Shown here one piece after another: positions 1-64,000 of a DNA stretch of 64,000 bases. This DNA comes from Halorussus pelagicus. GTDB lineage: Archaea; Halobacteriota; Halobacteria; Halobacteriales; Haladaptataceae. The position numbers and the translations under genes are program-made. Position 1 is the first letter of the stretch; every line of letters starts with the position of its first letter. The stretch is from the NCBI RefSeq assembly GCF_004087835.1, contig NZ_CP035119.1, positions 372,001-436,000 of the forward strand, in the 5' to 3' direction. Under the pieces are notes generated by a model. That model saw only the letters and a list, made by a program, of their open reading frames with translations, ran no database searches and had not been told where the DNA came from.

Positions 1-36
1 GGTAGAATTAATAAGTATCGTCGGTCGCAGTCGAAT

Positions 37-369
37 ATGGACCTCGCCCTCCGACTTTTGATGGCCTGCTTCGTGATAGCCGCGCCGACGCTCCTATACT
101 TGGGCCTGCTGCGCGGACTCGAAAAGATACGCGATGCCACGCTCCTACTGGCGCTCGCGGAGCGCGACGACGTACCGCGAGAGGTGTCGGACAGGGCCAC
201 CCGAGCGCTCGATAGGGGTACGGTTCGCGCCGACGGCCGCGGGTCAGGCGACGCGGACGCGCCCGACGCCGTACCTGCACCTGCCTCGTTCGCCTGCTCG
301 ACCTGCGGCGCGTCGAACATGACCGGCGCGAGATACTGTCGGAACTGTCTCGGCGAGCTGAATCGGTAG
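37..369 (+). CDS. Membrane-anchored zinc-ribbon protein
   Basis: A 110-residue protein with one N-terminal membrane segment (residues about 4-26), a short charged linker and a C-terminal zinc ribbon with the cysteine pairs CSTCG and CRNC. This N-anchored, cytosolic zinc-ribbon layout is common among haloarchaeal proteins of unknown function, and the ribbon may bind nucleic acid or a protein partner. An AT-rich TATA-like stretch at 6-15 lies about 25 bases before the ATG, which suggests a leaderless transcript. Its 3' end nearly meets the convergent gene at 375-623. No function can be assigned. Confidence 0.75.
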   Translation: MDLALRLLMACFVIAAPTLLYLGLLRGLEKIRDATLLLALAERDDVPREVSDRATRALDRGTVRADGRGSGDADAPDAVPAPASFACSTCGASNMTGARYCRNCLGELNR

Positions 370-374
370 CGACG

Positions 375-623
375 TTAGCGGTCGGATTCCGCGATAACGA
401 GCATCCCGTTTTTTATCGTCACGTCTGTCGCCTCGGCGGGCATCTCGAACTCGAACTGCCGGGCGCCAGCGACGACGATGGCGAGGTCGCCGAGACAGTC
501 CAGCGACACCTCGACGCCGGGACCGAAATCGACGGTGACGACGTTCTCGTCGTCGTACTCCCGGCGAGCGATGGTCACGTCCTCCTCGTTCGCGGCGGAC
601 TGAAGGGGTTGGGGAGTCTTCAC
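375..623 (-). CDS. Small Hsp20/CS-fold-like protein (DUF7127-like)
   Basis: An 82-residue acidic protein with alternating hydrophobic beta-strand segments (VVTVDFGPGVEVSLD, DLAIVVAG, FEFEMPA, GMLVIAE). The pattern resembles the single-domain haloarchaeal DUF7127 family, which looks like a shortened alpha-crystallin/CS beta sandwich. No catalytic motif is visible. It is convergent with the zinc-ribbon gene at 37-369 and lies downstream of sucCD on the same strand, with about 90 bases between. The family assignment is from memory of similar proteins and is tentative. Confidence 0.65.
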   Translation of the reverse strand: MKTPQPLQSAANEEDVTIARREYDDENVVTVDFGPGVEVSLDCLGDLAIVVAGARQFEFEMPAEATDVTIKNGMLVIAESDR

Positions 624-713
624 ACACTGACTTAGAGCGTCTGACGGGTAAGTCCTCCGCCCGCGGCGGATTTGGGGAGAAGATAGAACCGACGAAAAGG
701 GAGAGCGACCGCG

Positions 714-1583
714 CTACAGGAAGTCTTCGATGTGGTCCGCGACCTCGTTGGGCGTGTCGCCGACCGGGACACCAGCGTCGTTCAGCGCGTTGATTTTGCT
801 CTCTGCGGTGCCGGTGCCGCTACCGGAGACGATTGCGCCCGCGTGGCCCATGCGCTTGCCCGGCGGCGCGGTCCGGCCCGCGATGAAGCCAGCGACCGGC
901 GTGTCCATGTTCTCGGCGATGTACTGGGCGGCCTCTTCCTCGTCCTCGCCGCCGATTTCGCCGCACATGACGACCGCCTTCGTGTCGGGGTCGTTCTCGA
1001 ACAGTTCGAGCGCGTCGATGAAGTCCGTCCCGATGATGGGGTCGCCGCCGATGCCGATGGCGGTAGTCTGACCGATTCCTCGGCTAGTGAGGTTATCCAC
1101 GACCTGATAGGTGAGGGTGCCAGACCGGGAGACGAGACCGACCTCGCCCGACTCGAAGATGTTGCCCGGCAGGATGCCGAGTTTGGACTCGCCAGGGGTG
1201 ATGATGCCCGGACAGTTCGGCCCGATGAGGCGGGTATCGACCTCGCTCAGTCGCTTGTTGACCTTCGCCATGTCTTGGGTCGGGATGCCTTCCGTGATGG
1301 CGACCACGAGGTCGAGCGGCGCGTCGAGCGCCTCGAAGACGGCGTCGCCCGCGAACGCGGGCGGGACGAAGACGACCGAGGCGTCGGCGTCTTCCTCGCG
1401 GGCCGCTTCGTGGACCGTGTCGTAGACCGGGACGCCAGCGACCTCTTGGCCGCCCTTGCCCGGCACCGCACCGGCGACGATGTTGGTCCCGTACTCCATC
1501 ATCTGTTCGGCGTGGAACTTGCCTTCCCCGCCAGTGATGCCCTGTACGACGACTCTGGTGTCGGAATCGACTAGAACGCTCAT
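714..1583 (-). CDS. sucD: Succinate--CoA ligase (ADP-forming) subunit alpha
   Basis: A 289-residue protein. It has the N-terminal CoA-binding Rossmann domain ([17 protein letters not shown]) and the ligase domain with the catalytic phosphohistidine region near the GHAGAIVSG motif. With SucC it interconverts succinyl-CoA and succinate with formation of a nucleoside triphosphate in the TCA cycle. Its start overlaps the sucC stop by four bases (ATGA type), so the pair is translationally coupled. Length and motif order are normal for the family. Confidence 0.97.
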
Positions 1584-2725
1584 TGTGCTTCCTCCTCGGA
1601 ATGTTCGACCGTGCGTTGAACCGCGTCTTCGAGGGTCTCCTCGACCGTGACGAGTTCGTCGTTCAGAATCTCGCGGCCCTCCTCGGCGCGGGTGCCAGCG
1701 AGGCGGACGACCACGGGCTTGGGAATCTCGTCGAACTGCTCAAGTGCGGAGTTGATACCTTTGGCCACCTCGTCGCCGCGGGTGATGCCGCCGAAGATGT
1801 TGAAGACCACTGCATCGACGTTCTCGTCGGAGAACACCATGTCCAGCGCGTTGGCCACGCGTTCGGCCTTCGCGCCGCCGCCGATGTCGAGGAAGTTGGC
1901 GGGTTCGCCGCCGTAGTAGTCCACGAGGTCCAGCGTCGTCATCACGAGGCCCGCGCCGTTGCCGATGATGCCGACGTTACCCGAGAGTCGGACGTAGTCG
2001 AAGCCGTACTCTCCGGCCTTGCGTTCGAGGTCGTCCTCGAACGTCTCCTCTTCCATCTCGGCGAGTTCCTGCTGGCGGAACAGCGCGTCGTCGTCGATGT
2101 TCATCACGGCGTCGGCCGCGATGATTTCGTCGTCCTCGGTGACCATCAGCGGGTTGATTTCGACCTCGCTGGCGTCGCGGTCGTCCCAGAGCTGGTACAT
2201 CGTCTGGAGGACGCTCGCCACGTCGGAGGCGAGTTCGCGGGGGACGCCCGCGTCGTAGACCGCCTTGCGGGCCTGATAGGGATGCATCCCGAAGGCCGGG
2301 TCGATGTGTTCACGAGCGATGGCGTCGGGGGTCTCCTCGGCGACGGACTCGATGTCCACGCCGCCCTTGGTCGAGACCATCGCCACGGGCTTGCCCTCGC
2401 CGCGGTCCATCGTCACGCCGACGTAGAGTTCGTTCTTGAAGTTCACGGCCTCCTCGACAAGCACGCGCTCGACGTGGTAGCCCTTGAGGTCCATCCCGAT
2501 GATGTCCTCGGCGGCCTGCTCGGCCTCCTCCTTGCTCTCAGCGAGCTTGATGCCACCGGCCTTTCCGCGGCCGCCGACGTGTACCTGTGCCTTTACGGCG
2601 ACGGGGTAGCCGATGTCTTCGGCGGCCTCGACGACCTCGTCTACGGACGACGCCAGCGACGCGTCCGGCGTCGGAATCCCTGCGTCGGCGAAGACGCTCT
2701 TCGCCTGATACTCGTGTAATCTCAT
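1580..2725 (-). CDS. sucC: Succinate--CoA ligase (ADP-forming) subunit beta
   Basis: A 381-residue protein starting [12 protein letters not shown], the canonical start of SucC. The longer upstream reading frame is rejected because its extra 45 residues do not match the family. It has an N-terminal ATP-grasp domain ([19 protein letters not shown]) and a C-terminal CoA-ligase domain ([15 protein letters not shown]). It is the first gene of the sucCD operon and is preceded by a 307-base non-coding stretch with two hairpins. Confidence 0.97.
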
Positions 2726-3032
2726 TAGACTCGCCCGATACTTCCGGCGTGCAAGAGTTAGTAGTATCGGAATCGTCGGGAATCGTGGCGTCGCTTCCGT
2801 GTGATTTAGTCTCATACGAAGTGAGGAATCAAGGCGTGGGAGAATAGTTGTAATCGGCAATTTTAAGTGGCCCGCAGTAGAAATGGGTCGTGTATCGTAG
2901 GCAGCACTCGGTACTGCTACGACAATACAGTAGTCCTTGAGACATTTCTTCTCGCGCGGTGCTGTAACACCGCGCTCGGACCGTCGTAGAGTGCGCCGAA
3001 AAGGGTATCGGAAAGTAGTCGTTACTGACTAT
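2726..3032. other. Intergenic region upstream of sucC with two hairpins
   Basis: No gene is seen in these 307 bases. One hairpin has arms at 2895-2904 and 2914-2922 (a nine-pair stem with one bulged base, loop 2905-2913). A second has an uninterrupted eight-base stem, GCGCGGTG/CACCGCGC, at 2954-2961 and 2968-2975 with a six-base loop. Neither is followed by a clear T-run on either strand. The second may end transcripts of the zinc-ribbon genes at 3033-3494, or both could be part of the sucC leader. Confidence 0.4.
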
Positions 3033-3233
3033 CTATTCCGCGGCGTACAACCGCACCAACCCGCAGTCGGGACACCGCCGCGGCGTCACGTCCAGCGCCT
3101 TCGTCACGCCGACGGCGGCCAGCACGTCGTCGCTCTCGGTCTCGGACCGGACTCGGAACTCTCCCTGTCCGGTGAAGAGGTCGGCTTCCTCCAGCGGCAC
3201 GTCACAATCGGGACAACGCGCAACGTCGGCCAT
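3033..3233 (-). CDS. Small CPxCG zinc-ribbon protein
   Basis: A 66-residue protein with two CPDC knuckles (residues about 8-11 and 54-57) that would form one treble-clef or rubredoxin-like zinc site. It is a paralogue of its neighbour at 3291-3494: both have RCPDC-V near the N-terminus, a central DD/KDG-LGVT/N-like segment and a CP-C-L-RLYA ending. Such tiny zinc-finger proteins are abundant in haloarchaea, and most have no known function. Confidence 0.75.
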   Translation of the reverse strand: MADVARCPDCDVPLEEADLFTGQGEFRVRSETESDDVLAAVGVTKALDVTPRRCPDCGLVRLYAAE

Positions 3234-3290
3234 ACGGGGAAGTCGCCGGGGCGCCGCGAAAAATATGTTGGTCTTCTCTAACTTCCAAGC

Positions 3291-3494
3291 TCACTTCTCG
3301 GCGTAGAGGCGCAGAAGTTCACACTCCGGGCACATACGGGGTGAGACGCTCCGGGACTCGTTCACTCCCAGCGACCCGAGCAGGCCGTCTTTCTTCTCGC
3401 CCGTATTTACGTTGAGACTGAGACCGTCGCCGGTGTGTAGCTTCACGCGCTCCATCGTCACGCCGCAGTCGGGACAGCGCGGGTCAGTCGCCAT
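3291..3494 (-). CDS. Small CPxCG zinc-ribbon protein, paralogue of the next gene
   Basis: A 67-residue protein with CPDC near the start and CPEC near the end. It is clearly related to the 66-residue protein at 3033-3233 in length, cysteine placement and C-terminal RLYA motif, so the two form a tandem duplication on the same strand. They are separated by 57 bases. No function can be given beyond probable zinc binding. Confidence 0.75.
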   Translation of the reverse strand: MATDPRCPDCGVTMERVKLHTGDGLSLNVNTGEKKDGLLGSLGVNESRSVSPRMCPECELLRLYAEK

Positions 3495-3526
3495 ACCTAC
3501 TCAGAGACACCGCTGGCTTTTAAAAT

Positions 3527-4720
3527 TCAGTTCGTCGAGACGATGTCGATAACGTCCCGACTGTCCAGCACGGTGTCAGCGCCGACCTGTCGGTTGCTCC
3601 GGCAGTCGATGCCGTGAAGGAAGCCCTCCCCGAGGTCCGAATGGATGTGGTGGGCGAAGTCCTCGGCGGTCGCGCCCTCCGGCAGGAGGAAGCAGTCGGG
3701 CAGGACCTCGCCGTTCTCGTTGCCCAGTCCGTTCGCGCCGCCGGGGAAGATGGGCACAAGACCTAATTCCTCGAACAGCGCCTCTTCAAGCGCGCGCTGG
3801 ACGCCCGTACCGTCGAAATCGGTGACGAACGACTCGATGGCTTCCAGTCCCTCGCGCTGGTCGCCCGACACGTCGCCGACGATTTCGAAGTCGCCGTCGC
3901 CGGGTCGGTACTCGACCGCGCCCTGCTCGTCGGCCTGCTTCAGGGCCTTCTCGGCGTGGGCCGAGACGGGCACGACCGTCAGATGCTCGTACTCGGGGTC
4001 GCTGGTGATTTCCTCGTAGTTGGCCTGCGCCTCGGGCGTGTCCATCTTGTTCGCGGCGACGACCATCGGCTTGGTCGTCTTGCGAATCTCGCGGGCCAAC
4101 TCCTCGCGGTCGTCGTCGTCCCACTCGGCGGGGTCGAGTTCGAGACCGAGCGAGAGGATTTCGCGCTTTATCTCGTCTTTGTTCGTCCGGAACGCGCTCA
4201 TCTGCTCGGCGAGTTCGACCTCGATGTCGTCCTCGTTGCCGTCGTAGCCGCTCTCGTAGCGGTCGATGCCCTTCTCCAGCACTTCGAGGTACCACATGTC
4301 GAGTTCGTTCTCCAGAAAGTCGATGTCCTCGCGCGGGTCGTGGCCCTCGGTGGGTTCGCCCTCGATGTCGGTCGTGCCCGAGAAGTCCACGACGTGGACC
4401 AGCACGTCGGCCTCGTTGAGGTCGGTCAGGAACTGGTTGCCCAGTCCCGCGCCCTCGTGGGCACCCGGAATCAGGCCCGCCACGTCCACCAGTTTCGTCG
4501 GGACGAACCGGGTGCCGTCGTCGCAGTAACCGACGTTCGGCGTACACGTCTCTTCGAACTCCGGCGCGGCGCACTCGACCCGGACGTACGCCTCGCCGAC
4601 GGCGGGGTCGATGGTCGTGAAGGGGTAGGCCCCCTCCGGCACGTCGTTCATCGTCGCGGCGTTGAAGAAGGTGGACTTGCCCACCGAGGGCTTGCCCACG
4701 AGACCGATCTTGTAACTCAT
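3527..4720 (-). CDS. YchF/OLA1-family GTP-binding protein
   Basis: A 397-residue TRAFAC-class P-loop NTPase starting MSYKIGLVGKPSVGKST (Walker A at residues about 9-17). It has the DVAGLIPGAHEGAGLGNQFL G3 region typical of YchF and a C-terminal TGS domain with the LPEGATAEDFAHHIHSDLG signature. The G4 motif reads ANKMD, the canonical GTP-selective form, whereas bacterial YchF and eukaryotic OLA1 carry NxxE and prefer ATP. The protein is therefore probably a GTPase. The family associates with ribosomes and stress responses, but the exact role here is unknown. Confidence 0.9.
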   Translation of the reverse strand: MSYKIGLVGKPSVGKSTFFNAATMNDVPEGAYPFTTIDPAVGEAYVRVECAAPEFEETCTPNVGYCDDGTRFVPTKLVDVAGLIPGAHEGAGLGNQFLTDLNEADVLVHVVDFSGTTDIEGEPTEGHDPREDIDFLENELDMWYLEVLEKGIDRYESGYDGNEDDIEVELAEQMSAFRTNKDEIKREILSLGLELDPAEWDDDDREELAREIRKTTKPMVVAANKMDTPEAQANYEEITSDPEYEHLTVVPVSAHAEKALKQADEQGAVEYRPGDGDFEIVGDVSGDQREGLEAIESFVTDFDGTGVQRALEEALFEELGLVPIFPGGANGLGNENGEVLPDCFLLPEGATAEDFAHHIHSDLGEGFLHGIDCRSNRQVGADTVLDSRDVIDIVSTN

Positions 4721-4925
4721 TGCACGAACACAGCGTTCGGTTCCCTAAACGGCTTTCTACCTCGCGTTCGTCTGTAAATGGTTGTCACAGGTCGGCTACC
4801 GTCTCCTCGCGGCGTCGCCACGGACGCCAAGATTTCCCGCCCGATTCCCCGCCGACCTTTTGCGCCCCCGCGTCGTGGGTCGTCGTAATGATTTTCCAAC
4901 CGTCGCCGACGCCGGAGAGGAGTCG

Positions 4926-6290
4926 ATGGAACTGAGTAGGGTCTCGGAAGTGAACACGTCGCTCGCGGACTGTCCGGAGACGCTCAGCACACTCGCTGAC
5001 CACGCCTCGTTTCTCGGCCAGTGGGCGCTCTACCGCGCCCTCAAAGCAGTGGACCCGCCCCGCAAGGAGACGCTGTGGGTCTTCGGCGCGCAGGGCGGCG
5101 CGGCGTTCGCGGACAACGCCAAGTACCTCTACCTCCACGTCGCCGCCGAGTGCCCCGAGATTCGTCCGGTCTGGCTCTCGAAGGACCCCGAAGTCGTCCA
5201 CGAGTTGCAGACCGTGGGGTTCGAGGCGTACCACTGCTACTCGGCGCGAGGAGTCGCGCTCGCGCTCCGGGCGGGCGTCGTCTTCCTGACGCAGGGCCAC
5301 CGGGACCTTGCCATGCCCGCCGCGGCGGGCGCGTTCGCGGTCCTGCTCTGGCACGGCGTCCCTCTCAAGCGAATCTCGTGGGACGCCGAATTTCTGGACC
5401 TGCCGGGACCCGTCCGGCGCGCTCAGGCCGACATGGCCGTGGAGTTCGACCTGCTCACGGTTCCCGGCGCGGGCGTCGCCGACCAGTTCGCGTCGGGCCT
5501 GCGAATCGACCGCGAGCGGATGGCTGTCGGGGGCTATCCCCGAAACGACGCGCTCTTCGCCGAGTTTCCGGGGGAGGAGGTCGGAATCGACGCCGCGGCG
5601 CTCGCCCGCGTTCGGGACCTCGCCGAGAAGCGCGCGCTGGTCTTCTACCTGCCGACGTTCCGGGAGTGGACCGACAATTCGGCCGCCGACCGCCTCGATT
5701 TCGCGGCGCTCGATTCCTTCCTCGCCGAGCGAGACGCGACCCTCGTGGTCAAGACTCACCCGCGGGACAGCCTCGATGTGCCCCACGGTCTCTCGCAGAT
5801 CGTCGCGCTCCCGGAAACATCGGACATCTACCCGTTCCTCCGGTACGCTGACGCGCTCGTCACCGACTACTCCTCGGTCTACTTCGACTACCTCCTGTTA
5901 GACCGCCCGGTCGTCTTCTACCCCTACGACCTCGCCGAATACCGCGCCCGCCGGGGATTCTACTTCGACTACGAGTCGGTGACGCCCGGACCGGTCGCCG
6001 ACTCTTTCGAGGACCTGCTCGCGGGTCTCGACCGGGCGCTCGACGCGGCCGCCGACCCGACCGGGGACGCCGACGCGCCCGCCCGCGCGGCGCTCCGCGC
6101 GCGACTTCTCGGCGGCGACCCCGCAACGAGGAAATCGCCCGACGGCGACTCCGCAGTTGGCCGGTCGGTCGCTACCGACTGCGCGCCAGTCGCCTCTCGG
6201 TCGGCCCAAGTCGCGGCGCTCGTCCGGCAGCGACTCGCCGAAGCGCGCGACAAATCGAGCAAAATCGGCAGAGAGCGGCCGACTACGTAG
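4926..6290 (+). CDS. CDP-glycerol glycerophosphotransferase family protein (TagB/TagF-like)
   Basis: A 454-residue protein starting MELSRVSEVNTSLADCPE. This ATG follows a strong GGAGAGGAG ribosome-binding site, which is why the longer upstream frame is not used. It contains LWHGVPLKRISWD (about residues 140-152), TVPGAGVADQFASG, VGGYPRNDALF, VKTHPRD and DALVTDYSSVYFDYLLLDRPVVFYPYDL. These are the signature blocks of glycerophosphotransferases that polymerise glycerol-phosphate from CDP-glycerol in bacterial teichoic acids. It is the first gene of a four-gene cluster with a glycerophosphodiesterase, a nucleotidyltransferase-phosphatase fusion and an isomerase, consistent with a surface polyol-phosphate polymer or glycan decoration. 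The acceptor is unknown. Confidence 0.88.
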   Translation: MELSRVSEVNTSLADCPETLSTLADHASFLGQWALYRALKAVDPPRKETLWVFGAQGGAAFADNAKYLYLHVAAECPEIRPVWLSKDPEVVHELQTVGFEAYHCYSARGVALALRAGVVFLTQGHRDLAMPAAAGAFAVLLWHGVPLKRISWDAEFLDLPGPVRRAQADMAVEFDLLTVPGAGVADQFASGLRIDRERMAVGGYPRNDALFAEFPGEEVGIDAAALARVRDLAEKRALVFYLPTFREWTDNSAADRLDFAALDSFLAERDATLVVKTHPRDSLDVPHGLSQIVALPETSDIYPFLRYADALVTDYSSVYFDYLLLDRPVVFYPYDLAEYRARRGFYFDYESVTPGPVADSFEDLLAGLDRALDAAADPTGDADAPARAALRARLLGGDPATRKSPDGDSAVGRSVATDCAPVASRSAQVAALVRQRLAEARDKSSKIGRERPTT

Positions 6291-6433
6291 TCTATGGAGG
6301 TCTCTATCGTCTCCGTTCCGTTCGTCGCCGTTATTTATATTCAAAAAGAAACCTTGAAGTCCGCTTCGGCAAAACCCCCGGCTAAGGGTGGCAGACGACG
6401 CCTCCGCTGTCGCGGGGCGCTCGGACTCACAAC

Positions 6434-7318
6434 ATGGTACACACGAGCGGAACGACAGGGCAGGACGCGCCGAATCGGGCCGACGTATCGCTCATCGCCC
6501 ACCGCGGGTTTGCCGGGGTCTACCCCGAGAACACGGTGGCGGCGGTCGAACAGGCGGCCACGGGCGTCGCGGTCGGCGGGACCCCCGAGATGGTCGAACT
6601 TGACGTGATGCCCACCGCGGACGGCGAAATCGTCACGTTCCACGATTACGACCTCGGCCGGTTGACCGACGCCGCCGACGAACTCGCCGACCGGAACGTC
6701 TGGGAGACTCCCTACGAGACGCTGGCGAAGTTGGACGTTCTCGGCACCGGCGAGCGAGTTCCGACGCTCGAAGAAATGCTAGAAGCGCTTCCGCCGGAAG
6801 TCGGCGTCAACGTCGAGTTCAAGAATCCGGGGTCGGCGGCGGTGCGTCCCCGTGAGAACCTTCCCCCGGAGGCACGCGACGAACAGCGCGAACTCTGGCA
6901 GGCGTTCGCCGAGGACGTTCTTGCGACGCTCGCTCCGTTCGACCACGAGGTGCTGGTCTCGTCGTTCGCCGAGGGCGCGCTCGCGGCGGTCCGCGAGGCC
7001 GACCCCACGGTTCCCCTCGCAGCGGTGTTCTCCGACTCCATCGCCGACGGGATGGAAATCGCGCGACGATACGACTGCGAGGCGGTGCATCCGCCGTGGA
7101 ACGCCATCGCGGGCACCGCGCTGTTCAACGCCGAGTACGGGTCGCTCGGTCCCTACGAGGACATTGACCTCGTGGAACTCGCCCACGAGGAGGGCCGCGA
7201 GGTCAACGTCTGGACCGTCGAGCGCTGGTACGAGGCCAACCAACTCCGGCAGGCGGGCGTTGACGGCGTCATCGCCGACTATCCCGGCGTCCTCCGGTTC
7301 GGCGGCGCGGCGGACTGA
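6434..7318 (+). CDS. Glycerophosphodiester phosphodiesterase
   Basis: A 294-residue TIM-barrel enzyme. It has the GDPD signature LIAHRGFAGVYPENTVAAVEQA with the catalytic HR and E-N residues, the metal/acid segment MVELDVMPTADGEIVTFHD, then VNVEFKNPG and VNVWTVERWYEANQLRQAGVDGVIADYPG. It hydrolyses glycerophosphodiesters to glycerol-phosphate and an alcohol. No signal peptide is present, so it acts in the cytoplasm. Its place behind the glycerophosphotransferase suggests turnover of the same glycerol-phosphate compounds. Confidence 0.92.
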   Translation: MVHTSGTTGQDAPNRADVSLIAHRGFAGVYPENTVAAVEQAATGVAVGGTPEMVELDVMPTADGEIVTFHDYDLGRLTDAADELADRNVWETPYETLAKLDVLGTGERVPTLEEMLEALPPEVGVNVEFKNPGSAAVRPRENLPPEARDEQRELWQAFAEDVLATLAPFDHEVLVSSFAEGALAAVREADPTVPLAAVFSDSIADGMEIARRYDCEAVHPPWNAIAGTALFNAEYGSLGPYEDIDLVELAHEEGREVNVWTVERWYEANQLRQAGVDGVIADYPGVLRFGGAAD

Positions 7319-7432
7319 CCGCGCCGAACTGAACCGCCCCGGACTTCGCTCGTACCGAACCTATCTACGCGCCGAGAGGCGGCCGGTAGCGTTAATACCG
7401 CCTGCGTTGGCTTCTGGTTCGGTGAATTATTC

Positions 7433-9025
7433 GTGAATGGGGTGATTTTAGCGGCGGGTATCGGGTCTCGACTCCGGCCGCTCACGCTTCAGAAGCCTAA
7501 GTCCTGTATCGAGGTGGACGGGACACCGATTCTCGCGCACCAGCTCCGGGCCTACGCCGACGCGGGGGTGACCGACGTGACGGTCGTCGCGGGCTATCTG
7601 GCCGACGACGTGCGGGCGCTCTGCGAGGAAATCGCGGGCGAGCGCCCGGCACTCGACGTGACCGTCCGCGAGAGCGAGGTGTTCGCCAACACAGACAACA
7701 TGTACTCGCTGTCGCTGGCCCGCGAGGCGGTCGCGGGCGAACCCTTCGTGCTGACCAACGGCGACGTGGTCTTCGAACCAGGTCTGCTCGCCGACCTGCT
7801 CGACGCCGAGACCGACAGCGCCGTCGCCACCGACACCGCGACCTACTCCGAAGAGGCGATGAAGGTAACCCTTGACGACGACGGCCGCGTGATACACATC
7901 GACAAGGGAATCTCCGAGGACGAGGCGTACGGCGTCTCGACGGATGCCTACCGCTTCTCCGCGGAGTTCTCGGCGATGCTGTTCGAGGAGATAACCCGGA
8001 CCATCGAACGCGAGGGCAACTACGGCGATTGGACCGAGGCCGCCATCGACCGCCTCGTCGGGAGCCAAAATCACGACGTGGAGACTGCGGACGTGTCGGG
8101 TCGCCGCTGGGTCGAAATCGACGACTTCGAGGACCTTCAAGCGGCCGACCGGCGGTTCGCCTCGCTCTCCTCGCTCGGCGAGAAGGAGGCCGTCTTCTTC
8201 GACCTCGACGGCACGGTCTATCTGGACGACGACCTCGTGACCGGGGCCGACGAGGTGGTCGCCGCGCTCCGCGAGCGAGACACGAGCGTCTACTTTCTGA
8301 CGAACAACTCCTCGAAGTGGAAGGACGACTACGCGAAGCGCCTGTCGAATCTCGGGATTCCGACCGACCCCGAGGACGTGTTGCTCTCGACCGACGGGGT
8401 CCTCCAGCATTTGGAGCGCACCGACCCCGAGAGCGTGTTCGTCCTCGGGACCGAAGCGATGGCCGACGCGCTGGCCGACCGCGGTGTCGAGGTGGTCGAT
8501 GAGTTCGACTCCGGCGCGAACGCGCCCGACGCCGTCGTCGTCGGCTTTGACACGGAACTCACCTACGAGAAGGCCCGGCAGGCGACGCTCGCAATCCGCG
8601 AGGGCGCGACGTTTCTGCTCGCGCACCCCGACACGGTCTGCCCGACCGCGGAGGGGTTCGTCCCGGACTGCGGGGCCATCGGCGCGATGATGGAGACTGC
8701 GACCGACCGGACGCCCGACAGAATCTTCGGCAAACCCAACGCCGAGATGGTCGCGCCGGTCCTCGACGCCGAAGGGTACGCGCCAGAGGACGTTGCCGTG
8801 GTCGGCGACCGACTGGAGACAGACGTACGACTCGCCGAGAACGTCGGCTGTGAGTCGGTCTGCGTGCTGTCGGGCGATGCGACCCGCGAGGCGGTCGAGA
8901 CCAGCGAGCGGTCGCCGACGCTGGTCGCGCCGACCATCGCCGCGCTACGCGAGTTCGTCGCGCCGACGCCCGACTCCGAGTCCGGCGAGCGCGTCGCCGC
9001 CGACGGCGGGGGTGGCGAGGAGTGA
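7433..9025 (+). CDS. LicC-type nucleotidyltransferase fused to HAD-IIA phosphatase
   Basis: A 530-residue two-domain protein with a GTG start. Residues 1 to about 240 form an NTP-transferase domain (GVILAAGIGSRLRPLT, KPKSCIEVDGTPIL, NMYSLSLAREAV, LTNGDVVFEP). The NMYSL block resembles LicC-type phosphocholine or polyol-phosphate cytidylyltransferases. Residues about 250-505 form a HAD-superfamily subclass IIA phosphatase like NagD, AraL or phosphoglycolate/glycerol-phosphate phosphatase (FFDLDGTVYLDDD, LTNNSSKWKDDY, GKPNAEMVAPVLD, VVGDRLETDVRLA). The fusion could activate a polyol phosphate and dephosphorylate a related one. It overlaps the next gene by four bases. Substrates are inferred from context only. 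Confidence 0.88.
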   Translation: MNGVILAAGIGSRLRPLTLQKPKSCIEVDGTPILAHQLRAYADAGVTDVTVVAGYLADDVRALCEEIAGERPALDVTVRESEVFANTDNMYSLSLAREAVAGEPFVLTNGDVVFEPGLLADLLDAETDSAVATDTATYSEEAMKVTLDDDGRVIHIDKGISEDEAYGVSTDAYRFSAEFSAMLFEEITRTIEREGNYGDWTEAAIDRLVGSQNHDVETADVSGRRWVEIDDFEDLQAADRRFASLSSLGEKEAVFFDLDGTVYLDDDLVTGADEVVAALRERDTSVYFLTNNSSKWKDDYAKRLSNLGIPTDPEDVLLSTDGVLQHLERTDPESVFVLGTEAMADALADRGVEVVDEFDSGANAPDAVVVGFDTELTYEKARQATLAIREGATFLLAHPDTVCPTAEGFVPDCGAIGAMMETATDRTPDRIFGKPNAEMVAPVLDAEGYAPEDVAVVGDRLETDVRLAENVGCESVCVLSGDATREAVETSERSPTLVAPTIAALREFVAPTPDSESGERVAADGGGGEE

Positions 9026-9861
9026 GCGAGGGCGAGCAAAGCGAGAGCGAACGAACGGACGGCGATGGAACCGAGAGCGCCGCGGTCCGCCGAGGATACG
9101 TCACTCAGACCCACACCGGAACAGTTCCGTGGGAGGAGGCGCTCGGCGCGGCGTCCCGAATCGGGTTCGACTTCGCGGAACTCTACATGGACGGGGCGAC
9201 CGAGCGCACGCGACTCGACCCTGGTTCGGTCGGGTCGCTGGCGGCCGAGAAGGGTATCGACCTGCTGGTCCACCTGCCGTTCGTGGACCTCGAAATCGGG
9301 TCGCCCCGGAACCCGGTCCGGGAGGGGTCGCTCTCCGAACAGCGCGCCTGCATCGAGACCGCCGCCGAGATGGGCGCTGAAAAGGCGGTTCTCCACGCCG
9401 GGACCAGCGCCCGGCCGCCCGAGTGGGAACTGGACGAAATCGCCCCACGTCTGCTAGACTCGATTCGAATCTTGGACCGGTTCGCGGCCGACCGCGACGT
9501 GGAAATCTGCGTCGAGAACCTTCCGGGCGTCCCCTTCACGGTCCACCATCTGGACCGCGTGTTCGCGGAGACCGAGGCGAGCGCCACCTTCGACACCGGC
9601 CACGCCCGCGTGGACGGGATGGACCCCGACGAGATGGCCGACTTTCTGGCCAACCGCGGCGAGCGCGTCTCGCACGTCCACGTCAACGACGCCCGCGAGG
9701 ACGCCGACGAACACGTCCCAACGGGGTCGGGAACGACCGACTTCGAGACCGCGCTGGCACCCCTGCGCGAGGGGTGGGAAGGCACCGTCTCGGTCGAAGT
9801 GTACACTTTCGATGAGGACTATCTGGCGCTCAGCGCCGAGAAGCTTGAAGAAGTCCTCTGA
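9022..9861 (+). CDS. Sugar phosphate isomerase/epimerase (AP endonuclease 2-like TIM barrel)
   Basis: A 279-residue protein starting at a GTG that overlaps the stop of the preceding gene (GTGA). After a short charged leader it shows TIM-barrel features of the xylose-isomerase-like superfamily: VPWEEALGAASRIGFDFAEL, HLPFVDLEIGSP, CVENLPGVPFTVHHL, ATFDTGHARVDG, VSHVHVNDAREDADEHVP and VSVEVYTFDEDY. The His, Glu and Asp ligands for a divalent metal are present. Translational coupling to the nucleotidyltransferase-phosphatase fusion points to a shared pathway. The substrate is unknown, and an endonuclease IV-like role is less likely given this context. Confidence 0.85.
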   Translation: MSEGEQSESERTDGDGTESAAVRRGYVTQTHTGTVPWEEALGAASRIGFDFAELYMDGATERTRLDPGSVGSLAAEKGIDLLVHLPFVDLEIGSPRNPVREGSLSEQRACIETAAEMGAEKAVLHAGTSARPPEWELDEIAPRLLDSIRILDRFAADRDVEICVENLPGVPFTVHHLDRVFAETEASATFDTGHARVDGMDPDEMADFLANRGERVSHVHVNDAREDADEHVPTGSGTTDFETALAPLREGWEGTVSVEVYTFDEDYLALSAEKLEEVL

Positions 9862-10213
9862 GCGTCCAACTCTCGGTAGCGGTCTCGGAGTCCAGATTTC
9901 TGCCCGCGACGACGAGAAATTCCGACGCCTTCTTATAGATTCTCCCCGATAGTTTTCGTATGCTTCGAACGAGCAGGAGAACTTTCCTCAACCTTCTCTC
10001 CGGCCTCGTCGGCAGTGGGTCGGAAGGGCCGTCCGAGTAGCGACGGTAAACGAGTCTCGGCGCTTCCGGGTTCGAGACTCCACGTTCCGACACCCTCAGT
10101 CTCGATGCCTCGATTTCGGGGGGGACCGATACCGGGCAGAAACCACCGCGGCGCGCATGACCGGAATACTGTAAAGGCTTATACCCTGTGAGACGGTACC
10201 AAACACCACATAG
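9862..10213. other. Intergenic region with a mini-ORF promoter and the uspA promoter
   Basis: This 352-base stretch separates the glycerophosphate cluster from the UspA gene. It holds a TATA-like TCTTATAG (9931-9938) placed about 26 bases before a 26-codon ORF (9960-10040), and a weak eight-base inverted repeat TCGAGACT/AGTCTCGA (10072-10079 and 10098-10105). A second TATA-like GCTTATACC at 10177-10185, 29 bases before the uspA ATG, probably drives uspA. Nothing else is recognised. Confidence 0.45.
9960..10040 (+). CDS. Possible leaderless 26-residue RR-motif micropeptide
   Basis: A 26-codon ORF (MLRTSRRTFLNLLSGLVGSG, then six more residues ending in E). It reads like a Tat signal peptide: a twin arginine followed by a hydrophobic stretch, but with no mature domain behind it. 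A TATA-like TCTTATAG sits about 26 bases upstream, the distance expected for a leaderless haloarchaeal transcript. It may be a real micropeptide or the leftover leader of a lost exported protein. There is no homology evidence. Confidence 0.3.
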   Translation: MLRTSRRTFLNLLSGLVGSGSEGPSE

Positions 10214-10705
10214 ATGTACGACCGAATACTCGTCCCGACGGACGGTTCGACCGAGACCGAGCGCGCGGTCGAACACGCCGCTCAGTTGGCGGCCGCACAC
10301 GACGCGCAACTCCACGGCGTCTACGTCGTCAACTCCGCGACGTTCGCGGGTCTCCACATGGAAACCTCGTGGGAGGGCGTTGACGAGGTGTTGCGCGATG
10401 AGGGCGAGAGCGCGCTGGAGCGGGTCGAAGCCATCGCGTCCGAGTACGGCGTCGAGTGTTCGTCGCGGCTTCTCGACGGGTCGCCGAGCAAGTGCATCGT
10501 GGAGTACGCCGAGCGCGAGGACTGCGACCTCGTGGTGATGGGGACCCACGGCAGGGGCGGCATCGACCGCCTGCTTCTGGGGAGCGTCGCGGAGGGGGTC
10601 GTCCGGGCCTGCTCGGTCCCGGTGCTGACTGTGCAGGTCGGCGACGACGAGCATTCGACCGAATCCGACAGCGAGGGCGCGGCCGCCGAGGAATCGGCGA
10701 CGTGA
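10214..10705 (+). CDS. Universal stress protein (UspA family)
   Basis: A 163-residue single-domain UspA protein: MYDRILVPTDGSTETERAVEHA at the N-terminus and the ATP-binding VMGTHGRGGIDRLLLGSVAEGVVR motif (G-2x-G-9x-G-S) near residue 112, followed by CSVPVLTV. The last ~20 residues are an acidic, low-complexity tail. Such proteins bind ATP as dimers and act in stress responses. A TATA-like GCTTATACC ends 28 bases before the ATG, so the leader is very short. Confidence 0.93.
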   Translation: MYDRILVPTDGSTETERAVEHAAQLAAAHDAQLHGVYVVNSATFAGLHMETSWEGVDEVLRDEGESALERVEAIASEYGVECSSRLLDGSPSKCIVEYAEREDCDLVVMGTHGRGGIDRLLLGSVAEGVVRACSVPVLTVQVGDDEHSTESDSEGAAAEESAT

Positions 10706-10750
10706 GTGGGCAAGCGTTACGAAGCGGTGTTCTAAATAGCGAGAGTTATC

Positions 10751-10890
10751 GAGGACAGTCCGAGAAGGTCGCTACTGCCGATGCCACTCATACCGCACAG
10801 CACTGCCCCGCATCAGCCTCACACCTCCCCAACCTCCTCGCTCACTACGTTCGCTCGTCCCTCGCGCCCGCACGCGCCGGGATGACTGTC
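10751..10890 (-). repeat. Dispersed non-coding repeat, copy A
   Basis: Read on the minus strand, this stretch contains GCAGTGCTGTGCGG, then TGAGTGGCATCGGCAGTAGC, then TTCTCGGACTGTCCTC, preceded by CTTGACAGTC-CGGCGCG. The same ordered blocks occur at 40714-40900 and 56141-56307 on the plus strand. The 3' half is well conserved while the central hairpin region differs. It lies between uspA and birA and has no coding potential. Confidence 0.7.
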
Positions 10891-10924
10891 AAGAGGGCGC
10901 GCGCCCGGTCGAAAATTGCCTCCG

Positions 10925-11896
10925 TCACACCGGCCGAAGGTGTTCGCAGTCGCCCGCGTGGACGTGGACGCGCTCGCCGTCGTCGGTTTCAATCACAAGC
11001 GCGCCGGGGAACGCTACGTCTATCGCCTCGCCGACGATTTCTCCGGTCGGGGTCTCCACCCGGACGCGCTGGCCGAGCGTGGCCGACCGGTCGCGCCACG
11101 CCTCGACTGCGGTCTCAGGGTCGGCCCGGAGTTCGTCGAACCGCTCCAGCAGGCGCTGGACGAAGACGCGACGGTCCACGTCGCCGACCTCCTCGCGGAT
11201 ACTGGTCGCGCCCTCGGGGAGTTCGTCGGCCGAGACGTTGGCGTTGAGTCCGACGCCGACCACGACCCACGAGACCTGACCGGCCTCGCCCTCCATCTCG
11301 GTCAGGATGCCCGCGAGTTTCTTTCCGCCGCGGTCGGCCGTTTCGTCGGTCGTATCACCACTTTGCCTCGCTTCGCTCACAAGAATATCGTTCGGCCACT
11401 TGATTTCGGCGTTCACACCCGCCTCGCGGGCCACGTCGGTCATGGCCACCGCGGCCGCCAGCGTGAGCGCCGGGGCATGGGCGGGCGGCAAGTCGGGCCG
11501 GAGGACCGCGCTCAGCCAGATTCCTCCGGAGGGGGCCGACCACTCGCGGTCGAGACGACCCCGGCTTCCGGTCTGCTCGTCGGCCAACACCACCACGTCT
11601 CGGGCACCCTCCCCGGCGAGTTCCCGCGCGCGGTCGTTGGTACTTCCGATGGCGTCGTGGTACTCCACCGCGAAATCGGCGTCGAGACCGTACTCGACCG
11701 CGGGACCGCTGTACTCCGGCGCGCCGTCAAGGCGGTAGCCATCGTCGCCGCTGGCGATTTCGAAGCCCGCGTCGCGGAGCGCTTCGACGTGTTTCCAGAC
11801 CGCGTTGCGCGAGACGCCGAGACGGTCGGCAAGTTCCGGACCCGCGACTGGGTCCTCCGAGATGGCTTCAAGAACGGCCCGACGGGTGTCGTTCAT
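10925..11896 (-). CDS. birA: Biotin--protein ligase with N-terminal HTH (BirA)
   Basis: A 323-residue protein. Residues 1 to about 60 form a winged helix (AISEDPVAGPELADRLGVSRNAVWKHVEALRDAGFEI). The ligase domain follows with GSTNDRARELA, the biotin/ATP loop TGSRGRLDREWSAPSGGIWLS and KWPNDILV, and an SH3-like C-terminal domain (GEIVGEAIDVAFPGALVIETDDGE). It attaches biotin to the carrier lysine of acyl-CoA carboxylase. The biotin carboxylase/carrier gene 12775-14616 is nearby on the same strand, which fits that partner. The HTH could repress biotin genes, but no operator was identified. Confidence 0.95.
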   Translation of the reverse strand: MNDTRRAVLEAISEDPVAGPELADRLGVSRNAVWKHVEALRDAGFEIASGDDGYRLDGAPEYSGPAVEYGLDADFAVEYHDAIGSTNDRARELAGEGARDVVVLADEQTGSRGRLDREWSAPSGGIWLSAVLRPDLPPAHAPALTLAAAVAMTDVAREAGVNAEIKWPNDILVSEARQSGDTTDETADRGGKKLAGILTEMEGEAGQVSWVVVGVGLNANVSADELPEGATSIREEVGDVDRRVFVQRLLERFDELRADPETAVEAWRDRSATLGQRVRVETPTGEIVGEAIDVAFPGALVIETDDGERVHVHAGDCEHLRPV

Positions 11897-12118
11897 GGCG
11901 GTCGGTAAGAATGGAATAGTGATGAAAGAGACGATTCCATCGTGACGGAATCTCGGCGAGCGTGATTTTGGGCAACGCGCCGGTACCCGCCGGAGACCGA
12001 TTGTTCTGCCTGAGTGTACGTTCGACAGACCTATCCCTAATTTAATACTTACTATAATTAAAATTGTTTCTTTTCATTAGAAAATTTTATGTATTTCTGC
12101 CATATACGTGTAAATGCA

Positions 12119-12454
12119 ATGGCAGATAACTCCCACCCAGAAAAAAGTCGACGTAGCATTCTAAAAGCGTCCGGCGCTATCGTAGGAGGCGGAGCCCTCA
12201 TGGGTGCCGCCACGAGTTCTGCATCGGCGAGCGACCTGTACGTGGGACAAGAAGTATACCTGAACGCGGACGGGAGAGACATTCCCGGCTGGGAGAGTTG
12301 TGACTTAAAGAACTACGAGTTCTACAACCGCAAGACGAGTGGCACCATCGTCGATGGTTGCTCTCGGGACGGTTACTGGAAAGTAGACCTCGATGGCTAT
12401 CCCACGGCGTGGTTCAGCGACAACTTCCTGTCAGAGAACAACGGCGGCCCATAG
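12119..12454 (+). CDS. Small Tat-exported protein of unknown function
   Basis: A 111-residue protein with a Tat signal (KSRRSILKASG followed by a hydrophobic h-region and an ASA-like cleavage site near residue 37). The ATG after the AT-rich leader is chosen because it places the RR motif at a normal distance. The mature part is about 75 residues with two cysteines and many aromatic residues (YVGQEVYLNAD, GYWKVDLDGYPTAWF), which suggests a small extracellular beta domain, perhaps SH3-like. The upstream 90 bases are strongly AT-rich and a likely terminator follows. No family is recognised. Confidence 0.7.
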   Translation: MADNSHPEKSRRSILKASGAIVGGGALMGAATSSASASDLYVGQEVYLNADGRDIPGWESCDLKNYEFYNRKTSGTIVDGCSRDGYWKVDLDGYPTAWFSDNFLSENNGGP

Positions 12455-12774
12455 CGAGGCACAACGACAAAGGAGCGTAACAGACGACGAGTGTCCACGT
12501 TACTCCGTGGACGCGACACCCCGTTTTAAGATGTATATACTTCAACTTGTAACTCAGTAGTCAGTATTTTCGTCAGTGAGAGCCGCGACTGACTCTGAAC
12601 CGGCGAGCGGGGTGCTCGTTACCTGATGTCGATTAGCGCGTCGCACAAGTCACCGCTGTTGCTCTCCCCGGCCACGACCGGCGAGATAGTACCGCTGTCA
12701 TCCGGTCGTCGAAGGTCGGTGTGACATCTCGAAAAGAAGTCTCGTAGCAACAGAAACCGAGAGACCGAAATCGA
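12455..12774. other. Intergenic region between the small Tat gene and pccA
   Basis: This 320-base stretch contains a terminator-like hairpin (12491-12519), a palindromic GTATATAC near 12532, and a minus-strand reading-frame remnant at about 12619-12730 ending in DLCDALIDIR before a stop, with no start codon. The remnant looks like the tail of a lost acidic protein. No complete gene is present. Confidence 0.4.
12491..12527 (+). terminator. Probable transcription terminator after the small Tat gene
   Basis: A seven-base perfect stem GTCCACG/CGTGGAC (12493-12499 and 12506-12512), extended outward by GTGTC/GACAC with a bulge, is followed by CCCGTTTTAAG. The T-run lies on the plus strand, about 40 bases behind the stop codon at 12454. 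Confidence 0.5.
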
Positions 12775-14616
12775 CTACTCGAAGGCGACCAGCACGTCGC
12801 CCATGTCCACGCTGTCGCCCTCGGCGACGGCGACCTGCGAGACGGTGCCGCCGCGGTCGGCGACCACGTCGTTCTCCATTTTCATCGCTTCCAGCACGCA
12901 GACCACGTCACCGGCGGCCACCTCGTCGCCCGCTTGGACGTTCACGTCGAGGATGGTGCCCTGCATCTCGGCGGTGACGCTTCCGCCCTCGGCGTCGGCC
13001 GCCGCGCCGTCCGACCCGCCGGAGTCGCCGCCCGCGGGTTGGGGCTTCTGGCCGCCGGAACCGCCGCTCGCGCCAGCGGTCGGAATCGCCGCCGCGCCGC
13101 GCTCTTCTAAGTCCACCTCGAAGCGCTTGCCGTTGACCTCGACGGTGAACTGGCGCTCGACGACCTCTTCGTCGTCGCCCGCGGTCGAATCGGTCTTGCC
13201 GCCCCACTTCTCTTGGGCCTCCTCGATGCGCTCGGGGTCGAGCGTGTGGTCGAGGTACTTCGTGGTGTGGGTGCCCGCGACGAAGGCGTCGTCTTCGAGC
13301 ATCAGGCGGTGGAACGGGATGATGGTCGGGATGCCCTCGATGTCGTACTCCGCGAGCGCGCGCTGGGAGCGGACGATACACTCCTCGCGGTCGGACCCGT
13401 GGACGATGAGTTTGGCGACCATCGAGTCGTAGTCGGTGACGAGTTCGTCGCCCTGTCGGAGCGCGTCGTCGAGTCGGACGCCGATGCCGCCCGGCGGGTC
13501 GTACGTTTCGAGGTCGCCGCCGGTCGCGGGCGCGAAGTCGTTCGCGGCGTTCTCGGCGTTGATGCGGAACTCCATCGCGTGGCCTTCGAGTTCGACCTCG
13601 TCCTGCGAGAAGCCCAGTTCTTCGTCTTGGGCGACCCGAATCTGGGACTTCACGATGTCGATGTCGGTGAGTTCCTCGGTGACGGTGTGTTCGACCTGAA
13701 TCCGGGTGTTGACTTCGAGGAAGTAGAAGTTCGTCTCCGGCCCGAGCAGTTCGCCGCCCTCGCGCTCGGTGTCCTCTTCGACGAGGAACTCGAAGGTACC
13801 GGCGTTGTAGTAGCCCGCGGCGTCGGCACCGCGGCGGGCGGCCTCCGCGATTTCCTCGCGCAGTTCGTCGGTGAGCGCGGGCGAGGGACCTTCCTCGATG
13901 ACCTTCTGGTGGCGGCGCTGGAGCGAGCAGTCTCGTTCGCCGAGGTGGCGGACGTTACCGTGGTGGTCGGCGATAATCTGGACCTCGATGTGGCGCGGGT
14001 TTTCGAGGTAGCGCTCCAGATAGACGTTGTCGTTGTCGAAGTACGCCTCGCCCTCGCGCTTGGCGGATTCGAGTTGGTCCTCGGCCTCCTCGGCGCTCCG
14101 GACGACCTTCATCCCGCGGCCGCCGCCGCCACCCTCGGCCTTGATGGCGATGGGGTAGCCGTGTTCCTCGCCGAACTCCGTCACCTCTGCGGGGTCCTCG
14201 ACGGGGTCGGTCGTGCCCGGCACGATGGGCACGTCGGCCTCGCGCATCGTCTTGCGAGCGTGGGTCTTCTCGCCGAGTTGTTCCATCGAGTCGGCGGACG
14301 GGCCGATCCACTTCACGCCCTCGGTCTCCTCGACCTTACCCGCGAACGCGGCGTTCTCCGCGAGGAAGCCGTATCCGGGATGGATGGCGTCTGCGTCGGC
14401 CTTCTTCGCGGCGTCCACGACCGCCTCGTGGTCGAGGTAGGAGTCGGCCGCGCGGGCCGGACCGACGTTGTACGCCTCGTCGGCGTACCGGACGTGTCCC
14501 GAGTCCTTGTCGGCCTCGCTGTAGACAGCCACGGTGTCGATACCCAACTCCTCGCAGGCCCGCATCACGCGAACCGCGATTTCGCCGCGGTTTGCGACGA
14601 GTACCTTGTCGAACAT
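12775..14616 (-). CDS. pccA: Acetyl-/propionyl-CoA carboxylase biotin carboxylase and carrier subunit
   Basis: A 613-residue protein starting [16 protein letters not shown], the standard biotin-carboxylase start. The four residues upstream are not used. It carries the ATP-grasp carboxylase with [12 protein letters not shown] and the [13 protein letters not shown] motif. An Ala/Gly-rich linker (about residues 505-545) leads to a biotinyl carrier domain with EAMKMEND, whose lysine is the biotin site about 35 residues from the C-terminus. It works with PccB and PccX (20298-22186) to carboxylate propionyl- or acetyl-CoA. In this genome the genes are separated by a regulator/P450 segment. Confidence 0.95.
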
Positions 14617-14731
14617 TCTTAGCGGCAAATATTCGGGAAGGATACCTCATTCTGTCGGTTCTTCCCGACGACCGCCGCGAGGTCGTCAACTGCTCGGCGC
14701 AGGTCTGTTGACGGGGACACGCGGCGACTAC

Positions 14732-15391
14732 TCACTCGCCGACGACGCGGCACATCACGCTCGCCTCGGCCTTCCGGAGCAGGTTCGACGCCGTACTCTC
14801 CGCGCAGTCGAGTTCCGCCGCCACGTCGGCCAGCGACCCCTCGCGTGGCACCTCGTAGTAGCCGACTTCGGCGGCGACCGACGCCGCCTCGAACTGTCGG
14901 TCGGTCAGTCCGGCCGCGACGGTGCCGTGCCTGCGGTCGTAGTCGCCGACCTCCTCCACGTCGGCCGCGATTCGCTCGGGCAGGTCGCCCAGCAGGGTCC
15001 GCAGGTCGTCCGGCGCGCCGACGAGCGTGAACCGCATGTGGCCCCCGCCGGTGTACTCGATGGGCGGCACCACGAGCAACTGCCGCCGGGCGAACACCGA
15101 CCGGAAGTCAGTGTCGGTCTCGCGGGTCTCCTGCCGGACGTAGGCGTAGAACGACCGCGAGTCGATGGGAACCAGCGTGTACTCCGGAATCGACTCCACC
15201 TCGTCCATCGCCGCCCGGTAAGGGTCGATTTCGCCCTCGACGTAGAACAGCACGTACTCGACGCCCTCCTCGCGGAGGATGTTCCACGCCAGCAACTCTT
15301 CGCGGTCCACCGCCGGGGAGTCGGCGATGAAGTTCTGCATCGGGTGGCGCGTCTCTCGCGGTTGCCGGAGGGTGAGCGTGAGGTACTTCAC
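14732..15391 (-). CDS. Bat-type HTH-10 regulator, copy 1
   Basis: A 219-residue protein with a GTG start giving VKYLTLTLRQPRETRHPMQ. This start gives exactly the length of its paralogue at 18137-18796 and the same spacing to the divergent TATA. The N-terminal ~150 residues form the bacterio-opsin-activator-associated sensor domain. The C-terminus has the HTH-10 helix-turn-helix (LTDRQFEAASVAAEVGYYEVPREGSLADVAAELDCAES in two blocks). It is divergently transcribed from the P450 at 15474 and probably controls it. Confidence 0.88.
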   Translation of the reverse strand: MKYLTLTLRQPRETRHPMQNFIADSPAVDREELLAWNILREEGVEYVLFYVEGEIDPYRAAMDEVESIPEYTLVPIDSRSFYAYVRQETRETDTDFRSVFARRQLLVVPPIEYTGGGHMRFTLVGAPDDLRTLLGDLPERIAADVEEVGDYDRRHGTVAAGLTDRQFEAASVAAEVGYYEVPREGSLADVAAELDCAESTASNLLRKAEASVMCRVVGE

Positions 15392-15404
15392 GGTCGGCGA
15401 TACC

Positions 15405-15425
15405 GCCGCTACATAAAAAAGAGCT
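15405..15425. promoter_or_regulatory. Shared divergent promoter of HTH regulator 1 and P450 1
   Basis: The CTACATAAAAAAGAGC block holds a TATA-like element about 20 bases before the regulator's GTG on the minus strand and about 55 bases before the P450 ATG on the plus strand. A nearly identical CTACATAAAAAGGCC block lies at the same place in the second regulator/P450 pair (18815-18829). Confidence 0.55.
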
Positions 15426-15473
15426 AGGCAGTTCGACGGAGTTTCTATCGATGGGCCGACCCAACTGTCGAGC

Positions 15474-16907
15474 ATGAGCCATTCAGACTCCAGCGCCGAC
15501 GCCTCCAAGGCGGGAGAGAGCGCGGCGGCCCGCGACGCGGAGAGCGGTCCGGCACACGACGCCGAGGGCGGCCCGGCGGTCCGCGACCCGCCGAAGTTGG
15601 ACGCGCCGCCGCTGGTCGGCAACACCCTCCAGTTCGCGCGCGACCCGTTCGGCTTCTACGACCGACTCGACGAACAGGGCGAAGCGGTCCGCTACGAGGT
15701 TGCCGGACAGGAGTTCTGCACGATCTTCGAACCGGAGTACGTCGAGCGGATTCTGGTCGCGGACAACGAGAAGTTCGTGAAGGCAGAGATGTTCCGGGAG
15801 GCCGCGGCCGGGTTCGCCGAGCGAGGGTTGCTCCTGACCGAGGGCGAGGTCTGGCGCGACCAGCGGGTCCGCATCCAACCGGCGTTCACGCCTGACAAGA
15901 TTCAGAGCTACGCGGACGCGATGGTGACGTACGCCGACCGCCTCGGCGACGAACTCGTAGACAGCGAACTCGTGAACGTCGAGGACGTGATGTCGGAACT
16001 GACCCTCGAAATTCTGGCCAAGTCGCTGTTCGACGTGGACGTATCGGGTCGCCTCGATGTGGTCCGAGCGGCCGCCGCCGCACTCAACGAGCGAGGCGAC
16101 GCCAGCGGCGCGTCAGCGTTCCTCCCGAACTGGGTGCCCACGCGGAAGAACCGGCGGTTCAAGCGCGCGATGGCCGATTTCGAGTCGATGGTGGACGACC
16201 TCATCGCCGAGCGACGGCGCGACGGACCCGACTCGTACGACGACCTGCTCTCGGTCTTGCTCGACGCCGAGGGACCGGACGGGACCACGATGGCCGACGA
16301 CGTGGTGCGCGACCAGATGGTGACGTTCCTCTTTGCGGGCCACGAGACGACCGCGCTGGCGCTCACGTACGCGTGGCACCTGCTCGCGCGCAACCCCGAC
16401 AAACTCGACCGCCTCCGCGCGGAACTCGACGCCGAACTCGGCGACCGGCGGGCGCAAATGACCGACCTGCACGCGCTCGACTACACCGAGCAGGTCGTGA
16501 ACGAGACCCTGCGACTCTATCCGCCCGCCCACGTCCTGTTCCGGGAACCCACCGAGGACGTGACGCTCGGTTCCTACCGCGTCAGGAGGGGTACCGCGAT
16601 TTCGATTCCCATCTTCAAGCTTCACCGCGACGGCCGGTTCTACGACGAACCCGACGAGTTCCGGCCCGAACGATGGACCGAGGAGTTCGAGAACGAGATT
16701 CCCGACTACGCCTACTTCCCGTTCGGCGGCGGCCCGCGCCACTGCATCGGGATGCGGTTCGCTATGACGGAACTGAAACTCGTGCTAGCGACGCTGGCCC
16801 GCGAGGTCAGTTTCGACCCGACCTACGAAGGCGACCCAGACCTCTCGATGGCCGCGACGATGCGGCCCGACCAGTCGATGGAGATGCGCGTTCTCGAACG
16901 AGGGTGA
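15474..16907 (+). CDS. Cytochrome P450, copy 1
   Basis: A 477-residue P450. The first ~35 residues are a charged, alanine-rich leader with no membrane anchor. Signatures present are the I-helix AGHETTALAL, the K-helix ETLRLYPP (ExxR), PERW, and the heme loop FPFGGGPRHCIG with the axial cysteine at about residue 424. It is a class of soluble fatty-acid-hydroxylase-like P450s, and the substrate is unknown. It pairs divergently with the HTH regulator at 14732-15391 and is a close paralogue of the P450 at 18879-20297, sharing an identical run around the heme cysteine and following helix. No redox partner gene is adjacent. Confidence 0.95.
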   Translation: MSHSDSSADASKAGESAAARDAESGPAHDAEGGPAVRDPPKLDAPPLVGNTLQFARDPFGFYDRLDEQGEAVRYEVAGQEFCTIFEPEYVERILVADNEKFVKAEMFREAAAGFAERGLLLTEGEVWRDQRVRIQPAFTPDKIQSYADAMVTYADRLGDELVDSELVNVEDVMSELTLEILAKSLFDVDVSGRLDVVRAAAAALNERGDASGASAFLPNWVPTRKNRRFKRAMADFESMVDDLIAERRRDGPDSYDDLLSVLLDAEGPDGTTMADDVVRDQMVTFLFAGHETTALALTYAWHLLARNPDKLDRLRAELDAELGDRRAQMTDLHALDYTEQVVNETLRLYPPAHVLFREPTEDVTLGSYRVRRGTAISIPIFKLHRDGRFYDEPDEFRPERWTEEFENEIPDYAYFPFGGGPRHCIGMRFAMTELKLVLATLAREVSFDPTYEGDPDLSMAATMRPDQSMEMRVLERG

Positions 16908-17205
16908 GCCGCAGTACCGCACTCCGGCAACTTTTATTTATCGGGGGGCTGACTGTTCGAGCGTGAATCGACCGACTCCGCCCCGCGCTGGCCCGAATCA
17001 CGGACCAGCGACCGCTCTTCGTCGGGTGGAGTCCTGACCGCCGGTGGCCCGGCGTCGGGGTGAAACTCTGCGCCACCGACCGTTCTCACGCCTCGCTTAC
17101 CGACCGACAATCACCGATACAGGAGAAACGACGAACGATGAACACCGATACGACGTGCCGACGGCGAATTGCCAGCGAATCGACGCTCGACGGGGGCGCA
17201 GACCG

Positions 17206-18051
17206 ATGAGCGACCGCAACATGGACCCCGAGAGCTACTACGACGAGTTCGGCGAGTCCGAGTGGGAACGCCTCGACCGCGACCCCGTGACTCGCATGGA
17301 GTTCGAGAACACGACCGACTACCTCGCCGAGTACCTGCCCGACCCCGAGAATCGCTCCGACCCCGTCCGGGTCCTCGACGTTGGCGGCGCGGCGGGCCGC
17401 TACGCCTGCTGGCTGGCGGAGCGAGGATACGACGTGACGCTCGTGGACCTCTCGGCGTCGCAGGTCGAACTCGCCCGCGAGAAGGCCGCCCAGCGGGGTC
17501 TCGCCGACCGCGTCGCCGCGGAGCAGGGGGACGTTCGGGACCTCCGGTTCGACGACGACGCCTTCGACGCGGTCTGCTGTCTCGGCGGTCCTCTGAGCCA
17601 CGTCGTGGACGACGACGAGCGCGCGACCGCGATGGCCGAACTTCGGCGCGTGGCGAAGTCGGATTCGCCCGTCTTCGTCTCGGTTATCGGCCGTCTGGCC
17701 ATGCTCCGGGACGTGTTGAAGTTCACTCTCGACACAGAACACGGTCTCCTCGGGCCTATCGCCGAGGACGGCGACTACACCGCAGAGCGCGTCGCGGAGC
17801 GCGCCGAGGGCGACGGCTGGGCCGAGTGTCACGGCTACCGGGCCGACGAGTTCGAGCGCGAGTTGGAGACCGCGGGGTTCGCCGTGGAGAAACTGGTCGG
17901 ACTGGAGAACGTCGCCAGTCGGACGAAACCGGAACTGGCCGACGCCGACGAGGAAGCCGTCGAGTCGGTGCGCGAGGTCGTCCGGTCGCTCCGCGAGGAC
18001 CGGACCGCCGCAGATGTCTCGGAGCACATGTTGGCAGTCTGCCGAGCGTAG
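17206..18051 (+). CDS. Class I SAM-dependent methyltransferase
   Basis: A 281-residue protein starting MSDRNMDPESYYDEFGESEWERL. It has the SAM-binding motif I VRVLDVGGAAGRYACWLAERG, the acidic motif II VTLVDLS, and a post-I DAVCCLGGPLSHV segment. The later start is preferred because the region upstream (17044-17205) lacks conserved features. It lies between the two regulator/P450 pairs and may methylate a product of the P450s, though that is inference. A TATA-like CTTTTATTTAT at 16931-16941 lies well upstream and may drive a long leader. Confidence 0.88.
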   Translation: MSDRNMDPESYYDEFGESEWERLDRDPVTRMEFENTTDYLAEYLPDPENRSDPVRVLDVGGAAGRYACWLAERGYDVTLVDLSASQVELAREKAAQRGLADRVAAEQGDVRDLRFDDDAFDAVCCLGGPLSHVVDDDERATAMAELRRVAKSDSPVFVSVIGRLAMLRDVLKFTLDTEHGLLGPIAEDGDYTAERVAERAEGDGWAECHGYRADEFERELETAGFAVEKLVGLENVASRTKPELADADEEAVESVREVVRSLREDRTAADVSEHMLAVCRA

Positions 18052-18136
18052 CATTCCGCCTTCGAGATGGCTCACGCTCGCAAGTCCCAGTTCTGCGAGC
18101 GGACGTTGCATAGCAACACGTTCTGTCAACGGACGG

Positions 18137-18796
18137 TCATCGCACGAGCGCGGCGTCAACGAGCGCGCGCTCTGCCTTCCGCAGGAGCGCCGACGCCGTG
18201 CTCTCCGTGCAGTCGAGCGCGGCGGCCACCTCGGCGAGTTCGGCCTCGCGGGGCACCTCGTAGTACCCCAACTCGCTGGCCGCCTCGATGGCCTCAAACT
18301 GGCGCATCGTCAACCGACCGGCCAGCGACCCCGCGAGGCCGCGGTGGTCGCCCACGCGGTCGATTTCGACGCCGACCCGCTCGGGGAACTCCGCGACGAC
18401 CTGCCGGAGTTCCTCGGGGTCGCCAAGCACCGTCAGCGCGATTGCGCCGTCCGGCCCGAACACTATCGGCGGGACGAGGACGACGCGGCGGCCGTCCATC
18501 GCCGAGCGCCACGCCTCGTCCTCTGGGCGGAGGTCCATCGTGACGTAGGCGTAGAAGGCGTCGTCGTCAATCGGCGCGAGGTCGAACGACCGTACCGATT
18601 CGAGGGCGGCCAGCGCTTCTCGGACCGATTCGATGTCGCCGACGACCAGCGAGAGGAAGTACTCGATTCCCTCCTCCTCGTGAGTGTGCCACGACAGCAC
18701 CTCCTCGCGCTCGAAGTCGTCGCCGGTCGTCACGCGCTCGGAGACCGACAACTGCATTTCCGGCGGGAGTCGGATGGTCACGTCGAGCGATTTCAC
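18137..18796 (-). CDS. Bat-type HTH-10 regulator, copy 2
   Basis: A 219-residue paralogue of the regulator at 14732-15391. A GTG start (VKSLDVTIRLPPEMQ) is chosen because it aligns with that paralogue, gives the same length and keeps the TATA spacing. An ATG four codons upstream at 18808 is the alternative. The C-terminal HTH-10 contains LTMRQFEAIEAASELGYYEV and AALDCTESTASALLRKAERALV. It is divergent from the P450 at 18879 and is its likely regulator. Confidence 0.87.
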   Translation of the reverse strand: MKSLDVTIRLPPEMQLSVSERVTTGDDFEREEVLSWHTHEEEGIEYFLSLVVGDIESVREALAALESVRSFDLAPIDDDAFYAYVTMDLRPEDEAWRSAMDGRRVVLVPPIVFGPDGAIALTVLGDPEELRQVVAEFPERVGVEIDRVGDHRGLAGSLAGRLTMRQFEAIEAASELGYYEVPREAELAEVAAALDCTESTASALLRKAERALVDAALVR

Positions 18797-18814
18797 ACTG
18801 GGACGCATGGACGC

Positions 18815-18830
18815 CCTACATAAAAAGGCC
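18815..18830. promoter_or_regulatory. Shared divergent promoter of HTH regulator 2 and P450 2
   Basis: The CTACATAAAAAGGCC block lies between the divergent starts, about 22 bases from the regulator's GTG, and matches the block at 15405-15425. Its retention in both modules suggests it was copied with the genes and matters for expression. Confidence 0.55.
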
Positions 18831-18878
18831 AACTGCTTCGCGGCAACCCGGAGGGAGCGGGCCGCCCTCCCTTCGAAC

Positions 18879-20297
18879 ATGAGCGAACTCGACCAGTCGG
18901 CGAGAGACCGAGCGAGCGACGAGACGGCCGAGACGGCGAGGGCCGCCGAAAACGGGAATGGGGCCGAGACGCCGCCCCACCGCACGGGCCTCCCGGTCGT
19001 CGGGTCCACCGTCGCGGCGTCCCGCGCTGGCCCGACCTTCACCGAGCGACTGGCGGCCCGCGGCGACCTCGTCTCCTACAGCGCGTTCGGCGAGGAAATC
19101 GTCGCCGTCTTCGACCCCGAAGTGGTCGAGACGGTGCTGGTCTCGGAGAACGACGCCGTCCGGAAGGGGGAGTTCGAGATGGCGTTCGGCGACCTCGTCG
19201 CGCCTGAGGGCATCGCCTTCGCCGAGGGCGAGCGGTGGCGACGCCAGCGCACCGCGCTCCAGTCGGCGTTCACGCCCGAGAAAATACGGGGCTACGCCGA
19301 CGAGATGGTGGCGAACGCCGCCACGATGGCCGACGACTGGGCCGACGGCGAGGCGGTCGAACTCGGCGACGCCTTCGCCTCGCTGACGCTTCGAATCCTC
19401 ACTCGGGCGCTATTCGACCTCGATTTCGACGCCGAGCGCGGCGCAGTCGTCCGCGAGGCGACCGAATCCATCGGCGCGATGATGGACCACTTCGGCCTGT
19501 TGTCGTTCCTCCCGGAGTGGGTTCCCACGAGAACGGAACGGCGCTACGACCGCGCGATGGCCGACCTCGACGCCCTCGTGGACGACTTGATGGCCGAGCG
19601 CGAGATGGGGAGCGGAGAGGAAACAGGGCGCGACGACCTCCTTTCCCTGCTCGTCGCGGCCGCGGACGCCGAGGCGACCGGGATGGACCGCGAGGCGGTC
19701 CGGGACCAACTCGTCACCTTCCTGTTCGCGGGCCACGAGACCACCGCGACCGCGCTGACCTACGCCTGCTGGCTCCTCGCCGGGAATCCGGACGTTCGCC
19801 AGCGCCTCGACGCGGAACTCGGCGACGTTCTGGGCGACCGTGACCCCGATTTTTCGGACGTTCCCGAACTCGCTTACACCGAACAGGTCGTGAAGGAGTC
19901 GCTTCGGCTCTATCCGCCGGTCTACGCGCTCTACCGCGAACCGACCGAGTCGATGGCCCTCGAGGGCTACCGCGTTCCTGAGGGAACGACGCTCCAACTT
20001 GACACCTACAGCGTCCAGCGTGACGACCGCTGGTGGGACTCGCCCGACGAGTTCCGACCCGAGCGATGGAGTAGCGAGGCCGGAGCGTCCGACCGCCCGG
20101 AGTACGCCTACTTCCCGTTCGGGGGCGGTCCCCGCCACTGTATCGGGATGCGATTCGCCATGACTGAGTTGAAACTCGTGTTGGCGACGCTCGCGCGCCG
20201 CGTCGAGTTCGAGCGTGTGACGGAGAAACTGGAACCCTCCATGGGACTGACGCTGGACCCCGGCGAAGTCGAGGTCGGCGTGCGAAAGAAGGAGTAG
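18879..20297 (+). CDS. Cytochrome P450, copy 2
   Basis: A 472-residue P450 starting MSELDQSARDRASDE. The start follows the pattern of copy 1, with a charged leader before the PPHRTGLPVVGST region. It has the I-helix AGHETTATALTYA, the K-helix ESLRLYPP and the heme loop FPFGGGPRHCIG with the cysteine at about residue 421. It is very similar to copy 1 at 15474-16907, so the two arose by duplication together with their divergent regulators. The stop codon abuts the stop of the convergent pccX gene exactly, leaving no spacer. The substrate is unknown. Confidence 0.95.
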   Translation: MSELDQSARDRASDETAETARAAENGNGAETPPHRTGLPVVGSTVAASRAGPTFTERLAARGDLVSYSAFGEEIVAVFDPEVVETVLVSENDAVRKGEFEMAFGDLVAPEGIAFAEGERWRRQRTALQSAFTPEKIRGYADEMVANAATMADDWADGEAVELGDAFASLTLRILTRALFDLDFDAERGAVVREATESIGAMMDHFGLLSFLPEWVPTRTERRYDRAMADLDALVDDLMAEREMGSGEETGRDDLLSLLVAAADAEATGMDREAVRDQLVTFLFAGHETTATALTYACWLLAGNPDVRQRLDAELGDVLGDRDPDFSDVPELAYTEQVVKESLRLYPPVYALYREPTESMALEGYRVPEGTTLQLDTYSVQRDDRWWDSPDEFRPERWSSEAGASDRPEYAYFPFGGGPRHCIGMRFAMTELKLVLATLARRVEFERVTEKLEPSMGLTLDPGEVEVGVRKKE

Positions 20298-20633
20298 TCA
20301 GAACCGGTCGCTTCGCCCCGAAGCGGCCCACGCGTCCGTGGGCGCACTCGTCGGCACGCGGCCCGCGCGGCCCTGCACGCCGCGCAGGCGACCCGCGAAC
20401 GACCACCGCTTGCCGTCCCACGTCTCCTCGTCGCTCTCGGCCGCCGCGGCCGCGGCGGCCTCCTGCGAGCGGAGGTGGGCACCGATGGCCGCGGCGATGG
20501 CGGCGGCCTCCTCGTCGGTGGCGTCGTCGGGAATCCGGAGGTCGGCGTCGGCCAGCGGGTCGCTCTCGGCGTCGTCGGCGTCCGCTCGGTCCGGAGCGGA
20601 CTCCTCGCGCTCTTCGGAGTGTGGCGTCGCCAT
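20298..20633 (-). CDS. pccX: Acyl-CoA carboxylase small (epsilon/PccX) subunit
   Basis: A 111-residue protein with an acidic N-terminus, a central helical segment ([20 protein letters not shown]) and the conserved C-terminal [18 protein letters not shown] and [12 protein letters not shown] blocks. This is the layout of the small carboxylase subunit (PccX in Haloferax mediterranei, AccE-like in actinobacteria), which binds the alpha and beta subunits and is needed for activity. It lies two bases behind pccB in the same operon. Confidence 0.9.
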
Positions 20634-20635
20634 GG

Positions 20636-22186
20636 TCAGAGCGGGATGTTGCCGTGTTTCTTGTCGGGCAGTTCGTCGCGCTTGCTCGCCAGCATTTCGA
20701 GGTCCTCGATGAGTCGCGGTCGCGTTTCCGGCGGTTCCAGCACGTCGTCAACGAATCCGCGGTCGGCCGCGGTGTAGGGGTTGGCGAACTGGTCGCGGTA
20801 CTCGTCGATGAGTTCCTCGCGGCGGGCCTCGGTGTCCTCGGCCTCGTCGAGTTCGTCGTCGTAGAGGATGTTGACCGCGCCCTGCGGTCCCATCACCGCG
20901 ATTTCGGCGGTCGGCCACGCGTAGTTCACGTCCGCGCCGATGTGCTTGGAGGCCATCACGTCGTAGGCACCGCCGTAGGCCTTCCGCGTGATGACGGTCA
21001 TCAGCGGGACCGTGGCCTCCGAGTAGGCGTAGAGCAACTTCGCGCCGTGACGGATGATGCCGCCGTGTTCCTGGTCCGTGCCGGGCATGAAGCCGGGCAC
21101 GTCCACGAACGTCAGGATGGGGATGTTGAACGAGTCGCAAAACCGGACGAAGCGCGCCGCCTTCTCGGAGGACTCGATGTCGAGCGTCCCCGCGTTGACT
21201 CGGGGCTGGTTGGCGACGATGCCGACCGAGCGACCGTCGAGTCGCCCGAAGCCGACGACCATGTTCTTGGCGTACCCCTCTTGGACCTCGAAAAAAGAGT
21301 CTTCGTCCACGACGCCGTCGATGACTCGCGTCATATCGTAGGGCTTCTGAGGCTGGTCGGGCACGACGTTCGATAACTCCTCGTCGCGCCGGTCGGGGTC
21401 GTCCCACGGTTCGACGCGGGGCGGGTCCTCGACGTTGTTCTGCGGGACGTACGAGAGCAGGCGGCGAATGTCGTCCAGCGCCTCCTCCTCGCTCTGCTCG
21501 GCGAAGTGCGCGACGCCGGAGGTCGATTCGTGGGTCTTCGCGCCGCCCAACTCCTCGAAGGTGACCTCCTCGCCCGTAACCGTCTCGATAACGTCCGGGC
21601 CGGTGATGAACATGTGGCTGGTGTCTTCGACCATGAAGATGAAGTCCGTGATGGCGGGCGAGTAGACCGCGCCGCCCGCGCAGGGACCCATGATGGCCGA
21701 AATCTGGGGGATGACGCCCGAGGCCTCGGTGTTGCGCCGGAAGATTTCGGCGTAGCCAGCGAGCGAGGTGACCCCCTCCTGAATCCGCGCGCCCGCCGAG
21801 TCGTTGAGACCGATGACCGGCGCGCCGACCTCCATCGCCTTGTCCATGACCTTACAGACTTTCTCGGCGAACACCTCGCCGAGCGACCCGCCGAAGACGG
21901 TGAAGTCGTGGGCGAAGACGAACGTCGTCCGGCCGTTGACCTCGCCGTAGCCCGTCACGACGCCGTCGCCCTTGACCTGTTTTTCCTCCATGCCGAAGTT
22001 GTGGCTTCGGTGCGTTCGGAGCTGGTCGAACTCGTTGAACGTGCCGTCGTCGAGGAAGTAGTCGATGCGCTCGCGCGCGGTCATCTTGCCCTTGTCGTGC
22101 TGGGACTCGATGCGGTCCTCGCCGCCGCCCTGTAGCGCCTCTTCGCGCAACTCGCGGAGTTCTTCGATTTTGTCTTCCATCGTCAT
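20636..22186 (-). CDS. pccB: Propionyl-/acetyl-CoA carboxylase carboxyltransferase (beta) subunit
   Basis: A 516-residue carboxyltransferase with two crotonase-like halves. The first has [19 protein letters not shown] and [14 protein letters not shown]. The second has [34 protein letters not shown] and [19 protein letters not shown]. It transfers the carboxyl group from carboxybiotin on PccA to propionyl- or acetyl-CoA. It begins the pccB-pccX operon. The product, methylmalonyl-CoA or malonyl-CoA, depends on an acyl-pocket residue that I did not resolve. Confidence 0.95.
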
Positions 22187-22284
22187 AGTCGTCGAACCCT
22201 CCGATGGCTACTCATTGAGCGATTTGAGGACCACGGAGCGGAAAAGCGTTCCTAAAATGGAGGAACGAAAGACCGAAACAGCGC

Positions 22285-23649
22285 CTACCCCACCAGCGCG
22301 GCGACGAGCGCCATCGGCGAGACGCCCGCGAGCGCCAGCAAATTCACCACGAGCGTGCCAGCGAGAAACAGCGGCAAAATCGTCCGGACCGACCAGAGCC
22401 ACGCCGGACCGAGCGACCGGACAGTGGGACCAGCGCCGGTCGAGTATTCTTCGAGAGCATCGGTGCCGAGGACCCACCCCACGAAGACGAGAAAGCCCAC
22501 GAGTCCGGCGGTCAGCATCAGGTCCACGAGCGTCCCCGAGACGAAGGTGAAAAGCGACGGTCGGAGCGCGTTTGCGCTCCCGGTCACGAGGACGAGACTC
22601 CCGAGCGCGAGCGTCGCCCCGCGACGCTCGACGCCGTGTTCGTCCACGAGGTAGGCGACCGGGATTTCGAGCATGCTGATAGACGAGGAGAGCGACGCGA
22701 GGACGATGACTCCGAAGAACAGCACCGCGAGCGCCTGCCCGAACGGAACCTGCGAGAACGCGCCAGCCAGACTCACAAAGAGTGCGCCGGGACCGCCGCC
22801 GGAGGCGGCCGGTCCGGTCAACTCGCCGAACGTGACGAACAGCAGCGGGAAGACGACGAGACCCGCGAGGACGCCGACGCCGGTATTGAGGACGGCGATG
22901 GCGCTCCCGTCGGTGACGAGGTTCCGGTCGTCGCCGAGGTACGACGCGTAGGTAATCATGGTTCCGGCCCCGAGCGAGAGCGTGAACAGTGCCTGTCCGG
23001 CCGCCGCGCCCAGCACGTCGAAGAAGTTGGCTTGGAGGTACGCCGCGTCGAAGTCCAGATAGAACGACAGGCCAGCGCCCGCGCCGGGTCGGGTGACTGC
23101 CCATCCCGCCAGCGCGACCAGCAGGACGACGATGGCGGGCATCATCACCTTCGTCGCCTTCTCGATGCCGTCGCGGACGCCGCCGACCACGACCAGCGCG
23201 GTCAGCGCGAGGAAGGCGGCGTGGAACCCGACGGCCGGGAGACCGAAGTCGATGGTCCCGAAGTACGCGCCCGGCGACCCGAAGTACGACCCCGTGAAAC
23301 TAGCGACGAAGTACCGGAGAATCCAACCGCCGACGACGCTGTAGAACGACAGCAGGACGACGGCAGTCACAACGGCGAACAGTCCGACCGCGCCCCACGA
23401 CTTCGAACCTGACGAGAGCGAAAAGAGCGCACCCGCGGGGTTGCGCTGGGAGCGCCGCCCGATGACGAACTCCGCGAGCAGTCCGGGAACGCCGACCAAG
23501 AGGATGATTGCGAGATATACGACCAGAAAGGCACTGCCGCCGTTCTCGGCCGTCATCCACGGGAACCGCCAGACGTTACCGAGTCCGACGGCGCTCCCGA
23601 CCGCCGCGAGGATGAAGCCGAGGCGCGTGTGCCACGATTCGCGTGTCAT
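22285..23649 (-). CDS. Sodium-dependent (NSS/SNF family) transporter 1
   Basis: A 454-residue polytopic membrane protein with about 11-12 helices. It shows the NSS signature in helix 1 (GFILAAVGSAVGLGNVWRFPW), the AENGGSAFLVVYLAIILLVGVP helix 2 block, and GQALFTLSLGAGTMITYASYL in helix 6. It imports an amino-acid-like or other small solute with sodium, like LeuT. The next gene upstream on the same strand is a paralogue (23986-25320). A 336-base gap separates them and holds a TATA-like element, so they are probably separate transcripts. Confidence 0.93.
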   Translation of the reverse strand: MTRESWHTRLGFILAAVGSAVGLGNVWRFPWMTAENGGSAFLVVYLAIILLVGVPGLLAEFVIGRRSQRNPAGALFSLSSGSKSWGAVGLFAVVTAVVLLSFYSVVGGWILRYFVASFTGSYFGSPGAYFGTIDFGLPAVGFHAAFLALTALVVVGGVRDGIEKATKVMMPAIVVLLVALAGWAVTRPGAGAGLSFYLDFDAAYLQANFFDVLGAAAGQALFTLSLGAGTMITYASYLGDDRNLVTDGSAIAVLNTGVGVLAGLVVFPLLFVTFGELTGPAASGGGPGALFVSLAGAFSQVPFGQALAVLFFGVIVLASLSSSISMLEIPVAYLVDEHGVERRGATLALGSLVLVTGSANALRPSLFTFVSGTLVDLMLTAGLVGFLVFVGWVLGTDALEEYSTGAGPTVRSLGPAWLWSVRTILPLFLAGTLVVNLLALAGVSPMALVAALVG

Positions 23650-23985
23650 AGAGACACATTCGCCAATCCATCCGTAAGAGGGTTTCGAGTTTGGAATCGT
23701 TAATCCCCGGATATTATGGTTTATAATCGGGTTTCCAGGCTGTTTTCCAGAATTGGTTCGGAGAAAATACGCGGGCTAGTAACAGTTCTTAGAAAGAGGT
23801 GTCTCAAAGAGACCTCGTTTGACGATTCGTAACTTCACGCCCCGAGAAGTTGCGGTTGGTCGGGAGTCTGTGACGAGTAGAGGAGTCGGAGTGGGGAGCG
23901 GAAGCCACCCCACCGCGAGCGTTAGAGCTATCCGGTCGCGTTCGCGGTCACCTATCGCGTCGAAAAAAGTCGGCGGTTCGTCGGG
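23650..23985. other. Intergenic region between the two NSS transporter genes
   Basis: A hairpin at 23796-23816 (GAGGTGTCTC/GAGACCTC, AAA loop, one bulge) may end the transcript of the upstream transporter gene. On the minus strand an AT-rich TTATAAACCATAATAT stretch around 23713-23730 could be the promoter of transporter 1. Nothing coding is seen. Confidence 0.4.
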
Positions 23986-25320
23986 TTAGAAGTACGCTCC
24001 GTTGTTCAGACCGGTGTAGAGCGCCTTGACGCCGAGGTAGAGCGTCATGACGACGACGGCAGGAACGACGAGTCGGACCCACCAGAGCCACGCCGACGTG
24101 AACGTCTCGCCGATGGTTGACCCCCGACCGAGTTCGTCCACCGCCTCCGTGTCCGCGATCCAGCCGACGAAGATGGCGAGGAGGAACACCGAGATGGGCA
24201 GCAGGATTTTGAACACCACGTCGTTGTAGAAGCCGAGCCACGACGTGCCGAACGTCGCGGGCACGCCGACGACGGCGATTCCGATACCCATCGCCAGCGT
24301 GGTCGGCACGCGACCGTAGCCGAAGTTCTCGGAGACGTAAGACACCGGCACCTCCAGCAGACTAATCGCGCTGGAGAGCGCCGCGAACAGCAGGACGATG
24401 AAGAAGACGATGCCGATGATTCCGCCTGCGGGGAGTTGCCCGAACGCCCCGGCGATGGCGATGAACGCCGTTCCGGCACCGCCGCCCGCGCCGCCAGCGC
24501 CGCCCGTGGCGAACAGCAACGGGAAGACGACGAAGCCAGCGAGGAGCGCGACGAGGGTGTTGACGACGACGATGGCAGCACCGTCGGCCGGGAGGCTATC
24601 GTCGCGGCCGAGATACGACGAGTAGGCGATCATGACGCTGAACCCGAGCGAGAGAGTGAAGAAGGCCTGTCCCATCGCAGGCGGAACGATGGACCCGAAG
24701 TTGTCCGCGATGACGCCGAAGTCCGGCGAGAGGTAATACTCGTAGCCCGCCGAGGCCCCGCTGAGCGTGGTGGCCCACGCCGCGAGCGCGACGAGCAAGA
24801 CGAGAATCGCGGGAATCATGAACTTCGCGGCGCGCTCGATACCGTCGGTGACGCCCGCGGCGACGATACCGATAGTCACCAGCATAAACGTGGCGTGCGT
24901 GCCGATGGCGACGGGACCCGACGCGACCGACCCGAAGTACGCCCCGGCGTCGCCGAAGTACGCCCCGGTGGCGCTACCGACGATGTAGCTGAGGACCCAC
25001 CCGCCGACGACGCTGTAGAACGCCAGCGTCACCAGCGAGGAGAACAGTCCGAGACCGCCGACGAACGACCAGTTTCCGTAGCCGAGTTTATCGAACGAAC
25101 TCACGGGGTTTTGCTCGCCGCGCCGTCCGATGACGAACTCGACCATCATCGTCGGGAAGCCGATGAGGACGACGGCAAGCAGATAGACGACGAGGAACGC
25201 CGCGCCGCCGTTGGCCGCGGTCTGGAACGGGAACGACCAGATGTTCCCGAGACCCACGGCGCTCCCGACGGCGGCGAAAATGAATCCAATACGACTCGTC
25301 CATGTCTCGCGTTGTGCCAT
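23986..25320 (-). CDS. Sodium-dependent (NSS/SNF family) transporter 2
   Basis: A 444-residue protein starting MAQRETWTSRIGFIFAAVGSA. The helix-1 sodium/substrate motif GSAVGLGNIWSFPF, the helix-2 ANGGAAFLVVYL and the GQAFFTLSLGFSVMIAYSSYLG block mark it as an NSS family member. The long upstream in-frame extension lacks family features and is excluded. It is paralogous to transporter 1 at 22285-23649. Relative to transporter 1 it has S for R in the W-FPF motif, which lies near the extracellular gate. Confidence 0.93.
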   Translation of the reverse strand: MAQRETWTSRIGFIFAAVGSAVGLGNIWSFPFQTAANGGAAFLVVYLLAVVLIGFPTMMVEFVIGRRGEQNPVSSFDKLGYGNWSFVGGLGLFSSLVTLAFYSVVGGWVLSYIVGSATGAYFGDAGAYFGSVASGPVAIGTHATFMLVTIGIVAAGVTDGIERAAKFMIPAILVLLVALAAWATTLSGASAGYEYYLSPDFGVIADNFGSIVPPAMGQAFFTLSLGFSVMIAYSSYLGRDDSLPADGAAIVVVNTLVALLAGFVVFPLLFATGGAGGAGGGAGTAFIAIAGAFGQLPAGGIIGIVFFIVLLFAALSSAISLLEVPVSYVSENFGYGRVPTTLAMGIGIAVVGVPATFGTSWLGFYNDVVFKILLPISVFLLAIFVGWIADTEAVDELGRGSTIGETFTSAWLWWVRLVVPAVVVMTLYLGVKALYTGLNNGAYF

Positions 25321-25523
25321 GTGTGAGGGTAGCTTGCAAACAGCCCGATATAAACGAAACGATTCTGGTCCGTCGCGGCGGTTTTTGCCAATTGTTTTTT
25401 GACACGTAGTTTGAGGCGTGCCGGAATTAGACGAACGTCGAGTGGAGTCCACAGCGCGACGGAGCGTCAGGTCTCGTGACACACCCGGTACGTTCTTGCT
25501 CGCGGCCCGAGACGGCCCGACCG

Positions 25524-26114
25524 ATGGACGACCGACTTCGACGCGGCCTTCCATTTATGATCGGGGTGGCCCTGCCCGCGGTCGGAGGTCTCGACTGGTA
25601 CGCCCGCACGGGCTGTGAGGAGTGCTACGGCGCGGCGCTCCCCACGACGCTCGCGGGCTACCTTCTCGCGCTGGTAGTCGCGGGCGCGTTCGCGGCGCTG
25701 GCGTCGTGGCTCTTCGGGGAGGCAATCGACCGCGCGCTCGATTTCCGACTCGGCCAAGCCGTGTTCGCGCCCTCGCGTCGGACGCTGGCGGCGCTCGCGC
25801 CGGTGGTCGGCGTCGCGCTCGCGCTGGCCAGACCGCTGTTCGCGGGACAGGTGACTGCCGACCCGGCAGTCTGGTTGCTCCTCGCGGTGCTGTACGCGCC
25901 GTTCGTCGCGGGACTGCTTCCGGGGTTCGTACTCCTGACCGCAGTCGAGTCAGGTCAACAAGGCATCGCGCTGTTCGTCGTCCTCGTCGTCTGTCTGCTG
26001 GCCGCGAGTCTCGCCGAGGTCGTCTGGCTCTATCTGTTGGCGGGCGGTCTCGGGCGCGTCGCGGCGGGCGTCGGTCAGCGCGTCACGTCCGCGAGGAACT
26101 CTTTGAGCGAGTAG
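25524..26114 (+). CDS. Polytopic membrane protein of unknown function
   Basis: A 196-residue protein with about five hydrophobic segments. It starts MDDRLRRGLPFMIGVALPAVGG. A CEEC pair lies in the first external or cytosolic loop (TGCEECYG). No family was recognised. Its last 40 bases overlap the end of the convergent gene at 26075-26914, so the two transcripts are antisense to each other at their 3' ends. Confidence 0.65.
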   Translation: MDDRLRRGLPFMIGVALPAVGGLDWYARTGCEECYGAALPTTLAGYLLALVVAGAFAALASWLFGEAIDRALDFRLGQAVFAPSRRTLAALAPVVGVALALARPLFAGQVTADPAVWLLLAVLYAPFVAGLLPGFVLLTAVESGQQGIALFVVLVVCLLAASLAEVVWLYLLAGGLGRVAAGVGQRVTSARNSLSE

Positions 26115-26914
26115 CCCGCCCAGTCGGGGCGCTCGACGGTAACTCGGTCCCACTTCGAGAAGGTGTAGACGTGGCGACTGTATTCGCGGGTCAGGTTCTC
26201 CTCGTCCGTCTCCGAGAGCGCGGACTGACGGAAGACGACGCGCCGGAGGTGACCCGCGTCGCGGTCCACGACCAGCGTGAGATTTGCGCGGAGGTCCCGT
26301 TCGCGGGCATACTCGCTCTCGCTGATGTCGTCTCTCCCCGACAGGAGGTACTGCGCCGTGTCGGTGTCGTTGACCCGCAGGACCAGCGCGGTCTCGGTCT
26401 CGCGGAGGACGGTGACGTTCGCGTCCGGTTCGCGCACCGCGGCCCAGTCGCCCTCAAGTCCGTAGAACGAGATCAGTCGGCGGTCGGGGTCGCACCGGTC
26501 CGGGCCGTCGGTGTCTGGTTTCGTGGTCTCCGACCGCGCCGACCAACGGCAGTTCTCGTCGGCGAACAGCACCGTGCCGCCCGACTGGGTGCGAATCCGG
26601 TTCTCGGACCCCTCGACGGTGGCGCTCAGGAAGACGCGGTGGTCGCTGGACGAGGACGACTCGGCGTCGTCTCCGGACCCACCGCCCTCGTCGTCGGGCG
26701 CGGGCGGAATCCGCCACGCGACGGCGTAGTCACGGTGATCGAGTTGTGAGAGCGCGTCGTAGGCGATTTCGTCGGGCGACTCCGCGAGGTCGAGGTCGTG
26801 GTCGGCGGGGTCGGCGAGTCGGTAGCCGACGACGCCCGCAGTGGTCAGCGACAGCGCGACGACCGCCGCGAGGAGGACCCGTCTACTCACACCAGCGGGG
26901 AGCCGTCCGTCCAT
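26075..26914 (-). CDS. Exported or membrane-anchored protein of unknown function
   Basis: A 279-residue protein beginning MDGRLPAGVSRRVLLAAVVAL, with a Tat-like SRRVLL motif and an N-terminal hydrophobic segment that may stay as an anchor. The rest is soluble, acidic and beta-rich (LVLRVNDTDTAQYLLSG, LTLVVDRDAGHLRRVVFR), reminiscent of outer-surface carrier-like folds such as LolA or RsmB sensor domains. That resemblance is weak. A serine/aspartate-rich low-complexity insert follows residue 70. It overlaps the convergent gene by 40 bases. Confidence 0.7.
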   Translation of the reverse strand: MDGRLPAGVSRRVLLAAVVALSLTTAGVVGYRLADPADHDLDLAESPDEIAYDALSQLDHRDYAVAWRIPPAPDDEGGGSGDDAESSSSSDHRVFLSATVEGSENRIRTQSGGTVLFADENCRWSARSETTKPDTDGPDRCDPDRRLISFYGLEGDWAAVREPDANVTVLRETETALVLRVNDTDTAQYLLSGRDDISESEYARERDLRANLTLVVDRDAGHLRRVVFRQSALSETDEENLTREYSRHVYTFSKWDRVTVERPDWAGYSLKEFLADVTR

Positions 26915-26948
26915 ATCCCCAGGCCACCGACGACTGCCTGATAAGTCT

Positions 26949-27692
26949 TCAGGCTTCGCCGTACACCGGCACCGCCGCGCCGCTGGTAACACCTGCCGCC
27001 TCCGAGCAGAGGACCAGCACCGTCTCGGCGATGTCGGCCGGGACGACCCACTTTTCGTGGTCGGCGTCGGGCATCATCTCGCGGTTCGCGGGCGTGTCGA
27101 TGACGCTCGGCATGACCGCGTTGGCCCGGACCTCGCCCGTCTCCTCCTCGGCGATGCTCTCGGTCAGCAGACGGACGCCCGCCTTCGAAGCCCGGTAAAG
27201 CGCGTCGCCCTCACCGCCTTCGAGTGAGGAGCGTGCGCTGACGCTCACGATTGCGCCCCGTCGGTCGCCGGGCGCATCGTCGCTCGCACTTCCGTCGCCG
27301 CCACGGAGGTGCGGAATAGCGTGCTTGCTGGCGAGAAACGTCGTCTTCAGGTTCACGTCGAACAGGAAGTCGAACGTCTCGGCGTCGGTCTCCGCGATGG
27401 GGGTCCCGCCGCGCCACGTTCCCGCGATATTGGCGAGATAGTCGAGTCCGCCGTGGGTGTCCACGACTTCCGAGACCACGCGCGCTACGTCGTCCTCGTT
27501 CGTGAAGTCGCCCTCGTAGAAGTCGATTCGGTCGCGCTCGGCGTCAAGAGGGGCATCGTCGGGTGCCACTACGTCGGCCGCGGCGACCGTCGCGCCCGCG
27601 TCGGCGAACGCCGTACAGACCGCGCTCCCGAGCGCGCCGCTCGCGCCGGTCACGAGTGCCACATCGTCGGTGAAGTCGAAACTGACGCTCAT
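26949..27692 (-). CDS. Short-chain dehydrogenase/reductase (SDR)
   Basis: A 247-residue classical SDR. The cofactor loop is VTGASGALGSAV, and the NAG-equivalent is ANIAGTWRG. The catalytic Ser/Tyr/Lys set falls in IVSVSARSSLEGG and LYRASKAG, and the C-terminus has ANAVMPSVIDTP. The aspartate/alanine pattern after strand 2 (AAADVV) suggests NAD(H) preference. The substrate is unknown. It is followed by an unrelated exported protein gene on the same strand. Confidence 0.92.
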   Translation of the reverse strand: MSVSFDFTDDVALVTGASGALGSAVCTAFADAGATVAAADVVAPDDAPLDAERDRIDFYEGDFTNEDDVARVVSEVVDTHGGLDYLANIAGTWRGGTPIAETDAETFDFLFDVNLKTTFLASKHAIPHLRGGDGSASDDAPGDRRGAIVSVSARSSLEGGEGDALYRASKAGVRLLTESIAEEETGEVRANAVMPSVIDTPANREMMPDADHEKWVVPADIAETVLVLCSEAAGVTSGAAVPVYGEA

Positions 27693-27767
27693 GCGGAGAC
27701 GAAGAACGACGCGGAACACGATAAAAGGCAGGTGGGTGCGCAGGCGAGCGAACAGCGTCGAAATGTG

Positions 27768-28781
27768 CTACAGAATCACGTCGGCCACGTCGCCGACGCC
27801 CGCGCGGCGGACGACGGCGCGCACCGCGTCCTGCGCTCCGGCGAGGTTGTCCGAGTCGCCGTCGAGGACGAGCAGTTTCGCCGGGCGGCCCTCTTCGATA
27901 ACGCCGCAGTCGAGACCCGCGATTCTCGCGCCGTTTCGCGTCGCCATCCGGAGTACGTCGCGCGCGCTCACGTCGGCCAACTTGGCGGCGAACTCCATCT
28001 CGCGGAACATCGACGGCGAATTGAGCATCACGTTGTCGGTCCCCAGCGCCACCGTGGCCCGGTCAGCCAGTTCCGCGATGGGCGGGACGCCGACGCCGGT
28101 CACGAGATTCGAGCGCGGGCAGACCACGACCGGGACGGAACTGTCGGCCAGTCGGTCGAGGTGGAGCGGTTCGGGGTGGACCATGTGAACCAGAAAGTCG
28201 GGGTCTAAATCGAGCGCGGGGTTGATGTCCGAGGCGTCGCGCTCGCCCGCGTGGATCCCGAAGAGTTTGCCCGCCTCGCTCGTCGCAGTGCGCTCGCGTG
28301 AGAACTCCGCGTCGCGCGCGCCGCTCGCGCCGAACCCATCGGCGGTCTGCATCGCTTCGACGGTCTCGCGGCCCAAGATTACGGGATCGACACCGATACC
28401 CTCGGCGGCCTCGCGGAGCGCGGACACGCCCTCAACACCGCCCTCGCGGAATTCGAGGAACGATGCGGTGCCGGTCGTCCGCATGAACTCGATGGACCGG
28501 CGCATGGCTTGGACTTTCTCCTCGCGCGAAGTGGCGCGCAAGAGTTGGTGCTTGAGACCGTCAGGCGGCGCGACGAGTTCGTCGAGACTCAGGCCGCCTC
28601 CGGCCTCCTTGGCGATGGAGTCGCCGATGTGGGTGTGGGCGTTGACGAACGCCGGGAGGACGATGTGGGAGGATTTGACCGATGCCTGCTCGACGGCGGC
28701 GATTTCACCGTCCTCGACCACGACGCGGCCCTCGATGGGTTCGAAGTCCGGTCCGCGGAGGACGGTCCCCTCGACAATCAT
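27768..28781 (-). CDS. Amidohydrolase family protein (metal-dependent deaminase/hydrolase)
   Basis: A 337-residue TIM-barrel amidohydrolase. It has an N-terminal composite beta domain (RGPDFEPIEGRVVVEDGEI), the metal-binding FVNAHTHIGDS, the second ligand in LFGIHAGERDA, the histidine in LVHMVHPEPLHL, and an aspartate in ALGTDNVMLNSPSMFREM. This set matches the TRZ/ATZ and cytosine-deaminase group. The substrate cannot be read from sequence. The protein is shorter than typical chlorohydrolases (about 420-450 residues). Confidence 0.88.
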   Translation of the reverse strand: MIVEGTVLRGPDFEPIEGRVVVEDGEIAAVEQASVKSSHIVLPAFVNAHTHIGDSIAKEAGGGLSLDELVAPPDGLKHQLLRATSREEKVQAMRRSIEFMRTTGTASFLEFREGGVEGVSALREAAEGIGVDPVILGRETVEAMQTADGFGASGARDAEFSRERTATSEAGKLFGIHAGERDASDINPALDLDPDFLVHMVHPEPLHLDRLADSSVPVVVCPRSNLVTGVGVPPIAELADRATVALGTDNVMLNSPSMFREMEFAAKLADVSARDVLRMATRNGARIAGLDCGVIEEGRPAKLLVLDGDSDNLAGAQDAVRAVVRRAGVGDVADVIL

Positions 28782-28940
28782 GTGCGGTGGATTCTTGCGA
28801 ACGGTCTTGAAGGTCCCTATTCGTTTATGTGGCGGCAGTGGACGCGGTTACTTTCGAAGGCGAGACCGTCCGATAAACTACGGATTTGGTCTCCGACGCT
28901 CCCGCTTGCGCGCCAACGTTCAGCGTCCGGCACGGCGTCA

Positions 28941-30008
28941 TCAGTCGAGTCGGTAGCGCAAGAGCGCGGCGATGCCGCCGAATCCCGCGAGTTGGTCGCC
29001 GGGCGCGAACTCGTTGGAGAACACCGTCACCTCGCCGCCCTTCTGCTCGGTCGTCGTGATGAGTTCGTTCACGTCGAACGCCCACTCGCCGTCCGCGCCG
29101 CGCTCCTCGCGCAGGCGCTCGTCCAGAATCAGGAGGTGTTCGATGGCCCCGAAGTCGGCGGCCTTCTGGACCTGCTCGGCCCCGTAGGCGACCTTCGGTC
29201 CCTCGCCGATGCGCTTGGTGAGTTCGTCGATGAGTTCGGCCTCTTGGGCGATTCGGGTGTCCTTCTGGACCTCCTCGACCGCGCCGCGCTTCAGCACTTC
29301 GTGGACGCCCCGGTCGCCGACCGCGCTGGTGTCTACCGTGGTAATCTTCTCGGTCAGGTCGGGGGCGTTCTCCTCGATGTAGTCGAGCGCGTCCTGCTTG
29401 GTGAATCCCGGCCCGGCGAGGATGATGGCGTCGGTCTCCATCCGCTTCAAGGCGTTCGTCAGTTCCGCGAACAGTTCGTCGCGGCCGCGGGAGAACTCGC
29501 CCTTCCCGGTCGTCCCGGTGAACTCGGCGTACTCGTCGGTGCCGTACTGGGCGACCGTGTGGATGTGGGCCTTCCCCTCCTCGACGGTGACGATGGCCAC
29601 GTCGGCGTTCTCGGTGGCCTCCTCGGCCTCTTCGAGGCGGTCGAGTTGGTCGGGTTTCCAGAACTTCTCGATGGTTATCTCTTTGTTCTCCTCGACGTTG
29701 ACCGTGTGGTGCTGGCCGAGTTGGTCCTCGCGGGAGGCGCTTTCGATGACGCCGCTGATGCGCAGGCGGTTCGAGAACTTGTGGAACTCGGTGTCCTCGA
29801 CGCCGAGCGTGACGTGGAGGTGTTCGCGCTCGCCGCCGGTGTCGCGCATCTGGTCGTCGTTGCGCTGGATGCGTCGGGTCGTGTCGGCGGCCACGAAGTC
29901 GCCGGGTTCGAGGACGTAGGTGAGATGCCAGAGGTCGTCGAGGGTTTCGGGGACGAGCGTGATGCGCTCGCGGCGGCCCTCGGCGGGTTCTCTGCTCGTG
30001 ATTCGCAT
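28941..30008 (-). CDS. pelA: mRNA surveillance protein pelota (Dom34)
   Basis: A 355-residue protein with the three eRF1-like domains. The N-terminal domain holds [20 protein letters not shown] and the [10 protein letters not shown] segment. The central domain carries [19 protein letters not shown]. The C-terminal domain has [20 protein letters not shown]. Pelota enters the empty A site of stalled ribosomes and, with ABCE1, splits them. The gene sits two genes away from rqcH, so this is a ribosome-rescue neighbourhood. Confidence 0.95.
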
Positions 30009-30135
30009 GTGTCAACGTCGTTCGCCGGGCGATAAGTCACCTGCGGTCGTCTCCGGCGGTCGGCGTCCCGAGCGGCCCGAGAGGCACGACGACCGACTCC
30101 GGCCACACTCTCGGCGGCCCCTCCCGGCGGCCGCG

Positions 30136-30819
30136 TCAGGCGACTCCACGCCCCGCCAATCGGACCACGAACACGAGGGCGTAAAATCCGCCAGCGAGCG
30201 CCGCCACCTCGCCCGGTCGCCCGAGCGCGGCCAGCATCCCGAGGACGGCGATGGCGACGGCGGCCGCGACGAGCGCCGCGACCCATCCGACGAAGTAGCC
30301 GCCGCTCCGGGCGCTCCGGAACAGGCGGCCGCGGTCAAGCGCCGCCCCGAGTTTGCCGGTCCGGGCGACTCCGGCCAGCGCCGCGGGCAGGAGGTAGGCG
30401 AACCCCAGCGAGACGAAGAGCGCGACCGTGCCCGCGCCGAAGACGACCACCGTCGTTCCGAGCGAGTCGGGTCGTCCGCCCGCGCTCGCCCCGCCGACCG
30501 TGAGCGCGAGCGCACCCGCGGGAACGACGAGGTAGCCGCCAGCGACGACCAGCGCCCGGAGACCGTCGGCCGCGAGCGCACGGCTGTTCCGGAACTCGGG
30601 CGGCGCGTCCTTGGCCGCCGCGGTCCCGTTGGGCGATTCGACGGTCGCCCGGAGGACCGACTGGGCGTATCCGACCAGAAGGACGGCTGGAACGACGGCG
30701 AACACCGCGAGGACGCCAAGTCGCGCGAGGAGACCGACCGCGACGGCGAGAATCGCGCCGACGAGCAGGGCCTCCTCGCCGTCGCCCCGAACCGGGTACG
30801 TGAGCGCCTCGCGGAACAT
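30136..30819 (-). CDS. DUF4013-like membrane protein
   Basis: A 227-residue protein starting MFREALTYPVRGDGEEALLVGAI, the typical opening of haloarchaeal DUF4013 proteins (Tyr-Pro followed by a membrane helix). It has about five or six hydrophobic segments, and the segment VLLVGYAQSVLRATVESPNGT fits the family. It lies between pelota and rqcH on the same strand, but no link to ribosome rescue is known. Confidence 0.75.
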   Translation of the reverse strand: MFREALTYPVRGDGEEALLVGAILAVAVGLLARLGVLAVFAVVPAVLLVGYAQSVLRATVESPNGTAAAKDAPPEFRNSRALAADGLRALVVAGGYLVVPAGALALTVGGASAGGRPDSLGTTVVVFGAGTVALFVSLGFAYLLPAALAGVARTGKLGAALDRGRLFRSARSGGYFVGWVAALVAAAVAIAVLGMLAALGRPGEVAALAGGFYALVFVVRLAGRGVA

Positions 30820-30909
30820 GCACGGAACTTCGAACGCGGGAAGTTAGGTCTGACTACTCGGCCGCGAAGGGGTCGGGCCGACGAACCCTGAACGGTACGT
30901 GAGCGCCGA

Positions 30910-33018
30910 CTACTCCTCCTGCATCCGACTCCCGCCCGGCGGCAGGAACTCCTGAATCAGGTCCGCGCTGGCCACCTTCCGGACGAACGAGGTGTCTTCG
31001 AACCGCTCGCGGAACGTCCGATAGATGCGCGTGGCGATGTCGTTCTGGGCGTAGCGGCCGGGTTCGACTTCGACGTGGGTCTCGACCCGCGGAACGACGG
31101 CCTCCGGCGGGCCGCCGAGGACGCGGGTGTGGGGTTCGCAGGAAATTCCGACGGCGACGCCGACCGGTACGTCGCGGAAGTAGGTGCGGTCGCCGCGGAT
31201 AGCGAACCCACCCTTTTCGAGGTATTCGCCGCTCTCGGGCGTCTTGCTCACTTGGTCGGGCGTGACCATGTAGGCGTCCCCGGCGAATCGACTGTCCTTC
31301 CAGACCGACGAGTACGACACTGCGAACTGGGCGGCCTCCTGCTTGCTGGCGTCGGGCACGTCCACGTCGCGGGAGGGTTCGCTCGGGTCCGAGGTCTTGA
31401 GAATCGTCACGGGACCGCCGTGGGCCTGCGCGTGGAAGAACAGGTCGTTGCCGTCCATGTATTTCTGGACGAGTTCTTCGTTCTGGTCGGCGTTGCGCCC
31501 GCCGATGACGAGGAAGCCATTGCTGGTCCGGAACCACCGGAATCGCTCGTACCACTGCTCCTGCTTGCGGACCGGAATCGACGGCTCCGAGAGCCAGTCT
31601 ACGTCTTCGCTCTCGTCGTCACCGTCCTCGTCGTCGGTCTCGTCGGGTTGGGCCTCCCACTCTTCCTTGCGCTGTTGGACTTCCGCCAAGTCCTCGCGGG
31701 TGTCCTCGATGGCGGCCTGCGCGCCCTCCTTCTTGCCCTCGATGCGCTTGGCCTCGGTGTAGAGTCGGTCGGCGTTCTTCTCGACACCCATCTCGGCGTC
31801 GAGGGGAACGTCGATGCCGTCGAGTTCGACCGTGACCATGCCGTTTTCGGGAGTGACGCCTCGCACGGCCTCGGCGGCCTCGATGCCCTGCTCGGCACCC
31901 TCCTCGAACCGAGCCTCTATCTCCTCCCACGAGGTGCCCTCGTCCAGCGCGTTCCGGACCGTGGTGAGGATGTCGTCGGCGAGACCGTAGTGACCGTAGA
32001 GGCGTTCGGCCTTCTCGCGGACCTCCTCGGCCTCCTTTTCGAATCCCTCGATGGCCTGCTCTTGCTGTTCGATGATGCGTTTCTGTTTCTCGATTTCGGC
32101 TTCGAAGTCGGGGCGCTGGTCGCTTGCGGACTGCTCGGCCTCGGTCTGGCCCTCGGGGACGAGGTTGGCGAAGTAGTAATCGACCGCCTCGTTGAACGTG
32201 TCGAACGCCTCGCTTTCGAGGTCGTCGTACTCCTGCAGGGGCATCGGCGTCACGTCAACTAACACGTCGTCCTTGCTGTAGACGCGGGGGTCGAACTCCC
32301 CGGAGTGGACGGGGTCGGCAAGGCGCTCGATGGCGTCGAAGATGGCCTCGTAATCGTCCGCGTCGGCGTCCCCGATGTCCGTGCCCTTCTCGACGCCAGC
32401 GCGCGTACAGATTTCCTCGGCGTAGAGACCACCGAAGTTGAGTTGCGTGGCGAGGGTGCGCACGAGGTCGGTGTCCGAATCCTCCATGTGAGCCGCAAGG
32501 GTCTCGTAATCGACATCGAGAGGGTTGACCCGCTCGTCGGGGAACTCGTACTGGCTCCCCGGCGCGACGGTTCGGGACTTGAGCCGCACCGTGTCGAGTG
32601 AGTCAACGACCTCGTTGTTCTCGTCCAGCACCGCGACGTTCCCCTGTCCGAACAGTTCCGCGACGATGGTGGTGTCCTCGTCGCCGCGCTCGAAGTGGAA
32701 CTGGAGGATGCGGTCGAAGCCGTACTGTTCGACGCCCGCGAAGTCCGCGCCCGACAGTCGATTTCGAAGCATCATGGCGAAGTTCGGCGGCCGACCCGGC
32801 GCGTCGGGGACGTTCTCCGGGTCCGAGACGTGCGCCCGCTTGGTCTCGCCGACTTCCACGATGAGTTCGACCCGACCGCGGTCGAAGTCCCGCATCTTGA
32901 GCCGCAGGAGGTCGTCGTCGTAGAGGTAGGCCTTGTCGAGTTTTGCGCCCTCGTAGGTACCGAGTTCGGCCACGACGGCCGCGAGGTCGATACTCGACAG
33001 TTCCCGCTTCTGGTCCAT
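30910..33018 (-). CDS. rqcH: Ribosome rescue protein RqcH (NFACT family)
   Basis: A 702-residue NFACT protein. The N-terminal domain begins MDQKRELSSIDLAAVVAEL and contains the hairpin-like GRPPNFAMMLRNRLSGA. Helical and coiled-coil regions follow (about residues 300-370 and 420-460). The NFACT-R domain starts at WYERFRWFRTSNGFLVIGGRNADQNE, with KYMDGNDLFFHAQAHGGPVTIL. RqcH binds the obstructed large subunit and recruits tRNA to add C-terminal tails to stalled chains. An acidic linker (ETDDEDGDDESEDVD) precedes NFACT-R. Confidence 0.95.
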   Translation of the reverse strand: MDQKRELSSIDLAAVVAELGTYEGAKLDKAYLYDDDLLRLKMRDFDRGRVELIVEVGETKRAHVSDPENVPDAPGRPPNFAMMLRNRLSGADFAGVEQYGFDRILQFHFERGDEDTTIVAELFGQGNVAVLDENNEVVDSLDTVRLKSRTVAPGSQYEFPDERVNPLDVDYETLAAHMEDSDTDLVRTLATQLNFGGLYAEEICTRAGVEKGTDIGDADADDYEAIFDAIERLADPVHSGEFDPRVYSKDDVLVDVTPMPLQEYDDLESEAFDTFNEAVDYYFANLVPEGQTEAEQSASDQRPDFEAEIEKQKRIIEQQEQAIEGFEKEAEEVREKAERLYGHYGLADDILTTVRNALDEGTSWEEIEARFEEGAEQGIEAAEAVRGVTPENGMVTVELDGIDVPLDAEMGVEKNADRLYTEAKRIEGKKEGAQAAIEDTREDLAEVQQRKEEWEAQPDETDDEDGDDESEDVDWLSEPSIPVRKQEQWYERFRWFRTSNGFLVIGGRNADQNEELVQKYMDGNDLFFHAQAHGGPVTILKTSDPSEPSRDVDVPDASKQEAAQFAVSYSSVWKDSRFAGDAYMVTPDQVSKTPESGEYLEKGGFAIRGDRTYFRDVPVGVAVGISCEPHTRVLGGPPEAVVPRVETHVEVEPGRYAQNDIATRIYRTFRERFEDTSFVRKVASADLIQEFLPPGGSRMQEE

Positions 33019-33206
33019 GCCTATTCGTTTTCTACCGGCGCGGAAAGGCGTATCGCTACCCGGTCGGGCGGCGCGTCGAGCCGCACGGACGGAGTCGCCC
33101 CGATGGGACCTGACAGTTTTGGATAATTAGTGAATGAAGATGGATATTCAGCTTAACAGAGAATTTATAGTCCGATGCCGTGTATAGAGTTGAACGAAGG
33201 GAGTTT

Positions 33207-33980
33207 ATGCGAGATTTCATTCAAAGCCGGAAGTCTGCTAACCGGGAACTCATCGCGGTGAACGCCGACACCGACGACGAGCGGGTCGCGGAGATTCGGC
33301 GGTACTTCGAGCGCTATGACGTCGCGCTCTCGTCGTTCCGAGACGAGACGCTTCCCGACCGATTTCTCCTGCTCACCGAGGGCGAGCGATGCCTCGCAGC
33401 CATCGACGTGGACACGCTCTACGACTACCTCATCGAGACGCTCAACTCTGGGTCGTTCGCCCACCGCTCGGCGGACGACCCGGAACTCTTCCACGCGATT
33501 CAGGCGTTCCTGACCAACCTCGACGGTACCGTCTACACTGTCGAGCGCGAGGGCAAGATTCCGCTCGTCGGAATCTCCCGCGTCATCGAGCAACGGGCGG
33601 GCCGCACGAAGGGGGGTACCATCCACACCGGCGTCCAGCGGCTCTCGCGGCTCCGCGACGAGCGCGAGACCTGGGAGACCTACGTCCGCCTCGCCGACCG
33701 CGGGACCGACGTGAACCTCTACGGCGTCCCCGACTGGCGGCCACCGGCGACCGACTCGATGACCGTGTTCGCCGACGAGGACGGCGGCACCGTCGGGGAC
33801 CTCTGGTTCGTCGTCTCCCAGGGCGAGGACTCGGACGCCGCCAGCGCGCTCGTCGCCCAGGAGGTCGAAGCCGAGACCTACACCGGATTCTGGACGTTCG
33901 ACCCGGAGTACGTCGGCGAAATCGCCGCCTACGTCGAGAACGAACTCCGACCCGACCTCACCCGACTCCGCGACGAGTGA
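33207..33980 (+). CDS. DICT sensory domain-like protein
   Basis: A 257-residue protein starting MRDFIQSRKSANRELIAVNAD after a GAAGGGAG ribosome-binding site. It is soluble and acidic, with LLLTEGERCLAAIDVDTLYDYL, VGISRVIEQRAGR, TVFADEDGGTVGDLWFVVSQ and TGFWTFDPEYVGEIAAYVE. The order resembles haloarchaeal DICT-domain sensors, which combine a DICT module with a ligand-sensing fold. No DNA-binding or catalytic domain is attached. The family name is a tentative recognition. Confidence 0.7.
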   Translation: MRDFIQSRKSANRELIAVNADTDDERVAEIRRYFERYDVALSSFRDETLPDRFLLLTEGERCLAAIDVDTLYDYLIETLNSGSFAHRSADDPELFHAIQAFLTNLDGTVYTVEREGKIPLVGISRVIEQRAGRTKGGTIHTGVQRLSRLRDERETWETYVRLADRGTDVNLYGVPDWRPPATDSMTVFADEDGGTVGDLWFVVSQGEDSDAASALVAQEVEAETYTGFWTFDPEYVGEIAAYVENELRPDLTRLRDE

Positions 33981-34002
33981 CGCCGAGCGCGAGAGCGGGG
34001 CA

Positions 34003-34473
34003 TCAGATTTCCAGTTCCATCCCGTCGCGCCCGAACTCCAGATTCAGCCCCTCGTACTCGTCGGCCAGTTCGGCGTACTCCTCGGGCCGTCGCCGGTAAA
34101 TCTCCTCGATTTCTGTGAGGACGGTGCGGTCGGGGCGACGGTTCGGACCTGTTCGAGCGTCTGGTCGAAGGTGGTCTGGTGGTCGCGCTCCTCGGCCCAC
34201 AGTTCGTCGCTCAGGATGGGGTGGCCGTCGGGCGTCTCCCGGAACATGCCACACTCCTTGACCCACAGGTCGCGGTCGTCGGGCACCTTGTCGAGGTCCG
34301 GAAACGTCGTCTCGTCGGGAGAGACGAGCGCCATCGTCTCGCCATCGGCCAGAAACTCGAACTCGGCGTAGCCGCGGTCGTCGTACTGGGCCTCGATGTC
34401 GAGCGAGTCGGCGATGCGGTCGTAGGTCCACCTCGCGGGCGGGTTCGCAGACGCGACAGTCGCAGGTCGGCAT
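34003..34473 (-). pseudogene. Frameshifted gene for a haloarchaeal protein of unknown function
   Basis: The intact protein can be read only by changing frame twice. The start MPTCDCRVCEPARE is in one frame. About 300 bases (about 34135-34435) read sensibly in a second frame, including WTYDRIADSLDIEAQYDDRG and MALVSPDETTFPDLDKV. The end TVLTEIEEIYRRRPEEYAEL is back in the first. The first break is cured by removing one G in GAGGTGG. The second is cured by removing a 17-base insertion flanked by ACCGTC repeats. Net change is 18 bases, so the outer ORF stays open with an arginine-rich nonsense middle. It could be a decayed gene or an assembly error. Confidence 0.7.
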
Positions 34474-34587
34474 CGGGTCTGGGAGTCGCCGCCCGAGCCT
34501 GAGAGGGAGAGGTTCAGGCGCTCGCTACCTCGTCCGCCGGTAAAGGGTCACTGGCAGGGCGAGCGACGGCGCTCGCCAGAGTCGGGG

Positions 34588-35217
34588 CTACTCCGAGACG
34601 AACAACTGCTCTCGTATTGTTCTGGCGACGCCGGTGAGGTGGACCTGCCCGAAGAACGCGACCACCAGCGCGCCCAGCGAGTTGTACATCAGGTCCCGAA
34701 TGGTGTCGTCGAGACCGTGCTGGGCCAGCGGCATGGTGAGACCGGTCTCGGCGGCCACCGCGTCGAGTCCGAACTCGAACAGTTCCCAGACCACGCCGAA
34801 CGACAGCACGACCACGAGGATGTAGACGAACGCGAACTGGGACGGAATGTTGATGTCGTCGCTGTGAAGGTCCATCGCGCGGGCGGTGATGTATCCGGCC
34901 GCCGCGGCCAACGACGCCGAGAACGCGTGGGTCAGATGGTCCCACCACACGATTTGTGCGTACAAGCCTGCGGACCCGAGCGTGTGGAGGAAGACGGCGG
35001 TCGTAATCCAGAGGCCGAGCCACGGGTCCAGCGGAATCTCGTAGTTGCGTTCGAGCATCGCCGGGAGCGTCGTTATCAGGAGCGCGATGCTCCCGTTAAC
35101 GATGGCTTTCGGCTGACCGGCGACGACGCCGGAGGCGACGACGCCGAGCAACACCACCTGCATCGCTCGCGTGATGCGGCGCTGGTTCGCCGTCGAGGGG
35201 CGCGGGAGTACCGTCAT
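34588..35217 (-). CDS. Polytopic membrane protein (DUF2238/YjdF-like)
   Basis: A 209-residue protein with about six membrane helices. The start MTVLPRPSTANQRRITRAM is chosen because it overlaps the stop of the upstream gene by four bases (ATGA) and the much longer open frame upstream is arginine-rich shadow sequence. The segments WWDHLTHAFSASLAAAAGY and WELFEFGLDAVA followed by DLMYNSLGALVVA match YjdF/DUF2238-type membrane proteins. Function is unknown. It is co-transcribed with the membrane protein at 35214-35834. Confidence 0.78.
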   Translation of the reverse strand: MTVLPRPSTANQRRITRAMQVVLLGVVASGVVAGQPKAIVNGSIALLITTLPAMLERNYEIPLDPWLGLWITTAVFLHTLGSAGLYAQIVWWDHLTHAFSASLAAAAGYITARAMDLHSDDINIPSQFAFVYILVVVLSFGVVWELFEFGLDAVAAETGLTMPLAQHGLDDTIRDLMYNSLGALVVAFFGQVHLTGVARTIREQLFVSE

Positions 35218-35834
35218 CGGCGAAACACCCAGTTGATGGCTCGCCAAAGCTGGCGGTCGCGTCGCCTGAAGTACGCGTCGAAGAGGAGTCCGGCCGCGAA
35301 TCCGGCCACCGTCACCCAGACGAACTCGGTCATCAGCGCATCGTTCGTCGAGAGGTACGACGTGCCGAACATGCGGTCGAAGTTCCACCGAACGATGGAC
35401 CACGCCGCGACCGACGCCAGCGTCGTCATGACGACGAACGCGACGGCGAACCAATGGGTCACCGACAGCGAGGTGAACATGTGGAGTTCGACGGTTACGA
35501 CCAGCGCGAGTCCGGCGACCGAGAGGTAGTACGCGAACAGGCCGAGTTCGCCCCCAGACAGGCCCCGGACGAGAATCGGCAGGAGCGCCACCGCGAGCAA
35601 CTCCCACGGCAACATCACGCGCCAGTCGCGGTGTGCGACCGGCGGAACGAGGACGACGACGCCCGCCGCGGCGACGAAGGTCAACCACTGGCGGTCGAAC
35701 TCCAGCACGCTCTCGACGAACACCAGCGCGAGGACGCCGACGAACAACCACGAGAGGGCGGCGTTCGTTCGACCGCTCCGAAACAGTCGTTCGAGGATGT
35801 CCTCGGACTCGTTCGGCCGGGGGGCGTCGGTCAT
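35214..35834 (-). CDS. Polytopic membrane protein of unknown function
   Basis: A 206-residue protein with about six hydrophobic segments (LSWLFVGVLALVFVESVL, WLTFVAAAGVVVLVPPVA, LPWELLAVALLPILVRGL and others) and a short acidic N-terminus. It is translationally coupled to the YjdF-like gene through a four-base overlap, so the two probably form a membrane pair. Its own internal order (PW-L-L helix, then W-A-F helix) hints that it is a distant paralogue of its partner. Confidence 0.75.
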   Translation of the reverse strand: MTDAPRPNESEDILERLFRSGRTNAALSWLFVGVLALVFVESVLEFDRQWLTFVAAAGVVVLVPPVAHRDWRVMLPWELLAVALLPILVRGLSGGELGLFAYYLSVAGLALVVTVELHMFTSLSVTHWFAVAFVVMTTLASVAAWSIVRWNFDRMFGTSYLSTNDALMTEFVWVTVAGFAAGLLFDAYFRRRDRQLWRAINWVFRR

Positions 35835-35931
35835 CTCGTAATCACGTCTCTACGAGCGACTACGACGCAGGCGAGGTATAAAGTCGCCGATACTCGGAGT
35901 TCAAGCGACCAGAAATCGCTGTTCGCCGCGT

Positions 35932-37587
35932 TCACAGGCGCTTCGAGACGTACGGCCCGTCCTGATAGTAGCCCAACTTCTCGCGGTAATACTCGCGCGC
36001 GCCGATGCCCGAGATGACGCTGACCTTCTCGTAGCCCGCGTCTCCGGCCAACTGCTCGGCCTTGCGGAGGAGTTTCTTGCCGTAGCCCTTGTGCTGCCAG
36101 TCGTGGCTCTGGTCGCCGACTTCGACCATCGGGCCGTAGACGTGGAGTTCGCGGACCAGCGCGGCGTTCTGGAGTTCCCGACGAACCGGATTTCCGGGTT
36201 CGCGCAGGCGACAGAACCCTATCAGGAGGTCCTTGTCGGGGTCTTCGTAGCTGATGAAATGTTCGGTGCCCCCGGCGGCCTCGTAGGTCATCACGTCGAG
36301 TTCGACGTTCTCGGGGTCCTCGTCGTTCATCCCGACCTCGCGGCACCGGATGCAGTCACATTCCCACCCGTGGTCGTCCATCTTCTTGCGGGCCAACTGC
36401 CGGAGGTTCGACTTCCAGACGCCCGCATCAATGAAGTCCGCGGGGATGTCGCGCTGGACGCGCTGGAGGCGGGTGTATTTGGGAATCATCGACTTGATTT
36501 CGGCGACTAACTCGGCGGCCTCCTCGTTCTGGAGCGGTTCGTACTCGTCGCGGTGCCACGAGTCGTACGTCGCGGTGCCCCGGACGACGAGCGTCGGGTA
36601 GATTTTCAGGTAGTCGGGCTTCCACTTCTCGTCCTCGAAGAGTCTGCGGAAGTCCTCCAGACACATCTCCTTGGACATGCCGGGTTGGCCGGGCATCATG
36701 TGGAAGCCGACCTTGAACGCCGAATCGCGCAGGCGCTGGTTGGCGTCGATGGAGGCCTGCACGCCGTGGCCCCGGTGCATCTCGCGGTTGATGCGCTCGT
36801 AGGTGGTCTGGACGCCGACCTCAACCTTCGTCCCGCCCAAATCGAGCATTCGGTTTATCTGCTCGGGGTCGCACCAGTCGGGCTTGGTCTCGAAGGTGAT
36901 GCCGATGGCGCGCACGTCGTTTTGCTCGTTTTCGGCGATAACGTCCTCCAGATAGCGGAAATCGACGTTTTCGGGGTCTTGGGCGAAGCTGACGCCCTCA
37001 GCGGGCTGAGGCTCCTTCCCGGTGTCGTAGTCGTTCATCGCCTCCAGCGCGCGCTTGACGAACCACTCCTGATAGTCGTGGCTCCGGGCGGTCATCGTCC
37101 CGCCCATCAGGATGAGTTCGACCTTATCGACGGGGTGGCCGATTTCGCGCAGTTGTTCGAGCCGGAGCGTCACCTGTCCGTAGGGGTCGTAGTCGTTCTG
37201 GACGCCGCGGGCCGCGGCGGGTTCGTGGCCGGTGTAACTCTGCGAGGAGGAGAACTCCGACCCCGGCCCGCCGGGACAGTAGAGACACTTCCCGTGCGGA
37301 CACTGGTGGGGACTGGTCATGATGGCGACCGGCGAGACGCCCGAGGCGGTCCGAACCGGCTTGCTCTGGAGGACTTCCTGTAAGTCCTCACGGTGTTCCT
37401 CGGGCGCGTGGTCGAGCAGTTCGGAGTTTTTCGGCACTTTCGGCGAGGAGAACTCCGAGCAGACCGACAGCTTCTCTCCCTCTAACTCGTCGCGTTCGAC
37501 TTCGCCGTCGAGGATGCGCTCGACGAGTTCTTCGCACACCCGCTCGAACGCCTCGGTCTCTGTGGCGTCCGGCGTCTCGGTACTCAT
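35932..37587 (-). CDS. elp3: tRNA uridine-34 carboxymethyl transferase Elp3
   Basis: A 551-residue protein with a radical SAM domain (TSPHQCPHGKCLYCPGGPGS) carrying the iron-sulfur cysteines, then GHPVDKVELILMGGTMTA, and a C-terminal GNAT acetyltransferase domain (HKGYGKKLLRKAEQLAGDAG). Archaeal Elp3 acts alone to make cm5U at the wobble position of tRNA. An additional CDCIRCRE cysteine cluster sits between the domains, as in the family. Length and motif order are normal. Confidence 0.96.
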   Translation of the reverse strand: MSTETPDATETEAFERVCEELVERILDGEVERDELEGEKLSVCSEFSSPKVPKNSELLDHAPEEHREDLQEVLQSKPVRTASGVSPVAIMTSPHQCPHGKCLYCPGGPGSEFSSSQSYTGHEPAAARGVQNDYDPYGQVTLRLEQLREIGHPVDKVELILMGGTMTARSHDYQEWFVKRALEAMNDYDTGKEPQPAEGVSFAQDPENVDFRYLEDVIAENEQNDVRAIGITFETKPDWCDPEQINRMLDLGGTKVEVGVQTTYERINREMHRGHGVQASIDANQRLRDSAFKVGFHMMPGQPGMSKEMCLEDFRRLFEDEKWKPDYLKIYPTLVVRGTATYDSWHRDEYEPLQNEEAAELVAEIKSMIPKYTRLQRVQRDIPADFIDAGVWKSNLRQLARKKMDDHGWECDCIRCREVGMNDEDPENVELDVMTYEAAGGTEHFISYEDPDKDLLIGFCRLREPGNPVRRELQNAALVRELHVYGPMVEVGDQSHDWQHKGYGKKLLRKAEQLAGDAGYEKVSVISGIGAREYYREKLGYYQDGPYVSKRL

Positions 37588-37762
37588 TACCTGTTTTTGG
37601 TCGGTTCGGCGGGATAAGGGTGTCGTCTACGAGTACGACTCGGTCACGACGGTCCGGTCACTGGCACACTCCTCATCCCGTACTCGTCAGACCGCCGTCC
37701 ACGACCAGCGACAACCTCGTCCGTCAAAACTGCTCGCCCGGTACAACTGCGACGCCGCCTCG

Positions 37763-37993
37763 TCACGACACCGCCGACCCCGGTTCCGCGCGCGACTCCC
37801 CGCCGGTCTGATACCGGAAGACGCCGACGACGACGGCCGCCACGACGAGAACCGCGACGACCGACTGCGCCCAGTCGTGGGCACCGAGGTACACCCGGTT
37901 CGGCACCATCACGACCGGAACGGCGAGCGTCGGCCAGAACCGGCGCTCGACCAGCGTCAGGTAGAGACCCATCGCCGTATCGAGCGCACTCAT
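37763..37993 (-). CDS. Small membrane protein of unknown function
   Basis: A 76-residue protein starting MSALDTAMGLYLTLVERRFW, with two hydrophobic segments (WPTLAVPVVMVP and SVVAVLVVAAVVVGVF) and a short charged tail. It lies alone between elp3 and a nuclease gene on the same strand. Coding is supported by low arginine content in the helices and a sensible composition. No homologue is recognised. Confidence 0.5.
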   Translation of the reverse strand: MSALDTAMGLYLTLVERRFWPTLAVPVVMVPNRVYLGAHDWAQSVVAVLVVAAVVVGVFRYQTGGESRAEPGSAVS

Positions 37994-38164
37994 GGCGACG
38001 CCAGTACGACGCCGCGAGGGAAAGTCGCGGTGGCAGTCCGACCACCGGGGCGACCGCTCTTTTGGTCCAAACGGCCGCGTCGCTCGGTTCGACGTGAGAA
38101 ATCTGAAAACGGCGATGATTTCGACGGCGATACCTGTGACCGCGAGACTGCGAGCGCAGGCGGT

Positions 38165-40288
38165 CTACAACTGGTCGCTGACCGCTTCGACCACGGCGTC
38201 GAGCGCGGCGTCGCGCTCGCCCGCGAGGAACTCGATGGCTCCGTCGCGGGTGCCCGTCGCCGAGATACCGGCCTTGTCAGCCTGTTCGGCGGCGGCCGCG
38301 GCGACTTCGCGGGCGTTGACCCGGCCGTCGCTCCGGAGGTGAATCTCGTCCTCGCCGAAGCCGAGCGTGACGTGTTCGTCGCCGGGCGCGCCGTCAGCGC
38401 CGAGTCCTCGGCGGTGAATCTCGTCCAGCAGGACGGCCGTCGGCGGGAAGTCGAAGCGGTGGGTGAACGCCTCGGTGTCCAGCACCGTAAAGGAGACACC
38501 GTTCTCGCCCCGAACCGAGAGGTTCGGTCCCACGGTGTCGAGTTCCGTTTCGAGCTTCTCGCGGAACTGCTCGCCGACGTGTTCGGCGAGGTCGCGCTTC
38601 TCGTGCTCGAACAGGAGGTCCGTAATCAGTTCGCGCTTGTCCTCGTAGGACTGGTAGTAGGCTTCGAGCGCGACGGCCTCGCGGAGCGCCGTGGTGTGGT
38701 CGGCGTCGTAGCCCGCCTCGTCAGCGAGCGCGGTGTAGTCCTCGGGGGCGTCCTCCCAGTAACTGACCGCCGGGAGGTGGGATACGTCGTCGCGCACGTC
38801 GTCGTTGACGTGGGCCGCGACGTTCGCGCCGAGAGCGCCGACCGTCAGGTCGGCCGCGTCAGTGCCGTCGAGGTGCGGGTTGACCGCCACGTCGGCGAGG
38901 TCGGCCACGCCATCGTCGGGGTAGCCCGCGTCGATGGTGACTCGCGGCGCGTCGTAGATGTCCAGCAGTTCGAGTCCGTCGCGGGACTCGTCGGTGCTTC
39001 CCGCGGCGACGAGGACGAACAGCGGCAGTTTCTCGTCGTGGCGCTCGCGGTTGTCGAGCATCTGGGTTGCGTCCTTCGTCGCGTCGGCCATGTCGTAGTC
39101 GCCGCCTTCGAGCGGCCGCCGGTCGAAGAAGTGGTACTCGGCGTCGCTGTTGGCGTGTTCGTCGCGGACGAGCGGCAGGACCGCGCGCTCGATGGCCGCG
39201 CCAGCGACGTAGCCGTCGGCGGTGGCGTTGTGCCGGACGATGACCGGCCGGGACTCCATGACCGCGCGCCGAATCTCTTCGGCGGCGTCTCGGATGCGAC
39301 TGTGGACCGCGGCGACCGACTCGTGGTCGGCCAGCAGGTCCACGTCGTCGGGGCGGGCCTCGCTCGTCAGCGCGGCTTCGAGTCGGGTCTCGACGGCCTT
39401 GCGGTCGTCGCCCTCCAACTTCTCCAGTTCGTCGGTCTCGACCTGTAGCTCGTTGTTTCGGAGTTCGACCACGCCGTCGAGGGCGACGAGGTCGCCCGTC
39501 TCGGCCTCAGGGTAGGCGCGGACGCCCGCTTCCACGAACGCGGCGCAGTCCACCGTGGCGCTCTCGTCGCGGATCTCGAAGACTGTCGGGCCGCTGGTCT
39601 GGCGCGCGCCGACGATTTCGCCCTCGATTCGGACCTCCTCGTCCACGCGGTCGCTCAGGCTGTCGATAGTGACGCGAGTGCGCTCCGGTTGCGATTCCTC
39701 GGTGTCGGTGCTGTCGGCGGACGACTCGTCGGCGTCGGACTCCTCAGTGTCGGACTCGGTTTCAGACTGGGAGTCGTCGCTTTCGTCGGACTCCTCGGAC
39801 TCGTCCGTCTTGTCGGTCTCTCGCTCGGCCGGGGAGACAGCGCCAGCGCCGTCGGTCGTCGCCTGTTGGTCGTCGCTCTCGTCGTCTTCGTCGGTCGCGT
39901 CGGTGTCCTCAGGGAGGATGGCACCGCGCTCGGGGTCGTCGAGTAGCTTGCCCCGGAACTCGCGCTCGGACTGGCGAATCGACCAGCCGAGATCGACGTT
40001 GCCGTTGTCTCGAACGCCCGTGACCTGAACGAAGACGGTCTCGCCTTCGTCCCAGTCGAGCGAGTCGAGTCGCTGGTCGAGTTCGCTCTTGTGGAGCAGA
40101 CCGGTGACTCGGTCGCCGATGTTGACGAAGACGCCGAACTCGGCGAAGCCATCGACAGTTCCGCTGTAATACCGTCCCGACGTCAACTGGTTGGGGTTGT
40201 CGCCGGCAAATTCGAAGAGGACGTCCTGCTCGTGGCTGTCGCAAATTGCGCCGTCAGCAGGAGTCCCGCAGATGATACACGAACCCAT
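38165..40288 (-). CDS. DHH/RecJ-like phosphoesterase with zinc-finger, S1 and OB domains
   Basis: A 707-residue protein. It opens with a zinc knuckle (CIICGTPADGAICDSH), an S1 RNA-binding domain (SGRYYSGTVDGFAEFGVFVNIG to VDLGWSIR, about residues 35-105) and a very acidic Ser/Asp/Glu linker (about 115-200). An OB fold (VRIEGEIVGARQTSGPTVFEI) and a C-terminal DHH-like phosphoesterase region (VRHNATADGYVAGAAIERA, FDRRPLEGGDYDMADATKD) follow. It is one of the archaeal RecJ-like nucleases. Catalytic metal residues look altered in the first motif (HNATADG in place of DADG), so activity should not be assumed. Confidence 0.88.
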   Translation of the reverse strand: MGSCIICGTPADGAICDSHEQDVLFEFAGDNPNQLTSGRYYSGTVDGFAEFGVFVNIGDRVTGLLHKSELDQRLDSLDWDEGETVFVQVTGVRDNGNVDLGWSIRQSEREFRGKLLDDPERGAILPEDTDATDEDDESDDQQATTDGAGAVSPAERETDKTDESEESDESDDSQSETESDTEESDADESSADSTDTEESQPERTRVTIDSLSDRVDEEVRIEGEIVGARQTSGPTVFEIRDESATVDCAAFVEAGVRAYPEAETGDLVALDGVVELRNNELQVETDELEKLEGDDRKAVETRLEAALTSEARPDDVDLLADHESVAAVHSRIRDAAEEIRRAVMESRPVIVRHNATADGYVAGAAIERAVLPLVRDEHANSDAEYHFFDRRPLEGGDYDMADATKDATQMLDNRERHDEKLPLFVLVAAGSTDESRDGLELLDIYDAPRVTIDAGYPDDGVADLADVAVNPHLDGTDAADLTVGALGANVAAHVNDDVRDDVSHLPAVSYWEDAPEDYTALADEAGYDADHTTALREAVALEAYYQSYEDKRELITDLLFEHEKRDLAEHVGEQFREKLETELDTVGPNLSVRGENGVSFTVLDTEAFTHRFDFPPTAVLLDEIHRRGLGADGAPGDEHVTLGFGEDEIHLRSDGRVNAREVAAAAAEQADKAGISATGTRDGAIEFLAGERDAALDAVVEAVSDQL

Positions 40289-40364
40289 CTTATACGCGGG
40301 AAATATAGCCCCGGCCTAAAACTGTTGTCGAAACTGCCCCGGCGCACCAAGCGACCGACTCGCT

Positions 40365-40604
40365 TCACTCGTCCTCGAACGCTTCGGCACCCGGCAGGTC
40401 GGCGACGCCCTCGTGGGTGCCCACGAACTCGGCGTCGGCGACCGCCTGCGCGAACTCCTCGACGCGCCCGTACTCCCGAATCGCCAGTACGTGGCCGTCC
40501 TCGACCGCGAAGACGATTTCGTCGGTGCCGTCGCGGTGGCGGTAGTGGTCGCCCTTCTGCGGGTCCTCGTGGTCGTGCGAATCGTCGGCCTCGTCGTGTC
40601 CCAT
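40365..40604 (-). CDS. Small acidic protein of unknown function
   Basis: A 79-residue protein starting MGHDEADDSHDHEDPQKGD. An in-frame ATG five codons earlier is the alternative start. The N-terminus is rich in His and Asp. The rest looks like a small alpha/beta domain (DEIVFAVEDGHVLAIREYGRV and EFAQAVADAEFVG). It could bind a metal through its histidines, but this is inference. It lies near copy B of the dispersed repeat. Confidence 0.6.
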   Translation of the reverse strand: MGHDEADDSHDHEDPQKGDHYRHRDGTDEIVFAVEDGHVLAIREYGRVEEFAQAVADAEFVGTHEGVADLPGAEAFEDE

Positions 40605-40713
40605 CCGGTAGAACCGCAACGGCGAGACTCTTTAAAGTTCATCGCGGAATTTGAACTCTGAGTCGTCGCAACCGAACCAATCTGTGGTCCCGCGAGACTA
40701 CACCGACCACGAG

Positions 40714-40900
40714 GATGCGCCGCGCACTCGGCCGCGCTCGCGGTTCTGCGCGGCCGAGGGTACATGGCGGGGAGGTTCGAGGCGCGGTTGCGGCGCTGTG
40801 CAGTTGCGGTGCTGTGCGGGGCGGTTGCGGCGCTGTGCAGTGGCAGTGCTGTGCGGGGCGGTTGCAGTATGACTGGCGTCGGCAGTAGCTAGCTACACTC
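40714..40900 (+). repeat. Dispersed non-coding repeat, copy B (with internal 37-base tandem repeat)
   Basis: It carries an 11-pair hairpin CTCGGCCGCGC/GCGCGGCCGAG (40727-40737 and 40748-40758) with the ten-base loop TCGCGGTTCT, then GGCGGGGAGGT, then two copies of a 37-base unit (from 40784 and 40821, a partial third from 40858), then ACTGGCGTCGGCAGTAGC and the palindrome GTAGCTAGCTAC. Copies A and C share the ordered blocks. This accounts for most of the 333-base gap at 40605-40937, and no gene is seen there. Confidence 0.75.
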
Positions 40901-40937
40901 ACCGACCTGAACCGCGGTAAATCGACCCGAGCTGGCC

Positions 40938-41201
40938 TTACTCGAAAACCGGACTGTCGTCTTCCATCGCCTCGATGTCGTCGGCGATGTCGCGGACCTG
41001 CTCGGGGAACAGCGCGATTTGGACCTCGTTGCCCTCGGCGTCCTCGCAGACGACCTTCACGCGCTTGTCGCCGAACTCGCGGGCCTCGGCCGACTCCACG
41101 TCGAACAGTTTCGCGGTGCCGGACTTGTTCGAGGGACCGACATTCTTGATAGCTCCGTCTTTTAGCTCGACCATGAAGTCGTCGAGAATGAGGTTGAGCA
41201 T
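40938..41201 (-). CDS. Small conserved-looking haloarchaeal protein
   Basis: An 87-residue acidic protein starting MLNLILDDFMVELKDGAIKNV and ending in an acidic tail (DDIEAMEDDSPVFE). It shows a compact beta-rich pattern (KLFDVESAEAREFGDKRVKVVCEDAEGN in two parts) and a helix LFPEQVRDIADDIEAM. It has no membrane segment or known motif. Function is unknown. Confidence 0.7.
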   Translation of the reverse strand: MLNLILDDFMVELKDGAIKNVGPSNKSGTAKLFDVESAEAREFGDKRVKVVCEDAEGNEVQIALFPEQVRDIADDIEAMEDDSPVFE

Positions 41202-41258
41202 GAGCGCCTTTCGAGTCGGAGCGTCTTATAAGTAGCCGAGTCCGAGAGCGGCGAGTCG

Positions 41259-41447
41259 TCAGTCCGCGCTCTGTTCGGCGCTCATCTTCAGGATTCGCGG
41301 AACGATGAGGAGGTCGAGGATGGCGATACCCAGCACGAGCCACCGCATCGTCCCGTCGAGGAAGGCGAACGCGATGACGACGAGGAGTAAAGTTTGAACG
41401 AACGCGATACCGTATCGGACGACGGGATTTTCGAACGGGGAGACCAT
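41259..41447 (-). CDS. Small two-helix membrane protein
   Basis: A 62-residue protein with two hydrophobic helices (YGIAFVQTLLLVVIAFAFLDG and WLVLGIAILDLLIVPRIL) joined by a short DGTMR turn. The N-terminus is MVSPFENPVVR. Good composition and a clean start support coding. No family is recognised. It lies 57 bases upstream of the 87-residue gene on the same strand. Confidence 0.65.
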   Translation of the reverse strand: MVSPFENPVVRYGIAFVQTLLLVVIAFAFLDGTMRWLVLGIAILDLLIVPRILKMSAEQSAD

Positions 41448-41550
41448 ACGCGAGTAAAATGAAAACGACCCTCATAATGATTGTTGAATTAACTCAGTGA
41501 GCCTATTGCCCGACCGTCGCTCGAAGACAGAAGTCCGCGCTGTCGGTCTC

Positions 41551-42204
41551 TCAGGCGAGCGGGAGACAGACTTGTGCGCCGAGTTCCGAGACCCGCAAAC
41601 ACACCTCGCTAGCGGTCCAGACGACGACCTCGCCAAACGCCGCAACTCCCCGGAAGGCGTAGCCGAACACTATCGCGGCGGGAATCGCGCCAGCGACTGC
41701 GGCCCGGAGCGTCGAAGTCCCGTGGACCGTCCGGAGACCGACGACGAGCAGGACCGCGCCGTAGGCCGTACAGGCGAGTCGGAGCGTGGGACTCGGAATC
41801 CCCGCAAAGACGCACGGTGCCGTCGCGTAGGCGATGACCTGCACGGTCTCGCTGGTACCCGCGCGGTCGCGCACGACTCCCATGAGAAGGACGGTCTGGA
41901 GCGCGCCGGTGAGGTGGAGGACCGCGGGCGCAACGAAGACGGTGGCGAGCGCGAGACCGAACAGCGCCGCGAGCGCGGGGCGACCGCCGATGGAGGGCAC
42001 CGCACTGGGGACCAGCGCGAACCGGGTCGCCACCTCTACCAGCACGACCGTCATGGCGAAGACGAGGCCCGGTGCTTGGTCGCCCGGCGCGACGCCGCGC
42101 TCGAAGAATCTGCGGGGCGCGACGAGGACTTCCAGCCACGCGCGAGCCAGCGCCGCGGGACCGCGGTCGCGCCCGCCGGTCGGGTTCTCGACCCACTGAG
42201 TCAT
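41551..42204 (-). CDS. YIP1-family membrane protein
   Basis: A 217-residue protein with the start MTQWVENPTGGRDRGPAALA and the cytosolic LARAWLEVLVAPRRFFERGV motif that opens many prokaryotic Yip1-domain proteins, followed by about five helices. The internal segment SETVQVIAYATAPCVFAGIP is the Yip1 hallmark region. Archaeal members have no known role. It follows thymidine kinase by nine bases, so the two genes are probably co-transcribed. Confidence 0.8.
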   Translation of the reverse strand: MTQWVENPTGGRDRGPAALARAWLEVLVAPRRFFERGVAPGDQAPGLVFAMTVVLVEVATRFALVPSAVPSIGGRPALAALFGLALATVFVAPAVLHLTGALQTVLLMGVVRDRAGTSETVQVIAYATAPCVFAGIPSPTLRLACTAYGAVLLVVGLRTVHGTSTLRAAVAGAIPAAIVFGYAFRGVAAFGEVVVWTASEVCLRVSELGAQVCLPLA

Positions 42205-42213
42205 TAGCTCGAA

Positions 42214-42798
42214 CTAGTCGCTCCGGAGTGTATGACAGTTCCGACATCGCGCTTCGTAGGACTCGTCGGCGCCGACCATGATGGTCGGGTCCTCGACGTG
42301 GGCCGGTTCGCCGTCGATGAGCCGCTGGTTCCGCGTCGCCGGTTCGCCACACTGGGCGCAGATGGCCTGATACTTATCCACGTATTCGGCCAGCGCGATG
42401 AGCCGCGGCAGTGGGTCGAACGGTTCCCCCCGGAACGTCTGGTCGGTGCCAGAGACCACGACGCGCCGGTCGTCGTCCGCGAGGAATTCGCAGACCTCGA
42501 CCAGTTCCTCGGAGAAGAAGTTCGCCTCGTCGATGGCGACGACCTCCTCGCCGTTCAGTTCCTCGGGGATGTCCCAGACGCTCTCCTCCGGGTCAACCAC
42601 GGTCGCGTCCCACTGGCGGCCGTTGTGCGACCCCACTGTCCCCTCGCCGTACCGGTCGTCCAGCGAGGGCTTGAACGCCGCGACCTCTTGGCCCGCGATT
42701 TCGGCCCGGCGAAGCCGCCGGAGCAGTTCCTCGGTCTTCCCCGAGAACATACAGCCGGTGACAACTTCGACCCACCCGCTGTTCGTGATTTTGTGCAT
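42214..42798 (-). CDS. tdk: Thymidine kinase
   Basis: A 194-residue type II thymidine kinase with the P-loop GCMFSGKTEELLRRLRRAEIA, the catalytic EANFFS segment and the lid zinc site CAQCGEPATRNQRLIDG with a second pair in CRNCH at the C-terminus. It phosphorylates thymidine for salvage. The gene is tightly linked to the downstream YIP1-family gene. Confidence 0.96.
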   Translation of the reverse strand: MHKITNSGWVEVVTGCMFSGKTEELLRRLRRAEIAGQEVAAFKPSLDDRYGEGTVGSHNGRQWDATVVDPEESVWDIPEELNGEEVVAIDEANFFSEELVEVCEFLADDDRRVVVSGTDQTFRGEPFDPLPRLIALAEYVDKYQAICAQCGEPATRNQRLIDGEPAHVEDPTIMVGADESYEARCRNCHTLRSD

Positions 42799-42955
42799 GT
42801 CCGGTTCGCGCTCACAGGAGCGTCAAAAGGGTTGCCGATTCGGGTCGGCGACGTGTGAACGTACAGCGATTATCGCGTCCAGGAACGAGACCGATAGCGA
42901 CACTCCCCGTGCCCGACCGCGTCCCTTTTGTCCGCGGACGACTTCGCTTCGCTCG

Positions 42956-43690
42956 ATGCAGGTCGCCATTCTCACCGTCGGCGACGAGGTACTCGCGGGT
43001 GACACCGAGAACACGAACGCGACGTGGCTCGCGGGCCGACTCACCGACTCCGGCGCGACGGTCGCGCGAATCCTCACGGTGCCCGACGACCGCGAACTCG
43101 TCGCAGACACCGTGCGCAAGTGGGCCGACGCCTTCGACGCCGTCGTCGTGACGGGCGGTCTCGGCGGCACCCACGACGACGTGACGGCCGACGCCATCGC
43201 CAACGCGTTCGACCGCGAACTCGTCGTCGCCGACGCCGTCCGCGAGGACGTGGTAGAAACAGTGGCGGCGTACCGCGACGAGAACCCCGAGACGGTCGAG
43301 GCTCACGACTTGGACCTCGACGTGGACGCGTGGGCGTCGCTCCCGGCCGGAAGCAAGTCGCTGATAAATCCCGAGGGGCTGTGTCCCGGTTGCGTCCTCG
43401 ACAACGTGTACGCGTTCCCCGGCGTCCCGGCGGAGATGCACGCGCTGTTCGAGCAGGTCGCCGGGGAGTTCGGCGGCGACGCCGTCTCGACTACGCTCTA
43501 CACGCCCCAACCCGAGGCGTCCCTGCTGGACGCGGTGGCAGGCGTGCGCGAGGAGTTCGACGTGACGGTCGGGAGCTACCCCGCCACCGACGAGCGAAAC
43601 CGACTGAAAGTGACCGACTCGGACCCCGAGACGGTCGCGGCGGCCGCCGAGTGGTTGCGCGAGCGCGTCGAAATCGTCGCCGAGGAGTAG
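42956..43690 (+). CDS. CinA/MoaB-like molybdopterin-binding domain protein
   Basis: A 244-residue protein starting MQVAILTVGDEVLAGDTENTNATW. It is a MoCF-biosynthesis fold domain with the VVVTGGLGGTHDDVTADAIA motif, followed by a small CinA-type extension (GCVLDNVYAFPGVPAEMHALFEQ). Members of this family include CinA N-terminal domains, some of which hydrolyse ADP-ribose. The amidase domain of full CinA is missing. The exact activity is uncertain. It is divergent from tdk. Confidence 0.88.
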   Translation: MQVAILTVGDEVLAGDTENTNATWLAGRLTDSGATVARILTVPDDRELVADTVRKWADAFDAVVVTGGLGGTHDDVTADAIANAFDRELVVADAVREDVVETVAAYRDENPETVEAHDLDLDVDAWASLPAGSKSLINPEGLCPGCVLDNVYAFPGVPAEMHALFEQVAGEFGGDAVSTTLYTPQPEASLLDAVAGVREEFDVTVGSYPATDERNRLKVTDSDPETVAAAAEWLRERVEIVAEE

Positions 43691-43691
43691 C

Positions 43692-44711
43692 TTACTCCTC
43701 GCGCTCGCCGACCTTCACGAGTTGCTTGCCGATGTTCTCGCCTTCGAAGAGTCCAAGGAAGGCGTCGGGCGCGTTCTCCAAGCCCTCCGTGACCGTCTCT
43801 CGGTACTGAATCTCGCCCTCGGCGACCCACTCGCCGAGTTGCCGGGTCGCCTGCTCGAACCGCGACATGAAGTCCTGCACGAGCAGTCCCTCGACCGTCG
43901 CTCGGGTCTCGATGAGCTTCCCGAGCTTTCGCGGTCCCGTGGGCATCTCTTGGGCGTTGTACATCGAAATCTGGCCACAGACCGCGACGCGGGCGTCAAC
44001 GTTGAGCTTCGAGAAGACGGCGTCCGTGATGGGACCGCCGACGTTGTCGAAGTAGCTATCCACGCCGTTCGGCGCGGCCTCTTCGAGGGCCGCGCCGTAG
44101 TCGTCGGTAGTCTTGTAGTTGATACCGGCGTCGAAACCGAGTTCGTCTTCGAGGAATTCGACTTTCTCGTCCGAGCCTGCGAAGCCGACGACGCGAGCGC
44201 CCGCCTGCTTGGCGATTTGGCCAGCGACCGACCCGACTGCGCCCGCCGCGCCCGTGACGACGAACGTGTCACCGGCCTTCGGTTGTGCGACCTCGCGGGT
44301 GCCGAAGTAGGCGGTGCGGCCCGGCATCCCGAGGACGCCGAGCGCCGTCGAAATCGGACCGAGGTCGGGGTTCACTCGCTGGAGGTCGCTCCCGCGCGCC
44401 GTCGCGTAGTCGGCCCACTGGAGGTTCCCCGTCACTACGTCGCCTTCCTCGAAGCCCGCGCCGTTCGATTCGACGACTTCGCCGACGACGGCGGCCTGTA
44501 GCGGGTCGCCGACTTCCCACGGGTCGGCGTAGGACTCTCCGGCGTCCATCCGTCCGCGCATGTAGGGGTCAACCGAGAGGTAGAGCGTCCGAACCAGCAC
44601 TTCGCCGGGGTTCGGGTCCGGTACGTCTTCCTCGACCAACTCGAAGGTATCTCGGTCGGGTTTGCCGTCGGGGCGTTGCGCCAGTAGGTACTTGCGATTA
44701 GTTTCCGGCAT
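43692..44711 (-). CDS. NADP-dependent zinc-independent alcohol/alkenal oxidoreductase (CurA-like)
   Basis: A 339-residue medium-chain reductase starting MPETNRKYLLAQRPDGKPD. The features are the domain with LVRTLYLSVDPYMRGRMD, the nucleotide-binding VTGAAGAVGSVAGQIAKQAGARVVG and the YFDNVGGPI segment, and no zinc ligands. It matches the prostaglandin reductase/CurA group that reduces alpha,beta-unsaturated carbonyls. It is convergent with the CinA-like gene, with their stops one base apart. The upstream region is AT-rich, with a likely TATA around 44770-44785. Confidence 0.93.
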   Translation of the reverse strand: MPETNRKYLLAQRPDGKPDRDTFELVEEDVPDPNPGEVLVRTLYLSVDPYMRGRMDAGESYADPWEVGDPLQAAVVGEVVESNGAGFEEGDVVTGNLQWADYATARGSDLQRVNPDLGPISTALGVLGMPGRTAYFGTREVAQPKAGDTFVVTGAAGAVGSVAGQIAKQAGARVVGFAGSDEKVEFLEDELGFDAGINYKTTDDYGAALEEAAPNGVDSYFDNVGGPITDAVFSKLNVDARVAVCGQISMYNAQEMPTGPRKLGKLIETRATVEGLLVQDFMSRFEQATRQLGEWVAEGEIQYRETVTEGLENAPDAFLGLFEGENIGKQLVKVGEREE

Positions 44712-44852
44712 AGTCGTACCAAGAGTCGCTACCCGGAAGGGACCTGCGGAAGGGGCAGGGATGGTCGGTTTAAACATAAATAAGTTAACCAGACTCAGCG
44801 CATATAATTCGTAGAAAACACGAGGTCAGAGATGTTTGAACGATTATTATTC

Positions 44853-45104
44853 TTAAATGGATGTAATTAGATACAACAGTACAGAGTAGACGGCAGTATA
44901 TCGAACAGCATGTGAGATGCTCTGGCTAACACTTTTACCTATTATGAGTACATCTACAAGAAAAATTCCGAGACACATCGTAATCATTATACAGACAAAC
45001 GAAACCAAACTACTGCGAAACAGATCATCGAGTAACAGACCGGCAGATACGACTATTAAAAGAATAAAAAACAGCTTCAGACGTTCACTTGTGTAACTTT
45101 TCAT
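44853..45104 (-). CDS. Small membrane protein downstream of the halocin-like precursor
   Basis: An 83-residue protein with about three hydrophobic segments (LFFILLIVVSAGLLLDDLF, FVCIMITMCLGIFLVDVLII, YTAVYSVLLYLITSI) and a basic start, MKSYTSERLK. It starts 14 bases behind the stop of the halocin C8-like precursor on the same strand, so the two probably form one operon. Its DNA is much more AT-rich than the surroundings. Position suggests an immunity or export helper for the peptide, but no family is recognised. The role is inference. Confidence 0.7.
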   Translation of the reverse strand: MKSYTSERLKLFFILLIVVSAGLLLDDLFRSSLVSFVCIMITMCLGIFLVDVLIIGKSVSQSISHAVRYTAVYSVLLYLITSI

Positions 45105-45118
45105 TTATTAGATTTTAT

Positions 45119-45889
45119 TCACAGTGGTGGAGTGTTACAGTAACCAAAGTCGTAACACACTGCTCCGGCCGCTCGTCTACAATCTTTAGTCAAGTCAATA
45201 TTTTTGCATACGTATTCAGCGACGACGCTACAGGTTGCACCAGCAATGGCGTTTACCAAACCTACCCCAAGGCAAATCGCGGTCGTACTTAATCCACATC
45301 CATATTTGCAAACGTATTTTACGATTTCTTTACAACCGGTACACTCGCCAATACCCTGAATCGAAACACTTTCTCCTTTGATGACAGAAGGTTCACCAGA
45401 TTGTGTGATTTCCTTTGTACGAACTTGACCGTTCTCAATGGTAGCAAAGTTGACTATCAGTTTACCATCTCGTTCCCAGAGAAGTTGACCCTTCGAATCA
45501 AAGAGTTCGCCGTTTGAGAAGGAGAAACCAATCCTCGCTTCTTTCGGGTCTGACGTTTTCTCTGCTGATTCAAAACCGAAGGTCACTAACCTTCCGGACA
45601 AACCTTGCTCATCTTTGGAGATTACCCGATACGCTTCAACATCCGCTTTGTTTACAGTGAAACTGTATTGTTCCTCAAAATGATTACTCAATTGTTCGAA
45701 CTCGGGTTGATTCTGTGCTTTATCTACAATACTTTTCTGTTGTGCTCTTTTTAGTTCAATAAGTTCGCTTTTTTCACCACGGACTGAATCGGATCTAATT
45801 CCTAGCCCAGCAGTACTGAGTCCTATCGTTCCGAGAAGGGATCGACGACTTATTCTGGAATCCTTATCGCTGTTTTTGTCTTTTGACAT
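45119..45889 (-). CDS. Halocin C8-like precursor protein (Tat-exported, ten-cysteine C-terminus)
   Basis: A 256-residue precursor. Residues 1 to about 35 form a Tat signal (ISRRSLLGTIGLSTAGLG). A hydrophilic middle, residues about 40-178, corresponds to the immunity/propeptide part. The C-terminal 78 residues contain ten cysteines at 183, 186, 194, 198, 206, 220, 228, 237, 245 and 251, with spacings 2-7-3-7-13-7-8-7-5. From memory, mature halocin C8 from Halorubrum has spacings 2-7-3-7-13-7-8-8-5 in a 76-residue peptide cut from a 283-residue Tat precursor, so the match is close. The gene is AT-rich against GC-rich flanks, which suggests transfer. The peptide likely kills other archaea. Confidence 0.88.
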   Translation of the reverse strand: MSKDKNSDKDSRISRRSLLGTIGLSTAGLGIRSDSVRGEKSELIELKRAQQKSIVDKAQNQPEFEQLSNHFEEQYSFTVNKADVEAYRVISKDEQGLSGRLVTFGFESAEKTSDPKEARIGFSFSNGELFDSKGQLLWERDGKLIVNFATIENGQVRTKEITQSGEPSVIKGESVSIQGIGECTGCKEIVKYVCKYGCGLSTTAICLGVGLVNAIAGATCSVVAEYVCKNIDLTKDCRRAAGAVCYDFGYCNTPPL

Positions 45890-45946
45890 CGACTTAACAT
45901 TCGAACCCCTTGATTAAAAAATGTGTTTTTTTTTTCTAACTTTATT

Positions 45947-46558
45947 TTAGTATTTTTTATTTTGGGTAAGCTGGTCAACCGCGCCGACGTTCTCCTCGCT
46001 CTCCATCGTCGGCGGATTGGGTTCGATGGTGGCGTAGCGGACGACCTCGCGGCCGAGTTCTCGGACGCGCTCGGCCACGTCCTCGTCGGTGAACGTGCCG
46101 TCCCGAATTGCCGAGTGCGACCGAGGCACCGCGGCCTGATGGGGCAGGACCCACGCGTCGAGCGCCCGACAGACCGACCGGAGGTGTTCGAGCGCCGTGA
46201 TGGGAAAGCCCCCGCCCGACACCGCGAGCAGGCCGACCGTCTTGTGTTCGAACTCCTCGAACCCGCAGTAGTCGAGCGCGGTCTTCAGCACCGAGGAGTA
46301 CGACCCGTGGTACATCGGCGACCCCAACAGGACGGCGTCGGCCTCGCGGACGGCGCGCTTGAGGTCCGCGGCGTCGCCCGCGTCCGCGTCGTCGGTGTCG
46401 GGGTCGTACGCGGGCAGGTCGTACTCGCGCAGATCGAGCAGGTCGGCCGCGCCGCCCTCGCTCTCGACGGTCTCCAAAGCAACTTCCAGCGCGACCCGCG
46501 TGACGCTCTCGTCTCGCAGACTTCCACAGAGCGCGACGACGTGAGGTGTGTCCGACAT
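45947..46558 (-). CDS. NADPH-dependent FMN reductase family protein
   Basis: A 203-residue flavodoxin-like protein starting MSDTPHVVALCGSLRDESVTR. It has the FMN-phosphate loop GSLRDESVTRVAL, then VLLGSPMYHGSYSSVLKTALDYCG and LLAVSGGGFPITALEHLR. It reduces free or bound FMN, quinones or metals with NADPH. Its 3' end runs into the AT-rich sequence upstream of the halocin-like gene. The downstream C-terminus (EENVGAVDQLTQNKKY) is less conserved. Confidence 0.9.
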   Translation of the reverse strand: MSDTPHVVALCGSLRDESVTRVALEVALETVESEGGAADLLDLREYDLPAYDPDTDDADAGDAADLKRAVREADAVLLGSPMYHGSYSSVLKTALDYCGFEEFEHKTVGLLAVSGGGFPITALEHLRSVCRALDAWVLPHQAAVPRSHSAIRDGTFTDEDVAERVRELGREVVRYATIEPNPPTMESEENVGAVDQLTQNKKY

Positions 46559-46652
46559 ACCTGTTTCCTCGGAGGCGAGCGCCAAATAGGTGGGTGGCGA
46601 CCCGAATCGGAGACAACGGACACTTATCGGTCCGAACACTACCTCGGCGCTA

Positions 46653-49565
46653 ATGGATACGACTCGGTCACGCCGGACCGCCGACGACCGACTGCGGGTC
46701 CTCCTCGCGGGACCGGAGCGGTGGGACCAGCGAGTGGGACCGATATTCGCCGAAGACGAGGACGTTTCCGCACAATCGGTCTCGACGGTCGAGCAGGCAG
46801 TCGCGGCGGCGACCGACCGACGCGCCGAACTCGATTGCGTGGTCGCCGCCCACCGACTCGGCGAGGAGACCGGTCTCGACCTGCTGGCGGCGCTCGGGTC
46901 ACGCGGATGCTCTATTCCCGTCGTGTTGGCACCGAGCGACGGGAGCGAATCGCTCGCCAGCGAGGCCGTCGGGGCGGGCGTCGCCGACTACCTCCCGGCA
47001 GATACGGAGGCGGCCGCGTTCCGTCAACGATGTCGGGCGGCGGTCGAGCGACGAGGCGACCAGCGCCGACGGCGCGAGCAAGCCGACCAGTTCGAGTCGT
47101 TTTTCGCCACGCCGGGCCAGTTCACCGCGGTCCTCGACGCCGACGGGACCGTCGTCCGCGCAAACCGGGGCGCGCTCGACGCGCTGGGGCGCGACGAGCG
47201 CGCCGTCCTCGGCAAGCGGTTCTGGGGGCTTCCGTGGACCGACGAGTCGTCGCGGGACCTCCAGCGAGCGGTTCACCGCGCTCGCCGGGGCGAGTACGCG
47301 GAGTTCGAGGCGGGACTGCCGGGCGACGGCGGCGACGCCGGTGCTGGCGACGCAGACGGCGAGGCCCGGTTCGAATTTACCGTCCGACCCGTGGCGAACG
47401 AGGGCGGCGACGTGGACCGCCTCGTCGTCGAGGGCCGCGAAGTCGCCGAGCGCGTCCGACTGGAGGAGGAACTGCGCGAGTCAGAGGAACTCCACCGCGT
47501 CACGCTGAACAACATGACCGACACCGTCCTTGTCACCGACGACGAGGGCGAGTTCACCTACGTCTGTCCGAACGTCCACTTCATCTTCGGCCACAGCGCC
47601 GAGGAGATTTACGACCTCGGGACCATCGACGCGCTTCTCGGCGAGGACCTCTTCGACCCGGACGGACTCGACGCCGAGGGGACTCTGACCAACATCGAAT
47701 GCACTGCGACCGACAAGGACGGCCGGGAACACACCCTGCTGGTCAACGTCCGACAGGTGTCGATTCAGGGCGGGACGACCCTCTACAGTTGCCGTGACAT
47801 CACGAAGCGAAAACAGCGCGAGCGGGCGCTCACGCAACTCCACCGGACCAGTCGCGGCCTGCTCTACGCTGAGACGAAAGCCGAGATAGCCGACCGCGTG
47901 GTATCGGACGCCGCCGCGGTTCTCCCCTCGGCCGCCGCGGCGCTCTACCGGTTCGACCGCGAGGAGAACGTCCTCTACCCGACGGCGGTCTCCGACGAGT
48001 TCGAGGAACTCGTCGGCGCGCTCCCGGAGTTCCGCCTCGACCGCGAGAACCCCCTCACCGAGGCCTTCGTGGAGGACGAGACCCGGACCGATGACTCCGC
48101 GGGAAGAGACGCGTACCTCGACCGGACCGACCGCGCTCCCCAGTCGCCGTTCTCGACGCTCGGCGATTACGTTGCGGTTCCGCTGGGCGACCACGGCGTC
48201 TTCCTCGCGGCCGCCGCCGAGGCGACCTTCGACGAGGTCGGCGCGGAGGTGGCGGAACTGCTGGCCGCGACGACCGAGGCGGCGTTCGACCGCGTGGAGC
48301 GCGAGAGCGAACTCCGCGAGCGCGACCGGGCGCTCCAGCGACAGAACGAGCGACTGTCGCAACTCAACCGGGTCAACGAGTTCATCCGCGAGATAGACCA
48401 GGCGCTCGTCCGCGCGGAGTCCCGCGAGAAGATAGAGGCGGCGGTCTGCGAGCGACTGACCGCCGACGACCGGTTCCGGTTCGCGTGGATCGGCGAGACC
48501 ACGTCGCTGAGTCGGACGCTCCGGCCACGAGCGTGGGCGGGAGACGAGCAGGGGTACCTCGACGGCGTGCCCTTCGAATTCGACGGCGATTCGGCGGCCG
48601 CCGAACCGAGCGTCCGAACCGCCGAGCGTCGGGAGGCGACGCTCGTCGCCAACGTCGCCGAACACCTCCGGACCGGCCAGTGGTGCAAAGAGGCGGTATC
48701 GCGGGACTTCCAGTCGGTGCTGTCGATTCCGCTCGCGTATGATGACGTGCTGTTCGGGACGCTGACCGTCTACGCCGACCGACCGAACGCCTTCGACGAG
48801 ATGGTCCAGTCGGTCCTCCGGGAACTCGGCGACACCGTGGCCGCGGCGATCAACGCGGTCCAGCGCAAGGAGGCCCTGAGAAGCGACGCGGTGGTCGAAC
48901 TCGAATACCGAGTTTCGGACCCGAGCGGCGTCCTCTCCCGACTCGCCGGAGAGACCGGCGCGTCGCTGGAAGTCGAGGGCGACGTGGTCGGCGACGACGG
49001 GACGACACTCGTGTTCGTCACCGTCGAGGGCGCGGACCTCAACCGCGTGGTCGCGTCGGCCGAGGCCTCGGTCGGCGTCGCCGACGCGGAGTCGGTTCGG
49101 GAGACCGACGAGGGCGGACTCGTGGGACTCCGTCTGCGCGAGGACTTCGTGACCTCGGTGCTGGCCGACCACGGAGCGGTCCTCCAACGCTTCCGAGCGA
49201 CGCCCGAAGGTCTCTCGCTGACGGTGGACGTACCGGACTCGGTCACGACGCGGTCGATAGACGAAGTCGTCTCGAACAGCTACGACTCGGCCGAACCGGT
49301 CGCACAGCGCCAGCGAACGCGGGCGCTGGACACGCGCGGGCGGGCCGGGCGACTCCGCGACGACCTCACCGAGCGACAGTTGGAGGTCGCGCAGATGGCC
49401 TACCACGCGGGCTACTTCGACGCCGACCGAGACGTGACCGGCCGGGACGTAGCCGCGATGCTGGATATCTCTCACACCGCGTTCTACGACCACGTTCGGC
49501 GAATCCAGCGGAAACTGTTTGCGTCGCTGTTCGAGAACCGCCCGCACACCGAGGAGGTTGAATAG
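46653..49565 (+). CDS. Bat-type multidomain sensor and HTH-10 transcription regulator
   Basis: A 970-residue protein. It has a degenerate receiver-like N-terminus (LRVLLAGPERWDQRVG to ADYLPADTEAAAFRQR, about residues 12-130), PAS domains (about 150-260 and 285-395, with DGTVVRANRGALDALGRDE and YVCPNVHFIFGHSAEEI) and GAF domains (about 410-560 and 590-730). A bacterio-opsin-activator domain and a C-terminal HTH-10 (LTERQLEVAQMAYHAGYFDA) follow. The two small regulators at 14732 and 18137 use the same HTH type. It probably senses redox, light or a small molecule. Targets are unknown. A perfect inverted repeat covers its stop codon. Confidence 0.9.
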   Translation: MDTTRSRRTADDRLRVLLAGPERWDQRVGPIFAEDEDVSAQSVSTVEQAVAAATDRRAELDCVVAAHRLGEETGLDLLAALGSRGCSIPVVLAPSDGSESLASEAVGAGVADYLPADTEAAAFRQRCRAAVERRGDQRRRREQADQFESFFATPGQFTAVLDADGTVVRANRGALDALGRDERAVLGKRFWGLPWTDESSRDLQRAVHRARRGEYAEFEAGLPGDGGDAGAGDADGEARFEFTVRPVANEGGDVDRLVVEGREVAERVRLEEELRESEELHRVTLNNMTDTVLVTDDEGEFTYVCPNVHFIFGHSAEEIYDLGTIDALLGEDLFDPDGLDAEGTLTNIECTATDKDGREHTLLVNVRQVSIQGGTTLYSCRDITKRKQRERALTQLHRTSRGLLYAETKAEIADRVVSDAAAVLPSAAAALYRFDREENVLYPTAVSDEFEELVGALPEFRLDRENPLTEAFVEDETRTDDSAGRDAYLDRTDRAPQSPFSTLGDYVAVPLGDHGVFLAAAAEATFDEVGAEVAELLAATTEAAFDRVERESELRERDRALQRQNERLSQLNRVNEFIREIDQALVRAESREKIEAAVCERLTADDRFRFAWIGETTSLSRTLRPRAWAGDEQGYLDGVPFEFDGDSAAAEPSVRTAERREATLVANVAEHLRTGQWCKEAVSRDFQSVLSIPLAYDDVLFGTLTVYADRPNAFDEMVQSVLRELGDTVAAAINAVQRKEALRSDAVVELEYRVSDPSGVLSRLAGETGASLEVEGDVVGDDGTTLVFVTVEGADLNRVVASAEASVGVADAESVRETDEGGLVGLRLREDFVTSVLADHGAVLQRFRATPEGLSLTVDVPDSVTTRSIDEVVSNSYDSAEPVAQRQRTRALDTRGRAGRLRDDLTERQLEVAQMAYHAGYFDADRDVTGRDVAAMLDISHTAFYDHVRRIQRKLFASLFENRPHTEEVE

Positions 49566-49603
49566 TAACCCACGTCTCGGAGGAACACGGGTTACTATTC
49601 AAC
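49557..49603. repeat. 15-base perfect inverted repeat over a stop codon
   Basis: Arms GTTGAATAGTAACCC (49557-49571) and GGGTTACTATTCAAC (49589-49603) are perfectly complementary, with a 17-base spacer. The left arm includes the last codons and the TAG stop of the Bat-type regulator. No T-run follows, so it is not a classic terminator. It could be a transcript-stabilising hairpin, a binding site, or a trace of a small mobile element. Confidence 0.75.
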
Positions 49604-49646
49604 AAGACAGTCCATGACGCGGTAGCGTCTTAGCAATATTTACCGA

Positions 49647-49796
49647 ATGAAAACCCGCGACCCGGAGTACGACGCAGACGAGGACTACGAGTACGAGTGT
49701 CTGCACTGCGGTGCGACGGTGAGCGCGAGCAGTCACCCCGGCGATTGCGACGACTGTGGACGCTCGATGCGAAATCGACGGATGCCCTACGAGTAA
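49647..49796 (+). CDS. Rubrerythrin-like small zinc-ribbon protein
   Basis: A 49-residue protein (MKTRDPEYDADEDYEYECLH start). Two cysteine pairs, C-L-H-C-G and C-D-D-C-G, form a rubredoxin/rubrerythrin-like zinc or iron ribbon, and the protein ends in RRMPYE. It sits six bases upstream of gdhB on the same strand and is probably co-transcribed with it. Very small proteins of this type are widespread in haloarchaea. Confidence 0.75.
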   Translation: MKTRDPEYDADEDYEYECLHCGATVSASSHPGDCDDCGRSMRNRRMPYE

Positions 49797-49802
49797 TTTA
49801 CT

Positions 49803-51092
49803 ATGGCAACGAATACACTGGACGACCCCGAGGGAGACGACTACTCGGAGACCGAATCGGCGCTCGAAACGGCCTTGCGACAGCTCTCGGCGGCGGCCAC
49901 GCACGTTGACGTGGACGAGGGCGTCATCGAACGCCTCAAACACCCGACGCGGGTGGTCGAAGTCGGCGTGCCGCTGAAGCGCGACGATGGAAGCGTCGAA
50001 GTGTTCACGGGGTATCGCGCCCAGCACGACGACGTGCGCGGCCCGTACAAGGGCGGCCTGCGCTTCCACCCCGACGTGACCGCCGAGGAGTGTGTCGGTC
50101 TCTCGATGTGGATGACGTGGAAGTGCGCCGTGATGGACCTGCCCTTTGGCGGCGGGAAGGGCGGCATCGTCGTGAACCCGAAGGAACTCAGCACCGAAGA
50201 GAAGGAGCGTCTGACCCGACGCTTCGCCGAGGAAATTCGGGAGACTATCGGCCCGAAGCGCGACATCCCCGCGCCGGACATGGGCACCGACGCCCAGACG
50301 ATGGCGTGGTTCATGGACGCTTACTCGATGCAGGAGGGCGAGACGACGCCCGGCGTCGTCACGGGCAAGCCGCCCGTCATCGGGGGGAGCGAAGGCCGCG
50401 AGGAAGCGCCGGGTCGCTCGGTCGCCATCATCGCACGCGAGGCGCTCCAATACTACGACACGGACGTAGACGAGGCCACCGTGGCGGTTCAAGGATTCGG
50501 CTCGGTCGGCGCGAACGCCGCGCGCCTACTCGACGACTGGGGCGCGAACGTCGTCGCCGTCAGCGACGTGAACGGCGCGGCCTACGACACGACGGGGCTG
50601 GACACCCACGCGGTCCCCTCCCACGAGGAACAGCCCGAGGCCGTGATGCAGTACGACGCGCCGAACACGCTCACGAACGAGGAGATTCTGGAACTCGACG
50701 TGGACGTGCTGGTTCCGGCGGCCATTGGGAACGTCCTCACCGCGGACAACGCCAGCGACGTGCAGGCCGACATCGTGGTCGAGGGCGCGAACGGCCCGAC
50801 AACTTCGGCCGCGGACGAAATCCTCGACGAGCGCGGGGTCGAAGTCATCCCGGACATCCTCGCCAACGCGGGCGGGGTCACCGTCTCGTACTTCGAGTGG
50901 CTGCAGGACATCAATCGTCGTCAGTGGTCGCTCGAACGCGTCAACGAGGAATTGGAATCACACATGCTCTCGGCGTGGGACGACGTACGGACCGAAGTCG
51001 AGACCCGCGACCTGAGTTGGCGCGACGCCGCCTACGTCGTCGCGCTCGAACGGGTCGGCGAGGCGAAATCGAGTCGCGGTCTCTGGCCGTAG
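49803..51092 (+). CDS. gdhB: Glu/Leu/Phe/Val dehydrogenase (glutamate dehydrogenase)
   Basis: A 429-residue enzyme with the substrate domain [22 protein letters not shown], the catalytic lysine segment [19 protein letters not shown], and [14 protein letters not shown]. It also has the Rossmann region [23 protein letters not shown] and the acidic [10 protein letters not shown] near the end. It interconverts glutamate and 2-oxoglutarate with ammonia. The symbol follows the usual haloarchaeal naming. The substrate is inferred from close family resemblance. Confidence 0.94.
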
Positions 51093-51244
51093 CGAGCGCG
51101 GTCGGAGACCACTGACGAAGCGAACTCCGCAGACGGCGGGCGCACCGGGTTCGCTTCGAGAAGGGACCTAGGGATTTGCTTGTTCGGACGAGACCGGTGC
51201 GCCGGGTCAGGGGCGGGCAGTGCGGTCGGTATTTTTCGAGATGA

Positions 51245-52654
51245 CTACTCGCCGGAGAGGTCGGTCACGCGCCCGACGAACAGCGGCGTCTCTGTCGGGC
51301 GGTCCCGGATGTAGAACAGGAACGGCCGGTCCACGGTCATCTCGACTCGCTTCGACAACGCGCTTTCAGCGATTACCGCCGCCGTCGCGGCCGCCGCCTC
51401 GGTGCCGCGCTCGTCCACCGACACGAAGCTCTGGTGGACCACATCGCTGACGAACAGATTCTCCTCGCTCATCCCCGACAGGTCCGCCGACGGCCCGAAC
51501 GCTCGCTCCATTCCGAGATTCGTCATCGCCTTCACGAGGCTGAACGACGACTCGACCTCGAACTTCGGGAGCGCGAGCGTGACCTGCGCGCGACTCGTCT
51601 GGTCGAGCATCGTGGCGAGTCTATCGACCGTCAGCGACGCCTCGAAGGTCTCGAACTCGCCCGCCGCGGGGAGGACGACGACCATGCTCGTCTCGCCGTT
51701 GGCGTAGGGGAGTTCGACCAGTTGGTGGCCGTCGATTTCGGCGTAGTTCGCCTTCAGTTCGTTGTGCATCGTCGGCACCCGCGCGGTCGAACCGTCGAGC
51801 GCGGTGAAGGTCCGCTCCTCCGTCTCGTCCTCGGAGAACGGAATCTCCCAGCGCGCCGAGAAGTAGACCGCGTTCGTCAGCACGAGACGAGTCGCTTGGT
51901 CGATGGCGTCTCGGGGAAGCAGGTCCTCGATGTTGCCCTCGGTGCGCTCGGCGACCCACGAGTTGATTCGCTCTCGGGCCGCTTCCGGGTCGCCCCTGAA
52001 GTCCGCGAGTCGCAGGCCCGCGCCGTAGTAGGCATCGAGCAGGTCCAGAAACTCCTCGCGGAAGGAGAACCCCTCTTGGCCCCACACGCCGTTCGCGGTG
52101 GTGAACTCGAAGGCCGGACCGGGGTCCTCGTCGTCGCCCGACACCGTCCGGGCGTCCGTATCCTCGCCGTCCTCGTTGCGTCGCTCGAACTCGGCGGCGA
52201 GCGACGAAAACGCCGGATGGAGATTTTGCCGGTCGAGAACGAACCGGAGCGCGTCGGCCATCTCGGCGGCCGTCTCTTCGCGCGCACCGGCGTAGGTCAT
52301 CGCCAGCGTAACCGAGACGCTGTAGGGGGAGTAGAAGAGGTTCGGGTCGTCTTGCTGGTCGCGCAGGACCGCGAGCAGGTCGAGCGCGAACCCGACGTTC
52401 TCCCGAATCTGGTCGGCGAGCAGGTCCTCGGCGAGTTCGGGGTCGGTCGTGGGGTCGATTTCGGGGAAGGGCGGCGCGTCGAAGTCCTCGAAACCGGGCG
52501 ACTCCTCGGTGGTCGTCTCCTCGGGAGTGGACGTGTCGCTGGTCGTGTCGGTCGCGGTTCCGGTCGTCTGCGGGTCGTCGCTTCCCGTACATCCCGCGAG
52601 TCCGGCGAGGAAGGCACCGGACAGCGCGAGGGTTTCGCGGCGTCGGAGGGACAT
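51245..52654 (-). CDS. Secreted lipoprotein serpin (serine protease inhibitor)
   Basis: A 469-residue protein. The N-terminus MSLRRRETLALSGAFLAGLAGC is a Tat-type lipoprotein signal with a lipobox cysteine at about residue 22. A Thr/Ser/Glu-rich linker follows, and the serpin fold begins around residue 85. Family blocks are NLFYSPYSVSVTLAMTYAGA, LVLTNAVYFSARWEIPF and DRPFLFYIRDRPTETPLFVGR. The reactive loop hinge is GTEAAAATAAV, and the scissile region SALSKRVEM predicts inhibition of a serine protease. It would sit on the outer face of the membrane. The target could be a halolysin, by inference. Confidence 0.9.
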   Translation of the reverse strand: MSLRRRETLALSGAFLAGLAGCTGSDDPQTTGTATDTTSDTSTPEETTTEESPGFEDFDAPPFPEIDPTTDPELAEDLLADQIRENVGFALDLLAVLRDQQDDPNLFYSPYSVSVTLAMTYAGAREETAAEMADALRFVLDRQNLHPAFSSLAAEFERRNEDGEDTDARTVSGDDEDPGPAFEFTTANGVWGQEGFSFREEFLDLLDAYYGAGLRLADFRGDPEAARERINSWVAERTEGNIEDLLPRDAIDQATRLVLTNAVYFSARWEIPFSEDETEERTFTALDGSTARVPTMHNELKANYAEIDGHQLVELPYANGETSMVVVLPAAGEFETFEASLTVDRLATMLDQTSRAQVTLALPKFEVESSFSLVKAMTNLGMERAFGPSADLSGMSEENLFVSDVVHQSFVSVDERGTEAAAATAAVIAESALSKRVEMTVDRPFLFYIRDRPTETPLFVGRVTDLSGE

Positions 52655-52721
52655 GAACGGGGCTTCGACGGGTCGGGGTAAACGCTTTCTGTAGAGTGAA
52701 ACGGGCGTTTCAGTGACGCGT

Positions 52722-53108
52722 TCACTCGCCGCGCTCGTTCGATTTCGAGGTACCGTTTCGGAGCGAGTCGAGCGTCGTCCAAACGACCGCGGCCGCGGTC
52801 GCCAGTCCGACGACCGCCAACAGTGAGTACAGCGGCGACGCGAGCGGGAACAGGACAAATATCGAAATCAGCGACAGCGCAAGGGCCAACAGCGCCGCGG
52901 TGGCGATTTCGACCGCCTCCGGCCGGGTCCGGAGGACCGAGGGATAGCCGAACTCCTCGGCGACGGTCGAGAGTCCGAGGAGGTTCAACGTGACGTACCA
53001 GAGGACGAGGACGACCGGCGGGAGCGACGTGTCGTAGACGACCGGAAGGTGGCCCAAGACCGCGAAGGACGCGCCCCAGAGGAGTTGGTCAATTCGTTGT
53101 ATTCTCAT
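52722..53108 (-). CDS. Membrane protein downstream of the second Cys-rich precursor
   Basis: A 128-residue protein starting MRIQRIDQLLWGASFAVLGH, with about four hydrophobic segments (VLVLWYVTLNLLGL, IATAALLALALSLISIFVLF, SLLAVVGLATAAAVVW) and a hydrophilic tail (NGTSKSNERGE). It begins 82 bases behind the ten-cysteine precursor gene on the same strand. That order repeats the arrangement at 44853-45889. It is GC-rich and may be a native gene. An immunity role is only a positional guess. Confidence 0.65.
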   Translation of the reverse strand: MRIQRIDQLLWGASFAVLGHLPVVYDTSLPPVVLVLWYVTLNLLGLSTVAEEFGYPSVLRTRPEAVEIATAALLALALSLISIFVLFPLASPLYSLLAVVGLATAAAVVWTTLDSLRNGTSKSNERGE

Positions 53109-53190
53109 CGTATCGTGCTGAAAGACGGGGTAGATACGCTTGTATGTTTGTCTGAGATATGGTTACATTTCGATTCTCTCTTGCCCTGTT

Positions 53191-54198
53191 TCAGACGCCT
53201 TCAAAGCAATCCATCGCGTTCGCGCAACTCACTCCGCTGAGAAGGTGCGAACAAACGCCGAAGACGCAGAGAACACAGATGACAGCACCGACACCAGTCG
53301 GGCTGCCGACACAGGCAGGTGAACATTTGAGACATCCAGCGATACTACCAGAGAATGAGGCGACGCATCCGACAGCTTTGACAGCACAATTATCCGTGAG
53401 CGACCCTAAACCCGCAAACCCGAGGCTTTTGATTATCTTTTTCGCAACGACCTTAGCCGCGCCAGATATGAATTCAGGTTCAAACGTCGCCGACTCTGGG
53501 GAGACTGAAGCAGCAGTCGTCTCCTCGGGGATGATGTTGTATCGGATAAATTCAGTTGTCGGAACGTCAGTCGAGTCGGTCGTCGAATCGGCCCCGACCC
53601 TCTCAACGTCGTACTCGTCCGGAGAAATTCCGACTGACTCGGGGTCAAGAACATCTACGTGGAGTCCTTCGATGTCCGACCGAGTGTAGACGAGTATGCT
53701 CTCGTGGTCGTCCAGCGAGGCCGCAGAGAGAGCGGCCTCTCGTTCTTCGTCCGTCGCAGTTCGGAGAAAGGTTGCTTCGTCCTCGGCTCCCAACAACCAC
53801 GCGTCAACACCGGTTGGAATATCGTCGTACTTTTTGTTCGGAGCCTTCTTTTGTGCATCGCCATCGAAAGTGAAGGCAGCGCTTATTTCGTCGTCCACGC
53901 TCCCGACCAGAAGCGTCCCGTACCCGAGGTCAATCTGAACTGTTTTAAGAGTGAAAGATTCGCCGTCAAGTTCAGTAGTCTCTGCCGTCCCACGGCGCGG
54001 GATTCGATTGAGGCCGAGTTCTTCCAGAATAGACTGCACCTCGGCGGTTCGCTCGAACTCTTTTAGCTCGCTTCCGTTCGCTCCTCGCTTCGCTATCGCG
54101 TTACCGCTAAGCCCACTGATACCGACCCCAGCACCCGTAGCGCAACTCCGGAGAACGTTTCGTCTGCTGATTCCATCTGATTTATTTTCTTTTGACAT
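53191..54198 (-). CDS. Tat-exported precursor with a C-terminal ten-cysteine domain (halocin-like)
   Basis: A 335-residue protein starting MSKENKSDGISRRNVLRSCA, chosen because this ATG places the Tat RR motif correctly and the opening matches that of the halocin C8-like precursor (MSKDKNSD). A long acidic middle (residues about 40-265) ends in a Lys-rich EFISGAAKVVAKKIIK stretch. The last 69 residues hold ten cysteines at 271, 278, 289, 292, 296, 308, 311, 316, 325 and 331 (spacings 6-10-2-3-11-2-4-8-5), with Gly-rich hydrophobic segments between. The spacing differs from halocin C8. This may be a new class of Cys-rich archaeal peptide precursor. The DNA and leader are AT-rich. Confidence 0.75.
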   Translation of the reverse strand: MSKENKSDGISRRNVLRSCATGAGVGISGLSGNAIAKRGANGSELKEFERTAEVQSILEELGLNRIPRRGTAETTELDGESFTLKTVQIDLGYGTLLVGSVDDEISAAFTFDGDAQKKAPNKKYDDIPTGVDAWLLGAEDEATFLRTATDEEREAALSAASLDDHESILVYTRSDIEGLHVDVLDPESVGISPDEYDVERVGADSTTDSTDVPTTEFIRYNIIPEETTAASVSPESATFEPEFISGAAKVVAKKIIKSLGFAGLGSLTDNCAVKAVGCVASFSGSIAGCLKCSPACVGSPTGVGAVICVLCVFGVCSHLLSGVSCANAMDCFEGV

Positions 54199-54369
54199 TG
54201 CATGATATACGATATACTCCACATATAACACCATTTCCATTTGTGCAAGTACATTATTATTTATATATTAAATTTATTAAAATAGTATATACTTATCTAG
54301 ATTCATTTATAGACTGCTCCTAAGCCCATTATTATTTTTATGTTAAATGACTCCAAATAAAACCCGCCA
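54199..54369. promoter_or_regulatory. AT-rich leader upstream of the Cys-rich precursor gene
   Basis: These 171 bases are almost entirely A+T, with several TATA-like stretches such as TATATACTTAT near 54288 and TATATATT near 54262. Reading right to left they form the promoter region of the precursor gene. The composition contrasts sharply with the mutY gene on the other side. Confidence 0.5.
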
Positions 54370-55320
54370 CTACCGCAGTCGTGCGACCGCCTCGTCGTCC
54401 GCAGAGTCGCCGTCTCCATCGGTCTTCTCAACCGCCACCAGTCCGTCGTCCGAGAGGTCAGAGAGAAGCCCTTCAAGCCACTCGCGGCCGTACTCGCCCT
54501 CCGGCGCGTAATCGACCCGGACGCGCGGGCCGAGTTTCGACAGCGGGAGTTCGTCGTACTCCTTCAGGATGGAGATTACCTTGCCGCGGAACTGCCGACG
54601 ACTCCCCTCGAAACTCGGCTGTGTCGGCACGTCGGGCGCGGTGAAGTCGCCGGTCTCGTAAGCGTGACACCACTCGCGCCACGGACACCCCGCTGAGTCG
54701 CATTTCGGGGACTGCTCGCAGGCGACGCCGCCCAGTTCCATGATGGCGTTGTTCCAGACGCGCGACTCGCCTTCGGGCATCGCCTCGCTGGCGGCGGTCT
54801 CGAACGCGGCGTCGTCGTCGGGCACGTCGAACGCGCGGTGGAGGACGCGCTTGACGTTGGTGTCCACCACGGCGTCGCCGTTGTTGAACGCGAACGAGGC
54901 GACGGCGTTGGCGGTGTACGGCCCGACGCCCATGAGATTCTGAAGCTCTTCCGGAGTCTCCGGAAATTCGCCGTCGTACTCGGTGACGACCTGCTCGGCG
55001 GCCTCGTGGAGGTACTTCGCGCGGTTGTTGTAGCCGAGGCTGTGGTCGGTCCAGAAGCCCACCACGTCGGCGCGGTCGGCGTCCGCGAGGTCGGCAGGCG
55101 TGGGCCACTCGTCGAGGAACGCCTCCCACGCGGTCACGACCCGGCCGAGTTGGGTCTGCTGGCTCATGACCTCCGAGACCAGAATCTCGTAGGCGTCGTC
55201 GGTCTCCCGCCACGGGAACTGTCGGTGGTCGGTCTCGTACCACGCGGTTAGGGCGTCGCGGACCGCGGGAAGGTCCTCGGGGAGCGAGTAGTCGGCGTCG
55301 TCCGATTCGGCGTCGCTCAT
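54370..55320 (-). CDS. mutY: A/G-specific adenine glycosylase (MutY)
   Basis: A 316-residue helix-hairpin-helix glycosylase. It has the catalytic region EVMSQQTQLGRVVTAWEAFL and the HhH-GPD motif LMGVGPYTANAVASFAF with the aspartate in AVVDTNVKRVL. A C-terminal iron-sulfur cysteine set reads C-EQSPK-C-DSAG-C-PWREW-C. The spacing (5-4-5) differs a little from the bacterial 6-2-5 pattern. It removes adenine opposite 8-oxoguanine. Confidence 0.92.
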   Translation of the reverse strand: MSDAESDDADYSLPEDLPAVRDALTAWYETDHRQFPWRETDDAYEILVSEVMSQQTQLGRVVTAWEAFLDEWPTPADLADADRADVVGFWTDHSLGYNNRAKYLHEAAEQVVTEYDGEFPETPEELQNLMGVGPYTANAVASFAFNNGDAVVDTNVKRVLHRAFDVPDDDAAFETAASEAMPEGESRVWNNAIMELGGVACEQSPKCDSAGCPWREWCHAYETGDFTAPDVPTQPSFEGSRRQFRGKVISILKEYDELPLSKLGPRVRVDYAPEGEYGREWLEGLLSDLSDDGLVAVEKTDGDGDSADDEAVARLR

Positions 55321-55424
55321 CGGCGAGCAATAGGGCGGAAGTCGGTAAATGGGCGGCGGTTCGGTCGCAGGGCAGTCGGTCGGAACCGCGTCGGTTTATG
55401 TGACTGCTACGACACTTTCGGGCC

Positions 55425-55673
55425 GTGAGTGTTAGCGTCGCGCGCTCGGCGATGCTCGTCGAGGCCGCGCTCGTCCTCGCGGGACTGGCGATAACCTTCT
55501 GGGGAGTCACCGGCCTGTTCGCGGTCGGCGGCGCGCTCCTCCTGTCGGGCGCGCTCGCCTCGTTCTCGTGGCCCCGCGAGTCCGAGTCCGGCGGTTCCCA
55601 GTGCCCGGACTGCGCCGCGAACAACTGGGCCGACAGAGGGCAGTGTCGGGAGTGCGGCGCGGACCTCCGGTGA
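55425..55673 (+). CDS. Membrane-anchored zinc-ribbon protein
   Basis: An 82-residue protein from a GTG start. Two hydrophobic segments (MLVEAALVLAGLAITFWGV and LFAVGGALLLSGALASF) are followed by a short linker and a zinc ribbon with CPDCAANNW and CRECG. It resembles the protein at 37-369 in layout. An ATG nine codons further in, at 55452, is the alternative start and would keep the first helix. Confidence 0.6.
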   Translation: MSVSVARSAMLVEAALVLAGLAITFWGVTGLFAVGGALLLSGALASFSWPRESESGGSQCPDCAANNWADRGQCRECGADLR

Positions 55674-55743
55674 TTCTGCCTTTCTAGCGCTCGAAAGCGC
55701 CCCAGTCGAAAGGCGTTTCCGCCGCGGTGCCAATCCTCCGGGC

Positions 55744-56076
55744 ATGAGTCTGGACGACCTACAGGACGACGTGGAGGGCGAGTACGCCGACCTCGGTGAC
55801 GAACTCTCGGTGTCGCTCGACGGCGAGACCCGCAACGAACTGGCGATGCTGGAGACCGCGCTCGACGCCGACGAAACCGACGAACTGGTCCGGCGGGCGA
55901 TTCACATGCTGTTCCAGCGGACGGTGGATACCGGAAATCTCGACTTCCACCTCCGGAGCGGCTACGACGTGACCTACGACGAGTACCTCTCGGGGATGAC
56001 CTACGACCAGATGACCGGCGGCGGCCAATCGTTCCCCCAGCAACAGCAGAAGGACGACCGGCGCTACCAGTTCTGA
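55744..56076 (+). CDS. Small acidic protein of unknown function
   Basis: A 110-residue protein starting MSLDDLQDDVEGEYADLGDE, mostly helical and acidic, with TRNELAMLETALDADETDELVRRAIHMLFQ and a C-terminal tail rich in Gln and Gly. No motif is known to me. The ATG is near a plausible ribosome-binding context (CCTCCGGGC). It is followed by copy C of the dispersed repeat. Confidence 0.75.
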   Translation: MSLDDLQDDVEGEYADLGDELSVSLDGETRNELAMLETALDADETDELVRRAIHMLFQRTVDTGNLDFHLRSGYDVTYDEYLSGMTYDQMTGGGQSFPQQQQKDDRRYQF

Positions 56077-56140
56077 GAAACCCCGACGAAGCGCGTCTTC
56101 CGCTCTGTTACGTGAGTCTCAATTTTTCACGCTGCTCGAC

Positions 56141-56307
56141 CCTGACAGTCCACGGGACGCGCCGCGTCTGCGCTCGCGCTTGCGGTCCTGCGCGAGCGCA
56201 GACGCAAGCGGGGAGGTACGGGGCGCGGTTGCGGCGCTGTGCGGTCGCCGTGCTATTGCGGTCTGAGTGGCGTCGGCAGTAGCTTAGCTACTTCTCGACT
56301 GTCCTCC
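56141..56307 (+). repeat. Dispersed non-coding repeat, copy C
   Basis: It starts with CCTGACAGTCCACGGGACGC, then a 16-pair perfect hairpin (56164-56179 and 56190-56205) with the ten-base loop TTGCGGTCCT, then GCGGGGAGGT, GGCGCGGTTGCGGCGCTGTGCGG, TGAGTGGCGTCGGCAGTAGC, and CTTCTCGACTGTCCTC. Copies A and B share most of these blocks. The rest of the 325-base gap at 56077-56401 shows no gene. Confidence 0.75.
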
Positions 56308-56401
56308 CAGTAACAAATAAAAATCGACCCTACCAAATCCCGACCTCGAAGGGACAGACCCAAAACCGCGCCGGGAGAACATCCACGACGAGACGGTCCT
56401 T

Positions 56402-57112
56402 ATGCCACGCTACGAGGGCGTCCACGCCCATCCCGACGGCGACAGCACCGCGGCGCGCTTCGCGGCCGCCGCCGCCCGACACGGCTTCGACGGCGTCGTC
56501 GTGCGCAACCATAGCGACGCCACTCCCGACTACGACGCCGAGCGAATCGCCGAGGAGTACGACGTGGACGTAGTGGACGCCATCGAAATCCGGGCCGACA
56601 ACCCCGACGTGGCGTCGGGCCACGTCGGCAACTACCGGCCAAAACACACCGTGGTGGCGCTCCACGGCGGGACCAACGCCCTGAATCGCTTCGCGGTTGA
56701 GTCCGACCGCGTGGACGTGCTGGCCCACCCCATGCGCGGCCGGGGCGACTTCAACCACGTTCTGGCGAAGGCCGCGGCAGAACACGGGACGCGCGTGGAG
56801 TTCGACCTCTCGCGGGTCCTGCGCGAGGACGGCGGCCCGCGCGTGCAGGCCTTACAGGACCTCCGAAAGCTTCGGGAGATCGTCACCCAGTACGACGCGC
56901 CGTACGTCGTCAGCGCGAACCCGACCAGCCATCTCCAACTGCGGGCACCCCGCGAGTTGGTCGCGGTCGGCGAGACAATCGGCTTCTCCAGCGACCAGAT
57001 TCGGCAAGGTCTGGCGGAGTGGGCGGCGCTCGCCGAGCGCAACCGCGAGCGCATGTCCGACGCGTTCATTGCACCGGGCGTCAAACGCGGCAGGTATGAA
57101 GAGGACGCTTGA
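56402..57112 (+). CDS. rnp3: Ribonuclease P protein component 3 (Rpp30)
   Basis: A 236-residue TIM-barrel protein starting MPRYEGVHAHPDGDST. It carries Rpp30 features: GFDGVVVRNHSD, the IEIRADNPD turn, VALHGGTNALNRFAVESDRVDVLAHP, and VEFDLSRVLREDGG. It is a protein subunit of archaeal RNase P, which matures tRNA 5' ends with Pop5 (rnp2, here at 60939). Its end overlaps the downstream methyltransferase start by 17 bases. Confidence 0.95.
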   Translation: MPRYEGVHAHPDGDSTAARFAAAAARHGFDGVVVRNHSDATPDYDAERIAEEYDVDVVDAIEIRADNPDVASGHVGNYRPKHTVVALHGGTNALNRFAVESDRVDVLAHPMRGRGDFNHVLAKAAAEHGTRVEFDLSRVLREDGGPRVQALQDLRKLREIVTQYDAPYVVSANPTSHLQLRAPRELVAVGETIGFSSDQIRQGLAEWAALAERNRERMSDAFIAPGVKRGRYEEDA

Positions 57113-57710
57113 GGAACACGCTTCGCGCTTCGACGACATCGCCGGCGAGTACGACGACAGCCAGAACGACACCGAAGAGTACCGCGCCTGCGTCTCGCTC
57201 GTGGTCGAACACACAGACCCCAGTCCCGAGGACACCGTGGCTGACCTCGGCACCGGCACCGGAGCCATCGCGCTGGCGCTCGCCGACGACGCCGGGGAGG
57301 TCGTCGGCCGCGACATCAGCGAGGGGATGATGGAGCGCGCCCGCGAGAAGGCCGACTCGAAGGGCATCGAGAACGTGGCGTTCGGGGAAGGGCGCTTCCG
57401 GAACCCCAACGTCGAGAGCGCCGACATCGTGGTCTCGAACTTCGCCATGCACCACCTCAGCGACGAGGAGAAGGTCGAAGCCATCGAGACCATCGCGGAG
57501 TTGGGACCCCGGAAGTTCGTCCTCGGCGACGTGATGTTCTTCGGCGAACCGAACCCCGACGAACCGTTCTACAGCCCGGAAGTGGACGACCCCTCGACCG
57601 TGGGACATCTGGCCGACGCGCTGACCGAGGCCGGGTTCGCGCTGACGGCGGTGGAGAAAGTTCACGAGCAGGTCGGTGTGTTGGTAGCCGAGCGCGGGAA
57701 CGGCGAGTAA
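57096..57710 (+). CDS. Class I SAM-dependent methyltransferase
   Basis: A 204-residue protein starting MKRTLEEHASRFDDIAGEYDD, inside the last codons of rnp3. It has motif I DTVADLGTGTGAIALALADD, VVGRDISEGMMERAREKADS, and VSNFAMHHLSDEEKVEAI. In haloarchaea such a gene sits between rnp3 and rnp2. Its target is unknown, with RNA or a small molecule both possible. Confidence 0.9.
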   Translation: MKRTLEEHASRFDDIAGEYDDSQNDTEEYRACVSLVVEHTDPSPEDTVADLGTGTGAIALALADDAGEVVGRDISEGMMERAREKADSKGIENVAFGEGRFRNPNVESADIVVSNFAMHHLSDEEKVEAIETIAELGPRKFVLGDVMFFGEPNPDEPFYSPEVDDPSTVGHLADALTEAGFALTAVEKVHEQVGVLVAERGNGE

Positions 57711-57860
57711 TCCACGCAGGCCAACGTGCGACCGGACTGGTCGCGGGCCGACCGCAGTACGAATCTCACGTCTGTTAGCAATGGAGAAGCTTTCTTTCAA
57801 AATATACGTCTTTCTTAGGAAATGATGAAAGTTATTCTGGAACGGCGCGGAGCGGCCGAC

Positions 57861-59252
57861 TCACTCCTCGGTCTCGTACGGTTCGCCGACCGCCGCCGGG
57901 ACACGCGTGCAGCCGACCAGGTTCAGCACGACTAGCACCGCGACGTAGGAGAACAGACCGACGATGCTCCCCAGAAGCGAGATGCCGACCGTCTGGAACT
58001 GGACGTCCAACATGTCGGCCGCACCGAACAACAGCGACGCGCCGAACGCGCCCAGCGGGTTGTAGTTGCCAAAGAGGTACGCCACAATGGCTATCCAGCC
58101 TCGGCCGTCCCCCATCGTCACGCCGGTCCCGGTGAACCCACTTCCCGATGCCGATGGCGAGGACAGCGCCGCCTAGCCCCGCCAGCGCGCCCGAGAAGAC
58201 GACCGCGGCGTAGCGCACGCGGTTCACGTCCACGCCCGCGGTGTCCAACGCCTCGGGGTTCCCGCCCGCGGCCTGCACCCAGTAGCCGTACTTGGTGCGG
58301 TAGAGGACGACCCATGCCGCGATAGCGAGGAGGACGGTGAAAAGCACCAACGGCGACACATCGAACAGAATCGGGCCGACGACCGGCACCTGCGCAAGCA
58401 CCGGGACGGTCACGTTGTCGATGTTCGGGAGCGACGGACTGGAGACGCCGCCCCAGATGACCGTCGCGGTGAACGGACCGAAGCTGAGTCCGACGAACCA
58501 GACCGCCAGTCCCGCGACGATTTGATCGGCCTCGTACCGGATGATCAACACCAGCGTAGCGACGAACAGGACGACGAGACCGACCACGCCGTTCACCAGT
58601 TCCGGCGGCACGTCGAGCGTGAAGCCGATGTACTGACCGCCCGCGTCGAGACCGCCGAACAGGATTCCTGCGGGGACGACGCCGAGCGGGTTGTTCGCCG
58701 TGAGGAGGCTCACCGCGATGGCGTTGAAGCCGAACCGCGGGAACGTCTCGGTGTTGGGCGCAGACGCGCCCGCAGGCCGGAGGTACTGGTCAACGAGGAA
58801 GAAGACGACGCCCGACGCGATGAAGTTGAGCATGATGGTCGGATGACCTTGTTGGCGTCGGCGTAGGCCTTCACCAGTCCGGGGAGCGCCGCGTACGCGC
58901 CGCCAGCCAGAATCACCGCGAGCGTTCCCAGCCACATCAGCAGGACGCCCCCAACCGCGCCCTCGGGTAGTATCGGCGCGAGGAACAGCACCGTGACCGC
59001 GGTGGCAAACCCGCCGACGACGAACTGGCCCTGCATGCCGATGTTGAACACCCCCGCTCGGAACGCGACGGCAACCGCCACGCCCGCGAGGACGAGCATC
59101 GTGGACTGACGCAGGGTGAACGCGACGTTCGTCGTGCCGCCGTCCTGCGCGCCGACCCGTCCAGCGATGGCCGTCCCGCTGACGAGCGCGACTCCCGATT
59201 TGAGGAACTCTCGTCGGTCGAAGTCGCCAGCGGTCGGTCGCCAGCCTCGCAC
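57861..59252 (-). pseudogene. Collapsed nucleoside ABC-transporter operon (BmpA-YufP-YufQ remnant)
   Basis: Read from 59252 down, the frame begins with a substrate-binding-protein leader (FDRREFLKSGVALVSGTAIA, with the expected lipobox cysteine replaced by Arg). It runs directly into permease 1 sequence (YufP/BmpB-like: FRAGVFNIGMQGQFVVGGF, YADANKVI) and breaks near 58845, where one base is missing and TIMLNFIASGVVFF continues in another frame. It then moves into permease 2 sequence (YufQ/BmpC-like: EADQIVAGLAVW, YGYWVQAAGGNPEAL). It breaks again near 58150 at an extra A and ends with GDGRGWIAIVAYLFGN. The ATPase gene is gone. Confidence 0.85.
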
Positions 59253-59501
59253 GGTCGTCTTCCCTGTCGCGCCTGCGTTTCGTGTTATTGTCTTACACTC
59301 CCGAGCGAGTTACTTCGCGTTCCTATAAAAATTGCCCGTTAAAATTGAACAAAAATTCGATGAAGGAACTCATCGATAGCGGTAGAAGACTGGCCGTCGT
59401 TTTCGGTCGAACAGTGACTACGTTCTCAGATGAGAGAGACTAACGAGAAGTCCACACAGAAATAAAATGCAAAAATTGACCGACTTCGGCAGGGTCGTCT
59501 C

Positions 59502-59894
59502 TTACTGGGTTACTTCGTCGGCTTTGTAGAAGACGTCAACGCCGCTGTCCCACGTCTTCTCGTCGAAACGGTCGAAGCCGTACACTCGGTACTGAGCGTA
59601 GTCGTCCGGGGTGGAGTTGATTTCGCCGTCGACTTCGCCCGAGACGATGAAGACGGTGTCGCCTCCATCGTCGTACTGGTCGAGGGTGAATTCGAGGCCA
59701 GGCTCTTGGACTTGAACGTCGTCGGCGTAGATCTCGATCTGGTAGCTACCTTTACCCTGAATGCGAAGGTAGCGGTAATCGAGGGCGGCGGCGGAACCGC
59801 TGGTCGCTGCGAGACCACCGGCAGCGACGGTCGCGGCTGCTGCACCTTTCTTTAGGACGTTACGTCGGCCCACGTCATTGCTTTCATCCGACAT
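59502..59894 (-). CDS. Tat-exported beta-rich protein, family copy 1
   Basis: A 130-residue protein starting MSDESNDVGRRNVLKKGAAA. The Tat motif is GRRNVLK, and a cleavage site falls near SAAA-LDY at about residue 38. The mature ~92 residues are beta-rich (YLRIQGKGSYQIEIYADDVQV, VFIVSGEVDGEIN, DDYAQYRVYGFDRFD), ending DVFYKADEVTQ. It is a close paralogue of 60351-60755 and the decayed copy between them. Upstream sequence is also shared, with the conserved AACCGATTAATTTTAGT promoter block. Function is unknown. Confidence 0.85.
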   Translation of the reverse strand: MSDESNDVGRRNVLKKGAAAATVAAGGLAATSGSAAALDYRYLRIQGKGSYQIEIYADDVQVQEPGLEFTLDQYDDGGDTVFIVSGEVDGEINSTPDDYAQYRVYGFDRFDEKTWDSGVDVFYKADEVTQ

Positions 59895-60350
59895 GCATTG
59901 AATACTAATTCGATTGAGTAACTAAAATTAATCGGTTTGCACCGTCTTTGTAAGTTTCTGCCATTCAGACAGCAGTATTATGCCTCGAAGAGCAAGCGGC
60001 TAGCCGAAATATCGACTGTCACGTACGCTCGCGGCCGTACGGTAAACGTTTCACGACACCGAGAGAGTAGTGATATCGAAACAGAAACGCAAAAATCGGG
60101 ATGACGACCGGCTTACGAAGTGCAAAGAGAAAACCGCACTTTAGCGCGGGGAAGATGTCAAGATGCCCACAGAGCGTCGGCCTTCTAGTAGAGATCGACA
60201 TTCGAGTCCTACATTCAATCGTCGAAGTACGGAACCCACAGAGTCCGAACTGGGCGTAGTCGCCAGAGTCGAATTCGTCGTTGAATCCTCCGAGAGCGGT
60301 TTCTTCGACTGTACTGACGCGCTACCGCAAAAAATGAGGTCGGGAACGGA
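59895..60350. other. Intergenic region between the two Tat-protein copies
   Basis: This 456-base stretch holds the promoter of copy 1 (AACCGATTAATTTTAGT on the minus strand, about 59921-59937) and a decayed third copy (60175-60292). The remainder, about 59940-60170, has no recognised gene. Confidence 0.45.
60175..60292 (-). pseudogene. Decayed third copy of the Tat-protein family (C-terminal part)
   Basis: On the minus strand this reads EFDSGDYAQFGLCGF before drifting out of frame. It aligns with the DDYAQYRVYGFDRFDE and NDYAQFKIYGHQKFDD segments of the intact copies. The DNA continues to align to their 3' ends (CGTCGGCCTTCTAGTAGAGATCGAC against CGTCGGTCTTCCAGTAAACATCGAC in pieces), with a TGG changed to TAG. 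The signal peptide half is missing. Confidence 0.7.
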
Positions 60351-60755
60351 TTAGGACTGGCTCAGTTCGTCGGTCTTCCAGTAAACATCGACGCCGCTCT
60401 CCCAGGTACGGTCGTCGAACTTCTGGTGACCGTAGATCTTGAACTGAGCGTAGTCGTTGGGCGTCGAGTTGATCTCGCCGTAGACCTCTCCTGAGAGGAT
60501 GTAGAACGAGTTGCCCGAACTGTCGGTGGCCTGCTCAACGTCGAGCGTACCATCGACACCGTTGTCGGTCACTTCGACGTTGTCTGCGTACACTTCGATC
60601 TGGAAGCTACCCTGACCCTGAACGAGGAGGTAGCGCCAGTCGAGTGCGGCGGCAGATCCACTAGTGGCGGCGAGACCGCCGGCAGCGACGGTCGCGGCCG
60701 CTCCACCTTTCTTCAGGACGTTACGTCGGCTCACGTTGTTGCTTTCGTCAGACAT
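60351..60755 (-). CDS. Tat-exported beta-rich protein, family copy 2
   Basis: A 134-residue protein starting MSDESNNVSRRNVLKKGGAA, with the Tat motif SRRNVLK and a likely cleavage after SGSAAA. The mature part has YLLVQGQGSFQIEVYADNVEV, SFYILSGEVYGEINS and DYAQFKIYGHQKFDD, ending YWKTDELSQS. It is paralogous to the protein at 59502-59894 throughout, and the upstream AACCGATTAATTTTAGT block is the same. Tandem duplication in an AT-rich segment is likely. Function is unknown. Confidence 0.85.
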   Translation of the reverse strand: MSDESNNVSRRNVLKKGGAAATVAAGGLAATSGSAAALDWRYLLVQGQGSFQIEVYADNVEVTDNGVDGTLDVEQATDSSGNSFYILSGEVYGEINSTPNDYAQFKIYGHQKFDDRTWESGVDVYWKTDELSQS

Positions 60756-60938
60756 GCATTGAATACTAACGTAGTTGATTGACTAAAATTAATCGGTTCA
60801 CATCTTCATTGTTACTTACTGACATTTATCTTAATAGTTGAATGATGGTAGAAATTATCAAATCGGCTGGGCGTCGAGCACGAGCGTACCGTGCAAACCA
60901 CTAGCCTTCAAGCGGGTTCCGACCGAAGCGGAGACATC

Positions 60939-61418
60939 GTGAAACACCTCCCGAAACATCTCCGACCCAGATGGCGCTACCTCGCGGTCGAACTCGAATC
61001 GTGGCCCGACGCCGACATCGACCGCCGGGACTTCCAGCGGAGCGTCTGGTTCGCGGCACAGAACCTGCTCGGCGACGCCGGGAGCGCCGACGCCGACCTA
61101 AAGGTCCTCCAGTTCGAGTTCGGCGACGGCACCGGGGAAGCCATCCTCCGGGTCCGCCACGGCCAGGTCCAAGCGGCCCGCGCGGCGCTCGCCTGCGTGG
61201 ACGAAATTCGAGACGACTCCGTCGGCCTGCGCGTCAGCGGTATAAGCGGTACGGTCCGTGCCTGTGAAGAAAAGTATTTAGGAGCAGACGGCCAAATTCG
61301 TGACGAGAGAAAAGTCGTGTTCGAGGACGCCCAGCGGTCGGCAGTCGAGCGAGACGGACTCCTCGACGTGCGGACCGACGGCGCGTTCGCGGGCGCGACG
61401 GAACTCGATTTCGAGTGA
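60939..61418 (+). CDS. rnp2: Ribonuclease P protein component 2 (Pop5/Rpp14)
   Basis: A 159-residue protein with a GTG start giving VKHLPKHLRPRWRYLAVELE, the standard Pop5 opening. The upstream residues of the longer frame are not conserved. It has the ferredoxin-like core DRRDFQRSVWFAAQNLLGDAG, FEFGDGTGEAILRVRHGQV, and a haloarchaeal C-terminal extension. It is an RNase P subunit. It lies four bases upstream of psmA, so the two are co-transcribed. rnp3 is separated from it by the 57.7-60.9 kb insertion. Confidence 0.93.
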   Translation: MKHLPKHLRPRWRYLAVELESWPDADIDRRDFQRSVWFAAQNLLGDAGSADADLKVLQFEFGDGTGEAILRVRHGQVQAARAALACVDEIRDDSVGLRVSGISGTVRACEEKYLGADGQIRDERKVVFEDAQRSAVERDGLLDVRTDGAFAGATELDFE

Positions 61419-61422
61419 TACT

Positions 61423-62187
61423 ATGCAGGGACAAGCCCAACAGCAGGCCTACGACCGTGGGATTACCATCTTCTCCCCGGACGGACGGCTCTATCAGGTC
61501 GAATATGCCCGCGAGGCCGTCAAACGCGGCACTGCGAGCATCGGCATCCGCACCGAAGGCGGCGTCGTGCTCGCGGTGGACAAGCGCATCCGCTCGGAGC
61601 TGATGGAGCGGACCAGCGTCGAGAAGATTCACAAAGCCGACGACCACATCGGCATCGCCTCGGCAGGCCACGTCGCCGACGCGCGCCAGCTCATCGACTT
61701 CGCGCGCCAGCAGACGCAGGTCAACCGCCTGCGCTACGGCGAGCCTATCGGCGTCGAGACGCTGACCAAGGATGTCACCGACCACATCCAGCAGTACACG
61801 CAGGTCGGCGGCGCGCGCCCGTTCGGTGTCGCCCTCATCATCGGTGGCATCGAGGACGGCGAGCCGCGCCTCTACGAGACAGACCCGTCGGGCACTCCCT
61901 ACGAGTGGAAGGCCCTCGCGGTCGGCGCGGACCGCGGCGAGATTCAGGAGTACCTCGAAGACAACTACAGCGAGTCGATGGACTTGGACGGCGGCATCGA
62001 ACTCGCACTCCGCGCGCTCGGGTCGGTCAACGACGGCGAACTCAGCCCCGAGGGCGTCGGTCTCGCCACCGTGGACGCCGAGTCCGAGCAGTTCATGGAA
62101 CTCACGAACGACGAGACCGAGGAGTACCTCGCCGAACTCGGCCTGCTCGGCGACGGTGACGACGAAGACGAGCCGGAAGAGGAGTAG
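61423..62187 (+). CDS. psmA: Proteasome subunit alpha
   Basis: A 254-residue alpha subunit starting MQGQAQQQAYDRGITIFSPD. It has the proteasome A signature ITIFSPDGRLYQVEYAREAVKRG, the internal LDFARQQTQVNRLRYGEP region and an acidic C-terminal tail (GDGDDEDEPEEE). Alpha rings gate the 20S core and dock the PAN/Cdc48 ATPases. The gene follows rnp2 by four bases. The C-terminal acidic tail is usual for haloarchaea. Confidence 0.98.
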   Translation: MQGQAQQQAYDRGITIFSPDGRLYQVEYAREAVKRGTASIGIRTEGGVVLAVDKRIRSELMERTSVEKIHKADDHIGIASAGHVADARQLIDFARQQTQVNRLRYGEPIGVETLTKDVTDHIQQYTQVGGARPFGVALIIGGIEDGEPRLYETDPSGTPYEWKALAVGADRGEIQEYLEDNYSESMDLDGGIELALRALGSVNDGELSPEGVGLATVDAESEQFMELTNDETEEYLAELGLLGDGDDEDEPEEE

Positions 62188-62364
62188 AGGCCCCTTCTTT
62201 CCCGCGGTTTCGCTAATCGAGCAGTCGTGGGTGTTCAGCCGGAAGCGTGTCCGGGTTCTTTGCGGGGTCGCGCCAGCGCACGCCAAACGGACCGAGACGC
62301 GGAGCGCACGCTACGCCAGTGGGTCGTCGGTCGTACCGGAGCCAAAGGCCGGAGAATCAGATAG

Positions 62365-63162
62365 TCAGCCGTCGAGGACGCCGACGCGTTCGCCGCGGTA
62401 GCCGAAGACGTTCTCGTAGCCGTACGGCGACATCAGGACCGGGTAGAACGATTCGTCGGCGATTAGTTCGCGCTCGTCGGAGGCGGCGAAGCGCTCGCCC
62501 GCGGCGACGCGCTCGAAGTTCTGGGCGAACACACGGAAGTCGTCGTCACCGACCTTGGGCACCGGGCCACCGAGTCGGTAGACCTCGACTTCGTCGCGGT
62601 CGAATCCGGCGACCGGTTCGTCGTCGGGGAGGGCACCGGTCGCTTCGAGGAAGCCCCGAATCAGGTCCACGGCGTTGTCGGCGGCCTCGTCGGAGCCTTG
62701 CAGGCCGCACTCGACTTCGAGGACGTGGGGGTACTCGATGAGGCGGCCGTCGCTCTCGGCTTCGGTCTCGACCAGCACGGAGACCGGCAGATACGGGCAG
62801 ACCGAGCGCGCGACCGCATCGACGGTATCGACCAGCGCGAAGGGGTCGGCGTACGACTGCGTGGAGTGGAGCGAGAGCGTCGTGCAGTCGCGCACCTCTC
62901 GGGAGAGCGCGGCGGCGAGTCGCCGCTCGTGGGTTTCGGCGTCCGGATCGCCCGGAAACGCGCGGTTCAGATCCTCCTCGACGTATCTGACGCCGCGGTC
63001 CAGCGCCTCCTCGTTGGCGACAATGAACTTGACTGGGCGCTCGACTGCTGGCGACGACGCGAGGAGACGCTCTATCGCCCGAACGCCGCACGGTTCGTCG
63101 CCGTGAATCGCGGCGACGACGGCGATTTCGGGGGTCCCCTCGCCCAACTGCTCGATTCGCAT
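62365..63162 (-). CDS. Succinylglutamate desuccinylase/aspartoacylase family protein
   Basis: A 265-residue zinc carboxypeptidase-like enzyme starting MRIEQLGEGTPEIAVVAAIHGDEP. It has the zinc-binding HGDE and the later H in LSLHSTQSY, plus VRYVEEDLNRAFPG. The extra start upstream by 15 codons is not used because the N-terminus is then atypical. It would cleave an N-acyl amino acid. The exact substrate is not determined. Confidence 0.88.
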   Translation of the reverse strand: MRIEQLGEGTPEIAVVAAIHGDEPCGVRAIERLLASSPAVERPVKFIVANEEALDRGVRYVEEDLNRAFPGDPDAETHERRLAAALSREVRDCTTLSLHSTQSYADPFALVDTVDAVARSVCPYLPVSVLVETEAESDGRLIEYPHVLEVECGLQGSDEAADNAVDLIRGFLEATGALPDDEPVAGFDRDEVEVYRLGGPVPKVGDDDFRVFAQNFERVAAGERFAASDERELIADESFYPVLMSPYGYENVFGYRGERVGVLDG

Positions 63163-63215
63163 CGGAAGAAAAGGCGCACCGCGCGCTTTTGAGCGTTTCG
63201 ACTCCAATCCGTCGA

Positions 63216-63896
63216 TCAGTCGTCGGTCGGGTCACACAGCGCCCGAATCGGCGATTCGAGCGCGAGACCCGCATCGGTCAGCGCGACGTAGTCGTCGTCT
63301 TGGTCGTAGTCCACGAGGCCCGCGCGGGCGAGTTTCGGGACGTGCGTGTGATACAGCGACAGATAGACCTGCAACACGTCGTCGGCGTCGATTCGCGTGA
63401 GGGGTTCGCCGCGCTCGGCGATAGTCACCTCGTCGGCGAGGTCCGGGAGTGACAGGTCCTCGTGGTTTAGGAGCGTGACCAGCGCCTCGCGCCGCCGGAA
63501 ATCCGCGAGCAGGCCGAGCAGCGAGTCCAGCGAGATAGGGTGGTCAGTCTGCTCGAACGACTCGATTATGGGAACCATCGCCTCGAACCGGGCGTCCTCG
63601 CCGTAGGCGACGAGTTCGCGCTCGGCGTCGTACGCCACGAGGCCCGCGTCGGCGAGTTTGGGCAAGTGGCTGTGGTGAAGTCGCGCGCGCAGTCGCTCTT
63701 CGTCGGTCTCCGTCTCCGCGAGTCGGTCCACGAGGTCATCGACGACGAGCGCGTCGTCGCTCTCGGCGAGGTGCCAAAGCAGGACCCGACAGTCCTCGTT
63801 TTCGAGAGCGTCGAACGTGGCATCGAGCGGGACGGCGCGCTCAGGACTGTGCGGGTTAGCGTCCGCCGTATCGGGGCAAGAGTCGGTCGTTGTCAT
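63216..63896 (-). CDS. Two-domain HTH protein (DUF7344-like)
   Basis: A 226-residue acidic protein with two repeats of a winged-helix-like module. The first spans about residues 28-110 (ALENEDCRVLLWHLAESDDA, LHHSHLPKLADAGLVAYD). The second spans about 120-215 (LLADFRRREALVTLLNHED, LYHTHVPKLARAGLVDYD). Haloarchaeal DUF7344 domains have this form and act as DNA-binding regulators. A TATA-like CTTATATACT lies about 70 bases upstream on the minus strand (63963-63972). No target is known. Confidence 0.85.
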   Translation of the reverse strand: MTTTDSCPDTADANPHSPERAVPLDATFDALENEDCRVLLWHLAESDDALVVDDLVDRLAETETDEERLRARLHHSHLPKLADAGLVAYDAERELVAYGEDARFEAMVPIIESFEQTDHPISLDSLLGLLADFRRREALVTLLNHEDLSLPDLADEVTIAERGEPLTRIDADDVLQVYLSLYHTHVPKLARAGLVDYDQDDDYVALTDAGLALESPIRALCDPTDD

Positions 63897-63959
63897 ATCG
63901 TGACCTCCGTCGGGTGTCGCGCGAGCAGTGAGAGACCGCTCTGGATTGACGAACGACGC

Positions 63960-64000
63960 CGATAGTATATAAGTTGTTGATTCGTTTTGATTGCGCAGGA
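63960..64000. promoter_or_regulatory. TATA-like element at the right edge
   Basis: The sequence AGTATATAAG (63964-63973) is TATA-like on both strands. It may be the promoter of the DUF7344-like gene (minus) or of a gene beyond the window (plus). Confidence 0.4.

Follow-up and report, generated by a model that had tools for sequence, protein, structure and literature searches.

The window, the whole stretch of 64,000 nucleotides analysed here from Halorussus pelagicus, contains at 45119-45889 (-) an ORF encoding a halocin C8-like precursor of 256 aa, with an ORF for an 83-aa membrane protein (44853-45104 (-)) 14 nt downstream. Both had been described in the initial annotation, and the ORF listing together with the sequence confirms the length, position, Tat character and cysteine spacing of the precursor, as well as the 14-base gap to an 83-residue membrane protein. 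The precursor opens with a Tat signal region (residues 1-38, 45776..45889 (-)) carrying the motif SRRSLLG at residues 14-20, with R15-R16 at 45842-45847 (-). This motif was identified by eye; an RR near the start is also found in nearly all of the intact C8 family members that we collected. At the other end, ten cysteines occupy residues 183, 186, 194, 198, 206, 220, 228, 237, 245 and 251, giving a spacing of 2-7-3-7-13-7-8-7-5, and a five-residue tail extends beyond the last of them. The spacing matches that of the family, whose other members for the most part vary in the later gaps only. It equals that of halocin C8 in all gaps except the one between cysteines 8 and 9, which is 7 in the window and 8 in halocin C8. 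The halocin C8 spacing given in the initial annotation, 2-7-3-7-13-7-8-8-5 in 76 residues, agrees with the 76-residue peptide encoded at locus L006 of another haloarchaeon, which we take to be halocin C8. The predicted released peptide would comprise approximately residues 177-256 (45122..45361 (-); ~8 kDa, ten cysteines), its start being set solely by reference to halocin C8.

The C8 domain proper (residues 183-251, 45137-45343 (-)) covers the full length of NCBIfam model TIGR04449, the halocin C8-like domain (positions 1-69 of 69), with 40.2 bits and E 5e-10 against a curated cut-off of 24 bits. Because the cysteine pattern by itself could mislead, we also scored shuffles of the domain in which the cysteines were held fixed. 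Against a model of the other members, with the window sequence left out, the domain reached 50.5 bits, a score attained by none of the 2000 shuffles (mean 8.6 bits, maximum 31.3). Moreover, direct alignment of the window peptide with the halocin C8 peptide gave 33% identity over 58 aa (E 2e-6). The similarity therefore extends beyond the cysteines, and by its sequence the C-terminal domain is a divergent member of the halocin C8-like subfamily, as first annotated. The AlphaFold model of the full-length precursor was poor (pLDDT 50) and was left out of the fold search. The model of the C8 domain has four helices (mean pLDDT 75), and neither the PDB nor viral structures gave a significant match to it; the best three in the PDB were saposins C, A and D (E 2.5-4.3, TM 0.37-0.47, non-significant), a group having membrane-active members.

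Between the signal and the peptide lies a middle region (residues 40-178, 45356..45772 (-)), the positional equivalent of the HalI part of halocin C8. In halocin C8 a single precursor yields both toxin and immunity protein (PMC11509114; PMC8628083), and immunity had likewise been assigned to this part of the window precursor. If the locus worked in this textbook mode, with toxin and N-terminal immunity in one precursor, then the 83-aa protein would be an accessory or a hitchhiker. The overall architecture is alike, and profile comparison offers some faint similarity of HalI type: group against group, the window group matched a group of C-terminally extended precursors with a probability of 82% (E 1e-5) and the halC8 group with E 3e-4. 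This similarity spans the initial ~60 residues of the middle region and includes a predicted helix-loop-helix (residues 48-75, 45665-45748 (-); low-confidence AlphaFold model), after which beta strands are predicted. However, the middle region has no match to Pfam Hac8_like_N (PF22862), the domain of halocin C8 and its close relatives (e.g. 141 bits in L007), and the window precursor scores 8.7 bits against a HalI model built in this analysis, compared with 74-171 bits for true HalI types. The earlier assignment of immunity to this part is thus weakly supported. The middle region and HalI are probably related, but very distantly.

The 83-aa protein has three hydrophobic segments and reached the cut-off of no model in Pfam, NCBIfam or PADLOC. 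Counterparts of similar size occupy the same position at L042 (83 aa) and L086 (90 aa); their sequences resemble it weakly. When a profile of these two members was run against 75 small membrane ORFs, the 83-aa protein ranked fourth (E 1.4e-4), about equal to one other small membrane ORF that is itself near a C8-domain gene. A profile search for homologues of the 83-aa protein across 391 genomes returned the window's own protein as the sole significant match, the others being borderline stretches that lie mostly in longer membrane proteins. Given its position, size and weak sequence similarity, we consider it likely that the 83-aa protein is homologous to the partners in L042 and L086.

Both genes lie within an inserted cassette of 1198 bp (44776..45973, without strand), whose limits follow from the empty sites of sister species. 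The flanking genes, in the window an NADPH-dependent FMN reductase (PF03358; 45947..46639 (-)) and a zinc-type oxidoreductase (PF16884, PF00107; 43692..44777 (-)), are directly adjacent in ten such species, all belonging to the same genus. The closest empty site, in the sister species at L100, reads GTTGAC-TGAG-GTTTAAACC and the window reads GTTGAC-1198 bp-GTTTAAACC, i.e. 4 bp stand where the window has its insert. Through the insertion the upstream flavin reductase lost its stop codon, and it now reads eight codons into the insert and ends in the foreign sequence QLTQNKKY. The GC content of the precursor gene is 0.43, against mostly 0.67-0.70 in the flanks. The AT-rich island of the initial annotation is this insertion, in line with its reading as a sign of transfer. 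The unit first reported (44853-45946) contains both ORFs, with the true insertion slightly larger. At the insert ends we found no clear target-site duplication, no long terminal inverted repeat and no mobile-element ends. An origin as a transposon or integron was rejected in the absence of clear terminal repeats or duplication, and a viral, phage or plasmid origin was rejected as relatives were absent from the IMG/VR, phage and plasmid collections in the searches used.

The precursor gene and the 83-aa gene were the only genes recognised in the insert, the rest of which is non-coding DNA; the two therefore travel together. That the cassette has a second gene speaks against a single gene for both production and immunity. 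The membrane gene is part of an insertion that is minimal at 1.2 kb, and counterparts of it occur throughout the family; together with the low HalI score, this makes the textbook mode unlikely at this locus.

A small membrane neighbour is not peculiar to the window locus but recurs commonly in the family. The C8-domain genes of every locus were grouped at 70% domain identity into 38 clusters, and up to 150 nt after each C8 gene, on either strand, we searched for ATG-started ORFs of 45-150 aa that have at least two membrane segments (predicted from hydropathy only) and are not covered by a longer ORF. Such a neighbour was present in 22/38 clusters compared with 5/123 control genes of the same DNA (Fisher p = 1.4e-12) and was not seen under the same criterion in 16/38. 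In an earlier count we admitted ORFs on the same strand only, required one membrane segment or more and accepted ATG, GTG and TTG as starts; this yielded 19/38 clusters and 10/96 control genes. The halocin C8 loci themselves (L006/L007/L009/L035) have no qualifying small membrane neighbour. A 4-TM ORF convergent to halC8 was discounted, being contained within a longer ORF; its sequence may represent the end of an AI-2E/PerM-type transporter, which it resembles. The membrane protein had been called extra to the textbook locus, and this is correct with respect to halocin C8 but not for the family, in which such neighbours are common. The neighbour occurs in 4/8 clusters with a strong HalI domain and in 18/30 of the remainder; the simple explanation that the membrane protein stands in for a HalI domain that was lost is therefore unsupported, and we rejected it as a general rule.

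The partners themselves form several families. Those of L019, L054 and L072 are mutually homologous (E 1e-15 to 1e-19), and further families comprise L023/L045, a 4-TM group (L004/L011/L021/L044) and L050/L056. The L072 partner is convergent, showing that partner homology across related precursors persists when the gene order flips. It is conceivable that these proteins aid export, processing or anchoring of the precursor or peptide and have no part in immunity. The co-directional orientation of the 83-aa gene and its closeness to the precursor would suit such a helper, as would a four-gene type found in Halostella, Halopiger, Natrinema and Haladaptatus (L125-L129). Here two multi-TM proteins follow the precursor, one small (with four predicted segments, or two in the case of Haladaptatus) and one large, of ~530 aa (9-11 predicted segments, without a Pfam match), and a regulator of the HVO_A0261/FilR1 type, identified in L125, lies upstream of the precursor. 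The 4-TM protein precedes the 11-TM protein in this arrangement, the latter being a possible transporter. Against a helper role, the partners are tiny and very diverse whereas the Tat signal is common to all, and the convergent L072 partner speaks against a need for co-transcription. Moreover, we know of no dedicated partner that Tat export requires. We therefore regard a role in export, processing or anchoring as quite improbable.

A number of less regular arrangements were also seen. At L053 (G325) the N-terminal part of a C8-domain gene looks unrelated, and the membrane ORF, of 73 aa, lies ~360 nt upstream on the same strand. In L098, L091, L079, L150 and L147, C8-type domains or similar cysteine-rich tails end long proteins (open frames of ~670-720 aa) with a HalI-like motif inside; L098 and L091 also have a convergent membrane ORF of 71-86 aa. 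Lastly, the 154-aa open frame L151 (G147) has a HalI-type domain but lacks a C8 domain; it lies ~14 kb from a C8-like gene and is possibly a stand-alone immunity gene.

The TIGR04449-type domain was found in 43 of the 391 sampled haloarchaeal genomes, representing 26/86 genera. Its distribution is patchy within the taxonomic family of the window's genome (12/28 genomes), and that genome has three copies. A contig pattern search with a set of more closely related precursors recovered six named loci, all of them haloarchaeal. To our knowledge, the tested members are only halocin C8 and very close relatives. The window peptide, at its 33% identity to that tested type and with a near-neutral computed pI of 7.4 compared with an acidic 4.1 in halocin C8, could lack antimicrobial function and instead be secreted for a structural or signalling purpose, or be an inactive relic. 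However, the ORF is intact, all ten cysteines are retained, the two genes were gained together and the distribution is patchy, features typical of competition toxins. A peptide without antimicrobial function is thus very improbable.

The window contains a second Tat precursor with a hydrophobic C-terminus of ten cysteines, also in AT-rich DNA (53191-54240 (-)). The cysteines fall within the last 65 residues and their spacing, 6-10-2-3-11-2-4-8-5, is unlike C8. It matches no model of Pfam, NCBIfam or PADLOC above the cut-off. Related proteins, whose cysteine-rich tails vary, are spread over many genera (37/341 sampled genomes at E 1e-6, some of these being matches to the signal region only). 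A 128-aa membrane ORF (52722-53108 (-)) begins 82 nt after the second precursor, and an adjacent small membrane ORF was found in 12/37 distinct members of this family, which is above control (p = 1e-5). These sequences constitute a candidate new halocin-like family and point to C8 as a single branch of a broader archaeal stock of secreted cysteine-rich peptides. On contig C17 of G113, four members of the second family lie within ~7 kb (~302.9-310.0 kb), a possible toxin array. Elsewhere in the window, two similar Tat proteins of ~130 aa (59502-59894 (-) and 60351-60755 (-)) lie close together in a stretch of low GC and match no Pfam model over cut-off, and a 121-aa Tat protein (12089-12454 (+)) lies in a low-GC pocket and has no family over cut-off.

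Taken together, these data lead us to favour, with some reserve, the reading that a self-contained cassette for toxin and immunity, of the halocin C8 kind, was inserted at this locus, and that its 83-aa membrane protein protects the producer. The ORFs, the C8-type character of the C-terminal domain, the insertion event and the recurrence of small membrane proteins beside family genes are established by the sequence data; the mechanism that follows is inferred. The twin-arginine signal suggests that the precursor would be exported folded via the Tat pathway. If halocin C8 is a guide, an extracellular protease would cut near residue 177 to give an 8-kDa helical peptide with five disulfides, which would damage the envelope of related haloarchaea. 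The middle region may be a pro-part for folding or masking, perhaps with some neutralising role left. By analogy with bacteriocins in general, the 83-aa protein, presumably co-transcribed and situated in the producer membrane, would guard against the peptide; it is probably a dedicated immunity protein, and we propose it as a better candidate for self-protection than the middle region of the precursor.

More broadly, we hypothesise, at a little short of even odds, that the one-gene halocin C8 is the exception, and that Tat-exported cysteine-rich toxins of haloarchaea are often moved as minimal cassettes in which a fast-evolving small membrane protein sets the specificity of immunity. If this is true, the toxin stock is large and comprises C8-like peptides and at least one family that lacks a database model, and the N-terminal part of the precursor would not hold immunity specificity. 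Few archaeal peptide toxins exist, and immunity has apparently been described for one case only, with precursor and immunity in one gene. A family-wide membrane neighbour therefore offers a direct and cheap way to ask by what means other producers are protected, and further archaeal toxins could be sought through it. Moreover, the 1.2-kb insertion and the relatives with an empty site provide a ready-made system, in which the same neighbourhood exists with and without the cassette. In the literature covered, which includes few subscription journals, we found nothing on the family model names or the membrane partners.

Amongst known systems, the immunity proteins of bacterial bacteriocins are small, hydrophobic and polytopic and are encoded beside the bacteriocin gene. 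The 83-aa protein is likewise small, polytopic and adjacent, though it falls under no family model of the three collections searched. The other two copies in the window's genome, L039 and L040, share with the window precursor the TIGR04449 domain and the Tat signal; both differ in having a clear HalI-type domain and a C-terminal extension of 16-17 residues, and as to membrane neighbours L040 has none adjacent whereas that of L039 is convergent and 77 aa long. Closer in layout are L042, from the same genus, and L086, from the same taxonomic family, in each of which a divergent C8 precursor is followed by its own small membrane protein. Their peptides are of other sequence and end without the five-residue tail, and the Tat start of the L042 precursor is in a different frame. 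With halocin C8 and its precursor ProC8 the window locus shares a Tat precursor of 250-290 aa and a helical, hydrophobic C-terminal peptide of ten cysteines; it departs from them in its peptide sequence and tail, in its middle region and in its membrane neighbour, which is absent at halC8. Under halocin C8, sensitive rod-shaped cells reportedly become spheres and then lyse (PMC6759562). Lastly, HapP/HFX_0892 of Haloferax mediterranei differs, by its description, in that its active part lies at the N-terminus and a partner strain supplies the halolysin, whilst it resembles the model proposed here as a haloarchaeal precursor activated by an extracellular protease (PMC12893001).
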